This document shows, piece by piece, positions 1 to 48,398 of a DNA stretch of 48,398 nt. Each line of letters begins with the position of its first letter. The stretch's first letter is position 1. Made by a program: the position numbers and the translations under genes. The notes below the pieces were generated by a model. The model saw only the letters and a list, made by a program, of their open reading frames with translations, searched no databases and was not told the origin of the DNA. This stretch comes from Magnetococcales bacterium HCHbin5 (lineage in GTDB: Bacteria > Pseudomonadota > Magnetococcia > Magnetococcales > Magnetaquicoccaceae): the NCBI GenBank assembly GCA_002753505.1, contig PEAG01000020.1, forward strand, positions 1 to 48,398. The letters are read 5' to 3'.

Positions 1-66
1 CGCCGCTTCGTCAAGACGGCCCGAAAGCACACGGTATTTGTCTTCAATTATCTCCATTGCGTCCAT
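1..66 (-). CDS. 5' end of a gene running off the left edge, possibly an ISAzo13-type transposase
   Basis: On the minus strand an open frame begins with ATG at 66 (or ATG at 57) and continues off the window, giving 22 residues starting MDAMEIIEDKYRVLSGRLDE. The spacing of Ile-x-x-Lys-Tyr followed by Leu-Asp-Glu resembles the start of ISAzo13-family transposases, which open with a short helix and a Leu-Asp/Asn-Glu-x-x-R-R-L-W segment, but the diagnostic part lies outside the window. No convincing ribosome binding site precedes either ATG. It could equally be another protein or a chance frame. The call is recognition of a short motif only. Confidence 0.3.
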   Translation of the reverse strand, partial: MDAMEIIEDKYRVLSGRLDEAA

Positions 67-120
67 GCAGAAATGATGCACGAAATTTAACGAATGTTCA
101 ACTTATTTTGGCTAGGCTCC

Positions 121-222
121 TTAGCGCATATGGGGCTTTGCCCCTGCACCCCACCGGGGAGCGTGACGCTCCCCGGACCCCTGCAATTGTTTAACAGAAG
201 ACCGCAATCATGTTAGCGCACA
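121..222. repeat. Short-form mosaic repeat (one arm end only)
   Basis: A truncated copy of the window-wide repeat family holds two hairpins: GGGGC-TTT-GCCCC, and CGGGGAGCG paired with CGCTCCCCG. It ends in the family terminus CCCCTGCAATTGTTT. Unlike full copies, its inner end is joined to TAGCGCATATGGGG, and TGTTAGCGCA recurs on its other side near 213-222. The reverse complement of the same junction (CCCCATATGCGCTAACAT) appears near 14860 and 48207, so this is a defined shorter subtype. It lies between the partial left-edge gene and the 3' end of dnaB. Confidence 0.8.
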
Positions 223-243
223 ACACATAAACGCATAACCACT

Positions 244-1728
244 TTATCCATAACGGGAATCGGCATGATTTTCAAAACGGGTGTATTGCCGCAAAAAGGT
301 CAACTTGACCTTGCCGGTGGGACCATTGCGCTGCTTGGCAACAATAATCTCCGCCAACCCCGCCAAAGCCGGATCATTCTCCTTGTAAACCTCCTCACGA
401 AATACAAACATCACCACATCAGCATCCTGCTCAATGGCACCCGACTCCCGCAAATCAGATAAAATAGGCCGCTTGTTGGGCCTCTCCTCCAATTTGCGGG
501 ATAACTGCGACAACGCAATGATGGGTATATTCAACTCCTTGGCCAAAGCCTTCAACCCGCGACTGATCTGAGAAATCTCCTGCACCCGGTTTTCCGTCTT
601 CAACTCACCCTGCATCAACTGCAAATAGTCAATCAAAATCAACTGAATCTTTTTTTCCCGCTTCATCCGCCGCGCCCTGGCCCGCAACGCCGCAATGGTA
701 ATGGCAGGCGTATCATCGATATAAAGCGGGGCCTGCGCCAGATGATTGGCCATGGAGATCAACTGACCATAGTCCTTGTCATCCAGATAACCCGTACGCA
801 ACTTTTGCGCATCAATACGCGCCGCCGAAGAGAGCATGCGGGCAACCAACTGCTCCTTGGACATCTCCAGCGAAAAAATGGCAACCGGTACCTGATGATC
901 CACCGCCGCATTGGCCGCAATGTTCATCGCAAAAGAGGTCTTGCCCATGGAAGGACGCCCGGCCAGGATCAATAGATCCGACTTCTGCAAACCAGCCAAC
1001 ATTTTATCCAAATCGGCAAAACCAGTGGCAACACCCGTCACCGCACCCTTGTGCTTCATCAACATGTCGATGGTGTGCAACACCGGCATCAACACCGTCT
1101 TCAAGGCGGCATAATTGCCACTGCGCTGGTTGCGCCCCTCACCCACCGAAAAAATGCGCTGCTCCGCCTCATCCAACAACTGCTCCGTCGGGATAACCTT
1201 GCTCTGATAAACCGACTCCACAATATGGGTCGCCTGCTGCGCCAACTCCCGCAACAACGCCTTGTCCCGAACCAGACGGGCATAGGCCGCCGCATTGGCA
1301 GTGGTCGGAACCGTCTCCAGCAACTGGGCCAGATAACCGCTGCCACCCACTGACTGCAATTCATCACTCTTCTGGAGATGTTGCTGCAAAACAATGGGAT
1401 CCGCCGGCTCCCCACGATCCAGCAATGTGCAAATGGCTTGATAAATAACCCGATGAGCCCCCGCATAAAAATCCTGGGGATTGAGAATGTCAGCAACCTG
1501 ATCATGAATGGTGTTGTCCAGCAAAATGGCACCCAGCACCGACTGCTCAGCCGCATTGCTCCAGGCCGCTCGACGAACCGGAGCCGCCCGCTCCCGTTCC
1601 ATCAACTCCGACGACGCAACCTCCTCCCGCACCTCTGCCCCGAAAGGATACGGCCCCTCCCCATCAGGAACCGCAGTAAAAGAGGCGGTCTGCTCTTGCT
1701 CTTCACGGGATGCAACGGGCTCTTCCAT
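244..1728 (-). CDS. dnaB: Replicative DNA helicase DnaB
   Basis: Hexameric 5'-3' helicase that unwinds DNA at the replication fork and contacts primase. The 494-residue product has an extra acidic N-terminal tail of about 55 residues, then the DnaB N-terminal helical domain ([13 protein letters not shown]) and a RecA-like C-terminal ATPase domain. Walker A is GRPSMGKTS, and the ILIDYLQLM segment carries Walker [32 protein letters not shown] is split here only for description: SQLSR, then [15 protein letters not shown], typical of DnaB. No intein interrupts the ATPase motifs. The start is supported by AAGG five bases upstream. It is divergent from the epimerase gene. Confidence 0.97.
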
Positions 1729-1904
1729 TTTGCCTTGTCCTTGATTTTCCGGCCAACAGACCGCAACAGTGCCTTTACCAAATCCTTATATCTGGGTTAC
1801 AGTATACCGCCACCTGGATCTGCTGCCAAGTGGAAAACCAGGCAGTATCAGGGGGGCATGCAGCGGAGGTGCGGTATTTTGCAAACATTTCCCATGGAGC
1901 GTTC

Positions 1905-2927
1905 ATGAAAATTCTTGTGACTGGAGCAGCCGGGTTTATTGGATTCCACCTGTCTGTTCGTCTGCTGGCGCGGGGAGATCAGGTGGTTGGCCTGGATAAC
2001 CTGAACGCCTATTACGACGTCGCACTCAAAAAGGCACGCCTGGCCCAGTTGCAGGAGCAGAACGGTTTCCGTTTTTTATGCGAAGACCTGGTCAATCGAG
2101 ACTCCATCGCCGCCCTCTTCTCCGAATGCACATTTGACCAGGTGGTGCATCTGGCCGCCCAACCCGGCGTACGCTACTCCCTGGAAAATCCCCACGCCTA
2201 CATAGACAGCAATATCGTCGGTTTTCTCAACATTCTGGAGGGCTGCCGCCACCACCAAATCTCCCACCTGCTGTACGCCTCTTCCAGCTCCGTCTACGGT
2301 GCCAACAGCCGGTTGCCCTTTTCCGTACGGGATCGGGTGGATCAGCCCCTCTCCCTCTACGCAGCCACCAAAAAAGCCAATGAGCTGATGGCCTATACCT
2401 ACAGCCATCTCTACGGCATCCCGACAACCGGGCTGCGCTTTTTTACCGTATATGGCCCGTGGGGACGGCCAGATATGGCCCTGTTCCTCTTCACCCGTAA
2501 AATTTTAGCCAATGAACCCATTCCCGTCTTCAACCATGGTCAACACCAGCGGGATTTTACCTACGTGGACGACATTATCGAGGGCGTTGTCCGGGTGCTG
2601 GATTGCCCCCCCAACGCCACCACCAACACCCCACCCGACCCCGGCAAGCCAACATCCCCACACCCCGGCCTGCCCTACCAACTCTACAACATCGGCAACA
2701 ACCAACCGGTGCCGCTGATGATCTATATCCAAACGCTGGAAGCCGTGCTGGGAAAAAAGGCACAACTGCAGTTGCTGCCCCTCCAACCGGGTGATGTCCC
2801 CGACACCTACGCCGACATCAGCGAGTTGGAACAGGCGGTCGGTTTTCGACCTTCAACCAGCGTCCGAACAGGAATCGAACGGTTTGTCGCCTGGTATCTG
2901 GATTACTACGGCACGACTGGATCGTAA
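1905..2927 (+). CDS. NAD-dependent epimerase, UDP-glucuronate 4-epimerase (CapI) type
   Basis: Extended short-chain dehydrogenase/reductase that most likely converts UDP-glucuronate to UDP-galacturonate for surface polysaccharide. The 340-residue protein opens with the Rossmann NAD-binding loop GAAGFIG ([11 protein letters not shown]). It has the catalytic Tyr-x3-Lys in [15 protein letters not shown], preceded by the SSSSVYG serine segment. The block [18 protein letters not shown] and the RDFTYVDDI segment are typical of the CapI/UDP-glucuronate epimerase group. The frame is open further upstream, but ATG 1905 has GGAG nearby and places the Rossmann loop at the usual N-terminal position. A Pro-rich insertion (near 2605-2665) is unusual. 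Exact sugar specificity is inferred. Confidence 0.88.
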
Positions 2928-3096
2928 CGCCGGGGACTTTGATAATTCTCTGGCTTGTATCTCCTTGACTATGCTATAAGTATAATCGGCTTATGGTGTG
3001 CTTTCGGACGCCAATCCGCAGGGGGTGCCGTTGTTGGAGGAAGCAAACCACGTTGGCTGGTTTTGCCGATCAATCGTAGAGGGAACTGGTGCGGTC

Positions 3097-6000
3097 ATGC
3101 TGAAATTTATTAGATCTTTTTCACTCTTTGGCATCGTTTCCACGCTGCTGGTTTGTGCCGTGCTGGCCCCTCGCTGGCTCCATGCAGAGGAGCGCGTCGT
3201 CAAGGTGGGCGTCTATCAGAACGAACCCGGCGTGTTCGCAGATAAAGAGGGGGTGATCAAAGGCTTTTATATCGATCTGCTGGAAAAGACCGCTCACAAA
3301 GAGGGCTGGAAACTGGAATATGTTTTCGGCAGCTGGGCCGAAACCTATCAGCGGTTGACCAACGGCGAAATTGACCTGCAGGTGGCCATCGCCTATACCC
3401 AGGAACGTGCAGAAAAATTTGACTTTTCTGACGAGACCGCCTTTGCCAACTGGGGGCAGGTCTACGTCTGGAGCCCGGATCTGGATGCCCTGCCCAAACT
3501 GCAGGGCCGGATCGTTGCCGGCATGCGGGATGACATCTATTTTGTCCGTTTCAAAGCCCTGCTGGAAAAGCTGGACATCAAGATCTATCCCCTGGATCTG
3601 GTGGACTATGAGACCGTTTTGGATACCGTGGCCGAAAACGATGCCGATGCCGGTATCATCTCCCGTTCGGCCGGCATGATGATCGACAAAGGGTTTGATG
3701 TCTATAAAAGCCCTATACTCTGCTGTCCGATGGAGGTCCGCTATGCCACTCCCAAACACCGCAATGGCGATCTGTTGAAGGCGTTGGATCGGGATATCCG
3801 GGCCCTGAAGGCTGACAGCGAATCGTTCTACTATGAGTCGTTCAATTTGTGGTTTGAAGGGGGCACCAAAAAGGTGTTTCCCAAGTGGGTTTTGCCGGTG
3901 GCAGCCGGTACGGTCGGCATGGTTGTCCTGTTGTTTGTCGGTAATCTATGGCTGCGACGGCAGGTGCGGGCGCGCACGGTCGATCTGGAAAAGGAGATTG
4001 TGGTTCGCAAACAGGCGGAGGTTGCCATGCGGGTGGCCATGCGCAACCTGTTGACCCTGCAGGTGACCCCAGGGGTCTTCTGGTTGCAGATACCGGAAGC
4101 GGGGCTCTATATCCTCTGCGGTTGTCCCAGCGAGGTGGTCAAACACCTCATGCGGCGTGGTTATATCAGCAACACCAGCAAGAACGGGGTGCCCTTTGAA
4201 ACCGGTCCCAATGTGATCCTGCTTTCGGATGTGTTGGTGCAGAATGGTGGTTTTGCCAATCTGGCCGAGTTTCCGGTGTTGCAGATGCTCTATCGGCAGG
4301 GGCTGATCATTCCCAAACATCCCAACAATACCGGCATGAAACCGATGCTGGTCGGCTCAGAGGCCCAGGTACGGGCCCAAATGGCCTATATATACCGGGG
4401 CAACTACGGCCTGATCTCCAAAGAGGAGATTCTGGCCACCGGCGTGGATGAGGAGACGGCCGATGTCATGATGCGTATCAAGCTCAAGTTTGCCTTTGGT
4501 GCCATTCGCTCGCCGGCAGATTTTCTGGATACCGTCGAAGTGGGAGATCAGGCGGTAGAGATCAGGAACGGCGTGACCGTCGAGCGTTCGGGATTCAATC
4601 GCTACACCTTCAGTTTCCAAGGTGAATCCACTGAAGTGGACTTGAATTTACCGCCTGGGGTTGCGTACGAGTCCCCCTATCCCCTGGGCCGCCACCAACT
4701 GAAACAGCATCACTTTGCCGTCATCCATACCGGCGAAGGGGATGGTTGGGACATCAATCGCCCCAGTATGGGCAGCATGATCATGTTTCACGGACGCATC
4801 TATCTGATCGATGCCAGTCCCGGTATTCTGCAATCCTTGACTTCGTTGGGGGTGGATATCAGCGAGGTGGATGGTATTTTTCATACCCATGCCCATGATG
4901 ACCATTTTGCGGGATTGCCTGCGCTGATTCAGAGTGACCGGCGGTTGAAATATTTTGCCACCCCCCTGGTACGTGCTTCCGTCACCAAAAAGTTTTCCGC
5001 CCTGATGTCGCTGGACGAAGAAAAATTTGCCCAATTTTTCCAGATTCAGGATCTTGTGGTCGGTGAGTGGAACCTGTTTGACGGTTTGGAGGTCATGCCT
5101 CTCTTCTCTCCCCATCCGCTGGAGACGACGCTTTTTCTGTTTCGGGCCGTCGATTCGGAGGGCAGCTATCAGACCTACGCCCACTGGTCGGACCTTTCCG
5201 CGTTCAAGGTGTTGGATGGGATGGTTGGCGACAAACCGGGGGATGTGCCTGCTGCCTTTATGGACAAGGTAAAGGCGGATTATTTGCGCCCGGCTGCCCT
5301 GAAAAAATTGGATATTGGCGGCGGCATGATCCATGGTGTGGCGGAAGATTTTCGCCACGACAATTCAGACCGCCTGATTCTGGCCCATATCGCCCGCAGT
5401 TTGACCACCCAGGAGATGGAGATTGGTTCCGAGTCCTCTTTTGGGGCTGAGGATGTGTTGATTCCCGGTCAACGGGATTACCGGTTGGAGCGGGCCGCTC
5501 AGTTTTTGCAGGACTTTTTCCCAGAGGCTCCTGTGGCTGCCATCCAGGGGTTGCTGACCAGTCCGGTGGTGGAATATAACGCCGGCACCATTATCCGGCG
5601 CGGGCGGCGGGATGGGGATGATCATGAGCATCTGGACATGATCCTTTCCGGCACGGTTGCCTATCTCAATTCGTCGGCCAATATCCACAACATGCTGGCC
5701 TTTGGCTCCCTGATCGGCAGTGAAGCACTTTTCGGTGATCAACCAGAACGGCACGTGGATGCGACCGCCACCGGACAGCAGCAGTCCACGGCGGCTGAAA
5801 AAGAGTTGCAGGAGCAGAATAGTTGCCGTCGCCAATGGACCTATCGTACGGTTTCCCATTGCAGCGTCATCCAGTTTCCCATGGCGCAAATACGGGCCTT
5901 TCTGGAAAACAATGGTCTGATGGAGCAGATGAATGCCATGATGGCCAAGGTCTCCTTTTTGCGCAAAACCTGGTTGTTTGGTGAGCATACCACCTTCTTG

Positions 6001-6330
6001 TCCCTGGGGCGTATTGCCCGGACCATGGAGCGGCTACCCATGGAGGGTACGGGCTGTATGCCGCTGGAAAAGGAGGCTTCGTTGTGGCTGGTGGAACGGG
6101 GAGAGGTCTCCTTGTTGAATGCGGCCGGGGAGAGTGTAGAGGTGATTCGGTCCGGTGGTTTTTTTGGTGAGCAGAGCTATTTTGCCGCCGATGGCAGGGT
6201 GTGGCATTTCAGTTTTGAAGAGGGTGTGGTGTTGCACCGCGTGCAATTGAGCACTCTGTTGGAAATTCCCATCGTGCATTGGAAAATGTTGGAACTGTAT
6301 GAAAAACGCCACAAGTTGCTCTCTTCTTAG
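3097..6330 (+). CDS. Fusion protein: periplasmic solute-binding sensor - TM - metallo-beta-lactamase - two cNMP-binding-like domains
   Basis: This 1077-residue protein is probably a membrane-bound signalling enzyme. Residues 1-30 form a signal peptide or first TM segment (SLFGIVSTLLVCAVLAPRWLHA). A family-3 solute-binding domain follows (about 35-255; KVGVYQNEPGVFADKEGVIK, FDFSDETAFANWGQ). A TM helix lies at about 264-286 and a short basic coiled segment after it. A region of unknown fold (about 310-560) precedes a metallo-beta-lactamase domain with the full HxHxDH signature at H598-A-H600-D-D602-H603 and a further SPHP metal-ligand candidate. The C-terminus carries two double-stranded beta-helix modules like cyclic-nucleotide-binding domains (about 800-882 and 955-1037; GSLIGSEALFG, GGFFGEQSYF). 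MBL proteins of this kind can be cyclic-nucleotide phosphodiesterases, so a ligand-gated cNMP phosphodiesterase is a reasonable inference. ATG 3097 was chosen because it opens the signal peptide. Confidence 0.8.
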   Translation: MLKFIRSFSLFGIVSTLLVCAVLAPRWLHAEERVVKVGVYQNEPGVFADKEGVIKGFYIDLLEKTAHKEGWKLEYVFGSWAETYQRLTNGEIDLQVAIAYTQERAEKFDFSDETAFANWGQVYVWSPDLDALPKLQGRIVAGMRDDIYFVRFKALLEKLDIKIYPLDLVDYETVLDTVAENDADAGIISRSAGMMIDKGFDVYKSPILCCPMEVRYATPKHRNGDLLKALDRDIRALKADSESFYYESFNLWFEGGTKKVFPKWVLPVAAGTVGMVVLLFVGNLWLRRQVRARTVDLEKEIVVRKQAEVAMRVAMRNLLTLQVTPGVFWLQIPEAGLYILCGCPSEVVKHLMRRGYISNTSKNGVPFETGPNVILLSDVLVQNGGFANLAEFPVLQMLYRQGLIIPKHPNNTGMKPMLVGSEAQVRAQMAYIYRGNYGLISKEEILATGVDEETADVMMRIKLKFAFGAIRSPADFLDTVEVGDQAVEIRNGVTVERSGFNRYTFSFQGESTEVDLNLPPGVAYESPYPLGRHQLKQHHFAVIHTGEGDGWDINRPSMGSMIMFHGRIYLIDASPGILQSLTSLGVDISEVDGIFHTHAHDDHFAGLPALIQSDRRLKYFATPLVRASVTKKFSALMSLDEEKFAQFFQIQDLVVGEWNLFDGLEVMPLFSPHPLETTLFLFRAVDSEGSYQTYAHWSDLSAFKVLDGMVGDKPGDVPAAFMDKVKADYLRPAALKKLDIGGGMIHGVAEDFRHDNSDRLILAHIARSLTTQEMEIGSESSFGAEDVLIPGQRDYRLERAAQFLQDFFPEAPVAAIQGLLTSPVVEYNAGTIIRRGRRDGDDHEHLDMILSGTVAYLNSSANIHNMLAFGSLIGSEALFGDQPERHVDATATGQQQSTAAEKELQEQNSCRRQWTYRTVSHCSVIQFPMAQIRAFLENNGLMEQMNAMMAKVSFLRKTWLFGEHTTFLSLGRIARTMERLPMEGTGCMPLEKEASLWLVERGEVSLLNAAGESVEVIRSGGFFGEQSYFAADGRVWHFSFEEGVVLHRVQLSTLLEIPIVHWKMLELYEKRHKLLSS

Positions 6331-6406
6331 GAGAGGCGGATCGTTGCAGGGATTGCAGGCCGTCTGAGTTTTCACTGATCTTTTGTTTTTGCTGTTTTAA
6401 ATGACT

Positions 6407-6445
6407 GCGGGGTTTTGTAGACCGTTGTGGTCCACGAACCCCCGC
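6407..6445. terminator. Imperfect hairpin between convergent genes
   Basis: A 17-base arm from 6407 (GCGGGGTTTTGTAGACC) pairs with 6429-6445 around a 5-base loop, with two mismatches and a G-U pair. It sits between the 3' ends of the convergent fusion-protein gene and nnrS. There is no clear T tract on either side, so a bidirectional terminator is only likely. Confidence 0.45.
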
Positions 6446-6467
6446 TATCGTTAAGGAGGATCGTCAT

Positions 6468-7649
6468 TCAACCCGGCTGACCATCCACGCGAGGACGAAT
6501 CCAAAACAGAAAAAACTCCATTAGAAACAGCCCAAACCCAACGATCCACAACAGAGCTGCCAGTGACAGCATCTCCATCGGCCAAAGGCCAACCCCGAAG
6601 ACTCTGACCACTGCTGCCGACGCTATCAAGGCATATGCCAATGTCAACTGTGGTGAAGCTTGCAAGGCACGCCCGGTATGTGCCAGAGAGACCCGCGACA
6701 TGATCCCCAAGGTAAACAGCCCCATTGCCCCAACCGTCAAAATATGCAGTGCTGCCGATGGGGAGATCAGCCCGTTCAACTGCGCAATTCCCCGCCCCAC
6801 CAGGCCCAATACCAGACAGGCATAGCCTAAATGCAGCACCCACAGCAGGGGAATGGACACTGTTTTCAAGCTATGCCACTGGGAAAAGCGTACTGCCTGC
6901 ACGATGCCGGCCAGCACCAGGAACGGTGCTGCCAACGGTTGCCCCAACAAAAAAACGTCCGCCAGGACCACTCCCACCATCGTGACAAGGCCGGCGATTT
7001 CCAAAATGGGAATAATCTTGAACGGCGGTAAATTTTCTGTTTGCGCCAGTGCATTCCGTGTGAACATGGGCATGATATGCCCGCCCACCATCACCAGAAA
7101 AAAAACAATTGCATCCACTCCCAGGTACAGACCTGTCCGCGCTGTATTCTCCAGCAGCCCCGTGGCCTCCCCGTGCATCAGCCCGTTGCCAACCAGAAAG
7201 AGTGTCAGCAACAGAGGAAAGATGCGATGCATTTTGTTGCCGGAGTACCACAGTGTTGTCCCTGTTGACACGATCAACGCCAACAAGAACAGCAAATCCA
7301 GTGCGGCTACCAGCCAGGCCGGCCACCAGGGGGCGGAGACAATGGCGACGCGGCCTGCCACCCAGCAAAAGAGCAACCACTGTAATGGCGTACCCTTGAG
7401 TGCCGGTTTTTTGGACCAATTGGGAGAGGCGGTCAACAAAAAGCCTGCCGCACTGGCGGCGACAAAGCCAAACAACAGTTCGTGCGCATGCCAGAGAACG
7501 GGTGTCAGAAAGGTCGGCAGAGACCAATAGCCATTCAACAGCAGTATCCACACAGTCATGATGAATACCGACCAGAAACTGGCAACCAGAAAAAATGGTC
7601 GGAATCCATAAGCGAATAGAATTGTTGTCAGCGGTTGCTTCTGGGGCAT
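6468..7649 (-). CDS. nnrS: NnrS family haem/copper membrane protein
   Basis: NnrS proteins are polytopic inner-membrane proteins linked to nitric oxide and nitrosative stress tolerance, usually in denitrifiers. This 393-residue protein is almost wholly hydrophobic, with about 12 predicted membrane segments. It has the family signature near the N-terminus (FAYGFRPFFL, then WHAHELLFGF) and later GGHIMPMFTRNAL and HILTVGAMGLFTLGIMSRVSLAHTGR, which carry conserved histidines likely to be haem or metal ligands. Length matches the family. The ribosome binding site AAGGTG lies six bases upstream of ATG 7649. A half-site TTGAT is present upstream, but no full FNR/NNR palindrome was seen. No denitrification genes are nearby. 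Confidence 0.9.
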   Translation of the reverse strand: MPQKQPLTTILFAYGFRPFFLVASFWSVFIMTVWILLLNGYWSLPTFLTPVLWHAHELLFGFVAASAAGFLLTASPNWSKKPALKGTPLQWLLFCWVAGRVAIVSAPWWPAWLVAALDLLFLLALIVSTGTTLWYSGNKMHRIFPLLLTLFLVGNGLMHGEATGLLENTARTGLYLGVDAIVFFLVMVGGHIMPMFTRNALAQTENLPPFKIIPILEIAGLVTMVGVVLADVFLLGQPLAAPFLVLAGIVQAVRFSQWHSLKTVSIPLLWVLHLGYACLVLGLVGRGIAQLNGLISPSAALHILTVGAMGLFTLGIMSRVSLAHTGRALQASPQLTLAYALIASAAVVRVFGVGLWPMEMLSLAALLWIVGFGLFLMEFFLFWIRPRVDGQPG

Positions 7650-7706
7650 CGTATCACCTTCATGTTGGGATCAATAAATACAGAAAATGGGTACTGCTTC
7701 GGCCAA

Positions 7707-8537
7707 ACCGGCACTGCCAAATCGTCACTGTCTAAACGATTGCAGGGGTCTGGGGAGCGTCACGCTCCCCAGCGGGGTGCAGGGGCAGAGCCCCTGCATG
7801 AACTGCGCGTTTTCCCAAAGCACATTTTCGCAGAAAATGTGCGCAACGCGCACAAAACCGCCCCAAAGGGGCGACCTTGGGAGGGCGGCAGCCCGACACG
7901 CACGGTTATCTCATCAACACGGCATGGACAGGAAAACAGCCGGTCGGATATTCAGTCTATCATCCCGGCAGGGCACTGCCAAACCGTCACAGCCTAAACG
8001 ATTGCAGGGGTCTGGGGAGCGTCACGCTCCCCAGCGGGGTGCAGGGGCAGAGCCCCTGCATGAACTGCGCGTTTTCCCAAAGCACATTTTCGCAGAAAAT
8101 GTGCGCAACGCGCACAAAACCGCCCCAAAGGGGCGACCTTGGGAGGGCGGCAGCCCGACACGCACGGTTATCTCATCAACACGGCATGGACAGGAAAACA
8201 GCCGGTCGGATATTCAGTCTATCATCCCGGCATGGCCAGAAAACGGCTTTGGTTCCAAACCATCATCCCGGCATGGCCAGAAAACGGCTTTGGTTCCAAA
8301 CCATCATCCCGGCATGGCCAGAAAACGGCTTTGGTTCCAAACCATTTCCTGCTTGGCCAATGTTTGGTCGGGCTGCCGCCCTCCAGGAGTGCCCCTGCGG
8401 GGCGTTTTGGGCGCGCTGCGCCCATTTGCTGCGCAAATGGGCTTCTGTGAAAGCGCGCCCGTTACATGCAGGGGCTTTGCCCCTGCACCCCACTGGGGAC
8501 CGTGACGGTCCCCAGGCCCCTGCAATTGTTTAGAAGC
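7707..8537. repeat. Mosaic palindromic repeat, expanded copy with duplicated left arm
   Basis: This is the largest repeat cluster and fills most of the divergent gap between nnrS and rsmE. The left arm (hairpins GGGGAGCGT/ACGCTCCCC, GCAGGGGC/GCCCCTGC, GCACATTTTC/GAAAATGTGC and GGGCGGCAGCCC) occurs twice in direct tandem, starting at 7737 and 7999, an offset of exactly 262 bases. A three-copy 41-bp repeat follows, and then a single right arm (about 8368-8535) with the inverted hairpin series. The right-arm version of the third hairpin is GCCCATTTGC/GCAAATGGGC (8420-8442). Open frames cross the element in several phases. I treat them as non-coding. Confidence 0.93.
8221..8343. repeat. 41-bp tandem repeat, three copies
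   Basis: Three head-to-tail copies begin with ATCATCCCGGCATGG at 8221, 8262 and 8303 and contain AAAACGGCTTTGGTTCC. They are identical as far as I can read. The array sits inside the repeat cluster, between the second left arm and the right arm, where other copies have a single-copy core. Confidence 0.95.
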
Positions 8538-8540
8538 ACA

Positions 8541-8575
8541 CGAATACGAATACGAATACGAATACGAATACGAAC
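8541..8575. repeat. Hexanucleotide microsatellite (CGAATA)5
   Basis: Five perfect CGAATA units followed by CGAAC lie immediately beyond the end of the mosaic repeat and about 195 bases upstream of rsmE. The unit length is a multiple of three, so copy-number change would not shift a frame. No gene covers it. Between this array and rsmE (8576-8769) I see nothing recognisable. Confidence 0.95.
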
Positions 8576-8769
8576 AACCCAATCTATTCCTGTCAAGCCA
8601 GGCCAGGCCAAACCGGCAAGCCCAAACCTCACGACCGATCACTATACCTCCACCCCCCCCTGGTTGCCAACCAGTAAAAGCCAACCTCCAACGCATCATC
8701 TCTGGTGCAAAACGGGTGGTAGTGGTAATAATACTCTTCCGTCAACCCATTTCCCCCTACCCAATCACC

Positions 8770-9504
8770 ATGATTCCACGCATTTATTGGCCCCACCCGC
8801 TACAGGTGGGACAGCGACAGGATTTAAATGAAACAGTGCAACGCTACCTGCTGCGCACCCTGCGACTATCATCCGGGGCAACCATCACCCTTTTTACCGG
8901 CTTTGAAGCCGGCGAGTGGCAAACCACACTCCACACCCAACCCGTCCCATACCTGGAACCGCTCGCCTTCATACCCGTACAGCGAGAATCCCCCCTGCAC
9001 ATCACACTGGTCCAAGGCATCGCCAAAACGGACGCCATGGAGTGGAGTATCCAAAAGGCCACCGAAGCCGGTGTCCACCGCATCATACCCCTCCTTTGCC
9101 GCCGCAGCACCAGCAACGCCGGCAACCCCTTCACCCCCAATCGACAACGACGCCTGGAACGCATCGCCATCGAAGCCGCCGAACAGAGCGGTCGCCTGCT
9201 GGTACCGGAAATTTTTCCCCCACTCTCCTGGAACGATCTGCCACAACAACTGCCACCCGGACCCCGCTGGCTGTTCTGGGAACAAGACCAACACCAACCA
9301 CGCCTGCGCCAATGCCCCCACCCGGGTAACCATCTGACCCTGCTGGTGGGACCAGAAGGGGGCCTCGACCCCCAGGAGGAGAGCATGGCAAGAGAAAAAC
9401 TGGGCTTCACCACCCTGAGCCTGGGACCGCGCATACTGCGAACAGAGAGCGCAGCCCTCACCGTCATCACAGCCTGTCAACTGCTCTGGGGCGATATAGG
9501 ATAG
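8770..9504 (+). CDS. rsmE: 16S rRNA (uracil-1498-N3)-methyltransferase RsmE
   Basis: SPOUT-class, SAM-dependent enzyme that methylates U1498 of 16S rRNA. The 244-residue product is the usual family length. It has the N-terminal PUA-like segment (VQRYLLRTLRLSSGATITLF), the family block KTDAMEWSIQKATEAGVHRIIPL, and the trefoil-knot SAM motifs LLVGPEGGLDPQEE and LGPRILRTESAALTVI at the C-terminus. The upstream frame stays open to 8716, but ATG 8770 gives the family-like N-terminus. The ribosome binding site is weak. The apbE gene starts 11 bases after its stop, so the two may be co-transcribed. Confidence 0.95.
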   Translation: MIPRIYWPHPLQVGQRQDLNETVQRYLLRTLRLSSGATITLFTGFEAGEWQTTLHTQPVPYLEPLAFIPVQRESPLHITLVQGIAKTDAMEWSIQKATEAGVHRIIPLLCRRSTSNAGNPFTPNRQRRLERIAIEAAEQSGRLLVPEIFPPLSWNDLPQQLPPGPRWLFWEQDQHQPRLRQCPHPGNHLTLLVGPEGGLDPQEESMAREKLGFTTLSLGPRILRTESAALTVITACQLLWGDIG

Positions 9505-9515
9505 GATGAACAACC

Positions 9516-10607
9516 ATGTCTGACCGCTGGCGCACACTGCTAAAATTTGGCCTCCCACTGGGCATGATCGCCCTGTTGAGCATGGCCCTGCTGCTGGGAA
9601 AACTCTCCCACAGCGACTCCGTCCAAACCACCACCCGCCTGCTGATGGGCACCATGGTCTCCATCACCACCAGCCACCCCTCACCCATGGAAGCCGATCA
9701 GGCCGTCAAACGGGCCTTCGCCGAGATGAGCCGTATCGAAACCCTGATGAGCTCCCACCAAAGCAGCAGCACGGTGAGCCATCTGAACCGGGTTTCACGT
9801 GAAACCTGGAGCCCACTCCCCGCCGAATTGGCCCAACTGCTGCGCCGGGGTCTCACCATCTCAACCCAATCGCAGGGAGCCTTCGCCATGGGACTGGAAC
9901 CCTTGACCTCACTCTGGGGATTCTCCAGCGATAAAGCCGCCACCGAACCACCCACCCAAACCGCTCTGGAAGCGTGGTTGAAAGGCTATCCCGCCACCGA
10001 ACCCCTCTCCCTGCAGACCCTGGCCGACCACACCACGCAATTACGCCTCAACGGTCCCAGCGTCGGCCTGGACCTGGGGGGAATCGCCAAAGGCTACGCC
10101 ATCGATCAAGCCATCGCTGTATTGCGCCAGGAAGGGATCCAGAATGCCATCGTCGATGCCGGCGGTGATCTGCGGGCTATCGGCCGCAAAGGGGACAAAC
10201 CTTGGCGCATCGGCATCCAGGATCCGCGCCAGGCCGATCAGGTCGTCGCCCTCTCCCTGCTGCAAGGGGATATCTCCATGGTCACCTCCGGCGACTATGA
10301 ACGCTTTTTTCTCTACCAGGGCAAACGCTATCACCACATACTGGACCCCTCCACTGCGCTGCCCGCCGATTCGGGCCTGCAATCTGTCTCTGTGCAGGCG
10401 GCCGATGCCACCACCGCCGATGCCCTCTCCACCGCCATCTTTGTGTTGGGGGCAGAAAAAGGAATGGCATTGCTGGACCATTTTCCCGGCAGCGCGGTCC
10501 TGTTGATCACCGATACCGGCAAGCCGATCCGTTCAGCGGGCTTTATCGGGGAGTGGCTGCCCAAGCCGTCACCACCGACCACCAACAGCCCATCCAAACA
10601 GCCATAG
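9516..10607 (+). CDS. apbE: FAD:protein FMN transferase (ApbE family)
   Basis: ApbE enzymes attach FMN covalently to a Thr/Ser of target flavoproteins such as RnfG/NqrC subunits, acting on the periplasmic side. The 363-residue protein has an N-terminal membrane anchor (FGLPLGMIALLSMALLLGKL) without a lipobox cysteine. The ApbE core follows: LLMGTMVSIT, then GLDLGGIAKGYAIDQAI, VDAGGDLRAIGRKGDKPWRI and HHILDPSTALPADSG, and finally ATTADALSTAIFVLG, which holds the Mg2+/FAD-binding residues. It heads a compact run with the NusG_II and Gx-transporter genes. No Rnf or Nqr subunit is visible here, so the flavinylated partner is elsewhere or unknown. Confidence 0.93.
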   Translation: MSDRWRTLLKFGLPLGMIALLSMALLLGKLSHSDSVQTTTRLLMGTMVSITTSHPSPMEADQAVKRAFAEMSRIETLMSSHQSSSTVSHLNRVSRETWSPLPAELAQLLRRGLTISTQSQGAFAMGLEPLTSLWGFSSDKAATEPPTQTALEAWLKGYPATEPLSLQTLADHTTQLRLNGPSVGLDLGGIAKGYAIDQAIAVLRQEGIQNAIVDAGGDLRAIGRKGDKPWRIGIQDPRQADQVVALSLLQGDISMVTSGDYERFFLYQGKRYHHILDPSTALPADSGLQSVSVQAADATTADALSTAIFVLGAEKGMALLDHFPGSAVLLITDTGKPIRSAGFIGEWLPKPSPPTTNSPSKQP

Positions 10608-10681
10608 CTCCCGGGCACCCACATGGACTCTCTAGCCGATACCCCATCACCCCATTGCCACCGGTCCATACCGAGAACGGC

Positions 10682-11101
10682 ATGAGCGATATGGCATCAC
10701 CCTATAAAGAGCTGCTGCAACGGGCTACCACCACCGCAGACCGCTGGATCATCCTGCTCAGCGCACTGCTGATCGGTGGCTTTGGCTGGCAAATCAGCAG
10801 CCGCCCCCCCGGCCAACAGGCCATCATCGAACGAGACAACCAGATCATCCTGACCCTTCCCCTCTCCCATAATCAACGGCAAGAGGTACAGGGTCGCCTG
10901 GGATCGGTCGCCATCGAGGTGGAGGATGGCCGTGTGCGACTGCTGGAATATGCCAGCCCCCGCATGATCGGCACCCGCAGCGGCTGGATCTCCCGCTCCG
11001 GTGCCATGCTGGCCTGCATACCGTGTGGCATTCTGATCCGGGTGGAAGGGGGCAGCACTGCGCCAGCCGACAACCAGCCCTATGACAGTATCGCCCGATG
11101 A
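10682..11101 (+). CDS. NusG domain II-containing small membrane-anchored protein
   Basis: This 139-residue protein has one N-terminal membrane helix (RWIILLSALLIGGFGWQIS), then an extracytoplasmic beta-rich domain. The sequence IEVEDGRVRLLEYASPRMIGTRSGWISRSGAMLACIP is described here in pieces: IEVEDGRVRLLE, then the W-I-S-x-S-G-A-x-x-A-C-I-P block typical of NusG_II proteins. Proteins of this kind commonly sit beside ApbE and Gx-transporter genes, often near Rnf complexes, and their function is not settled. ATG 10682 is preferred over the longer open frame because it precedes the helix directly. Its stop overlaps the next start (ATGA), indicating translational coupling. Confidence 0.8.
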   Translation: MSDMASPYKELLQRATTTADRWIILLSALLIGGFGWQISSRPPGQQAIIERDNQIILTLPLSHNQRQEVQGRLGSVAIEVEDGRVRLLEYASPRMIGTRSGWISRSGAMLACIPCGILIRVEGGSTAPADNQPYDSIAR

Positions 11102-11691
11102 ACCACACCACACTCAACGCACAGCCACGCCGACAACTGCTGATCGCCTATCTGGCGGCGGCCGCCGTTGGAACCCACCTGCTGGAGTCTGCCCTGCCCG
11201 GCCTGGGCCCCTGGTTTAAACCCGGCCTGGCCAACAGCTTTACCCTGGTGGCCTATTTCCAACTGGGTTGGCAAGCGGCGGTCGGGGTCTCTATCATCCG
11301 GGTTCTGGTCGGCTCCATTGCGCTGGGAACCTTTCTCTCGCCCACCTTTTTTCTCAGCTTTGCGGGAGCCACCGGCGCGCTGCTGGTGCTGGGGCTGCTC
11401 TCGTTGTTGTCTGGCACTGTCGGCGGCACAGCCACAGTTTCTGACCATCCCCTCCACCATCACACCAAAACAGGATTGGGACCGGTCGGGGTCTCTCTGC
11501 TGGCCTCTCTGGCCCATATGATTTTTCAGGTGGTCACCGCCTGGCTGTTGATCATCAGTCACTCTGGCATTTTCCTTGCGTTACCCTGGTTTCTGTTGGG
11601 CTCATGGCTTACCGGCATCGTGAATGGCCTGTTGGCATTCCTCATTCTGGAACGACTGGCCCGTTTCAGCCTATTGCAAGAGCGACGATGA
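11098..11691 (+). CDS. Gx transporter family protein (Hpre_diP_synt_I)
   Basis: A 197-residue integral membrane protein with about five or six hydrophobic segments. The pattern HLLESALPGLGPWFKPGLANSFTLVAYF, quoted in part (LPGLGPWFKPGLANSFTLVA), and the downstream FLSFAGATGALL are characteristic of the Gx transporter family. These proteins are often labelled heptaprenyl diphosphate synthase component I, although evidence for that activity is weak for this family. They resemble small-molecule uptake S-components. It overlaps the NusG_II gene by four bases and the tonB gene by four bases. Substrate is unknown. Confidence 0.82.
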   Translation: MNHTTLNAQPRRQLLIAYLAAAAVGTHLLESALPGLGPWFKPGLANSFTLVAYFQLGWQAAVGVSIIRVLVGSIALGTFLSPTFFLSFAGATGALLVLGLLSLLSGTVGGTATVSDHPLHHHTKTGLGPVGVSLLASLAHMIFQVVTAWLLIISHSGIFLALPWFLLGSWLTGIVNGLLAFLILERLARFSLLQERR

Positions 11692-12683
11692 ATCGAACGC
11701 AAAAACAGTTTCTCCTCTCCCTGGGCCTGGCCATCCTGCTCCATCTGCTGCTGCCGGTCGGCCTCTGGCTGCTGCTGGCACCCCATCAACGGCCGCCGGT
11801 GGAAACGGTAAACATGGTCCATCTGGTCACCCTGCCGGTCAAACCGGAACCCGCACCAGAAAATCCCGACGCCCTGGCAGAGGCCAACCATCAGGCGACC
11901 CACAACAGCGAATCGGTGGCCAAAACGGCTCCCAACGCCCCGGCGCAATATGCCGCCTCCGAGGCCGTGATGGCCGCACCCGCCCCCCAGCCTAAACCGG
12001 TGGCAAAACCGGCACAGCCGAAACCGTTGGCCAAAAAGGTCGCTCCCAAACAGCAGGCCAGCGTCAAACATGTTACACCACAGCCAGAGTTGCCGGAGAG
12101 CGAACCGACGGATGCGGAATCATCCGAGCCAGAGGCCACTCCGTCCCAACAGCCAGAGGTTCCCCACGATCCACCCGCCCAGCCCGCCCACGAACCACCC
12201 CAGAAGGCGGTCAAGCCCCCCTCCAATCCGCAGCAGCCCAAGGCCAAAGCGGCAACACCCCGGCTGGATTTGACCCCGTCGGTGGAGAGTCTCTCGCAAT
12301 GGGAGCGGAACCGTCGGTTCCAAAACCGTTCCAGCAACCGGGATGACGAGGTGGTGGATCTCAATACCCGTCAGACCCGTTATGTCTCCTATTTTACCAA
12401 GGTCAAGCAGCGCATCGAGTGGGGCTGGGTTTATCCAGAGGAGGCCAAGCGGAACAAATTGGCGGGCAATGTGGGGCTGGTTTTTACCATTCAAGAGGAC
12501 GGGTCGTTATTGTCGGTGCAGATCACCCGCTCTTCCGGGGTGGAAATTCTGGATCAGGCGGCCCTGGATGGGGTTCAGAAGGCGGCCCCCTTTGGACCGT
12601 TCCCGGAGGATTGGACCATTCGCAAGCTGACCATTCGTGCCACCTTTGAGTATATTCGGCGCGGGTTGATATGGGAAAAATAG
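11688..12683 (+). CDS. tonB: TonB family energy-transducing protein
   Basis: TonB couples the proton-motive force of ExbBD to outer-membrane receptors. The 331-residue protein has a single N-terminal anchor (LLSLGLAILLHLLLPVGLWLLL). A long proline/alanine/lysine-rich periplasmic spacer follows (about residues 45-205, many PxKP and PEP steps). The C-terminal TonB domain contains GNVGLVFTIQEDGSLLSVQITRSSG (GNVGLVFTIQEDGSL), then LDQAALDGVQKAAPFGPFP and a final IRATFEYIRRG strand. The start overlaps the preceding stop (ATGA). The reading frame overlaps the start of mutY by 13 bases. No exbB or exbD is nearby. Confidence 0.92.
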   Translation: MNRTQKQFLLSLGLAILLHLLLPVGLWLLLAPHQRPPVETVNMVHLVTLPVKPEPAPENPDALAEANHQATHNSESVAKTAPNAPAQYAASEAVMAAPAPQPKPVAKPAQPKPLAKKVAPKQQASVKHVTPQPELPESEPTDAESSEPEATPSQQPEVPHDPPAQPAHEPPQKAVKPPSNPQQPKAKAATPRLDLTPSVESLSQWERNRRFQNRSSNRDDEVVDLNTRQTRYVSYFTKVKQRIEWGWVYPEEAKRNKLAGNVGLVFTIQEDGSLLSVQITRSSGVEILDQAALDGVQKAAPFGPFPEDWTIRKLTIRATFEYIRRGLIWEK

Positions 12684-13765
12684 GGCCGGGCGAGGCGGCG
12701 CAACTGGCCGATGCATTGCTGGCCTTTTATGACCGCGAGGGTCGCCCGTTGCCCTGGCGTGGTGAGCGGGATCTGTATCGGATCTGGGTATCGGAGATCA
12801 TGTTGCAGCAGACCGGGGTGGCCACTGTCCTCCGCTATTACCCACGCTTTCTGGCCCGTTTCCCGACCCTGCAGAGTCTGGCCGAGGCGAGTGAAGAGGC
12901 GGTGTTGCTGTTGTGGCAGGGGTTGGGTTATTACCAGCGGGCGCGGCATCTGCACCGTGGGGCGCAACATCTGCTGCGCCAGCGGGGTGGGCAGTTGCCG
13001 GAAGGGATCGAGGAGTGGTTGTTGTTGCCGGGCGTCGGTCCCAGTACGGCGGCGGCCATTCTGGCCATCGGTCGCAATCAGCCTCACGCCATTCTGGATG
13101 GCAATGTCAAGCGGGTGTTGGCCCGTCTGCTGGCTTTGCCCGATCCCCTGTCGAGCGGGGTGGCGCAGAAGGCATTATGGGCGTTGGCCCGTTCCCTGAC
13201 GCCTGACCATCGCCCTGGTGATTATGCCCAGGCCATTATGGATTTGGGGGCCACCCTTTGTCGTCGCTCGCAGCCCCTTTGTGGCCGTTGTCCCTGGCAG
13301 GGTTCCTGTCAGGCCCACCGTTTGGGTGCGGTAGGCCGTTATCCTGTGGTGACGCCGAGGCCGGTCAAGCCCCATCGGCAGCAGGTGGCTTTGTTGGTTT
13401 TTAATGCGCAGCGGCAGCTGCTGTTCTGTCAACGCCCTGCACGGGGGTTGTTGGCCAACCTGTGGGAGCCACCAACTTTGGAGTGGGGTAGTGAGGATGC
13501 CCTCCCTCCGGAACCATCGGTGGTTGCCCGGCAACTGTTTGACCGTTTGCATGTGCGGACAAGCCTGCCGTTGCCATTGGCAGAGGTCAAGCACACGTTC
13601 ACCCATTTTCAGCTGACGGTTTATCCCTTTGTCTGTCAGCTGGCGACCGAGTGGGAAGGGGGAGGAGGGGAGGGGTATCAAGCGATGCGTTGGGTTGCCC
13701 GGGAAGCCTGGCAACTTCTCCCCCTGGCCACTCTCCATCGCAAGGTATTGGCAACGCTCTTCTGA
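12671..13765 (+). CDS. mutY: A/G-specific adenine DNA glycosylase MutY
   Basis: Base-excision repair enzyme that removes adenine mispaired with 8-oxoguanine. The 364-residue product has the HhH-GPD fold with SEIMLQQTGVATVLRYY (catalytic Glu), the helix-hairpin-helix LPGVGPSTAAAILAI and the catalytic-Asp block ILDGNVKRVLARL. The [4Fe-4S] cluster loop is C-x6-C-x2-C-x5-C in LCRRSQPLCGRCPWQGSC. The C-terminal NUDIX-like domain that recognises 8-oxoG begins near residue 235 (RQQVALLVFNAQRQLLF; GLLANLWEPPTLEW; VKHTFTHFQLTVYPF). Complete and of usual length. Translationally coupled to tonB by the overlap. Confidence 0.96.
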   Translation: MGKIGPGEAAQLADALLAFYDREGRPLPWRGERDLYRIWVSEIMLQQTGVATVLRYYPRFLARFPTLQSLAEASEEAVLLLWQGLGYYQRARHLHRGAQHLLRQRGGQLPEGIEEWLLLPGVGPSTAAAILAIGRNQPHAILDGNVKRVLARLLALPDPLSSGVAQKALWALARSLTPDHRPGDYAQAIMDLGATLCRRSQPLCGRCPWQGSCQAHRLGAVGRYPVVTPRPVKPHRQQVALLVFNAQRQLLFCQRPARGLLANLWEPPTLEWGSEDALPPEPSVVARQLFDRLHVRTSLPLPLAEVKHTFTHFQLTVYPFVCQLATEWEGGGGEGYQAMRWVAREAWQLLPLATLHRKVLATLF

Positions 13766-13881
13766 TCTCCATTGACTCACTTTCACTTTGGCGACACACT
13801 TTAGCTTGGCTCCTGTCCACCTGACAGGATCACCACATCTTCCCCTGTTTTATGACACTCAACCCTGTTAAGGAAACGCAG

Positions 13882-14748
13882 ATGAACGAGGCTGCCGCCA
13901 TACACTCTCAAGGGCCATTTTTCAATATTCTCCTGGCAACCGATGGCTCTCCTTTTTCATTGGGGGCGGAAAGGTTGGCGGCTGCTTTGGCACGTACCTC
14001 AGGAGGCAAGGTGACGGCCATGCAGGCCGCCCTGTTTGACCCCTCTTTGGAAAGTCTGGGCATGGGGATTGAGCTGCTGCAGGAGCAGGAAAACATCACC
14101 TGGCAGTCCCTTTGTGGGGTGCAGGCCCGCATGGAGAGGGAAGAGGGCTGTTCGTGCGATCTGCTGATCAAACGCGGTCAAACCCCGCATGAGGAGATCA
14201 TGAAAGCGGCGGATGAGATCGGGGCGGATCTGGTGGTCATGGGACGTCGGGGGCGTCGGGGGTTGGCCCGTCTGATGCTCGGTGATTCCACCGCCAGGGT
14301 GGTTGCACAGTCGCACCGTGCTGTTTTGGTTGTTCCCAAAGATGCTCTGCCCTGGAACAACAGCACCCTGCTGTTGGCGACCGATGGTTCCGCGTGCAGT
14401 GAGAGGGCAAGTCAGGAGGCTGTTCGGTTGGCCAAAAGAGAGAACCTGCCACTGCAGGTCATCTCGGTGGTGGAGAGTAAAAACGATACCACCTCATTCA
14501 AGGTGGTCAGCAATGCGGTCGAGGGGGTGGTTGCCCGGGCCCGCAGCGAAGGCGTCGCTGTGGAGGGTATGGTGTTAGAGGGGCATCCCATTGCGGACGT
14601 CATCGCGGACGCAGCGGCGGCTTGCAAGGCGGGGTTGGTGATTGGGGGCAGTCACGGTCGCACCGGTTTGGGCAAGGTCTTTATCGGCAGTGTCATGGAG
14701 CGGTTGCTGGGCAGGGTCTCTTGCCCGGTGCTGGTCTATAAGCAGTAA
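13882..14748 (+). CDS. Universal stress protein, tandem UspA domains
   Basis: The 288-residue cytosolic protein has two consecutive UspA domains. Domain 1 starts FNILLATDGSPFSLGAERLA and has a nucleotide-binding loop VVMGRRGRRG with GDST after the expected gap. Domain 2 starts LLLATDGSACSERA and ends with the canonical G-x2-G-x9-G-S loop in IGGSHGRTGLGKVFIGSVME followed by CPVLVYK. The second loop is fully canonical, so ATP binding is likely there. ATG 13882 has AAGGAA seven bases upstream and is preferred to the ATG at 13852. Last gene before a repeat cluster that separates it from the convergent PPDK-like gene. Confidence 0.92.
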   Translation: MNEAAAIHSQGPFFNILLATDGSPFSLGAERLAAALARTSGGKVTAMQAALFDPSLESLGMGIELLQEQENITWQSLCGVQARMEREEGCSCDLLIKRGQTPHEEIMKAADEIGADLVVMGRRGRRGLARLMLGDSTARVVAQSHRAVLVVPKDALPWNNSTLLLATDGSACSERASQEAVRLAKRENLPLQVISVVESKNDTTSFKVVSNAVEGVVARARSEGVAVEGMVLEGHPIADVIADAAAACKAGLVIGGSHGRTGLGKVFIGSVMERLLGRVSCPVLVYKQ

Positions 14749-14802
14749 GTAAGGATCGGGGGCCGGGTGTGACCCTGGCCCTGGCGGCATGCAAAGAGTT
14801 AA

Positions 14803-15441
14803 ACGGTCATGGGGTCCAGGGGAGATTATCTCCCCTGGTGGGGTGCAGGGGCAGAGCCCCATATGCGCTAACATGATTGCGGTCTTCTTTTTAACGATTG
14901 CAGGGGTCCGGGGACCGTCACGGTCCCCGGCGGGGTGCAGGGGCGGAGCCCCTGCATGAATTGCGCGTTTTCCCAAAGCAAATTTTCGCAGAAAATTTGC
15001 GCAACGCGCACAAAACCGCCCCGCAGGGGCGACCTTGGGAGGGCGGCAGCCCGACTCGCACGGTTATGTCATGGAAAATGTTTGGACAAGAAAGCAGAAG
15101 GTTCGGATATTCAGTTTTTTTTCTGATACAAGGCCAGGAACGGTTTTTTCCCCGAACCGTCCCATGTTTGGCCAGCTCTCGGTCGGGCTGCCGCCCTCCA
15201 GCAGTGCCCCTGCGGGGCGTTTTGGGCGCGCTGCGCAAATTTCCTGCGGAAATTTGCTTCGGTGAAAGCGCGCCCGTTACATGCAGGGGCTTTGCCCCTG
15301 CACCCCACCGGGGAGCGTGACGCTCCCCGGACCCCTGCAATCGTTTAACAGCCACCGGGGAGCGTGACGCTCCCCGGACCCCTGCAATCGTTTAACAGCC
15401 ACCGGGGAGCGTGACGCTCCCCGGACCCCTGCAATCGTTTG
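14803..15441. repeat. Mosaic palindromic repeat: short form plus full copy plus terminal 47-bp tandem
   Basis: It fills the gap between two convergent genes. A short-form unit (14803-14895) carries a diverged but still paired hairpin, CCAGGGGAGAT/ATCTCCCCTGG, and the junction CCCCATATGCGCTAACAT. A full element follows from about 14896. Its third hairpin is GCAAATTTTC/GAAAATTTGC on the left (14978-15000) and GCAAATTTCC/GGAAATTTGC on the right (15235-15257). The right terminus (CCACCGGGGAGCG to CAATCGTTTAACAG) is present three times with a 47-base period, starting at 15305, 15352 and 15399. The cluster stops seven bases before the stop codon of the next gene. Confidence 0.93.
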
Positions 15442-15447
15442 GAGGCA

Positions 15448-18400
15448 CTAACCACGCAATACACTGGATTGGATCGGATGCCACCCCTTGAACAACAACC
15501 CCGCATTGCCATCCATGCTGATTTTGTCCCCCTCCCGAATCACCTCCCCATCCACCTCACACCACCCCCCGGCCTGGCGAATGGTCAAACTGGCACACCC
15601 CACCACACAGGTCTTTTCCAACCGGGCCGCCACAATCGCCGCATGAGAGGTCTGCCCACCCCGGGTCGTCAACAACCCCTCCGTCAACGAAATCTCCTTG
15701 ATGTCATCCGGCACCGTGTCATACCGGATCAAAATCAACGGCGTCTTGGCATCCATCCCCCGACGACGCTGAATCTGCTCCAGATTGAACACCGCCAAAC
15801 CACACAATGCCCCCCCACTGACACCCAAACCACGCGCCAGCCGATTCTGCTTTAACGCCACCGTATCCCGAAAACGATGATAAATGGCCGTACCCTGCTT
15901 GGCCGTCATCATGTCCCGACTCTGCAACACAAACAGATTGTCCGCCTGCGGACCATCAAACGTGAACTCGATCTCCTGCGGATTCCACCCCTGCTCATAA
16001 ACCAGATGGCGGGCCACCTCACGCAACTTTCGGTAGATATCCGGATAACAATGCTCCAACGAGGTGGCCGGATCCCGCTGATCATACTGGGTCTGCTCCA
16101 GCGAAATGGGATTGGTCATCACCAACCCACCGACAATATCCTCCCCCTGATTGCCAGCCGTATAATCCCCCCACAACAAAACCCGATCCAACTTGCGATG
16201 GGGATGACCGGTAAACAGCACCCCCGAACCCGCATGATCATGCAGATTGCCATACACCATCCGCTGCAACACCACCGCCGTCCCCCAATCGTCGGCAATA
16301 TCCATGATTTTTCGATACTCCCGCGCCTTGACCGAATGCCAGGAGACAATCACCTGCTGAATGGCCGCCAACAACTGCTGCCACGGGTCCAACGGAATGA
16401 CAATCTGCAACCGACTGGCCGCCTTGTGATAGGCCCGCGCCAACTCTGCCATCTGCTCGGCCGTGAACTGCCGCTTGCGCTTGATGTTGTGCCGAATCTT
16501 GGCCGCCCAGATCAGATCGCTGAACACACTGCGGGGCGCATTGAGCGACATGCTCCAGGACTGGATAAAACGACGATAATTGTCCCAGGCAAAAAATCCA
16601 TCCTTTGACTCCACCGCCAACCCGGCCACAATCTCCTCGTTGATCCCCACATTGTGAATGGTCTGCATCATGCCGGGCATGGAGATCAACGCCCCACTCC
16701 GCACCGACAACAATAACGGCCGACTCGGATTGCCAAACCCCAGGCCGGTCTCCTGCTCGATTGTGGCCACCTGCGCCCGCAGACGAACCAGAAAATCCTC
16801 CCAGGCCGGCGGATAGGATTCGATCACCGACCGACAACGAAAATATTCCGTACTCAATACCACCCCGGAAGGCACCGCAATCCCACACCCCACCAACTCC
16901 ACCAGATTGAACCCTTTGTTCCCCAGATGGATCAGATTGCGGGTGCGCCGATCCGGGGTATGAAGCGGACAAAACAGCTTGGCCGGATCATAGGTCATGA
17001 TGTCCGCCAACAGCTTCGGCTCCATGGACTCCTGCTGATGCAACAAAATACGCCGCACATGGGTGATCAACAGATCAAACGCCTGCAAACCAAACGTCTC
17101 CGCGATCAGATCCCGCAAAAACGCCTCGCTGATCCGCTCCAACGTGGCCACCTCATCCCCGTCCCGCAACGCCGCATACCGGGGCAACAACTGCTCCGCA
17201 GGCACCATGGAGACAATGATGGCCAGGTTGTCCCGATGATGGGTGGTGTAGTAGGTGTGGATAATATCCTTCACCCCTTCGGAAAAATTGCGGAATATGT
17301 CCAGATATTGATGGAACGAAAACTGGTTCAACTCCAGAAAACTGTCCAGCACTTCGCACATGTTTTCCATCCGGCGGGAGACAATGCCATCCAGCACCAG
17401 AGCCCGCAAAAACACCTTGAGATACTTGGATACCTTGAAAAAGGTCGCCCGGGTCACAAAGGTCTCCGGTATCCGGCTGCTTAGCAGCTCCAGATCCACC
17501 TTGGCCAGATTTTCCAACCGGAAACTCAAGGCAAGGGCATCAAATTTCAACTCCTGGTAACAGCCATACACCGACGGAATATCCACCGCTATGTGGCGTT
17601 TTTGAAAAATTTCCTCCCGGGCGGGAAAGTTTTCCGGGGTCAGAATCACCTCTTTCAGGGCCTCCAAAGCGTTCAAGGTGGCCTCCAGGCGGGGATAACC
17701 GGTGACATTCTGCTCCAGAATGGCCAACAGAGGCGCAATCTGGGGAATGCCATGCTCGATGGCCTGCATCAGGGGAACACGAATGCCCAGAAAGCCCAGA
17801 TTATATTTCAGGTCCAACAGGTGGTAGAGCCGGATCAGCAAAATCACCCGCCGGCGGTCCGTTTCGGGAAACTCGGTGCGGGCCATGATCTGCTGCTGGA
17901 GGGTCTCGTTGGACCAGTTCAACGGGTTGGTGGAGGCCTGCGCGGTATCCTCGATCTCATTCACCTCCCCCTGGCTGCAAATGGCCTGCACCAGTTGATG
18001 CACCCCGTCAAACCAGGGACCGGAAGGGGTCACCTCAGCCAGAATGGCCGGGGAGACCACCTCCTGCAGGAGGGCCAGATGGCCCGATTGCCAATAGAGA
18101 AATATGTTCTGCACCAGGTCAACGATCCGGTTGGTACTCTCCACATGGCACTGCTTGCGCAAAAAATGGATCAGCCGATCCTGGCGTTGGGAAATTTCAT
18201 CCAGCTCGGTGGAGACCTCCCGCAACTCCCCTTCTGCGCCAATCTCGTTGTAATAGACCGGCAACAGGCGGGCAAACTGTTTCAGCAGATTATAGATCGG
18301 CCGAATGTCGCCGTTGAGCAGGTTGGTGATCTCCTTCTGAAACATGTCGGTATCCCGGATCAGGACGCCGGTCAATTTCAGATTGATGATCAGGGCGGAA

Positions 18401-19818
18401 AAGAGGGTGGATGACCATTTGGGATTGTGGATGATCAGGTTGAGCCAGACCCGGATATTGTACAGGTGAGAAGGGTTGCAGATGGGCTGCCAGTCGTTCC
18501 CCACCCCCCGGAACGCGCTGTACTGGAAGCCAAAGCGGACCACCTGGCCCAGAAAGGCCTCCACCAACTGGCTGTTGCCATGCTTGAACACTTCGCTGCC
18601 CAGCACCTCAATGCTTTGCAGGGCGGTACGGGGATATTTGACCACATAGCTCTTGAGAAAGGAGAAGGCCCGCAGCAGCGAAACATGGATCTCCTCGAAG
18701 CTCTGCTCCAGCTCCACCAGATGCACCAGGCTGCGGTTGATCTCCCGCAGGGTCTCCTCGTGGATGAGGGAGAGCCCTTCGGTCTCCATGATGTGAAACA
18801 GAAAACGCAGCTTGCGCTCTTCCACGATCTGCTTGTCACTGGTCGAAGAGTCGCTGGTGATCTCGCCCAGCCGTTCGGCCGCCGTGCGATAGCCCCGCAC
18901 AATATCGGTGAAGGTGGTCAACTCCGCCAGTCGACTCAACAACGCCCGGTCATGGGGCTCACTGGCCAACGCCTCCAGTAGTTCCACGGAGCGGCGCAGG
19001 GCCCGATGTGAAATCTCTTCGCAGGGGTCGGTCCCCAGCACCGCAAACCATTCCGGGTCCGACTGGTGCAACCAGTATTGATAGGTGGCCAACAGGGAGC
19101 GGATGGCCAACATGCAGATGGGGCGGGGGTCGAGCGGGAACGGTGCCCCGCGCTGGACGACGCTCTCACCCTTTTGGATCAGCAGGGTTACGGTCCGGCG
19201 CAACGGATGGTGGGTCTGGGCCAGCAGCAGCAACCGTTCCACCGGCATGGCGGCCAGGGCATGAAACAGTTGATCAAAGGCGGCGGCGTAGCCGGGCAGA
19301 CGGGTCGGCGTCAGCAGGGAGGCCATTTTTTCAATATAGGCGGTCAACCCTTCCAGGGCCGCGTGGGCGTAACTCTCCTGTTGCAGCTCACTGAGTGCCC
19401 CCAGGAACAGGTCACAAAAGAGGGAAAAGCAGTCTGCGCCCCGGCTGTCGGAGGCGAAGCGGGTGGCATTTTTGAGGACAAAGCCCCGCAACTCCGGCAG
19501 CAGGATGCGCCAGTTGCGGAAAGGGTGGTTCCACTCGGTCAGCAGGCGGTCCAGGATTTTCAGAATGCCTGCATCCCGGCCAACCACGGTCCGCAACACC
19601 TCCTGGCGCGGATCAATGGTGATCCGGGCAACCGAGGTTTCCCGCAGATTGGCCCGCAATGCATCGGAATCGGGCTGGCGGTTGCCCTGGTCGGAATAGG
19701 TTCTTTGCAGCATCTGGGACTCGTTCGGATGGAGGATGGGGACAATAATGGAAGGAGCGGCCAATACGGATCCTTTCTTCCTGGGCGATTTCGGGTCATA
19801 CTGGCCGTGGATTTTCAC
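15448..19818 (-). CDS. Giant PPDK-like protein: long N-terminal region + ATP-grasp + phosphohistidine swivel, no PEP barrel
   Basis: Up to 1456 residues from a GTG start at 19818. The last 500 residues match pyruvate phosphate dikinase/PEP synthase. The ATP-grasp nucleotide-binding domain begins near residue 960 (LGNKGFNLVELVGCGIAVPSG; LLLSVRSGALISMPGMM; GSGVLFTGHPHRKLD; EIEFTFDGP), followed by the swivel domain with the phosphohistidine motif GGQTSHAA (His near residue 1392). The C-terminal PEP/pyruvate TIM barrel of true PPDK is absent: the protein ends about 60 residues after the histidine. The first 950 residues show no domain I recognise and look largely helical. It may be a dikinase-like phosphotransferase acting on another substrate. 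The start is uncertain. A TTG near 19764 has a better ribosome binding site (AAGGA). Confidence 0.8.
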   Translation of the reverse strand: MKIHGQYDPKSPRKKGSVLAAPSIIVPILHPNESQMLQRTYSDQGNRQPDSDALRANLRETSVARITIDPRQEVLRTVVGRDAGILKILDRLLTEWNHPFRNWRILLPELRGFVLKNATRFASDSRGADCFSLFCDLFLGALSELQQESYAHAALEGLTAYIEKMASLLTPTRLPGYAAAFDQLFHALAAMPVERLLLLAQTHHPLRRTVTLLIQKGESVVQRGAPFPLDPRPICMLAIRSLLATYQYWLHQSDPEWFAVLGTDPCEEISHRALRRSVELLEALASEPHDRALLSRLAELTTFTDIVRGYRTAAERLGEITSDSSTSDKQIVEERKLRFLFHIMETEGLSLIHEETLREINRSLVHLVELEQSFEEIHVSLLRAFSFLKSYVVKYPRTALQSIEVLGSEVFKHGNSQLVEAFLGQVVRFGFQYSAFRGVGNDWQPICNPSHLYNIRVWLNLIIHNPKWSSTLFSALIINLKLTGVLIRDTDMFQKEITNLLNGDIRPIYNLLKQFARLLPVYYNEIGAEGELREVSTELDEISQRQDRLIHFLRKQCHVESTNRIVDLVQNIFLYWQSGHLALLQEVVSPAILAEVTPSGPWFDGVHQLVQAICSQGEVNEIEDTAQASTNPLNWSNETLQQQIMARTEFPETDRRRVILLIRLYHLLDLKYNLGFLGIRVPLMQAIEHGIPQIAPLLAILEQNVTGYPRLEATLNALEALKEVILTPENFPAREEIFQKRHIAVDIPSVYGCYQELKFDALALSFRLENLAKVDLELLSSRIPETFVTRATFFKVSKYLKVFLRALVLDGIVSRRMENMCEVLDSFLELNQFSFHQYLDIFRNFSEGVKDIIHTYYTTHHRDNLAIIVSMVPAEQLLPRYAALRDGDEVATLERISEAFLRDLIAETFGLQAFDLLITHVRRILLHQQESMEPKLLADIMTYDPAKLFCPLHTPDRRTRNLIHLGNKGFNLVELVGCGIAVPSGVVLSTEYFRCRSVIESYPPAWEDFLVRLRAQVATIEQETGLGFGNPSRPLLLSVRSGALISMPGMMQTIHNVGINEEIVAGLAVESKDGFFAWDNYRRFIQSWSMSLNAPRSVFSDLIWAAKIRHNIKRKRQFTAEQMAELARAYHKAASRLQIVIPLDPWQQLLAAIQQVIVSWHSVKAREYRKIMDIADDWGTAVVLQRMVYGNLHDHAGSGVLFTGHPHRKLDRVLLWGDYTAGNQGEDIVGGLVMTNPISLEQTQYDQRDPATSLEHCYPDIYRKLREVARHLVYEQGWNPQEIEFTFDGPQADNLFVLQSRDMMTAKQGTAIYHRFRDTVALKQNRLARGLGVSGGALCGLAVFNLEQIQRRRGMDAKTPLILIRYDTVPDDIKEISLTEGLLTTRGGQTSHAAIVAARLEKTCVVGCASLTIRQAGGWCEVDGEVIREGDKISMDGNAGLLFKGWHPIQSSVLRG

Positions 19819-19847
19819 TATTTATGGACTCTATTAGAAATAATCCC

Positions 19848-20288
19848 ATGCCTCAGATTCGCGTCTCTGAAACGGTACCCTTCAGCCAAAGCCAAATGTA
19901 TCATTTGGTTGTGGATGTGGAGCGTTATCCTGATTTTTTGCCCTGGTGCGTCAAAAGCCGCGTCATGGAACGTAATGGAAACCAACTTTTAGCGGAACTG
20001 ACCGTTGCATTCAAGGGTATTCGCGAAAGTTTCCAGACGGTGGATGTTCTGACACCGGAACAAAAAGTGGAGGTCAATCTGCGCTCTGGTCCATTTCGCT
20101 ATCTGGCCAGCACCTGGACCTTTACCGCCTTGTCGCCCCAGCAGACACGGATCGACTTTTTTATCGATTTTACCTTCCAGAGCCGGATGAAGGAGATGTT
20201 GTTGGGGCCTGTTTTTACGCAAATCTCCAAGCAGATGGTCTCGGCCTTCTGCAAGCGGGCTGTTGCCATTTTCCCCACCGTCCCCTGA
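19848..20288 (+). CDS. COQ10/RatA-like START domain protein (copy 1)
   Basis: The 146-residue protein is of the polyketide cyclase/SRPBCC (START) fold, related to coenzyme-Q-binding COQ10 and the RatA-type proteins. Diagnostic sequence: VPFSQSQMYHLVVDVERYPDFLPWCVKSRV, of which VERYPDFLPWC is the family signature, then FKGIRESFQTVD, SGPFRYLASTWTF and a C-terminal amphipathic helix. Expected role: binding ubiquinone or another hydrophobic ligand for respiratory function. ATG 19848 gives the standard family start. An in-frame ATG at 19824 is possible. Divergent from the PPDK-like gene, with only a few dozen bases between starts. Followed after 26 bases by a paralogue. Confidence 0.87.
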   Translation: MPQIRVSETVPFSQSQMYHLVVDVERYPDFLPWCVKSRVMERNGNQLLAELTVAFKGIRESFQTVDVLTPEQKVEVNLRSGPFRYLASTWTFTALSPQQTRIDFFIDFTFQSRMKEMLLGPVFTQISKQMVSAFCKRAVAIFPTVP

Positions 20289-20314
20289 CCACCCTCAACG
20301 TATAGCATATTGCC

Positions 20315-20770
20315 ATGTCCCGACACAGTGCCACAACCATTGTTCCGTTCACTCCTGAACAGATGTATCTGCTGGTGATCGATATGGATCGCTATCCCGA
20401 GTTTCTCCCCTGGTGTACCAAAGCACGCAAGTATGAGTGTGAGGAGAGCGGTTTCAAATCGGAGATCACCTTCTCTTTCAAGGGCATCCGGGAGACTTTT
20501 TACACCCTGGATCAGACTGAGCCCGGGCGGAAAATCCACATCACCCTGGCTTCCGGTCCGTTCCGGCATCTGGAGAGCGAATGGCTGTTCACCCCGGTGG
20601 AGGGGGGGACGCGGATCGATTTTTATATTGATTTCAGTTTTAAAAACAAGTTGGTTGACATCACCCTCGGTCCTGTTTTCGGGGAGGCGTCACGGCGCAT
20701 GGTGGAGGCGTTCAAGCATCGGGCGGAGACGCTTTATCGCGATGAGGCGGCGCACTCCCCTTCCGGGTAG
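20315..20770 (+). CDS. COQ10/RatA-like START domain protein (copy 2)
   Basis: The 151-residue paralogue of the preceding gene is aligned along its whole length: VPFTPEQMYLLVIDMDRYPEFLPWCTKAR, with signature DRYPEFLPWC; FSFKGIRETFYTLD; ASGPFRHLESEWLFTP; and RIDFYIDFSFKNKL against RIDFFIDFTFQSRM in copy 1. The two copies clearly come from a tandem duplication, but they have diverged beyond simple identity, so both are probably functional and may bind different ligands. The C-terminal helix differs (EAFKHRAETLYRDEAA). Co-directional with the DsbA-like gene 61 bases downstream. Confidence 0.86.
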   Translation: MSRHSATTIVPFTPEQMYLLVIDMDRYPEFLPWCTKARKYECEESGFKSEITFSFKGIRETFYTLDQTEPGRKIHITLASGPFRHLESEWLFTPVEGGTRIDFYIDFSFKNKLVDITLGPVFGEASRRMVEAFKHRAETLYRDEAAHSPSG

Positions 20771-20831
20771 TCAACCTTGGAAAGCGGGTAACATTCATGG
20801 CAACGTTGGACGACAGGGACAAAAGAAAATA

Positions 20832-21803
20832 ATGCGTACACCTTCGTATATGATCAGTTGGGTATTGGCGGGTGCGGTCTGTTGGCCGCTGGCTGGCTGG
20901 GCTGCTCCGGTGGCCAAGGTGGGGACGTGGGTTTTGGAGCAGGAGGAGTTGGACAAGAGTCTGGCCAGCAAATTTTATGAGCTGCGGGAGGCGCGTCTGC
21001 AGGAGATGATTACCGAGCATTTGCTGACCAAAGAGGCCAAGGCGTCCAACGTGAATGCGTCGGAGTTGTTGGAAAAGGCGGATGCCAACATTGTTCCGCC
21101 CACCAAGGAGGAGGTGGCAAAGTTTATTGCGGCCAACCGCAGTCGTCTGCCCAACGAGGGGGTGGGGGTGGAGGATCAGGTACAAAATTACATGTTGGAC
21201 AAGCGGCGGGAAAATGCCAGGGAGCTTTATTTGCAGGGGTTGTGGGCCAAGCATGGGGTGGAAATTTTTTTGCAGCAGCCCAGGGTATCGGTCACTGTGC
21301 CGTCGGACTTGGCGCGGGGCAAGGTGGATGCGCCCATCACGCTGGTTGAGTTTTCCGATTTTGAGTGTCCCTATTGTCGGCGCGCGCAGCAGAGTTTGAA
21401 AGCGGTGGAGAAGGCGTATGGGGACAAAGTGCGTTTTGTCTTCCGTCATTATCCTTTGCCGTTTCACGAGAAGGCTCCCAAGGCATCGGAGGCGGCCCAG
21501 TGTGCGGCGGATCAGGGCAAGTTTTGGCCTTTCCATGATGCGTTGTTTGCAGACGGGGCCTCTCTGGAGCTGGCGGATTTGAAAAAGCTGGCGGGCAGTT
21601 TGGGGTTGAATCAGGCCACTTTTGATGGTTGTCTGGATGGGGGGCGGCAGGCCGAGCGGGTTGCCAAGGATAGTGCAGAGGGCAAGCAGTTGGGTATCAC
21701 GGGAACCCCCACCTTTTTTGTCAATGGTATCCGTTTGGTGGGTGCGGTGCCGTTGGAAAAGTTCCAATCGGTGATCGATGCCGAGTTGAAGGCGAAAAAA
21801 TAG
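20832..21803 (+). CDS. DsbA-family thiol:disulfide oxidoreductase with SurA-like N-terminal region
   Basis: A 323-residue periplasmic protein. Residues 1-25 are a signal peptide (WVLAGAVCWPLAGWAAP). Residues about 28-150 form a helical region rich in Lys/Glu, reminiscent of the N-terminal chaperone part of SurA/PpiC proteins (LDKSLASKFYELREARLQEM; LLTKEAKASNVNASELLEKA). A thioredoxin-fold DsbA/Thioredoxin_4 domain follows with active site FECPYCRRAQ (Cys-Pro-Tyr-Cys) and the cis-Pro loop GITGTPTFFVNG. It probably forms or isomerises disulfides in exported proteins. ATG 20832 was chosen because it opens the signal peptide. The longer upstream frame overlaps the preceding gene. Confidence 0.88.
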   Translation: MRTPSYMISWVLAGAVCWPLAGWAAPVAKVGTWVLEQEELDKSLASKFYELREARLQEMITEHLLTKEAKASNVNASELLEKADANIVPPTKEEVAKFIAANRSRLPNEGVGVEDQVQNYMLDKRRENARELYLQGLWAKHGVEIFLQQPRVSVTVPSDLARGKVDAPITLVEFSDFECPYCRRAQQSLKAVEKAYGDKVRFVFRHYPLPFHEKAPKASEAAQCAADQGKFWPFHDALFADGASLELADLKKLAGSLGLNQATFDGCLDGGRQAERVAKDSAEGKQLGITGTPTFFVNGIRLVGAVPLEKFQSVIDAELKAKK

Positions 21804-21824
21804 TCGCCGCATAGTCCCAAGTGA

Positions 21825-22498
21825 GCAGGGGTCCGGGGACCGTCACGCTCCCCGGTGGGGTGCAGGGGCAAAGCCCCTGCATGCTTTTGAACGATTGCAG
21901 GGGTCCGGGGAGCGTCACGCTCCCCGGTGGGGTGCAGGGGCAAAGCCCCTGCATGAACGGCGCGTTTTCCCAAAGCACATTTTCGCAGAAAATGTGCGCA
22001 ACGCGCCCAAAACCTGCCCCGCAGGGGCAGACTCCTGGAGGGCGGCAGCCCGACGCGCACGGTTATGTTACGGAAAATGTTTGGATAAGAAAGCAGAAGG
22101 TTCGGACCTTCTGCTGGAGGGCGGCAGCCCGACGCGCACGGTTATGTTACGGAAAATGTTTGGATAAGAAAGCAGAAGGTTCGGACCTTCTGCTTTTTGT
22201 TTGACACAGGGCCAGGAACGGTTTTGCCGTCAGGCGTTTCAGGGAAGCCTCGTCCTCCTTCCAGGCTTTTTGTTTGACACAGGGCCAGGAACGGTTTTTC
22301 CCCCAAGCCATACCCAATTTGGCCAGCGTTCAGTCGGGCTGCCGCCCTCCAGGAGTGCCCCTGCGGGGCGTTTTGGGCGCGCTGCGCCCATTTGCTGCGC
22401 AAATGGGCTTACGAGAAAGCGCGCCCGTTACATGCAGGGGCTTTGCCCCTGCACCCCACTGGGGACCGTGACGGTCCCCAGGCCCCTGCAATAGTTTG
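21825..22498. repeat. Mosaic palindromic repeat with duplicated terminus and duplicated core
   Basis: Located between the convergent DsbA-like and sensor-kinase genes. The outer left terminus is present twice (21825 and about 21896). The first copy has one uncompensated stem mismatch (GGGGACCGT opposite ACGCTCCCC). The core is duplicated in two ways: CTGGAGGGCGGCAGCCC recurs at 22035 and 22114 (79-base period), and TTTTTGTTTGACACAGGG occurs twice near 22193 and 22267. The left third hairpin is GCACATTTTC/GAAAATGTGC (21975-21997). The right is GCCCATTTGC/GCAAATGGGC (22386-22408). Confidence 0.92.
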
Positions 22499-22525
22499 AA
22501 AAGATTAAAACATGCAGGGGCATCG

Positions 22526-25500
22526 TCATCCACCATCCTGGGCAAGCCACTCCAGCAATACCCCGCGAACAGACTCAAATACCCCCCGCACCCGCACCAA
22601 CCGCTGCGCAACCAACACCCAATCCTGCCGCTGCACCGCCTCATCCAACCGCCGACTCTCCCGCTGTGATTCTGGAAACAGAATGTGAATCACCGAACCA
22701 CGCAACTGATGACAGGTAGCCCGCACCGCATCATGCTGACCAGCCCGCAAATCCTGCTCCAACCGATCCAACGCCACCGGCCACTGCTCCAAAATACCCT
22801 GCGCCAACTGCTTGCCATCCGCCTCCTCGAACCCGGCAATCTGCAAGGCCTTCAGCAAAGAGGGCAAAGAAGAGGAAAAAAGCGGCATCTCCTGGACCCC
22901 CGGGGAGAGCGAAGAGAGGGCAGCATCCGCCGGGGCAATCGCAAGATGCCGCTCCAACACCTGCCGAAACCCCTCCAACGCAACCGGCTTGCTCAAAAAA
23001 TCGTTCATCCCGGCCACGATGAAAGCCTGCTGATTGGCATGGGTCACATCGGCGGAAAAGGCTACAATGGGCACCGGCGGACGGTTCTGCTGCTTCTCCC
23101 AGGCCCGAATCAACCGGGTCGCCTGATAACCATCCATAACCGGCATCTGACAATCCATGAAAACAAGATCATAGGATTTCTCCTTGAACCGCTCATACGC
23201 CTCCACCCCATTGCTAGCCGTCACACACCGACTGCGCTTGCACCCCAACTTGCTCAACATGCCCACCGTAACCATCAGGTTGGCACGCTGATCATCCACA
23301 ATCAACAGGTTTGCCTTGCGACAACTCGCGGAGGAAAAACGGGCCACAGCCAGCTCCTGCGGCGGCGGTCGCCCGCTATCCAGATGGAGCAAAGCATGCA
23401 AGGTTTCATGCAACTGATCCACGGTAAACGGCTTTTTCAGGCATAACGCATCACCCGGCAGATCGATCATTTTCCCCAGATCCTGCTCCAGACGATCAAT
23501 GAGCAAGATGAAACAGAGACCCCGCACCACACCGGACCCCGCATTCAACAATGCGGCAAGCGACCGGCTCCCCGCACATTGATTGACAATCACCACCTGA
23601 TAGGGCTTGCCCCGCCTGGTCGCCACCTCCAACTCCACAATGGCCGTGTCCAGCGCGCCAACATCGGCATAATCGACCCCCCAGGCATGCAGGGCATTTT
23701 GCAAAAAGGCCAACTGCAACCCATGGCTGCCCACAATCAGCAACCGCAAACCGCTCAACAGCGTTGTCGGCGCATCCTCGGGCGGCAGCGTCTGCCGCAA
23801 CAGCGTCGCCGTGAAATAAAATGCCGTGCCGGAAGCCGAAAACGGGTTGTCATCGACGCCGATGCTGCCCCGCATCAAATGGACCAACCGTTGCGAAATC
23901 GCCAACCCCAAACCGGTTCCCCCATACTGGCGGGTGGTGGAGACATTGGCCTGCACAAACCGTTCAAAAATATGCTCCCGCTCAGCAGGGGGAATGCCAA
24001 TACCGGTATCCCGCACTTCAAACAAAAATTCCATCTCCTCGCCGGTCCGCCCCACCAATCCACCGTGAAACTCCACATGCCCCCCCTGCGGGGTAAATTT
24101 GATCGCATTGCCGATCAGATTGGTAAATATCTGGCCCAAACGGTTGGGATCACCCCGCACGGCAACCGGCAACTCCTGCGGATAGAAACAGGTCAGCTCC
24201 ACCTGTTTGGCCTGCGCCAGCGGTGACATGTTGAAAGCCGTGGTATCCAACAGCGTACGCAAATTGAACGGCACGGTATCCAGCGTCAACTGGTTGGCCT
24301 CTATTTTGGAGTAGTCCAAAATATCGTTGATCAGATAGAGCAACATTTTACCCGACCCCATCGCCAGCTTGACCTGCTCCTGCTGGGATGCGTTCAGGCC
24401 GGAGAGCTGAAGCAGCTCCAACATTCCCAACACCACATTGAGTGGGGTGCGGATTTCGTGGCTCATGGTGGCCAAAAAATCGCTCTTGGCCTGGTTGGCG
24501 GCATCGGCCTTCTGTTTGGCCTCCTGCAACGCCTGTTCCGCCAGCACCCGCGCCGTCACATCCTGCTTGACCGCAATAAAATGGCTGATCTGCCCCGTCT
24601 CATCCCGCACCGGGGTAATGGTGGCCTCCTCATGCACCAGCTTGCCATCCTTGCACCGATTGATGAATACCCCCTGCCACACCCGACCGGAGAGAATGGT
24701 CTGCCACAGGTTTTGATAAAAGTCCTTGTCCTGCAAATCGGATTTGAGAATGCGGGGGGTCCGCCCGGCCGCCTCCTCCAGGCTGTAGCCGGAACTGAGG
24801 GTAAAGGCCGGATTGGCCCACTGGATGACCCCCTCCCGGTCCGTAATGACGATGGTGTTGGCAGCCGCACGCACGGCGGTATCGTGCAGCAGGAGACTCT
24901 GCTGCACCTTTTTCTGTTGGGTAATGTCGCGCATGAAGGCGACAAACAGCGGCTGCTCCTCCTCGATATATTGCAGGTTGATGCTGACATCATAGCGGCT
25001 GCCATCCTGACGCCGATAAACGGCTTCAAACAGCACAAACGGTTGGGTCCGATCCAGCAGGGGTTGCAGCAATCGACTCCACCGGGATCGGGAACACTCC
25101 GGCATCAGATCCAGCGGAGTCATCCGGCTCAGCTCCTCTGCCGAGTAGCGCAGATTGTCGCGACAGCTCTCATTGACCATGGTCAGACGCCAGGAGGTGG
25201 CGTCAAACAGATAGATTTCGTTGACGGAACATTCGACGATCCGTGCCAACCGGGCGTTGCGCCTTTCAAATACCCGGCGGTGCGCCTCTTTGCGATCCAA
25301 CACCCACCAGGCCACCAACCCCAACAGCAGCACAAAACCGGCAAGCCCCAAGCCAACGGTAAGATAGTGCTGCTCCTGCCGGGCAATCTCCCGTTTGATT
25401 GCCTGCCGCACGGACTCGGCCAGATCGATAAACTGGTTATAGAGCGCGTTAAAGTCGTTGTCTGCCGTGCTGCCCACCCTCTCCTGGCGCGCCAGCCGCT

Positions 25501-25909
25501 CCACCGCCAGCCGCTCCAGCGCATCCAGTTTGCCAACCATCTGCTCCAAGAGCAGACGGGTGGCCGGGTCGGTCAATGGCAAATAGCTGCCATCCTCATT
25601 GGTTCCACCCTGCAGCATGGCCTGCAGATGCCAGCGGGTGTCGTTCAGATATTGCCAAACGCCTTGTTTGGAAACGGAGGCAGAGCCCTGGATCAACTCT
25701 TCCAGGTTCAGGTGGAAAGCGGTCAGTTGGAATTTGATGTCGACGCTGGCATGGGCCAGCGGGGCGGTAACGCGGGAGAGCCTGTCACCGATATACCAAT
25801 GCAGCCAGAGGGTAGCCAACACGGCTGTCGTCAGCAACAAAACCCACAACAGATGGGCTCTCTGGTATCGGGACCGGCCACTGGTTACCGGGTGATCAGC
25901 ACTCTCCAT
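22526..25909 (-). CDS. Hybrid sensor histidine kinase (2 TM, 2 PAS, HisKA, HATPase, degenerate REC, REC, HPt)
   Basis: The 1127-residue inner-membrane phosphorelay kinase has TM helices at about 18-41 and 190-212, enclosing a helical periplasmic domain. Two PAS domains follow (about 222-345 with [15 protein letters not shown], and 350-465 with [20 protein letters not shown]). The dimerisation/phosphoacceptor helix has SHEIRTPLN (His484), and the ATPase boxes are [20 protein letters not shown] and [10 protein letters not shown] first receiver-like domain lacks the phosphoacceptor Asp (VVIVNQCAG). The second is complete with Asp919 in [14 protein letters not shown]-terminal HPt has CHQLRGS with His1067. 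Output regulator is unknown. The ribosome binding site GGGGAAG precedes ATG 25909. Confidence 0.93.
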
Positions 25910-25990
25910 CGTTCGCTTCCCCGGAGCATGGTGGATGAGGTAGTCACGGTTGTCGGTCTTCGCACAGACCGGTCCAGCTATTCAAGCATG

Positions 25991-26392
25991 CTAATCCACA
26001 ATGGTCAATGCTTGCAGCGTGGCCTGACCGTCGCGGATTCGGTAGCCGTTCATCTCCAATCGACCCTGGGTTTGCAGTGAGATGATCAGGTAGAGGGCGT
26101 CGGGATAATAGGCCTGTTGCAGGTCGGTCGGGGAGGGGGTGGTATCTCCCTGGGGATGGCTGTGGTAGATGGCCAGCAGTTGTTGGCCCTCCGTGCGCAA
26201 CTGGCGCAACAGGGCAATCAGTTCGGTGGAGTCTGCCAAAAAGCGGCGGCCATCCTGCCATTGATTGGTCAACGGGTGCCAGCCGGTAATGGTCTGGCCC
26301 TGGCCGCTCAGCACGCCCACGCATTCGGCCGGCAGGCTCCGTTGGGCATGGCTCAACATACGATTCAACACGGGGCGGGGAATATGCCACAT
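25991..26392 (-). CDS. JAMM/MPN-domain metalloprotease-like protein (Mov34 family)
   Basis: The 133-residue protein carries a complete JAMM zinc site: the upstream Glu in [11 protein letters not shown] and the H-S-H-P-x7-S-x2-D motif in [16 protein letters not shown]. Bacterial members remove C-terminal extensions from ubiquitin-like sulfur-carrier proteins or act in siderophore or cysteine pathways. No sulfur-carrier gene is adjacent. ATG 26392 was chosen because GGAGAG lies about seven bases upstream and it opens directly into the domain. A longer frame to 26443 exists. Divergent from the WGR gene, with 144 bases between. Confidence 0.88.
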
Positions 26393-26536
26393 ATGGGGCT
26401 CTCCAAACGGTTCCTGGTTGCGCTTTTGGTCACCATCAGGCACATTGATAGGCGGACAGGATCCATTGTATCAAGGGGCGTGTTGTCGTCAACGGCACAT
26501 GCGGGATCCATGACAATTCTTTGTGCCCACACATCC

Positions 26537-26833
26537 ATGAAGGCTTACCTGCAAAGATTGAACCCCACCAACGGCCTGATCTGGTATTATGCCATCCAGA
26601 TTCAGCGCGATCTGTTGGGGGAGTGGCTGGTGATTCGGGAGTGGGGGCGGAGTGGTTCCCCTGGTACGGTACGGCAGCTCCCTTTTGACAGCCATCCGGC
26701 GGCGGCGGCCAACATGGCCGCCCTGGTGGAGGAGCTTACCGCCAGGGGCTATCAAGTGGTCATGCGCGAAGGGTTGAGTCCCGCGTTGGCCGCCTATCTG
26801 GAAGGAGAGCATGGGAATGACACCGATTCATGA
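26537..26833 (+). CDS. Small stand-alone WGR domain protein
   Basis: The 98-residue protein consists almost entirely of one WGR domain: [20 protein letters not shown], then [20 protein letters not shown] and a helix [17 protein letters not shown] domains bind nucleic acid in eukaryotic PARPs. In bacteria they occur as short single-domain proteins or in MolR-like fusions, with poorly known function. ATG 26537 is likely, and an alternative at 26509 would add about nine residues. Its 3' end overlaps the next gene by 17 bases, so the two are probably translated together. Partner and role are unknown. Confidence 0.78.
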
Positions 26834-27458
26834 AATTATCGAGACGGGTGCGTTGCAGGTCAACTGTCAACTGTTGGGTAGCCAGGAGCAGGGGGAGGCG
26901 ATCCTGATCGATCCGGGTGGTGATGCGGAGCGGTTGTTGAAGCTTCTTGCCCGTTTGCAGTTGCGTTTGACGCACATTATCAACACCCATGGCCATTTTG
27001 ATCATATTGGCGCGGTGGCGGCGTTGCAGGAGCGGACGGGGGCTCTCTTTTGGATTCACGAGGCGGATCGTTTTCTGGTGGAGTCCGCAGCCGACCATGC
27101 CGGCTCCTGGGGGTTGCCGTTCGGTGCCATTCCCCGCATCGATCGGACCATTCAGGACCAGGAAACGTTGATGGTGGCGGGTCTGCAGTTGGAGGTGATC
27201 GGCACGCCCGGGCATACGCCGGGGGGGGTTTGTCTCCGTTGGGAGGAGGGGATTGCGGTCGGGGACACCTTGTTTGCCGGTTCTGTCGGGCGGACGGATC
27301 TGCCGGGGGGCAACACCGGGCAGTTGATGGCCTCCATTCGCGATCGTTTATTGCCGTTGGGAGATGCGTTGGTTTGCCATCCGGGTCATGGGCCCAGCAC
27401 CACCATTGGTCGGGAGCGGCGCACCAACCCCTATATACGACAGGGGTTTGATTTTTAG
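26817..27458 (+). CDS. MBL-fold hydrolase, glyoxalase II/persulfide dioxygenase-like
   Basis: A 213-residue cytosolic metallo-hydrolase with the glyoxalase-II-type binuclear metal signature THGHFDH (residues about 55-61), [26 protein letters not shown] and the final [10 protein letters not shown]. The C-terminal substrate-binding helical domain of classical glyoxalase II is missing, as in the short YcbL-type hydrolases. Of the two nearby ATGs, 26817 has AAGGAG at proper spacing (nine bases), while for 26811 it would be too close. Overlaps the WGR gene upstream. The 3' end overlaps the convergent glycosyltransferase gene by four bases. Confidence 0.9.
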
Positions 27459-29023
27459 CAGTCACGCCACAAAAATTTTTCCAGATAACCCAGCAGCTTG
27501 TCATCACTGTACTGCGCCCGGGCAAAGGCGTTGCCACTGCGACGAATCTCCTCCGCCTCTTCCCGGCGTTGCGTGATGAAGCGGCTCACCGCCACAAACT
27601 CCGCGATCGAATTAAACTCCAGATAGTGCTCTCCGGGGATAAAAAAGCGGTGCATGTCCGGCGCGTACTCCTGCACCAGCAACGCCCCGTTCAGGGGAGC
27701 CTCGAAACTGCGATGGGTGACGATGCAGTGCAAATTTTCCTTGCGGGTAAAATGGAGACAACAGGTCGCCTCGCGCAACCGCTGCAGATGCTGCCCATAG
27801 ACCATCAGGGCCTCATCGCCTTTGGGCACCAATGCCGTCTGTGGCACAAACAGATGCTCCTTCTGCACCACGGGCAGACCCAGCCGCCGAGCGGCCAACA
27901 ACCAGTACATCCGGGGCCAGAGATACCAATCCAACTGATAGCCGACGTACAGCATTTGCGGGATCAAAGGCCGGTCCGGCGAGGCCATATGACCCGCGTG
28001 GGGCAGATGGGCATGCAGCACCTTGCCGGCAAACAGAGGGGTCTCCCAGGTGGTCAGGGAGGGGGAGTCCGAGGTCCAAACCGCATCCACATGACCCATC
28101 AATTGCTGAAACAGGGGGCCGAACTGCAAATCCGGCTCACCCTCCACCAGCCCTTTCCGGAAATACCAGGCATCACAGGCCACGACCACCCGTTTCAGGG
28201 TCGGTTTTTCCTGTCGCAACTGGGTGAGCAACTCATGGAAGGCTTGCGCCTGGGTCGGTGAGACCACCTGGTCAAAATAGAGTACCAGCAACTCGGCATC
28301 CTGCTGCCGACACAGCTCCAGTACCGTGTGACAATCTTGCGGGGTAATCCCCCAGCCAGGGGTGGCATGCAATGTCACTTGCCATTCATGGGCCTGCATG
28401 GCTGCAAAAATACGGCGTGCTATATAAAAATCTTTCATGAACACCACCGCCCGCCGCCGCACCCTGGCCGTCGGTAGTGGATGATTGAACAGGCGGGCCC
28501 GCGCCCGACCCTGTTGTTGCAACGCCTCCAACGACAAGGCTGGCACCGGCGCATTCCAGTCAAAGAGGGGGCGCAGTGGGGGAATGGCCGCCTTGCAGAT
28601 CTCTATCAATCGCAACAGTTCATCGTCGGCAAAGGAGCGACCGACGCCGGGTTTCAACATCTGCTGCACCACCGGGTTCACGATTTCGTCATAGAGCCGC
28701 CCCTGCTCTTTGCGGGAGAGCCGATCCAGCTGGCCTGGCAACTGGGCCAATCCCCGCGCCTCCTCCTCCGGCTTGCCATAAAATATCCCGCCCAAGCTGA
28801 GGGCCAGGGATATTGTGGTATGTTGATAGCCATTTTTTGCCAGCAGCATGCCCAGCACAAATGCGGAACGCAAGCGGAATTTTGTCAACAGATGGTGGAT
28901 GCCAGCCAATAATCCATTCAAATCCAGCGGTCTGCTGCATACCCACTGGAGCAGTTCAGCCGGATTTTCCGTGGCATCCAGTCGCAGCAGCTCCTCCAGC
29001 AAGGTTGGGACGGTCTCACTCAT
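27455..29023 (-). CDS. Glycosyltransferase-like protein (CgeB/family-1 C-terminal domain)
   Basis: A soluble protein of 522 residues. The N-terminal 190 residues are helical and unrecognised (LLRLDATENPAELLQWVCSR). Two Rossmann-like halves follow. The last 130 residues contain the CgeB/GT-B type segment HRSFEAPLNGALLVQEYAPD, then FIPGEHYLEFNSIAEF and ALARAQYSDDKLL-like features (FARAQYSDDKLLGYL). In these enzymes the Glu/Asp region binds the nucleotide-sugar. This suggests a role in glycosylating a surface polymer or protein, with substrate unknown. ATG 29023 has AAGGTG nine bases upstream. A longer frame to 29062 is less likely. Confidence 0.75.
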   Translation of the reverse strand: MSETVPTLLEELLRLDATENPAELLQWVCSRPLDLNGLLAGIHHLLTKFRLRSAFVLGMLLAKNGYQHTTISLALSLGGIFYGKPEEEARGLAQLPGQLDRLSRKEQGRLYDEIVNPVVQQMLKPGVGRSFADDELLRLIEICKAAIPPLRPLFDWNAPVPALSLEALQQQGRARARLFNHPLPTARVRRRAVVFMKDFYIARRIFAAMQAHEWQVTLHATPGWGITPQDCHTVLELCRQQDAELLVLYFDQVVSPTQAQAFHELLTQLRQEKPTLKRVVVACDAWYFRKGLVEGEPDLQFGPLFQQLMGHVDAVWTSDSPSLTTWETPLFAGKVLHAHLPHAGHMASPDRPLIPQMLYVGYQLDWYLWPRMYWLLAARRLGLPVVQKEHLFVPQTALVPKGDEALMVYGQHLQRLREATCCLHFTRKENLHCIVTHRSFEAPLNGALLVQEYAPDMHRFFIPGEHYLEFNSIAEFVAVSRFITQRREEAEEIRRSGNAFARAQYSDDKLLGYLEKFLWRDC

Positions 29024-29192
29024 CGGTATTTTCACCTTTAAAGGGACAAGAGCATGGATCAAGACAGGAGAGGGATCGTGTCGCCAACCTCATCTTCCAT
29101 GGATCCACTCCCGGCGACGCTCCCCATCTGTCTCCACTCTACCTGTTCCAGGAATCTGCTGTCCAGTGTCTGGCCGTGAATTTGCCCAATAT

Positions 29193-29760
29193 CCCCGGTG
29201 GGGTGCAGGGGCAAAGCCCCTGCAAAGCTGTTAAACGATTGCAGGGGTCCGGGGAGCGTCACGCTCCCCGGTGGGGTGCAGGGGCAAAGCCCCTGCAAAG
29301 CTGTTAAACGATTGCAGGGGTCCGGGGAGCGTCACGCTCCCCGGTGGGGTGCAGGGGCAAAGCCCCTGCATGAATGGGCGCGCTTTCCCAAAAGCCCATT
29401 TGCGCAGCAAATGGGCGCAGCGCGCCCAAAACGCCCCGCAGGGGCACTCCTGGAGGGCGGCAGCCCGACCGAGAGCGGGCAAAATATGGGATGGCTTGGA
29501 AAAAAAACCGTTCCTGGTCTCATATCAAACAAAAAGCTGAATATCCGAACGTTCTGGTTTCTTATCCAAGCATTTTCCATGACATAACCGTGCGAGTCGG
29601 GCTGCCGCCCTCCCAAGGTCGCCCCTGCGGGGCGGCTTTGGGCGCGTTGCGCCCATTTTCTGCGAAAATGGGCTTTGGGAAAACGCGCCATTCAGCAGGG
29701 GCTTTGCCCCTGCACCCCACTGGGGAGCGTGACGCTCCCCAGACCCCTGCAATCGTTTAA
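29193..29760. repeat. Mosaic palindromic repeat, inverted orientation, with 73-bp terminal duplication
   Basis: The element lies in the divergent gap upstream of the glycosyltransferase and DUF47 genes. The terminus unit (TGCAAAGCTGTTAAACGATT) starts at 29221 and 29294, a 73-base period. Orientation is opposite to the 15-kb copy: the GCCCATTTGC/GCAAATGGGC hairpin (29394-29416) comes first. The other arm has yet another stem, GCCCATTTTC/GAAAATGGGC (29651-29673), and its enclosing stem is GGCGCGTT/AACGCGCC. The sequence 29761-29913 between repeat and Pho box is AT-rich with no gene. 29024-29192 also holds none. Confidence 0.92.
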
Positions 29761-29913
29761 AAGATTTTTATTGGCCCAAACCATTGCAAACAATAAAAAA
29801 AACAAACAACGGCACACGCTGGCAGCTGCCCCCTGTTTTCCAACCCGTTACCGGCAATTTACCACGGTGTAACAAACGATTAACCATCTTTTAACATTAA
29901 AAAAATGGGTTTT

Positions 29914-29931
29914 CTGTGAATTTTCTGTTAC
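29914..29931 (+). promoter_or_regulatory. Pho box (PhoB binding site) upstream of the DUF47-pit operon
   Basis: Two half-sites, CTGTGAA and CTGTTAC, are separated by four T residues (7-4-7 spacing). This is the architecture of the PhoB box consensus CTGTCAT-n4-CTGTCAC. Eleven of fourteen half-site positions match. A candidate -10 TATGAT lies at 29957-29962, somewhat further downstream than in the E. coli arrangement. The position 68 bases before a PhoU-like/phosphate transporter operon, with a PhoB-type gene after it, supports the assignment. Confidence 0.68.
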
Positions 29932-29998
29932 TGTCCTTCTCAACTTCTTCTTTCATTATGATCATTCAGTCACACTTTTCAAGGAGCACACCACACCA

Positions 29999-30679
29999 AT
30001 GGACACACTCAACCCTTTCAGCGGGATGCTGGGCAAATCACCCTTCAAACTCATCCAAACCCACATGAACAAGGTCGCCGAATGCGCCGATCAGATGCCT
30101 GACCTGATCGCGGCCATGATCCAGGGGGATGCCAGCAAAATTCGTGCGGCGGCCGAAACCGTGAATGCACTGGAAAAGGCAGCGGATGAGATGCGCAACA
30201 CTCTCTTTGCCAATCTTCCCAAAAGCCTGTTCATGCCGGTTGATCGCCGTGACCTGCTGGCGGTGTTGGATCTGAACGATGAGGTGGCGGACCATTGCCA
30301 ACACATTGCCAACACACTGGTCGCCCGCAACCTGCAAGTGCCCAGCGACATGGCGACTGCGCTGCAGAGTACCATTGAGCAATGTGTAGGCGTCGTCCGC
30401 CGCGCCCATGCGGTCATGAACGAGTTGGACGAATTGGTGGAGACCGGCTTCAGTGGCCGCGAGGCACAACATGTCGCCAAACTGCTGGATGAGCTGTCCG
30501 TCGCACGTGACGCGGCCGTCGACCAGATATTGCAGTTGGGCAGCAAACTGGTTGCCCATGAGGGTGCCATGTCCCCCCTGGCCGCCGTCTTTTGGGTGCG
30601 CTTTCTGGAAGATGTCGGCGAAATCGCACACGCGGCCGAAAAATCCAGCAACCGCATTCGCCTGATGCTGGCCCGCTAA
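29999..30679 (+). CDS. DUF47 (TIGR00153) PhoU-like protein, Pit accessory
   Basis: The 226-residue all-helical protein of the DUF47 family is related to PhoU. Recognisable sequence includes NPFSGMLGKSPFKLIQTHM, the E/D-rich helices LEKAADEMRNTLFANLPKS and FMPVDRRDLLAVLDLNDEVADHC, and a C-terminal FLEDVGEIAHAAEKSSNRIR. Such proteins are commonly encoded just before pit and are thought to modulate phosphate import. The acidic residues (ExxxD) may bind metal as in PhoU. The ribosome binding site AAGGAG is 13 bases upstream. The pit gene follows after 49 bases. Probably controlled by the upstream Pho box. Confidence 0.9.
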   Translation: MDTLNPFSGMLGKSPFKLIQTHMNKVAECADQMPDLIAAMIQGDASKIRAAAETVNALEKAADEMRNTLFANLPKSLFMPVDRRDLLAVLDLNDEVADHCQHIANTLVARNLQVPSDMATALQSTIEQCVGVVRRAHAVMNELDELVETGFSGREAQHVAKLLDELSVARDAAVDQILQLGSKLVAHEGAMSPLAAVFWVRFLEDVGEIAHAAEKSSNRIRLMLAR

Positions 30680-30728
30680 ATTCACCCCCTACTTTTACGC
30701 ATACTGTATGCACCGAGGAGATGGTTAG

Positions 30729-31997
30729 ATGGAAATTATTGCACAATATGGAACTCTATTCACCAGTATGGCCCTGATTTTCGCCTTTTACGCCTGTTGG
30801 GCGATTGGCGCGAATGACGTGGCGAACGCCATGGGACCGCCGGTGGGATCGGGTTCCTTAAGCCTGCGCAATGCAGTCATTATTGCAGCGATTTTTGAGT
30901 TTGCCGGTGCCTTTATCGCCGGTGGCCAGGTGACCGGCACCATCCGCAAGGGAATTGTGGATCCGCAGGTTTTTGCTGAGGCCCCCCACCTGCTGATGTA
31001 TGGCATGACTGCGGCGGTGCTGGCAACCGCCATGTGGCTCCATTTTGCCACCACCCGTGGTTGGCCGGTCTCCACCACCCATACCATTGTCGGTGCGGTC
31101 GCCGGTTTTGCCGCCGTGGGGGTAGGGGTCGATACCGTCAAATGGAGCAAAATGGGCTCCATCGTTGCCTCCTGGTTTGTCTCCCCGGTTCTGGGAGCCA
31201 TCCTGGCCTTCATCCTGACCATGAGCATTCGCAAGTTGATCATGGATACCGAAAAACCCTTCGACAATGCCAAAAAATGGGGCCCCTTCTATGTCTTCCT
31301 GGTGGGCTTCATGATCTCCCTGATCACCTTTTTCAAGGGTCTGAGCCACCTCAAGCTGAAGCTGAGTGACGCCGAGACGGTTGCTGCCGGGGTTGTGGTC
31401 GGTGTGATCTGTGCCATCGTTGGCAAAATCATGATCGGCAAAATCCAGTCGGATGCTACCGCAGACAAAGAGTTTTTCCATGCCAGTGCGGAAAAGGTGT
31501 TCATCCCCATGATGGCCTTCACCGCCGCCGCCATGTGTTTTGCCCACGGCTCCAATGATGTGGCCAATGGTATCGGGCCGTTGGCTGCGGTGTTGGATGT
31601 GGTCAACTCGGGGGGTAAAATTTCCGGCAAATCCCCATTGCCTTTGTGGGTGTTGACCATGGGCGGTATCGCCATCGTGATCGGCCTGGCCACCTATGGT
31701 GCCAAGGTGATTGCCACCATCGGTACCAAAATTACCGAGCTGACCCCCAGTCGCGCCTTTTCCGCCACCCTGGCCGCCGCCACCGTGACTGCGGTCGCCT
31801 CCAAGCTGGGTATGCCGGTCTCCACCACCCATATCGCCGTCGGTGCGGTGTTGGGTGTCGGTCTGGCGCGGGGTATCGGAGCCTTGGATCTGCGGGTTCT
31901 GCTTAACATTGTCGTCTCCTGGTTGGTCACTGTGCCGGCCGGGGCGGTTGGTGCGGCCCTGATCTTCTTTATCTTGAAAGGGATCTTCGGAGCCTGA
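30729..31997 (+). CDS. pit: Inorganic phosphate transporter, PiT family
   Basis: A 422-residue inner-membrane symporter that imports phosphate (as metal phosphate or with cations). The two repeated signature motifs are present: IGANDVANAMGPPVGSGSLS near residue 26 and HGSNDVANGIGPLAAVL in the second half. Each is followed later by the other conserved block, WPVSTTHTIVGAVAG and MPVSTTHIAVGAVLG. About ten hydrophobic segments are separated by a central cytoplasmic loop. It follows DUF47 in the same operon and ends at a strong hairpin terminator. Confidence 0.96.
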   Translation: MEIIAQYGTLFTSMALIFAFYACWAIGANDVANAMGPPVGSGSLSLRNAVIIAAIFEFAGAFIAGGQVTGTIRKGIVDPQVFAEAPHLLMYGMTAAVLATAMWLHFATTRGWPVSTTHTIVGAVAGFAAVGVGVDTVKWSKMGSIVASWFVSPVLGAILAFILTMSIRKLIMDTEKPFDNAKKWGPFYVFLVGFMISLITFFKGLSHLKLKLSDAETVAAGVVVGVICAIVGKIMIGKIQSDATADKEFFHASAEKVFIPMMAFTAAAMCFAHGSNDVANGIGPLAAVLDVVNSGGKISGKSPLPLWVLTMGGIAIVIGLATYGAKVIATIGTKITELTPSRAFSATLAAATVTAVASKLGMPVSTTHIAVGAVLGVGLARGIGALDLRVLLNIVVSWLVTVPAGAVGAALIFFILKGIFGA

Positions 31998-32010
31998 GCC
32001 GTTGTTCAAG

Positions 32011-32046
32011 GTGGAGCCCCCGGACAGTCCTGGGGCTCCACTGTTT
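32011..32046 (+). terminator. Hairpin terminator after pit
   Basis: A perfect 10-bp stem GTGGAGCCCC/GGGGCTCCAC (32011-32020 with 32032-32041) and an 11-base loop are followed by TGTTT. The T run is short, but position just after the pit stop supports a terminator closing the DUF47-pit operon. Confidence 0.75.
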
Positions 32047-32151
32047 CGCATTTGCCGGATCCTCTCTCACAAAAAGGGCGCAGCATGGTCTCCTCCTCCT
32101 TGCCAGCACGGTTTTTTCACCCGAATCTCCAGTGCCATGCGTCGCTTTGCC

Positions 32152-32182
32152 TTGCGGTTGTTCCCCCCTTGAATGATATACT
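32152..32182 (+). promoter_or_regulatory. Candidate promoter of the phoB-like gene
   Basis: TTGCGG at 32152-32157 and TATACT at 32177-32182 are separated by 19 bases, slightly longer than ideal, 44 bases before the start codon. No second Pho box was seen in 32047-32225. Confidence 0.35.
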
Positions 32183-32225
32183 TTCCTCTCCCCTGCCAAG
32201 ATGCGCGCCCTGTGAGTGCTAGCCA

Positions 32226-32918
32226 ATGGTCAATATTTTAATCATTGAAGATGAGGCAGATCTCTTGGCGACGCTGGAATATAATCTACAGCGTGCGGGC
32301 TATCGCACCCATGGTTTCTTGACTGGGGAGGACGGTTTGGAGTGGGCCCTGCAACATGAGCCCCCCGGATTGGCTCTGCTGGATGTGATGTTGCCGGGCA
32401 TTTCCGGTGTCGAGGTCTGTTACCGGTTGCGCGCTCATGAGACCACCCGCAAGATGCCGATCGTCTTTCTCAGTGCCAAGGGGGCCGATATTGACCGGGT
32501 GATCGGCTTCGAACTGGGAGCCGATGATTATGTGGTCAAGCCGTTCAATGTGCGGGAACTGTTATTGCGTATTCGCGCCATTCTGCGTCGCAGTGGGGAA
32601 GAGTCTGCAGCCATGGGGGAGATGGAGTTGACGATTGGTCCGCTCCGTATCGACAGCAAGCGACACCAACTGTGGGTCGGTGGTGAAGAGGTGGTTCTGA
32701 CCCCGTTGGAGTTCAGGATGCTGTCGCTGTTGTTGACTCGCAGGGGACGGGTGCAATCCCGGGAGGCGTTGTTGGCGGACATTTGGGAGGCCAACACGTC
32801 GGTACAGCTCCGCACGGTGGACGTCCATATCAATCGGCTGCGGGAAAAACTGGGGGCGGCGGGTGATATGCTCGAGACCATTCGCGGCATCGGCTATCGT
32901 TTCCAGGGCCACAACTGA
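32226..32918 (+). CDS. phoB: PhoB/OmpR-type response regulator
   Basis: A 230-residue two-domain transcription factor. The receiver domain has the acidic pocket EDE (residues 8-10), phosphoacceptor Asp53 in LLDVMLPGISG, the switch Ser in VFLSAKG and the Lys in DDYVVKPFN. The C-terminal winged-helix DNA-binding domain (about 130-228) shows LTPLEFRMLSLLLTRRGRVQ and TVDVHINRLREKLG, then IRGIGYRF. Sequence pattern and length fit PhoB, and position next to pit with a Pho box supports it. Assignment as PhoB rather than another OmpR-type regulator is inferred. No phoR kinase follows, so its kinase is encoded elsewhere. Confidence 0.8.
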   Translation: MVNILIIEDEADLLATLEYNLQRAGYRTHGFLTGEDGLEWALQHEPPGLALLDVMLPGISGVEVCYRLRAHETTRKMPIVFLSAKGADIDRVIGFELGADDYVVKPFNVRELLLRIRAILRRSGEESAAMGEMELTIGPLRIDSKRHQLWVGGEEVVLTPLEFRMLSLLLTRRGRVQSREALLADIWEANTSVQLRTVDVHINRLREKLGAAGDMLETIRGIGYRFQGHN

Positions 32919-33155
32919 CCAGACAAGTCCGCCCGAATGTTTTATCTTTTTGCCCAACCCCAGACCACCCTGGGCAGCGTCGCAAACACCGCAGTCTGCT
33001 CGGCACGTTGCTTCATTGCAGACCCCATCGCGTTTCACCCCCAAGCACCCCGCAGCAGCCAGTCATGCCTCCATCACCCTGTATCCACACAAGAAACCAA
33101 CTTGCTTTTTGCGGGAAATCAGTGATAGCTTGCTGTCGGATTTTTTTTGGAAAAC

Positions 33156-33214
33156 GGTGCCGATCATGCGGCTGAACCCGCCCGCACGACTTTACAGGTC
33201 GCGGAGGTGGCACC
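33156..33214 (+). ncRNA. Possible structured 5' leader (three-way-junction-like) upstream of the chemoreceptor
   Basis: In the 341-base gap 32919-33259, which contains no gene I can support, a closing stem GGTGCC/GGCACC (33156-33161 with 33209-33214) encloses two hairpins: GCGG-CTGAAC-CCGC (33168-33181) and CGAC-TTTACAG-GTCG (33187-33201). It ends 45 bases before the chemoreceptor start codon, so it could be a leader element. It does not match the c-di-GMP, TPP, glycine or mini-ykkC riboswitch patterns I know. Short stems can arise by chance in GC-rich DNA. Confidence 0.22.
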
Positions 33215-33259
33215 CCTCCCAGTACCTATTTTTGCCGATTCAACCAGGGAGAAAAGTCG

Positions 33260-34948
33260 ATGCAGTGGATTAAAGACATGAAAATATGGTCAAAGCTGAT
33301 GATGGCCTTCCTGCTCATCTCCACCCTGATGGTCGGGGTGGGGTGGGTCGGGGTTACCAACATGGGGACCATGGCTGACGCCGACGCCAGAATGTACGAA
33401 GTGGAAATGCTGGGATCGAATGCGGTTTTAAAAATCGATGTCGACATGCTCTCCATTGCGCGCGTGGAAAAAAACTTTTTGCTCTCCAAGAGCAAAGAGC
33501 AGCGGGAGCGGTATGCTTCCAGAACGCCCGAACTCTTCAGCAATCTGCAGAAACATGTTGCCGAAGCCAAACCCAGATTTTTTTCCGAAAAAGGCAAGTA
33601 GCTGGTGGCAAGGATGGAGGCGGCCATTGCGGAGTGGCGACCGGTTCACGAGGAGGTCATGCGTCTGGGACACGGCGAGGAGTTGGCCCAGGACAGACCC
33701 TCGGTGGATCTCAGTTTTGGCAAGGCACGGGAAAAGTTTAATGCGGTCGACGGATTGGTGGAAGAGCTGACCAAACTCAAGCAGGCGCGCGCCAAACGGG
33801 TTGCAGATGACAATGCCCAACTGTATCAGGACAGTCGAAACCTGGTGATTCTGCTGGTCATTGTTGCCGTGGCACTGGGCATGACCATGGGGTTCAGCAT
33901 CTCCCGTTCCATCGTCGTTCCCCTGAATGAGGGTGTGCGGTTGGCCGAGGCGTTGGCGGCTGGTGATTTGACCCGGTCGATCACGGTGGATCGCCGGGAT
34001 GAGGTGGGTCGTTTGGGGGATGCCATGAACAGCATGGCTGACAAGCTGCGGGAGGTCATCGGTGAGGTTTCGGTCGCCGCCGAGCAGGTCGCCATTGGCA
34101 GCAGTGCCATTTCGGACTCCGCGCAAACGCTTTCCCAGGGATCGACTGAGCAGGCGGCTTCCGTAGAGACCACCTCGTCGGCCATGGAGGCGATGTCGGG
34201 CAGTTGCCAACTCAACACAGACAGTTCCGACACCACGCAGACTATCGCCATGAAGGCCTCGGAGGATGCCGCCAAGGGGGGGGAGGCCGTTGATCAGGCG
34301 GTCAAGGCCATGAAGGAGATTGCATCAAAAATCAGCATTATCGAAGAGATCGCCCGGCAGACCAATCTGTTGGCCCTGAATGCTGCCATTGAGGCCGCAC
34401 GGGCCGGTGAGCATGGCAAAGGGTTTGCCGTGGTGGCGGCCGAGGTGAGAAAACTGGCCGAGCGCAGCCAGACAGCGGCGGGGGAGATCAGTCAGCTCTC
34501 CAGTTCCAGTGTCAACATTTCTGAGCAGGCGGGTGCCATTATCAGTAAACTGGTGCCCGACATCAGGGAGACGGCGGATCGCATTCGGGGCATTGCGGAG
34601 TGCAGTCGGCAGCAACGGGAGGGCATTGCGGAGATCGGGCAATCGATCCATCAGCTGGATCAGGTGGTGCAGCAGAATGCGGCGGCTTCCGAGGAGTTGG
34701 CGGCCACGTCGGAGGAGTTGAGTGCGCAGGCCAGCATGATGGCCCAATCCATCGCTTTCTTTAATATTGGCCAGCAGGGCAGAGCCCCCGCGCCGAGAGC
34801 GGCGGCCCAGAAGCCGAAGGTGGCCGGCAAGCCACAGGTTGCTCATCTCAAGCGGCATGAGCCAAGGGCGTTAGCTGCACCGGCGCGCAAGTCCGGGGGG
34901 GTTGATCTCAAGCTGGCCCATTCGGATGACCAGTTCGAGTCATTCTGA
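33260..34948 (+). pseudogene. Methyl-accepting chemotaxis protein interrupted by an in-frame amber codon
   Basis: The frame from ATG 33260 (GGGAG eight bases upstream) encodes an N-terminal TM helix (LMMAFLLISTLMVGVGWVGV) and a helical sensor region. It meets TAG at 33599-33601 and continues in the same frame without any shift through the rest of a typical chemoreceptor: second half of the four-helix sensor, TM2 ([20 protein letters not shown]), HAMP ([20 protein letters not shown]), and the signalling hairpin with [20 protein letters not shown] and [20 protein letters not shown]. One base change (for example CAG to TAG) would explain it. Restart at ATG 33614 or GTG 33605 would give a receptor lacking TM1. 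A sequencing error, true pseudogene or readthrough cannot be told apart here. Confidence 0.85.
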
Positions 34949-34970
34949 TCTGGCTGCAGGGTAAATTGTT

Positions 34971-35000
34971 GGGGGGCGGCAATCGCCCCCCTTTTCGTTT
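34971..35000 (+). terminator. Rho-independent terminator after the chemoreceptor gene
   Basis: The 8-bp stem GGGGGGCG/CGCCCCCC (34971-34978 with 34984-34991) has a 5-base loop and is followed by TTTTCGTTT. It lies 23 bases after the chemoreceptor stop codon and upstream of the rhodanese-like gene. Confidence 0.88.
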
Positions 35001-35018
35001 GACAGGTAGGGATTGACT

Positions 35019-35501
35019 ATGCGTAGCAGTAAAGAGCAGATGCCCATTGAGGAGTTTTTGGCCAATCCGACCGCTCCCATCCTGATTGACGTACGCGGCA
35101 GTTCGAATGCGGATCCTGCCATTCCCGGTTCAAAAAGGGTCTATCTGCTGGACATCGAGGAGCGGACCGAGGCATTTGAGCAACGGTTTGCGGCACAAAT
35201 GGCTCATCGAACCCTGTTGCTCTATTGCAGCAAGGGGGAAGGAAGCCATTTTCTGGTGGGAAAATTTTCCGGGAAATATCGGGTGCAGAGCCTGCAGGGG
35301 GGGATGGTCTCCTACCTGACGACTGTTTCCCGGTTGTTGCATGAGCATCCTTACGAGGATCCGAAAAAGCGGGGCGATACCATGGTAAAGATATTGGCAG
35401 CCTTGACCAATCGCGAGACAGACCCGGACACGTTCCGAAAAATCGTAGACCGTTTGCTTCGGTGTACTCCGAACCCGAAATTCAGAAAGCTGGTGCGTTG
35501 A
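35019..35501 (+). CDS. Rhodanese-like domain protein
   Basis: A 160-residue small cytosolic protein with a rhodanese fold: MPIEEFLANPTAPILIDVRG at the N-terminus, AIPGSKRVYLLD, and the persulfide-carrying loop LLLYCSKGEGSHFLVGKF with a single cysteine where rhodaneses carry theirs. The region LQGGMVSYL matches the conserved end of the domain. About 50 C-terminal residues (NRETDPDTFRKIVDRLLRCT) form an additional helical tail. ATG 35019 has AGGGA six bases upstream. The loop sequence differs from classical thiosulfate sulfurtransferases, so the sulfur donor is unclear. Confidence 0.75.
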   Translation: MRSSKEQMPIEEFLANPTAPILIDVRGSSNADPAIPGSKRVYLLDIEERTEAFEQRFAAQMAHRTLLLYCSKGEGSHFLVGKFSGKYRVQSLQGGMVSYLTTVSRLLHEHPYEDPKKRGDTMVKILAALTNRETDPDTFRKIVDRLLRCTPNPKFRKLVR

Positions 35502-35514
35502 GTCAAGCTGTTCT

Positions 35515-36116
35515 GCAGGGGTCCGGGGAGCGTCACGCTCCCCATTTTTTTTGCTCTTTTAAACGATTGCAGGGGTCCGGGGAGCATCACGCTCCCCATT
35601 TTTTTTGCTCTTTTAAACGATTGCAGGGGTCCGGGGAGCGTCACGCTCCCCGGTGGGGTGCAGGGGCAAAGCCCCTGCATGAACGGCGCGTTTTCCCAAA
35701 GCAAATTTTCGCAGAAAATTTGCGCAACGCGCCCAAAGCCGCCCCGCAGGGGCGACCTTGGGAGGGCGGCAGCCCGACGCGCACGGTTATGTCATGGAAA
35801 ATGTTTGGATAAGAAAGCAGAAGGTTCGGATATTACGCTTTATTCGCTTTAAACATGAGGCCAGGAACGGTTTTTTTTCCAAGCCATACCCAATCTGGCC
35901 CGCTCTCGGTCGGGCTGCCGCCCTCCAGCAGTGCCCCTGCGGGGCGTTTTGGGCGCGCTGCGCCCATTTGCTGCGCAAATGGGCTTTTGGGAAAGCGCGC
36001 CCGTACATGCAGGGGCTTTGCCCCTGCACCCCACCGGGGACCGTGACGGTCCCCGGACCCCTGCAATCGTTTTTTGAACGATTAAACCTGCAACCGTTTT
36101 TTGAACGATTAAAACG
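35515..36116. repeat. Mosaic palindromic repeat with 54-bp terminal triplication and 27-bp end duplication
   Basis: It lies between the convergent rhodanese and J-domain genes. The outer terminus starting GCAGGGGTCC occurs at 35515, 35569 and 35623 (54-base period). The first two copies are truncated right after the first hairpin and joined to a T-rich spacer, and the second copy has one mismatch in the stem (GGGGAGCAT). The third hairpin is GCAAATTTTC/GAAAATTTGC (35701-35723) on the left and GCCCATTTGC/GCAAATGGGC (35962-35984) on the right. Beyond the right terminus, CTGCAA-CGTTTTTTGAACG is repeated with a 27-base offset (36061 and 36088). Confidence 0.93.
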
Positions 36117-36128
36117 GGGTACCCGCCA

Positions 36129-37067
36129 TTATTGAACAATTTCATCCATCATTCTGGATCCACCTGCCGGCATGGCAAAGCGCAACGGCGGCTGATCCAC
36201 CCCCCGGCGGATAATGACCGGGAAACCCTGCAAATAGAGATAACGCGCCAAGCGGTCAAAATAGTGATACTGCCGCTCAACAATACCCAAGGTCAAACCC
36301 GCATTGCCCTGCCTGGGATGGTCTCGACGCCATGCAAAAATCTGCTCCGGCTCCGGCAATAAAAATTCAAACACATATTTTTTGCGCCAATCTGTCAAAG
36401 ACATCACCTTTTTGGACGACGGGACAGGAATGCGGGCAAAATCAATCGGGCAAAAGGGCTCAGACTCCACAATGGAGGGCGCAAAAACAGCCAACCCCTG
36501 CGTGTGACCACAAAACGGCAGCAACAGATGCAACTCCCTGGGACGCAACGCCAAAACCCGGTTGCGCCACCAACCGGGCAGACTCAAATCCAGCGCAGCC
36601 TCCTCCGGCCAGGCCCGCATCCGGTTGACCAACAAAGATTTGCCCACACCAGGAGGCCCCACAAAAAGCAATTGCGGATAGCGAACCTCCTGCGGATAGG
36701 CCAAACCATGGATCTCCCGGGTCGGCGTTACCCCCTCCACAGTCAGCAAATTCATCAAATTGGGCAACAAATCCTGGAAACTTTGATCCTCCCCCCACTC
36801 CGTACAAAACAGATCTCCCGCCAGATATTGACAGGAAATTTTCAGTATCTGCGCATCCAACTGACTGCGGCGACCGGGCGATTTCAATACATGATACGCC
36901 GCCACAACCTGCTTGTAGCGTTCCTCCGCCAGCGGCTCCTTGTTGGTGTCGGGATGATAACGCCGCGCCAGATCCCAGAAAGCCTGCTGGATTTTCTGGG
37001 GCGTGGCATCATACGGAACACCTAATACCCAATAATAATTGATAAATTTAGTAGGTTTCCTGGCCAT
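36129..37067 (-). CDS. J-domain protein fused to a P-loop NTPase-like domain
   Basis: This 312-residue protein begins with a DnaJ J domain (NYYWVLGVPYDATPQKIQQA; His-Pro-Asp at residues 38-40 in RRYHPDTNKE), so it should stimulate a DnaK-type chaperone. A P-loop domain follows, with Walker A GPPGVGKS at residues 137-144. Blocks shared with the protein at 40262-41584 are LDLSLPGWWRNRVLALRPRE, LHLLLPF and KYVFEFLLPEPEQIF, then a C-terminal RQYHYFDRLARYLYLQGFPV. The NTPase is not of a family I can name. ATG 37067 opens the J domain. An ATG 21 bases upstream is possible. Confidence 0.75.
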   Translation of the reverse strand: MARKPTKFINYYWVLGVPYDATPQKIQQAFWDLARRYHPDTNKEPLAEERYKQVVAAYHVLKSPGRRSQLDAQILKISCQYLAGDLFCTEWGEDQSFQDLLPNLMNLLTVEGVTPTREIHGLAYPQEVRYPQLLFVGPPGVGKSLLVNRMRAWPEEAALDLSLPGWWRNRVLALRPRELHLLLPFCGHTQGLAVFAPSIVESEPFCPIDFARIPVPSSKKVMSLTDWRKKYVFEFLLPEPEQIFAWRRDHPRQGNAGLTLGIVERQYHYFDRLARYLYLQGFPVIIRRGVDQPPLRFAMPAGGSRMMDEIVQ

Positions 37068-37161
37068 GGCTCTGAAAAAACACCGCATAGTTGTTACGGG
37101 AAAGTCGGGGTATCCGTTATCCAGCGGAAACCGGTCACCCCATCCAAACGCAATCGATGAC

Positions 37162-37194
37162 TGCGGGGGGGACGAGCAGACGCCCCCCCCCGCA
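37162..37194 (-). terminator. GC-rich hairpin after the Na/Pi symporter gene
   Basis: TGCGGGGGGG at 37162-37171 pairs with CCCCCCCGCA at 37185-37194, a 10-bp stem. It sits just past the symporter stop, before the co-directional J-domain gene. No T tract follows on the minus strand, so termination efficiency is uncertain. Confidence 0.45.
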
Positions 37195-37208
37195 CCATCC
37201 TGAAACGG

Positions 37209-39038
37209 TTAAACGGCTACCAATGCCGTTGAGCCCTCCTGATGCAGGACCAAACGGGCCACCCGCTTGATATGGAGATAGATCCGCTTGTAGTTTTCCA
37301 GAATATCATTCTCCAGCGTAAAGGCTCGATGCATGGCCGGGTCGGGTGAGTTCAACAACTGGTTATAGCGGTCAACAACCAACAGGTCGATCTCATCCAC
37401 AATCTCTTTTTCCATCTGCAAAGCCACCTTGGCAGCATCCGGCCGATTCTGTTCAAAGGCCAGCAGCATGGAGTGATAGGCTTTGGCCAGTTTTTGGTGA
37501 AACTGATTGAGCTGTCCCATCGTGGTTGCATCAAAGGTCACTGAACTGCTCGCCACCATTTTGGCAATGTGGAACATATGCACCTCAATAATGTCACCAA
37601 TATTTTCCAGCTCGGTGGTGGCCGTCATGGCCGACATCGCCTCCTCGGCATCCTTTTCAGACAGATTCTGACGACCAATCCGGGCCAAATATTTGGAAAT
37701 TTCTCCATAGAGAATGTCGACCTGGTTATCCATATCCCGGATCACAACCATCTGCTCTTCCTTGCCATGAAAAACGCTTTCTGGCACACCAGCCAACATT
37801 TTTTCGACAATCCCCCCCATCCGGCTGGCCTCGCGGCGCACCATGCTGAGAGCCAGCGAGTGGGTGCTGAGCATGCCATCATCCAAAAATTGCGGCCGGA
37901 AAGCTGCTGCTGCCGTATCGGCAACCGAGACGGGCCGTTCTTTCACCAGCGTGCGGACAAGCTTGGCATAGGGGACGGTGAAGGGCAGGAAAATCAGGGC
38001 ATTGACCAGGTTGAACACGGTGTGGGCATTGGCAATTTGACGGGGCACCTCGGCCGCCACCAGATCCAGCCCGGTCAACGTGGGATCGGCCACCGGCGAC
38101 AGCCAGGTGACAACCTCAATCAGTTGGCTGATAAAAGGGGTCCAGATAATGACACCGATCACATTGAACAGCAGATGGGCCACAGAGGCTTGCACCGCCT
38201 CCCGCGTTTTGCCGATACAGGCCAGCAGGGCGGTGGCACAGGTGCCGATATTGGCACCAAACGCCAACGCGATACCCGCCTCCAGCGGTACCAACCCCTG
38301 CCCGGCCATCACAATGACAATGGAGGTGGTGGCCGAGGAGGATTGAATCAGGGCCGTAAAGCCGGTCGCCACCAAAATACCCATGATCGGGTTGGACATG
38401 GACTGCATCAGGTCAAGGAACGGCTGAAAACTTCTGAGCGGCTTCATTGCATGGCTCATTTCATCCATGCCGTGAAACACAAGCCCCAACCCCATCAACA
38501 TGTAACCCCACTGCTTGGTGCGGTCATTTTTGGACAGAATCCACATCAAAAAACCGCCGGCAATCATCATCATCGCATATTGGGTGACTTTGAAGGCAAC
38601 AATTTGCGCGGTGATGGTGGTACCAATATTGGCACCAAAGATGACCCCGATCGCCTGGGTCAGATTCATCAAACCGGCGGTCACAAACCCCACCACGATG
38701 ACCGTGGTCACCGATGAGGATTGAATAATCGCCGTCGTGAATGCACCCGTCACCACACCAGCCACCGGGTTGGTCGTCAGACGCGCCAGAATATCCCGCA
38801 TCCGATCACCTGCCACCTTCCGCAGGGCTTCGCTCATCATCTCCATGCCAAAGAGAAAAATGGCCAGACCGCCCAGCAACCGCATGCTCATGCCCACCCA
38901 GTCCATCCCGCCCTTTTTATCGCTCGCAGCAAGGGCAGGATCCACCAAAAAGAGCAGTCCAAAACAGAGCAGCCCAAACAGCAGCAAGGCCCCCTTTTTT
39001 TCTCTGAAAAATTTTTCCCATGGTAACAAGTGCATCAT
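37209..39038 (-). CDS. Na/Pi cotransporter family protein with C-terminal PhoU-like domain
   Basis: A 609-residue protein of the NptA/YjbB (SLC34-like) family, predicted to import or balance phosphate with sodium. After an N-terminal hydrophobic segment it shows the two inverted QSSS repeats diagnostic of the family, TTAIIQSSSVTTVIVVGFV and FTALIQSSSATTSIVIVM. Each is followed by an FGANIGT block (IFGANIGTTITAQI, AFGANIGTCATALL). The C-terminal 200 residues are a helical PhoU-like domain (MVRREASRMGGIVEKMLAGV; TTELENIGDIIEVHMFHIAK). ATG 39038 has TGGAG at seven bases. A longer frame to 39125 is unlikely. Phased repeats upstream may be PhoB sites. Confidence 0.92.
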   Translation of the reverse strand: MMHLLPWEKFFREKKGALLLFGLLCFGLLFLVDPALAASDKKGGMDWVGMSMRLLGGLAIFLFGMEMMSEALRKVAGDRMRDILARLTTNPVAGVVTGAFTTAIIQSSSVTTVIVVGFVTAGLMNLTQAIGVIFGANIGTTITAQIVAFKVTQYAMMMIAGGFLMWILSKNDRTKQWGYMLMGLGLVFHGMDEMSHAMKPLRSFQPFLDLMQSMSNPIMGILVATGFTALIQSSSATTSIVIVMAGQGLVPLEAGIALAFGANIGTCATALLACIGKTREAVQASVAHLLFNVIGVIIWTPFISQLIEVVTWLSPVADPTLTGLDLVAAEVPRQIANAHTVFNLVNALIFLPFTVPYAKLVRTLVKERPVSVADTAAAAFRPQFLDDGMLSTHSLALSMVRREASRMGGIVEKMLAGVPESVFHGKEEQMVVIRDMDNQVDILYGEISKYLARIGRQNLSEKDAEEAMSAMTATTELENIGDIIEVHMFHIAKMVASSSVTFDATTMGQLNQFHQKLAKAYHSMLLAFEQNRPDAAKVALQMEKEIVDEIDLLVVDRYNQLLNSPDPAMHRAFTLENDILENYKRIYLHIKRVARLVLHQEGSTALVAV

Positions 39039-39183
39039 GCTTTGACTCCATATGGTTGAAGGAAAGTAACGGAAAACAGGAATAAATATATAGTAAATTC
39101 TGTAAATTTCTCTCGCACCCCCCACACATACAGCAACTGTGTTGCTTGCAGGAGCGAATCACTGGCGGACATGTTAGTCTAAT

Positions 39184-39230
39184 TTGTCACATAAAATCCA
39201 CATAAAATTGGTTTAATTTTTACATAAAAT
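39184..39230. promoter_or_regulatory. 11-bp phased direct repeats in the divergent nptA-like/FKBP promoter region
   Basis: ACATAAAAT occurs at 39189, 39200 and 39222, offsets of exactly 11 and 22 bases. The first is preceded by TTGTCAC, which matches six of seven positions of a Pho half-site. An 11-base period with A/T-rich spacers is how PhoB sites are built. It lies about 150 bases upstream of the phosphate symporter start and 100 before the FKBP start. The rest of 39039-39331 holds no gene. Other half-sites match the Pho consensus poorly, so this remains tentative. Confidence 0.4.
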
Positions 39231-39331
39231 TTATAACTATTCACAAATTAATGGTGTACCTACTGTGGACGCGGCTGGGATGTTATAGTAATTGGTGTTG
39301 GTGGGTTCACATCCTGGACTGGAGGTCTCGC

Positions 39332-39796
39332 ATGAAAAGCTGGCTGCAAAGAGTGTGGGTTAGAGGGTTCAACCTGGTGTTGGGGCCGACGCGGGCGGGC
39401 TACCATGAGCGGGCGGGCCAGGCCTTTCGCCATCAAAACGGTCAACGTCCGGAAGTCACCACCACGCGCAGCGGTTTGCAGTGGGAGGTGTTGCGGGCGA
39501 CTGAGGGGCCAAAGCCGGGTTTTTCCAGCAGGGTGGTGGTGCACTATCGGGGAACCCTGGTCAATGGGGTGGAGTTTGACAGCTCTTACAGGCGGCGGGA
39601 GCCCATCGCTTTCAGTCTGTTGGAGGTGATCTCCGGCTGGCGCGAGGGGTTGCAGTTGATGTCGATTGGCAGCCAATACCGTTTTGTCATTCCCCCGGAC
39701 AGTGCCTATGGCGAGGGGGGAGCGGGATTATTGATTGCGCCGCGTTCCACCCTGATTTTTGAGGTGGAGTTGCTGGAGATTGTCGCCAGTCGCTAG
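39332..39796 (+). CDS. FKBP-type peptidyl-prolyl cis-trans isomerase
   Basis: A 154-residue protein. The N-terminal 45 residues are basic/aromatic without a clear signal peptide (MKSWLQRVWVRGFNLVLGPT). The FKBP domain occupies the rest: SRVVVHYRGTLVNGVEFDSS, then FSLLEVISGWREGLQLMSIG, YRFVIPPDSAYGEGGAG and the final strand TLIFEVELLEI. The aromatic pocket residues Tyr, Phe-Asp, Val-Ile and Trp are in place, so isomerase activity is expected. GGAGG lies six bases before ATG 39332, which decides the start over an upstream in-frame ATG at 39251. Confidence 0.92.
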   Translation: MKSWLQRVWVRGFNLVLGPTRAGYHERAGQAFRHQNGQRPEVTTTRSGLQWEVLRATEGPKPGFSSRVVVHYRGTLVNGVEFDSSYRRREPIAFSLLEVISGWREGLQLMSIGSQYRFVIPPDSAYGEGGAGLLIAPRSTLIFEVELLEIVASR

Positions 39797-39814
39797 TTTT
39801 AATATTGATTTGAA

Positions 39815-40261
39815 TGATTGCAGGGGTCCGGGGACCGTCACGGTCCCCGGTGGGGTGCAGGGGCAAAGCCCCTGCATGAAATGCGCGTTTTCCCCAAGCC
39901 AATTTTCGCAGAAAATTGGCGCAACGCGCCCAAAACCGCCCCGCAGGGGCGACCTTGGGAGGGCGGCAGCCCGACTCGCACGGTTATGTTACGGAAAATG
40001 TTTGGATAAGAAACCAGAACTTGTGGATGTGCAGATTTTTGTTTGACACAAGGCCAGGAGGGTTTTTTCTCCAAGCCATACCCCATTTGGCCAGCTCTCG
40101 GTCGGGCTGCCGCCCTCCAGCAGTGCCCCTGCGGGGCGTTTTGGGCGCGCTGCGCCCATTTGCTGCGCAAATGGGCTTTTGGGAAAGCGCGCCCGTACAT
40201 GCAGGGGCTTTGCCCCTGCACCCCACCGGGGAGCGTGACGCTCCCCGGACCCCTGCAATTG
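39815..40261. repeat. Mosaic palindromic repeat, complete single copy (type example)
   Basis: At 447 bp this is the cleanest full copy, without tandem expansions. Left arm (39815-39975): hairpins GGGGACCGT/ACGGTCCCC, GCAGGGGC/GCCCCTGC, GCCAATTTTC/GAAAATTGGC (39898-39920), GCCCC/GGGGC and GGGC/GCCC. Core: 39976-40100. Right arm: the same series inverted, third hairpin GCCCATTTGC/GCAAATGGGC (40154-40176). The ends are TGATTGCAGGGG and CCCCTGCAATTG. It lies between convergent genes and its last base directly precedes the minus-strand stop codon of the GAF-domain gene. Confidence 0.95.
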
Positions 40262-41584
40262 TCACGGCAACATCTTGAGCAGATCCAAAAAATTGACCGG
40301 CGGCAACAGCAAATACATGTTAACCCCCAGAGAAAACAATAACGAAGCCAACAACACAGCCAACGCACCCCTGGCCAATCCACTCATTCTCTGCGCCCGA
40401 CCGGATAATATTTCGGAAAAATCCATCATCTCCTGCCGCAACGAAACATTTTCCACCGCCAGTTGCAGATGCAAAGCCACCCGTTCCAGCAACAACCGAT
40501 CCTTCTCTTCAAAACAACGACGCCCTTTGGTGTTCATGACCAGGATCACCCCGGCAACATGACGACCCACAACCCCCTTGATAGGCACCAACAGCGCATT
40601 TCTGGCCTGCCTGGTCCCGCAAACGGGTGCATCCGCCCCATAGGTGGTCGCCCACTCCCGTACCACGTACTCCCCGCTCTCAATCACCTCCATCACCAGC
40701 GGGTGCAACCCACAAGCCATGAACTCCGCCCCCGTCATGCCGGAACTGTTCAACAACCAGGCATCCAGATTGTCCCGATCGGCAAGAAAAATATTGCACC
40801 ACTCCACGTTCAGGGTTGTGCGCATCATTTGAACAAACAGATCCACCAGATCCATGTTGCCCCGATAGCTCCAGGCCCGGGTCACAATGCGCTGCCGCAG
40901 GCGCAACTGGTCGTGCAAATGGTAAATATCCTTCTCCAGCTTGCCCCGGGCTCGCACCATTCCGACCGGATCATCCGGTGATGTTTCATCGCGAATCCGC
41001 TTGGGCGGTCCATCCGCCGACTCCCGCAGATAGACATTCATGCCACTCTGGTGAAAATAGAGTGCCACCGTGCTGTAAAAGCTCAACTCCGCCTCCACCT
41101 GCCGCAGCTTTAACGCTGCGTCTACTGGGTGGGTTCCCTTTTTGGCCCGTTCCATGCGCCGCTCAAACAATACTGCCGCCGGCGGCAATAAAAATTCAAA
41201 AACCAGCTTGCTGCGAAAGTTGCCCCTGAACAGGCCCGCATCGGGAGGAGGCAGTGGAATGCGAAAAAGATCCAGTTCCAAATATTCAATATCATCCAGA
41301 CTTTCCACATCATAAACGGGCGTGGCCTTCTCGAACCCCACAAAGGGCAGCCCCATGTGCAGCTCTCTGGGACGATGGGCCATCATTCGGGAGTGCCACC
41401 AGCCCCGCATGGAAATATCCAAATAGCCCTCCTCAGGCCACCCCCCCAGTTGACGCAAAATGGTCGTCTTGCCGGAGCCGGGCGGGCCCGTGAGAATCAG
41501 TTGCCCCGGACGAACCCCTTCAGGCAACAAAACGCCGTTATGGCTGAAGGTCTGGGCAACCTCCTGGAGTACCAACCGTTCCAT
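40262..41584 (-). CDS. P-loop NTPase-like protein with GAF domain and C-terminal TM helix
   Basis: A 440-residue protein. Residues 29-41 hold Walker A (LILTGPPGSGKTT). The block LDISMRGWWHSRMMAHRPRE, then LHMGLPF and KLVFEFLLPPAAVLFERR, is shared with the J-domain protein at 36129-37067, so the two are paralogues. Residues about 240-390 form a GAF sensory domain (TLNVEWCNIFLADRDNLDAW; ALLVPIKGVVGRHVAGVILV). A single TM helix lies near the C-terminus (ALAVLLASLLFSLGVNMYLLL). This suggests a membrane-tethered, ligand-sensing NTPase of unknown output. ATG 41584 has GAGG seven bases upstream. Its promoter region 41585-41789 is AT-rich with one small hairpin near 41674. Confidence 0.72.
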   Translation of the reverse strand: MERLVLQEVAQTFSHNGVLLPEGVRPGQLILTGPPGSGKTTILRQLGGWPEEGYLDISMRGWWHSRMMAHRPRELHMGLPFVGFEKATPVYDVESLDDIEYLELDLFRIPLPPPDAGLFRGNFRSKLVFEFLLPPAAVLFERRMERAKKGTHPVDAALKLRQVEAELSFYSTVALYFHQSGMNVYLRESADGPPKRIRDETSPDDPVGMVRARGKLEKDIYHLHDQLRLRQRIVTRAWSYRGNMDLVDLFVQMMRTTLNVEWCNIFLADRDNLDAWLLNSSGMTGAEFMACGLHPLVMEVIESGEYVVREWATTYGADAPVCGTRQARNALLVPIKGVVGRHVAGVILVMNTKGRRCFEEKDRLLLERVALHLQLAVENVSLRQEMMDFSEILSGRAQRMSGLARGALAVLLASLLFSLGVNMYLLLPPVNFLDLLKMLP

Positions 41585-41789
41585 CGTCAACCCTCGGTCT
41601 GGATAAAGTGCAAAAGAAGATAATCAGACATAAAAGCGAAATTCTGACATATTACGCTTTTAAAAACAAGAAAACAGCGGTCGTCCCCGCTGTCAGGCGG
41701 TCGAATCTGCGGTGCAATCGCAACACATGTCGTTGTTTTTATTAAATATTTAAAAATGAAAGATTTCAAACATATGAGCTTCTTTTCAA

Positions 41790-42309
41790 CAATTGCAGGG
41801 GTCCGGGGAGCGTCACGCTCCCCGGTGGGGTGCAGGGGCAAAGCCCCTGCATGAACTGCGCGTTTTCCCAAAGCAAATTTTCGCAGAAAATTTGCGCAAC
41901 GCGCACAAAACCGCCCCGCAGGGGCGACCTTGGGAGGGCGGCAGCCCGACTCGCACGGTTATGCCGTTGAAAATATTTGGATAAAAAACCAGAACCTTCG
42001 GATTGTCAGCTTTTTGGTTTGATACAAGGCCAGGAACGGTTTTTTTTCCAAGCCACGCCCAATTTGGCCAGCTCTCAGTCGGGCTGCCGCCCTCCAGCAG
42101 TGCCCCTGCGGGGCGTTTTGGGCGCGCTGCGCCCATTTGCTGCGCAAATGGGCTTCGGTGAAAGCGCGCCCGTTACATGCAGGGGCTTTGCCCCTGCACC
42201 CCACCGGGGAGCGTGACGCTCCCCGGACCCCTGCAATCGTTTTAAAAGATTAAGAAAAGAAAGCGCGCCCCTGCACCCCACCGGGGAGCGTGACGCTCCC
42301 CGGACCCCG
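41790..42309. repeat. Mosaic palindromic repeat: full copy plus partial copy lacking one hairpin
   Basis: Full element 41790-42244 with third hairpins GCAAATTTTC/GAAAATTTGC (41873-41895) and GCCCATTTGC/GCAAATGGGC (42131-42153). A second right terminus (42260-42309) follows after a 15-base gap. It reads GAAAGCGCGCCCCTGCACCC: compared with full copies, the GCAGGGGC/GCCCCTGC hairpin has been removed between runs of C, as replication slippage would do. The element separates the GAF-domain gene from the ATP-citrate lyase terminator. Confidence 0.93.
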
Positions 42310-42312
42310 ATC

Positions 42313-42348
42313 AAAAAAAAAGGGGGTGCCCGGACCCCGGACACCCCC
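42313..42348 (-). terminator. Rho-independent terminator of the ATP-citrate lyase genes
   Basis: Read on the minus strand, GGGGGTGTCCGGG pairs with CCCGGGCACCCCC with a small loop, followed by nine T residues (42313-42321 are A on the plus strand). It begins 20 bases after the large-subunit stop. A strong, classical terminator. Confidence 0.92.
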
Positions 42349-42368
42349 CTTGCTACCCGTACTACCCA

Positions 42369-45143
42369 CTAACCGGCATACGAACACATACTCGCCGCCG
42401 TCCGGGTATCCATGTTGCGACCCCGGTTGGTGTGATCGTCGATCTCGGCCGCACTGCCAATCATACGACCAAACAGGAAGGTCGTGAAAGCCGCCCGCTC
42501 CAACGCATCGCCGGAAATCTCCCCCGCCGAATAGGGCTTCCACAACATTTTCAACAAAATCACCGCAATCACCGCATCCACATTGACGCAATAGACATCC
42601 CGGCTGACCCCGGTCTTGAACAGGGCATGCACCAACTGATGATAAAATTCCTGGAATACGTTGTAATCCCCACGCTTTTTGAAAAGCTCATCCACAAACA
42701 CCTCCCGGGGATCAAAGTTGACATCCTTGCCCTTGAAGATGGGATGATTGACACAGGGAATCTTGGCATACTCCAACTCACCCGCCGACTTGGCCTTGCT
42801 CTTGTACGACTTGTACTCCTTGGCATACTGAACCGCCATCGCCTCCAGATCCAACCCATGACCCGCACTGCCCGGATCCTGCAAACCGCTGTTCTGGAAC
42901 CGCTCCATCAGGAAGGCGATCGCCTCAAACCCATTACCACCATGCGCAAAACCGGTGTGGGTGAGGAAACCCATATAACACTTGTTCACCTGTACCCGGC
43001 CCGGAACCTCCGGCCCATCCGCAGAAACCGCACCCTTGGCACCCTGCGCCGAAATGGTACCCGGACCATTGGTGATCAACAAACCCATCAACACCGAGAA
43101 GGAAAACAGCTCCTCCTCCGTCGGCTTCCGGCCCAACAAACCCGCAAACGCCGTCTCTGTGAAACTCCAGGAACTCATCAAATCCCCATTGTCCACCCCA
43201 CAGAAACTCTTTTTGTCCTGGTTTTCCGCCGGCACCGCCGCACCCACCATGGTGCTGAAAACCCGAAAATGCCAAGGCATGGTCAACAAGGTGTTGATCG
43301 ATAAACGACGGCGCATAAAGGCAGACCACGCCAAATGGGTGGTAATGGCCGCCAATACCACATTATCCCGTACATTGCCCTGCTGGCGATCGGTCAACGC
43401 CTTCAGAAAATCGATAAAAACCGACCGGACACCCCGTTGCTCCAGGGCCATCAACATGTTGCGGCCCCGCTTGCCACCCTTCTCGGAGAGCAAAACCTCC
43501 TGCAACCGCTCGCTCGCACCCACCTGCTTGATCTGGGCGGAAAAATCAAAGTCAACCGCCGCCGGATCCTGCAAACCAGACAAACCAAACAGATCCATGA
43601 AGGCCTGCGCCGCCTCCCGCGCCGAATCCACCTCTTTCGGACCCACCAGACCCACCGCAGAAGCCAATACCGCATTGGGACTGCTGCCCGCCTCCCGCGC
43701 CGCATCCGCCGCCGCCAGCAACACCGTACCACTCTGGTTGACAAACGCATTCAACGCCACATTGGCCATCGCCACCCCATTGGCATCGGGATACTCACGA
43801 ACCAACGACTGCACCAGATTCTCCTCCAGGGGATGGGTGGAAGCATCCAACACACTGACCCCATGAATCTGGGAAACCTGACTCTGCACATCCATGCGCG
43901 AAGCCCCGGAACAATCCTTCATCGACTGCCGCGGGAAGGTGGTGCCAATCTGCTTGGCCAAATCGGCAATCTGCTGGTTGTAAGGCTCCATCGCCTCCAC
44001 CACCGGCACCGCCAACTCGGGCGGCAACGCCAAACCCTGGCTGCTCTGGAACCAACACTTGGGAGCCAGATTGCCACGCGGCGCAAAATCCGGCTTGATG
44101 CCGTTCATCATCATGACCGCCGTCAAGGCCAACGGAATGTGGGATATGTTGGTCACCACCGCCCCCTTGGCAGAACAGATCGGCGTCTCCGGGGTGAAAC
44201 AACCGGTGATGCCAAACTTTTCCTGGAACCAACGCTCCTTGGCCGCCGCATCATCCCCCGAACCGGCAATGGCCCCCGCATGACCACAAGAACGGGTCAG
44301 CTTGGCCTTCCAACGACCCACCACACAGGCGACAACCGGCTTCTTGAACTCCAGATTCCGCTCATAGTAACCGCCCGGCTCGATATACATCACCATCGCC
44401 TTGGTGCGGGGATCATTGTGCATGGCATGAGTAAACTCGGGCGCGGCAAAATGGATGTAAACATCCTTGCCGGAAGACAACGAAACCGTCGTCCCCCAAC
44501 CCGCCGTCAGCAGATAGGTCGCCATCGTCGTGGTAAAGTTGCCCGAGTTGGAAAAAATCGCAATCGAACCCGGCACCAACGACTCCTCCGGCGCGTTGCC
44601 ACCCAACGCCCCACCCAGACGCACATGGTTGTGGGCATCCGCCAACCCCAAACAGTTGGCACCAAACACATCCACCCCACGCCACTGGCAATATTGACGA
44701 ATAATGCGGGCATGCTTCACCTTCACCTTTTCGGTGAGAATGATCACCTTGCGCAGCTCGGGATTGACCCGCACCGCCTCGATCACCGCATCCTTCACCC
44801 CGGAAGGCGGCACATAAACCACGGCCACGTTAAACTTGTGACCCGCATGCATCGCCTCCAACACATTGTTGTAGACCGGAATATCGCCCGCCGCCGTCTT
44901 CATCACCGAACCACTGCGACCCGGCATCGTCCCACAGACAATGTTGCCCCCTGAATATACATGGCTGACCGGGGTCACCGTCGAACTTTCACCACCCATG
45001 ATGTTCAGCACACAGACCCGATCCTGCTTGGTGGCCAAATCGGCGAGAGAACGCACCCCCACATAGTAGGGAAACTCATCCTCGCCGCGGGCATGCATAA
45101 AATTATACCCTTCGTTCAGTCCCATATCCACTTGTCTGACCAT
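42369..45143 (-). CDS. aclA: ATP-citrate lyase, large (SucD-like + citrate-synthase-like) subunit, divergent type
   Basis: ATP-citrate lyase cleaves citrate to acetyl-CoA and oxaloacetate, the key step of the reverse TCA cycle. This 924-residue subunit has an N-terminal CoA-binding/ligase part like SucD (TPVSHVYSGGNIVCGTMPGR; FGANCLGLADAHNHV; IAIFSNSGNFTTTMATYL). The phosphohistidine motif SCGHAGAIAGSG is at His288, and the C-terminal region is like citrate synthase (LLITNGPGTISAQGAKG; THTGFAHGGNGFEA). It is about 300 residues longer than Chlorobium AclA (about 608). Length and sequence fit the divergent type II enzyme known from Magnetococcus. ATG 45143 has GAGGG five bases upstream and is preferred to ATG 45170. 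Gene naming follows Chlorobium usage. Confidence 0.85.
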   Translation of the reverse strand: MVRQVDMGLNEGYNFMHARGEDEFPYYVGVRSLADLATKQDRVCVLNIMGGESSTVTPVSHVYSGGNIVCGTMPGRSGSVMKTAAGDIPVYNNVLEAMHAGHKFNVAVVYVPPSGVKDAVIEAVRVNPELRKVIILTEKVKVKHARIIRQYCQWRGVDVFGANCLGLADAHNHVRLGGALGGNAPEESLVPGSIAIFSNSGNFTTTMATYLLTAGWGTTVSLSSGKDVYIHFAAPEFTHAMHNDPRTKAMVMYIEPGGYYERNLEFKKPVVACVVGRWKAKLTRSCGHAGAIAGSGDDAAAKERWFQEKFGITGCFTPETPICSAKGAVVTNISHIPLALTAVMMMNGIKPDFAPRGNLAPKCWFQSSQGLALPPELAVPVVEAMEPYNQQIADLAKQIGTTFPRQSMKDCSGASRMDVQSQVSQIHGVSVLDASTHPLEENLVQSLVREYPDANGVAMANVALNAFVNQSGTVLLAAADAAREAGSSPNAVLASAVGLVGPKEVDSAREAAQAFMDLFGLSGLQDPAAVDFDFSAQIKQVGASERLQEVLLSEKGGKRGRNMLMALEQRGVRSVFIDFLKALTDRQQGNVRDNVVLAAITTHLAWSAFMRRRLSINTLLTMPWHFRVFSTMVGAAVPAENQDKKSFCGVDNGDLMSSWSFTETAFAGLLGRKPTEEELFSFSVLMGLLITNGPGTISAQGAKGAVSADGPEVPGRVQVNKCYMGFLTHTGFAHGGNGFEAIAFLMERFQNSGLQDPGSAGHGLDLEAMAVQYAKEYKSYKSKAKSAGELEYAKIPCVNHPIFKGKDVNFDPREVFVDELFKKRGDYNVFQEFYHQLVHALFKTGVSRDVYCVNVDAVIAVILLKMLWKPYSAGEISGDALERAAFTTFLFGRMIGSAAEIDDHTNRGRNMDTRTAASMCSYAG

Positions 45144-45355
45144 ATCATCCCTCGATCTTTCTGCGGTCATGGAGAGGTCTGCGCCGCATTCATGCTAACA
45201 GCCACAAACCCCACCACACCGCGAAATCAGAAAATGTTGGAAAACCACGCCGCCGGTCTGGATGACCCGACGCGACCCATAAACTCCCACCAGGCTATCA
45301 ATCCCGGTGTTGGCCATTCCCAATGATCCCAGAAGGACCAAAACGGCATCCTTTC

Positions 45356-46627
45356 TTAACGAACACCCAACTTCTGGGCAATCATTTGGCGTCCGCCAGC
45401 GGCCATCCACTGGTCGGCGGCCATGGCATGATTGATCACTTCACTCATGGCAGAGTCAAAGCCAAACATGGCATACGGCAGACCCAGCGCATCCAGTATG
45501 TCCCGCAGATAGCCCAAACCACGGACCAGATTGGGACCACCCCGCCCCACCACCACATACAACGGCGTCGGGCCCCGCTCGGAAAAATATTCGCGCAGGG
45601 CGTCGCCCATGGCGCGGAAGGTCTCATAAATGTCGGTATTGTTGGCCTTGCCCCCGATGATGAACAACACATTGGTCTGCGGCAGCCAATACTTGTAGGT
45701 GATACGGCTGATCTCTTTCATCTTGGCATAGGGCGGATTGCCACCAAAATCGGAAGAGATGGTTGCCACATCACCCAGCAACTCCGTCACCAGGGCGTTG
45801 GCACCACCCCCAAAGGTCATCGCCGTCACCGTGCCCGCCGGGTTGATCACAAACACATCCGACTGGCCCTGATAGGTGCGCAACTGGTTGACCGCCAGCT
45901 CATACTCGGACAGATCGGTGTTGTCCAGATCATCCGGCAAAAAGAGCCGCTTCGAGTTGCGGTCATCGCCGTCAAACGAACACTTGAAGTCACACGCCAC
46001 CGGAGCCAGCCGACCGCTGGCATCCCGCGTGATGCGAATCGGATTCAACTCCAGCACGGTCATGCCATAGTTGTGGAACAGATCCCACAGCTTGGTCAAA
46101 TTTTGCACCAGCGGGCTGATGATTTCGTTGGGGGCTCCCAACTTGTTCAACGCATTGGAGATGACAAAACCCTTCAGGCCGGTCAATGGGTCAAACGGCA
46201 CGGAGACAATTTTGTCCGCCGGCAGCTCTTCAATGTCCACCCCACCGTGGTGGGTGATGGTCATGGTGGGAGCCCGATAAACCGTGCTGTCGGTGAGGGA
46301 AAAATAGACCTCATAGTCCGCTTTGATAAAACTTTCGTAGGTGACACCCTCAGACTTCGCAACAGCATTGCCGTGCCGATGTTCAGCAAAATAGAGACGC
46401 TCTTTCTCTTTGAGCGCGGTACGCACGTCGGTGGCTTTTCCCACCAGTCCGGCCTTACCTTTCTTGCCGATCCCCCCCTTAAAAACAGGTTTCACCAATA
46501 CACCACCGTATTTGTCGATCAGGGCTTGAATCTCCTCCGGTTGGGCCTCTGCACCCAAAATTTCTGCCGTGGGAAAGTCGACATACTTGAGCAGTTTGGC
46601 TCCCCATTTCATGCCGGTAATCTGCAT
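45356..46627 (-). CDS. aclB: ATP-citrate lyase, small (ATP-grasp, SucC-like) subunit
   Basis: The 423-residue partner of the large subunit corresponds to the N-terminal half of animal ACLY and to bacterial AclB. The ATP-grasp region includes GGVLVKPVFKGGIGKKGKAG and the metal-binding ELNPIRITRD. A SucC-like C-terminal CoA-ligase fold carries MTFGGGANALVTELLG and VVVGRGGPNLVRGLGYL, involved in citrate binding. GAGG lies nine bases before ATG 46627. It precedes the large-subunit gene by 212 bases on the same strand, so they are probably one operon. The intergenic region 45144-45355 shows no further gene. Confidence 0.87.
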   Translation of the reverse strand: MQITGMKWGAKLLKYVDFPTAEILGAEAQPEEIQALIDKYGGVLVKPVFKGGIGKKGKAGLVGKATDVRTALKEKERLYFAEHRHGNAVAKSEGVTYESFIKADYEVYFSLTDSTVYRAPTMTITHHGGVDIEELPADKIVSVPFDPLTGLKGFVISNALNKLGAPNEIISPLVQNLTKLWDLFHNYGMTVLELNPIRITRDASGRLAPVACDFKCSFDGDDRNSKRLFLPDDLDNTDLSEYELAVNQLRTYQGQSDVFVINPAGTVTAMTFGGGANALVTELLGDVATISSDFGGNPPYAKMKEISRITYKYWLPQTNVLFIIGGKANNTDIYETFRAMGDALREYFSERGPTPLYVVVGRGGPNLVRGLGYLRDILDALGLPYAMFGFDSAMSEVINHAMAADQWMAAGGRQMIAQKLGVR

Positions 46628-46719
46628 TTGTGTGGTTCCTCACTCTTTATCTAGTTGCGCGTGGAAATTGAGCGGCCCAGTCAACCGTGCGGGCCAACCC
46701 GGTAAAAAAAACAGGCGGT

Positions 46720-46755
46720 AAAAAAACGGGCAAGCCTGCTTGGCAAGCTCACCCG
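46720..46755 (-). terminator. Rho-independent terminator downstream of tRNA-Asp
   Basis: On the minus strand a 9-bp stem CGGGTGAGC/GCTTGCCCG (two G-U pairs), with an 11-base loop, runs directly into seven T residues. It starts 29 bases after the tRNA-Asp CCA end, closing the tRNA unit before aclB. Confidence 0.85.
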
Positions 46756-46783
46756 CTGTTTTTCTTGAGTAAATGCACTAAAA

Positions 46784-46860
46784 TGGCGGGAGCGACGGGG
46801 CTCGAACCCGCGACCTCCGGCTTGACAGGCCGGCGTTCTAACCGACTGAACTACACCCCC
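46784..46860 (-). tRNA. tRNA-Asp (GTC)
   Basis: A 77-base cloverleaf with CCA encoded. The acceptor stem GGGGGTG pairs with CGCTCCC (two wobble pairs). The D arm is GTTCAGTCGGTTAGAAC, the anticodon stem CCGGC/GCCGG with loop CTGTCAA gives anticodon GTC, and the T arm is GCGGGTTCGAGCCCCGT. Body closely resembles E. coli tRNA-Asp. Confidence 0.96.
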
Positions 46861-47089
46861 ACATGGGACCGACTGACAGATGCGACACCGGGCCTGACCG
46901 GGTTTTGTCAACCTCTCGGTTACACTCCCCTGGCCTCAGCGCGCCCTGTTCCCTCATTACTATCCGAAACCCCGCCAGCTGTCAACGGGCGGCGTTTGTC
47001 TGTCAGCGTGGCGATGGATAAATTTTTGTGGTACCTGGGCCACCACTGTGGAGAGTGGCACCCCGTCATACCGGCCGCGCTTGACGATA

Positions 47090-47165
47090 TGGTGGGCGGG
47101 ACAGGGCTCGAACCTGCGACATTCGGCTTGTAAGGCCGACGCTCTCCCGGCTGAGCTACCCGCCC
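47090..47165 (-). tRNA. tRNA-Val (TAC)
   Basis: A 76-base cloverleaf ending in encoded ACCA. The acceptor is GGGCGGG/CCCGCCC, and the anticodon stem TCGGC/GCCGA with loop CTTACAA gives anticodon TAC. The T arm is GCAGGTTCGAGCCCTGT. It is transcribed in the order HU, tRNA-Val, tRNA-Asp, an arrangement I recall from other proteobacteria. The 229 bases between the two tRNAs hold no gene. Confidence 0.96.
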
Positions 47166-47240
47166 GGATAAAACTGCACAAGAGGGGGGGCTTCGGGAGC
47201 CTGGCGGCTCCCCACCCTCTGCAAAACGGCCACGATACTG

Positions 47241-47624
47241 CTATTTGCCGCCCTTTTTGCCCGCCTTTTCCGGTTTGCCAACCGGCTTGTCCACTTTGGC
47301 GACCACCTTTTCCGTTTTGTCTTTAGCCTTGACCGGTGCAACCTCTGGCGGCAGGGCAACCGCATCCCGCAGTCCCTTGCCGGGTTTGAATTTGGGCAGG
47401 CGGGCGGCGGGAATATGAATCTCTGCGCCGGTACGCGGGTTGCGTCCTGTGCGGGCGGCCCGCTCTCCGGTCAGGAAGACCCCAAATCCGACCAGGCTCA
47501 CCTGTCCCCCCCCCTTCAAGCTCTCTTGAATGGCACTCACAACGGCGTCAATCGCATCCGACGCCTGACTTTTGGTCAGGCTCGCCTTGGTGGCAACCGC
47601 GTCCACTAACTCTGATTTATTCAC
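47241..47624 (-). CDS. hup: HU family DNA-binding protein with basic C-terminal tail
   Basis: Nucleoid-associated protein that bends DNA as a dimer. Residues 1-90 are a standard HU/IHF fold: MNKSELVDAVATKASLTKSQ, VSLVGFGVFLTGERAARTGR and the DNA-binding arm NPRTGAEIHIPAARLPKFKP. A tail of about 37 residues follows, rich in Lys, Pro and Gly (VAKVDKPVGKPEKAGKKGGK). HU proteins are normally near 90 residues, so the tail is an addition, as in some histone-H1-like bacterial HU variants. A small hairpin GGGAGCC/GGCTCCC (47195-47212) without T tract separates it from tRNA-Val. Confidence 0.93.
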   Translation of the reverse strand: MNKSELVDAVATKASLTKSQASDAIDAVVSAIQESLKGGGQVSLVGFGVFLTGERAARTGRNPRTGAEIHIPAARLPKFKPGKGLRDAVALPPEVAPVKAKDKTEKVVAKVDKPVGKPEKAGKKGGK

Positions 47625-47788
47625 CCTCTTCTCCCCTTTTCCTCAATTGAGCATGGCCCGGCAAGCCTTGCAATAACGTACCTGCAACCGCCTTGTCTAC
47701 TTTTATACGGGGAGAATCTCCCCTGTCAAGCCGCAACGTTACGCTGTTCAAGCTTTTTTTAATATCCGGGCCGTGGCAACCAAGTTTG

Positions 47789-47817
47789 TTGGTCATGACC
47801 CCATTTATTTTTATAAT
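47789..47817 (+). promoter_or_regulatory. Sigma-70-like promoter for the small basic peptide gene
   Basis: TTGGTC (47789-47794), a 17-base spacer and a perfect -10 TATAAT (47812-47817) lie about 85 bases upstream of the ATG at 47902. The -35 matches only three of six positions, the -10 is ideal. Together with the terminator at 48099 it frames one short transcript of roughly 300 bases. Confidence 0.6.
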
Positions 47818-47901
47818 CGCTCTTGAAGAAGTTCTGCAAACAGACTAGAATCGAAAGTCAGTAGGTTATTAATTTCTCTTCTAAAAGGGGTGTACAACAA
47901 G

Positions 47902-48060
47902 ATGGCTACCAACAGTAAACCGGCCCCAGCTGGAGGAAAACCAACCGGAGGAAAACCAGCCGGAGGAAAACCAGCTCCAGCCGCCACCAAGACCAGTCCT
48001 GCTCCAAAGGGAACTGGGGCACCTCCCAAGCCCGTGTCCAGGCCGCAAAAAAGAGGATAA
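47902..48060 (+). CDS. Small basic Pro/Gly/Lys repeat peptide (52 residues)
   Basis: ATG 47902 opens a 52-codon frame ending TAA at 48060. The peptide begins MATNSKPAPAGGKPTGGKPA and contains four imperfect GGKPA/T units, then Pro/Lys/Arg-rich sequence ending SRPQKRG. It is strongly basic, low in complexity and without membrane segment or cysteine. AAGGGG lies 13 bases upstream, a long spacing. An upstream promoter and downstream terminator show that the region is a defined transcription unit, but whether the product is the peptide or an RNA is open. The tail of the nearby HU protein has a similar composition. No family recognised. Confidence 0.5.
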   Translation: MATNSKPAPAGGKPTGGKPAGGKPAPAATKTSPAPKGTGAPPKPVSRPQKRG

Positions 48061-48098
48061 GAGCGATTTGTTGTTGCAGAATGCTCTCCTCTTCGGTT

Positions 48099-48131
48099 GC
48101 CCCGGTCTTCCCAGGCCGGGGCTTTTTTTTT
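48099..48131 (+). terminator. Rho-independent terminator after the small peptide gene
   Basis: Stem GCCCCGG/CCGGGGC (48099-48105 with 48116-48122) with a 10-base loop, followed by nine consecutive T residues. It starts 39 bases after the stop codon. Confidence 0.93.
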
Positions 48132-48398
48132 GGATTGCAGGGGGCTGGAGCGGGTGCAGGGGCCTGGAGACCGTCACGGTCCCCAGTGGGGTGCAGGGGC
48201 GGAGCCCATATGCGCTAACATAATGACGATACCCTTTATTCTGTCAATCTTTTAAAACGATTGCAGGGGCCTGGGGACCGTCACGGTCCCCAGTGGGGTG
48301 CAGGGGCAAAGCCCCTGCATGTAACGGGCGCGCTTTCCCAAAAGCCCATTTGCGCAGCAAATGGGCGCAGCGCGCCCAAAACGCCCCGCAGGGGCACT
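48132..48398. repeat. Mosaic palindromic repeat: short form plus start of a full copy cut by the window edge
   Basis: A short-form unit (to about 48220) shows the GTGCAGGGG terminus, a first hairpin with one mismatch (GGAGACCGT opposite ACGGTCCCC) and the junction CCCATATGCGCTAACAT. From about 48259 a further copy begins in the inverted orientation, with CTGGGGACC/GGTCCCCAG, GCAGGGGC/GCCCCTGC and the third hairpin GCCCATTTGC/GCAAATGGGC (48354-48376). The window ends inside this arm. Confidence 0.9.

Follow-up and report, generated by a model that had tools for sequence, protein, structure and literature searches.

What keeps the small hairpins of a dispersed, protein-free repeat paired as their stem sequences change? 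The question is raised by an element in a Magnetococcales genome (4.19 Mb in 200 contigs), lying between two convergent genes, one for an FKBP-type isomerase (stop at 39796) and the other for a GAF-domain protein (stop at 40262), in the window, that is, the 48,398-nucleotide stretch of DNA analysed here. An initial annotation had described an element with two inverted arms, and the stems lie where it placed them: the ends (39817–39878 and 40198–40259) are 97% complementary, and each arm of this reference copy, approximately 160 bp long, consists of five local hairpins (H1 to H5 on the left, H5' to H1' on the right; Table 1), the arms enclosing an asymmetric core of about 125 bp. That the element is non-autonomous and mosaic, and that either a structure or a copying process constrains it, was also correctly anticipated. 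We propose that it is an intergenic hairpin repeat of the REP/BIME/REPIN type, mosaic and non-autonomous, that is specific to a Magnetococcales lineage and is kept as paired hairpins in DNA, a reading that we think probable, with appreciable room for doubt.

Table 1. Parts of the reference element and other copies of the repeat in the window.
Feature	Position	Strand	Description
Reference copy (left arm, core, right arm)	39817–40259	+	between convergent FKBP and GAF-domain genes
Left H1	39828–39850	+	11-bp stem, 1-base loop; covarying pairs 39829-39849 and 39835-39843
Left H2	39856–39876	+	9-bp stem, 3-base loop
Outer stem around left H3 (GCGCGTT/AACGCGC)	39883–39929	+	nearly invariant
Left H3	39898–39920	+	10-bp stem, GCA loop; four stem alleles, all paired
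Left H4	39938–39950	+	5-bp stem, invariant
Left H5	39961–39972	+	4-bp stem, invariant
Core	39977–40099	+	asymmetric; most variable part of the element
Right-arm hairpins H5', H4', H3', H2', H1'	40104–40248	+	mirror order
Right-arm H3'	40154–40176	+	
Right-arm H2'	40200–40220	+	
Right-arm H1'	40226–40248	+	
Solo end module (H2'/H1')	132–190	+	
Copy	7735–8529	+	tandem duplication of left part (262 bp x2); core with an additional array (41 bp x3)
Copy	14893–15440	+	tandem array of right end and flank (47 bp x2.9, 100%); H1 module at 14816 is diverged
Copy	21888–22495	+	contains 79-bp perfect tandem duplication
Copy	29192–29757	-	73 bp x2.5 end array
Copy	35514–36113	+	an array at each end (54 bp x2.6; 27 bp x2)
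Full copy	41792–42240	+	
Arm	48256–48398	-	cut by contig end

The window holds eight full or contig-cut elements and one solo end module, in agreement with the nine loci counted initially. The third hairpin occurs in it 16 times rather than the 17 first reported, and the six stems listed for it are all perfectly paired around a 3-base loop. The alternation described for the first hairpin was recovered, including the diverged yet paired copy at 14816 (CCAGGGGAGAT T ATCTCCCCTGG), while covariation claimed for the stem enclosing H3 is confined to a single pair, 39882–39930 (G-C in 33 of 71 aligned full copies, T-A in 30, mismatched in 8), the remainder of that stem being nearly invariant. Arms and end modules often occur on their own. 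Tandem duplications of 27–262 bp, perfect or nearly so (7710–8345, 15305–15440, 22035–22194, 29192–29370, 35514–35651 and 36060–36113), sit at or in the hairpin elements of the window, several including flanking DNA. Counting arrays with a period of 20 or more and units at least 90% alike, 38 of 88 copies have one that lies across the element itself or its ends, the unit often taking in flanking sequence, and no tandem arrays were found in the remaining flanks of the 88. A recurring linker, GTTTTAAAAGATTAGAAAAAGCATGGGTATGGTCATCATGTTAGCGCATATGGGG, which is itself part of the mosaic, joins nested end modules (flanks of L033, L034, L115 and L141).

A 25-base core pattern, CGGTTATGTTACGGAAAATGTTTGG, has at least 113 matches in the genome at up to three mismatches, split 57/56 between the strands, compared to none for the reversed pattern; 113 is a lower bound because copies stand at the ends of many contigs. 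A covariance model built for the arm (R1; 159 positions, 48 pairs) matches all 18 genomes of the host's Magnetococcales family, with 5 to at least 150 matches per genome, and more weakly 43 of the 48 genomes of the class. Since the matches outside the family may in part be generic GC-rich hairpins, we claim occurrence for the host's own family only. Same-genus records with the repeat are Magnetococcales MAGs. Relatives share the arm order H5-H4-H3-H2-H1 and keep the same architecture with other paired stems, and their cores differ; outside the family, one genome (G031, L233) has the same layout of outer stem and H3 with a different stem. The bin nWRX3bin10, from another Magnetococcales family (L231, the same as G036:C18, and L176), has a genus-like arm on a 6.2-kb contig (E = 9e-27), reflecting transfer or mis-binning, and one isolated match to the pattern, in Pantoea sp. 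WMus005 (L192), is probably due to chance. Some relatives carry an extra core hairpin (L066:1716, L069:1420, L163:1882, L165:2177, L250:2031) with a conserved inner TTGGCGC/GCGCCAA and a copy-specific, perfectly paired outer stem; in a second species, 14 of 17 such hairpins are perfect across nine outer pairs and 3 have a single A-C mismatch, one spurious regex match being left out of the count. No Rfam family matches the element above its gathering score, phage and plasmid collections contain no match to it, and we found no description of it in the literature on Magnetococcales repeats. The initial statement that it fits no named family is thus true of its exact sequence, but its kind, that of REP, BIME and REPIN, is known.

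Genome-wide, 230 of the 231 third hairpins examined are perfectly paired. Over 94 pairs in the 71 aligned full copies, 6624 cells are Watson-Crick, 6 are G-U, 10 A-C and 6 other, and arm columns are mostly more than 97% invariant. Left H3 has two variable pairs, found in all four combinations (AA 36, CC 21, CA 8, AC 6) and always paired. Ten alternative paired states are present in 33, 29, 27, 19, 16, 13, 9, 9, 7 and 1 copies, and 21 mismatched states in only one or two copies each; alternative states at high copy number are always paired. The pair 40162–40168 of right H3 is C-G in 7 copies, C-A in 1 and T-A in 1, a single stepwise trace which shows that a mismatched intermediate does occur. 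Private changes per site amount to 0.106 at paired arm sites, 0.25 at unpaired arm sites and 0.455 in the core (p = 0.003 and 2e-9), differences that may owe something to base composition and to exchange between arms.

The covariation noted initially exceeds chance expectation. Its score was never reached by shuffles (0 of 500) in either the genus-wide alignment or that of the second species (52 arms), and sliding the structure along these alignments lowered the paired fraction to 35–51%. Linkage, which served as a control for relatedness among copies, does not explain it, because r2 is 0.86–1.0 within base pairs 5–20 bp apart and approximately 0.1 for other sites at such distances (non-paired site pairs: 0.28 at up to 5 bp, 0.09 at 11–20 bp and 0.017 beyond 80 bp). 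Copies within one genome are not independent, and independent double changes are therefore few (about ten states). In the second species (G002), both partners have changed in 34 of the 48 pairs (212 cells), compared to about six one-sided G-U cells, and H3 stems of differing lengths are each still paired. It is the local hairpins that are kept rather than the long duplex between the arms, as the initial annotation had argued: at variable sites the former are 99.1% paired and the latter 38.8%, and the alleles of left and right H1 are uncorrelated (r2 0.03 and 0.0001). For the whole element as a single strand, the most stable predicted fold is the long arm-to-arm duplex.

Copies sit at the 3' ends of genes. 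Among the 77 with genes called on both sides by an ad hoc codon model, 39 occupy convergent intervals, 29 are co-oriented in tandem intervals, 7 are anti-oriented and 2 lie between divergent genes, with none inside a gene; the window background comprises 6 convergent, 20 tandem and 6 divergent intervals (p = 0.003 for convergent, 0.008 for divergent and 0.0003 for 29:7). The site downstream of the FKBP orthologue is empty in two relatives (G003, G001) and is occupied by other hairpin elements in two more (G002, G006).

These positions, convergent and co-oriented, and in particular the bias of 29 to 7 along the upstream gene, could also reflect a role in RNA, the host selecting a 3'-UTR, terminator or RNA-stabilising structure on the + strand of the element. 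Such a role is consistent with the folding of the arm as RNA into five hairpins (z = -5.2) and with the lower load of private mutations at paired sites. However, G-U is almost absent, with 6 of some 6650 cells in the home genome, where A-C is at least as common, and 6 of the 2244 cells of a relative, compared to 5.7% G-U and no A-C in a small control sample of five tRNAs from the same loci. Changes between alternative pairs are mostly transversions (13 compared to 4 transitions, both sides counted; 18 and 21 in the core), and at the element there is no promoter, no excess of terminators over shuffles and no Rfam family. Three traits of a structured RNA, namely G-U tolerance, transition-type covariation and an Rfam match, are thus not seen in the element; the initial suggestion of structural selection is not supported in its RNA version, and we consider a host-selected RNA distinctly unlikely. 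The lack of G-U, together with three right-arm H3 loops that are exact inversions (GCA for TGC) within unaltered stems and flanks and the tandem duplications at the ends, points to DNA hairpins, and what is preserved is probably hairpin DNA, not RNA.

Template switching in hairpins has been described as leaving inverted loops as its footprint (PMC8794818, PMC8604942). Pairing might thus be kept without selection, replication copying one side of a hairpin onto the other by template switching (quasi-palindrome correction). The three inverted loops would be expected under this process, as would the coupled stem-length variants in G002 and the near absence of one-sided intermediates, but among the 71 copies private paired changes are rare (one) and private mismatches more frequent (about 20). 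The near invariance of the outer stem, H4 and H5, and the absence of inverted H1, H2 or H4 loops from the 71 copies, indicate that sequence is constrained too, and we think it unlikely that switching maintains pairing unaided. A related proposal, that H3 and the extra core hairpin of relatives are continually rewritten by hairpin template switching, DNA alone giving RNA-like covariation, is tentative and in our view somewhat improbable; if true, the conserved outer stem would frame a fast-changing cassette that is always self-complementary. Inverted ends of approximately 160 bp around a variable core, numerous copies, and filled and empty orthologous sites would also suit a DDE-transposon MITE whose terminal inverted repeats are long and structured and which is moved by an insertion sequence at another place in the genome. 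This is highly improbable: target duplication is not above that of shuffled flanks (4.54 compared to 4.21–4.67), the arms vary independently whereas agreement would be expected of terminal repeats that are bound in pairs, lone arms and end modules abound, and an unsystematic look through the draft genome revealed no parent transposon.

Under our preferred reading, a repeat kept as paired DNA hairpins, copies would be gained at the 3' ends of genes and their ends amplified in tandem, and the feature maintained would be the paired state of the individual small hairpins in DNA, whether single-stranded or extruded, and not the arm-to-arm duplex. Paired stems may change on both sides in a coupled event, by hairpin template switching, or by way of rare intermediates with a mismatch, changed stems would spread since only well-paired copies are multiplied, and short exchanges would shuffle stems between copies. 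A hairpin-recognising single-strand nuclease (Y1/HUH, RAYT-like) may be the mobiliser; we linked no specific enzyme to the repeat. The only Y1 transposase gene of the genome encodes a RAYT-like protein of 224 amino acids, with a best RAYT model score of 72.6 (below the cut-off of 80), and the 6-kb contig carrying it has no copy of the repeat, thus no flanking inverted pair. Presence of the repeat does not track that of a Y1 transposase across genomes, three near-complete relatives with 97 (G006), 33 (G007) and 51 (G032) arm matches having no Y1 match. The RAYT-type genes of G003 and G005 adjoin other hairpins (ACCACCCGCTACGCGGGTGGT; CTGGGGAGGCGGAGAACCGCCTCCCCAG; L150 at approximately 1920–1997, L157 at approximately 3181 and L159 at approximately 2027), apparently separate REP families. 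A RAYT acting in cis was rejected as mobiliser, as none flanks the repeat and those of G003 and G005 have different hairpins of their own. From the lone Y1 gene away from the repeat, the relatives that have none and the RAYTs with other hairpins, it follows that a trans-acting HUH enzyme is possible, though unproven.

Strong compensatory covariation is ordinarily taken to prove a functional RNA. In this case it is found in a dispersed repeat, almost without wobble and accompanied by signs of hairpin activity at the DNA level, which calls for caution. With hundreds of arms per genome in several species, in paired, mismatched and loop-inverted states, the repeat is a resource for measuring how palindromes stay perfect, by selection for mobility or by template switching. 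It also adds Magnetococcales to the range of REP/BIME-like elements, here in the form of a larger, multi-hairpin unit, and leads one to ask whether any enzyme moves it and, if so, which.

A REP is a GC-rich palindrome headed by a GTAG-type motif; REPs are often arranged in BIMEs, and stem variants and tandem clusters with flanking DNA have been described for them (PMC3733652). Inverted REPs flank RAYT genes (PMC2817692), and compensatory stem changes have been reported for REPs and REPINs (PMC3116915, PMC2817692). The Magnetococcales element resembles REPs as a GC-rich palindrome with a short interruption of 2–4 bases and more than 100 extragenic copies, and resembles BIMEs in its inverted hairpin pairs, in its mosaic arrays that recur in tandem together with flanking DNA and in stem variants that stay paired (PMC3733652, PMC2817692). 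It differs from both in having five different hairpins per arm within a 450-bp unit, no consistent GTAG or CGTC head and no RAYT gene flanked by the repeat. GTAG and CTAC are absent from the reference copy and from 80 of 88 copies; GTGG lies 2 nt upstream of left H2 in 55 of 71 copies and GCGG in 16, while over 142 arms the motif two bases before H2 is GTGG in 122 and GCGG in 19 (mostly GCGG in G002, judged by eye). Because this result on the head is unclear and no flanking RAYT was found, we do not file the element as a REP.

REPINs of Pseudomonas fluorescens SBW25 are likewise replicating units of inverted hairpin ends and a spacer in which compensatory changes are common (PMC3116915). There the changes span a predicted long hairpin, whereas here they fall inside each small hairpin and the arms vary independently, so that the inverted doublet forming a long, compensated hairpin is not seen (38.8% at variable sites). 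Like bacterial MITEs (reviewed in PMC10969869), the repeat is non-autonomous and dispersed, has inverted ends and is gained at intergenic sites, but it differs from them in the absence of a target duplication signal and of a parent transposase in our unsystematic look. The short palindromic repeats of Volvox organelles (PMC2670323) similarly form dense intergenic families of nested hairpins with 3–5-nt loops, although they are organellar and shorter and have no fixed five-hairpin arm. Hairpins maintained by template switching (PMC8794818) share the coupled stem changes and the occasional exact loop inversion, but were described for rRNA genes and not for a dispersed repeat. REP/BIME/REPIN is the closest known kind, and the element, which works and is organised like a BIME or REPIN, is best placed as a variant within it, not as something categorically different.
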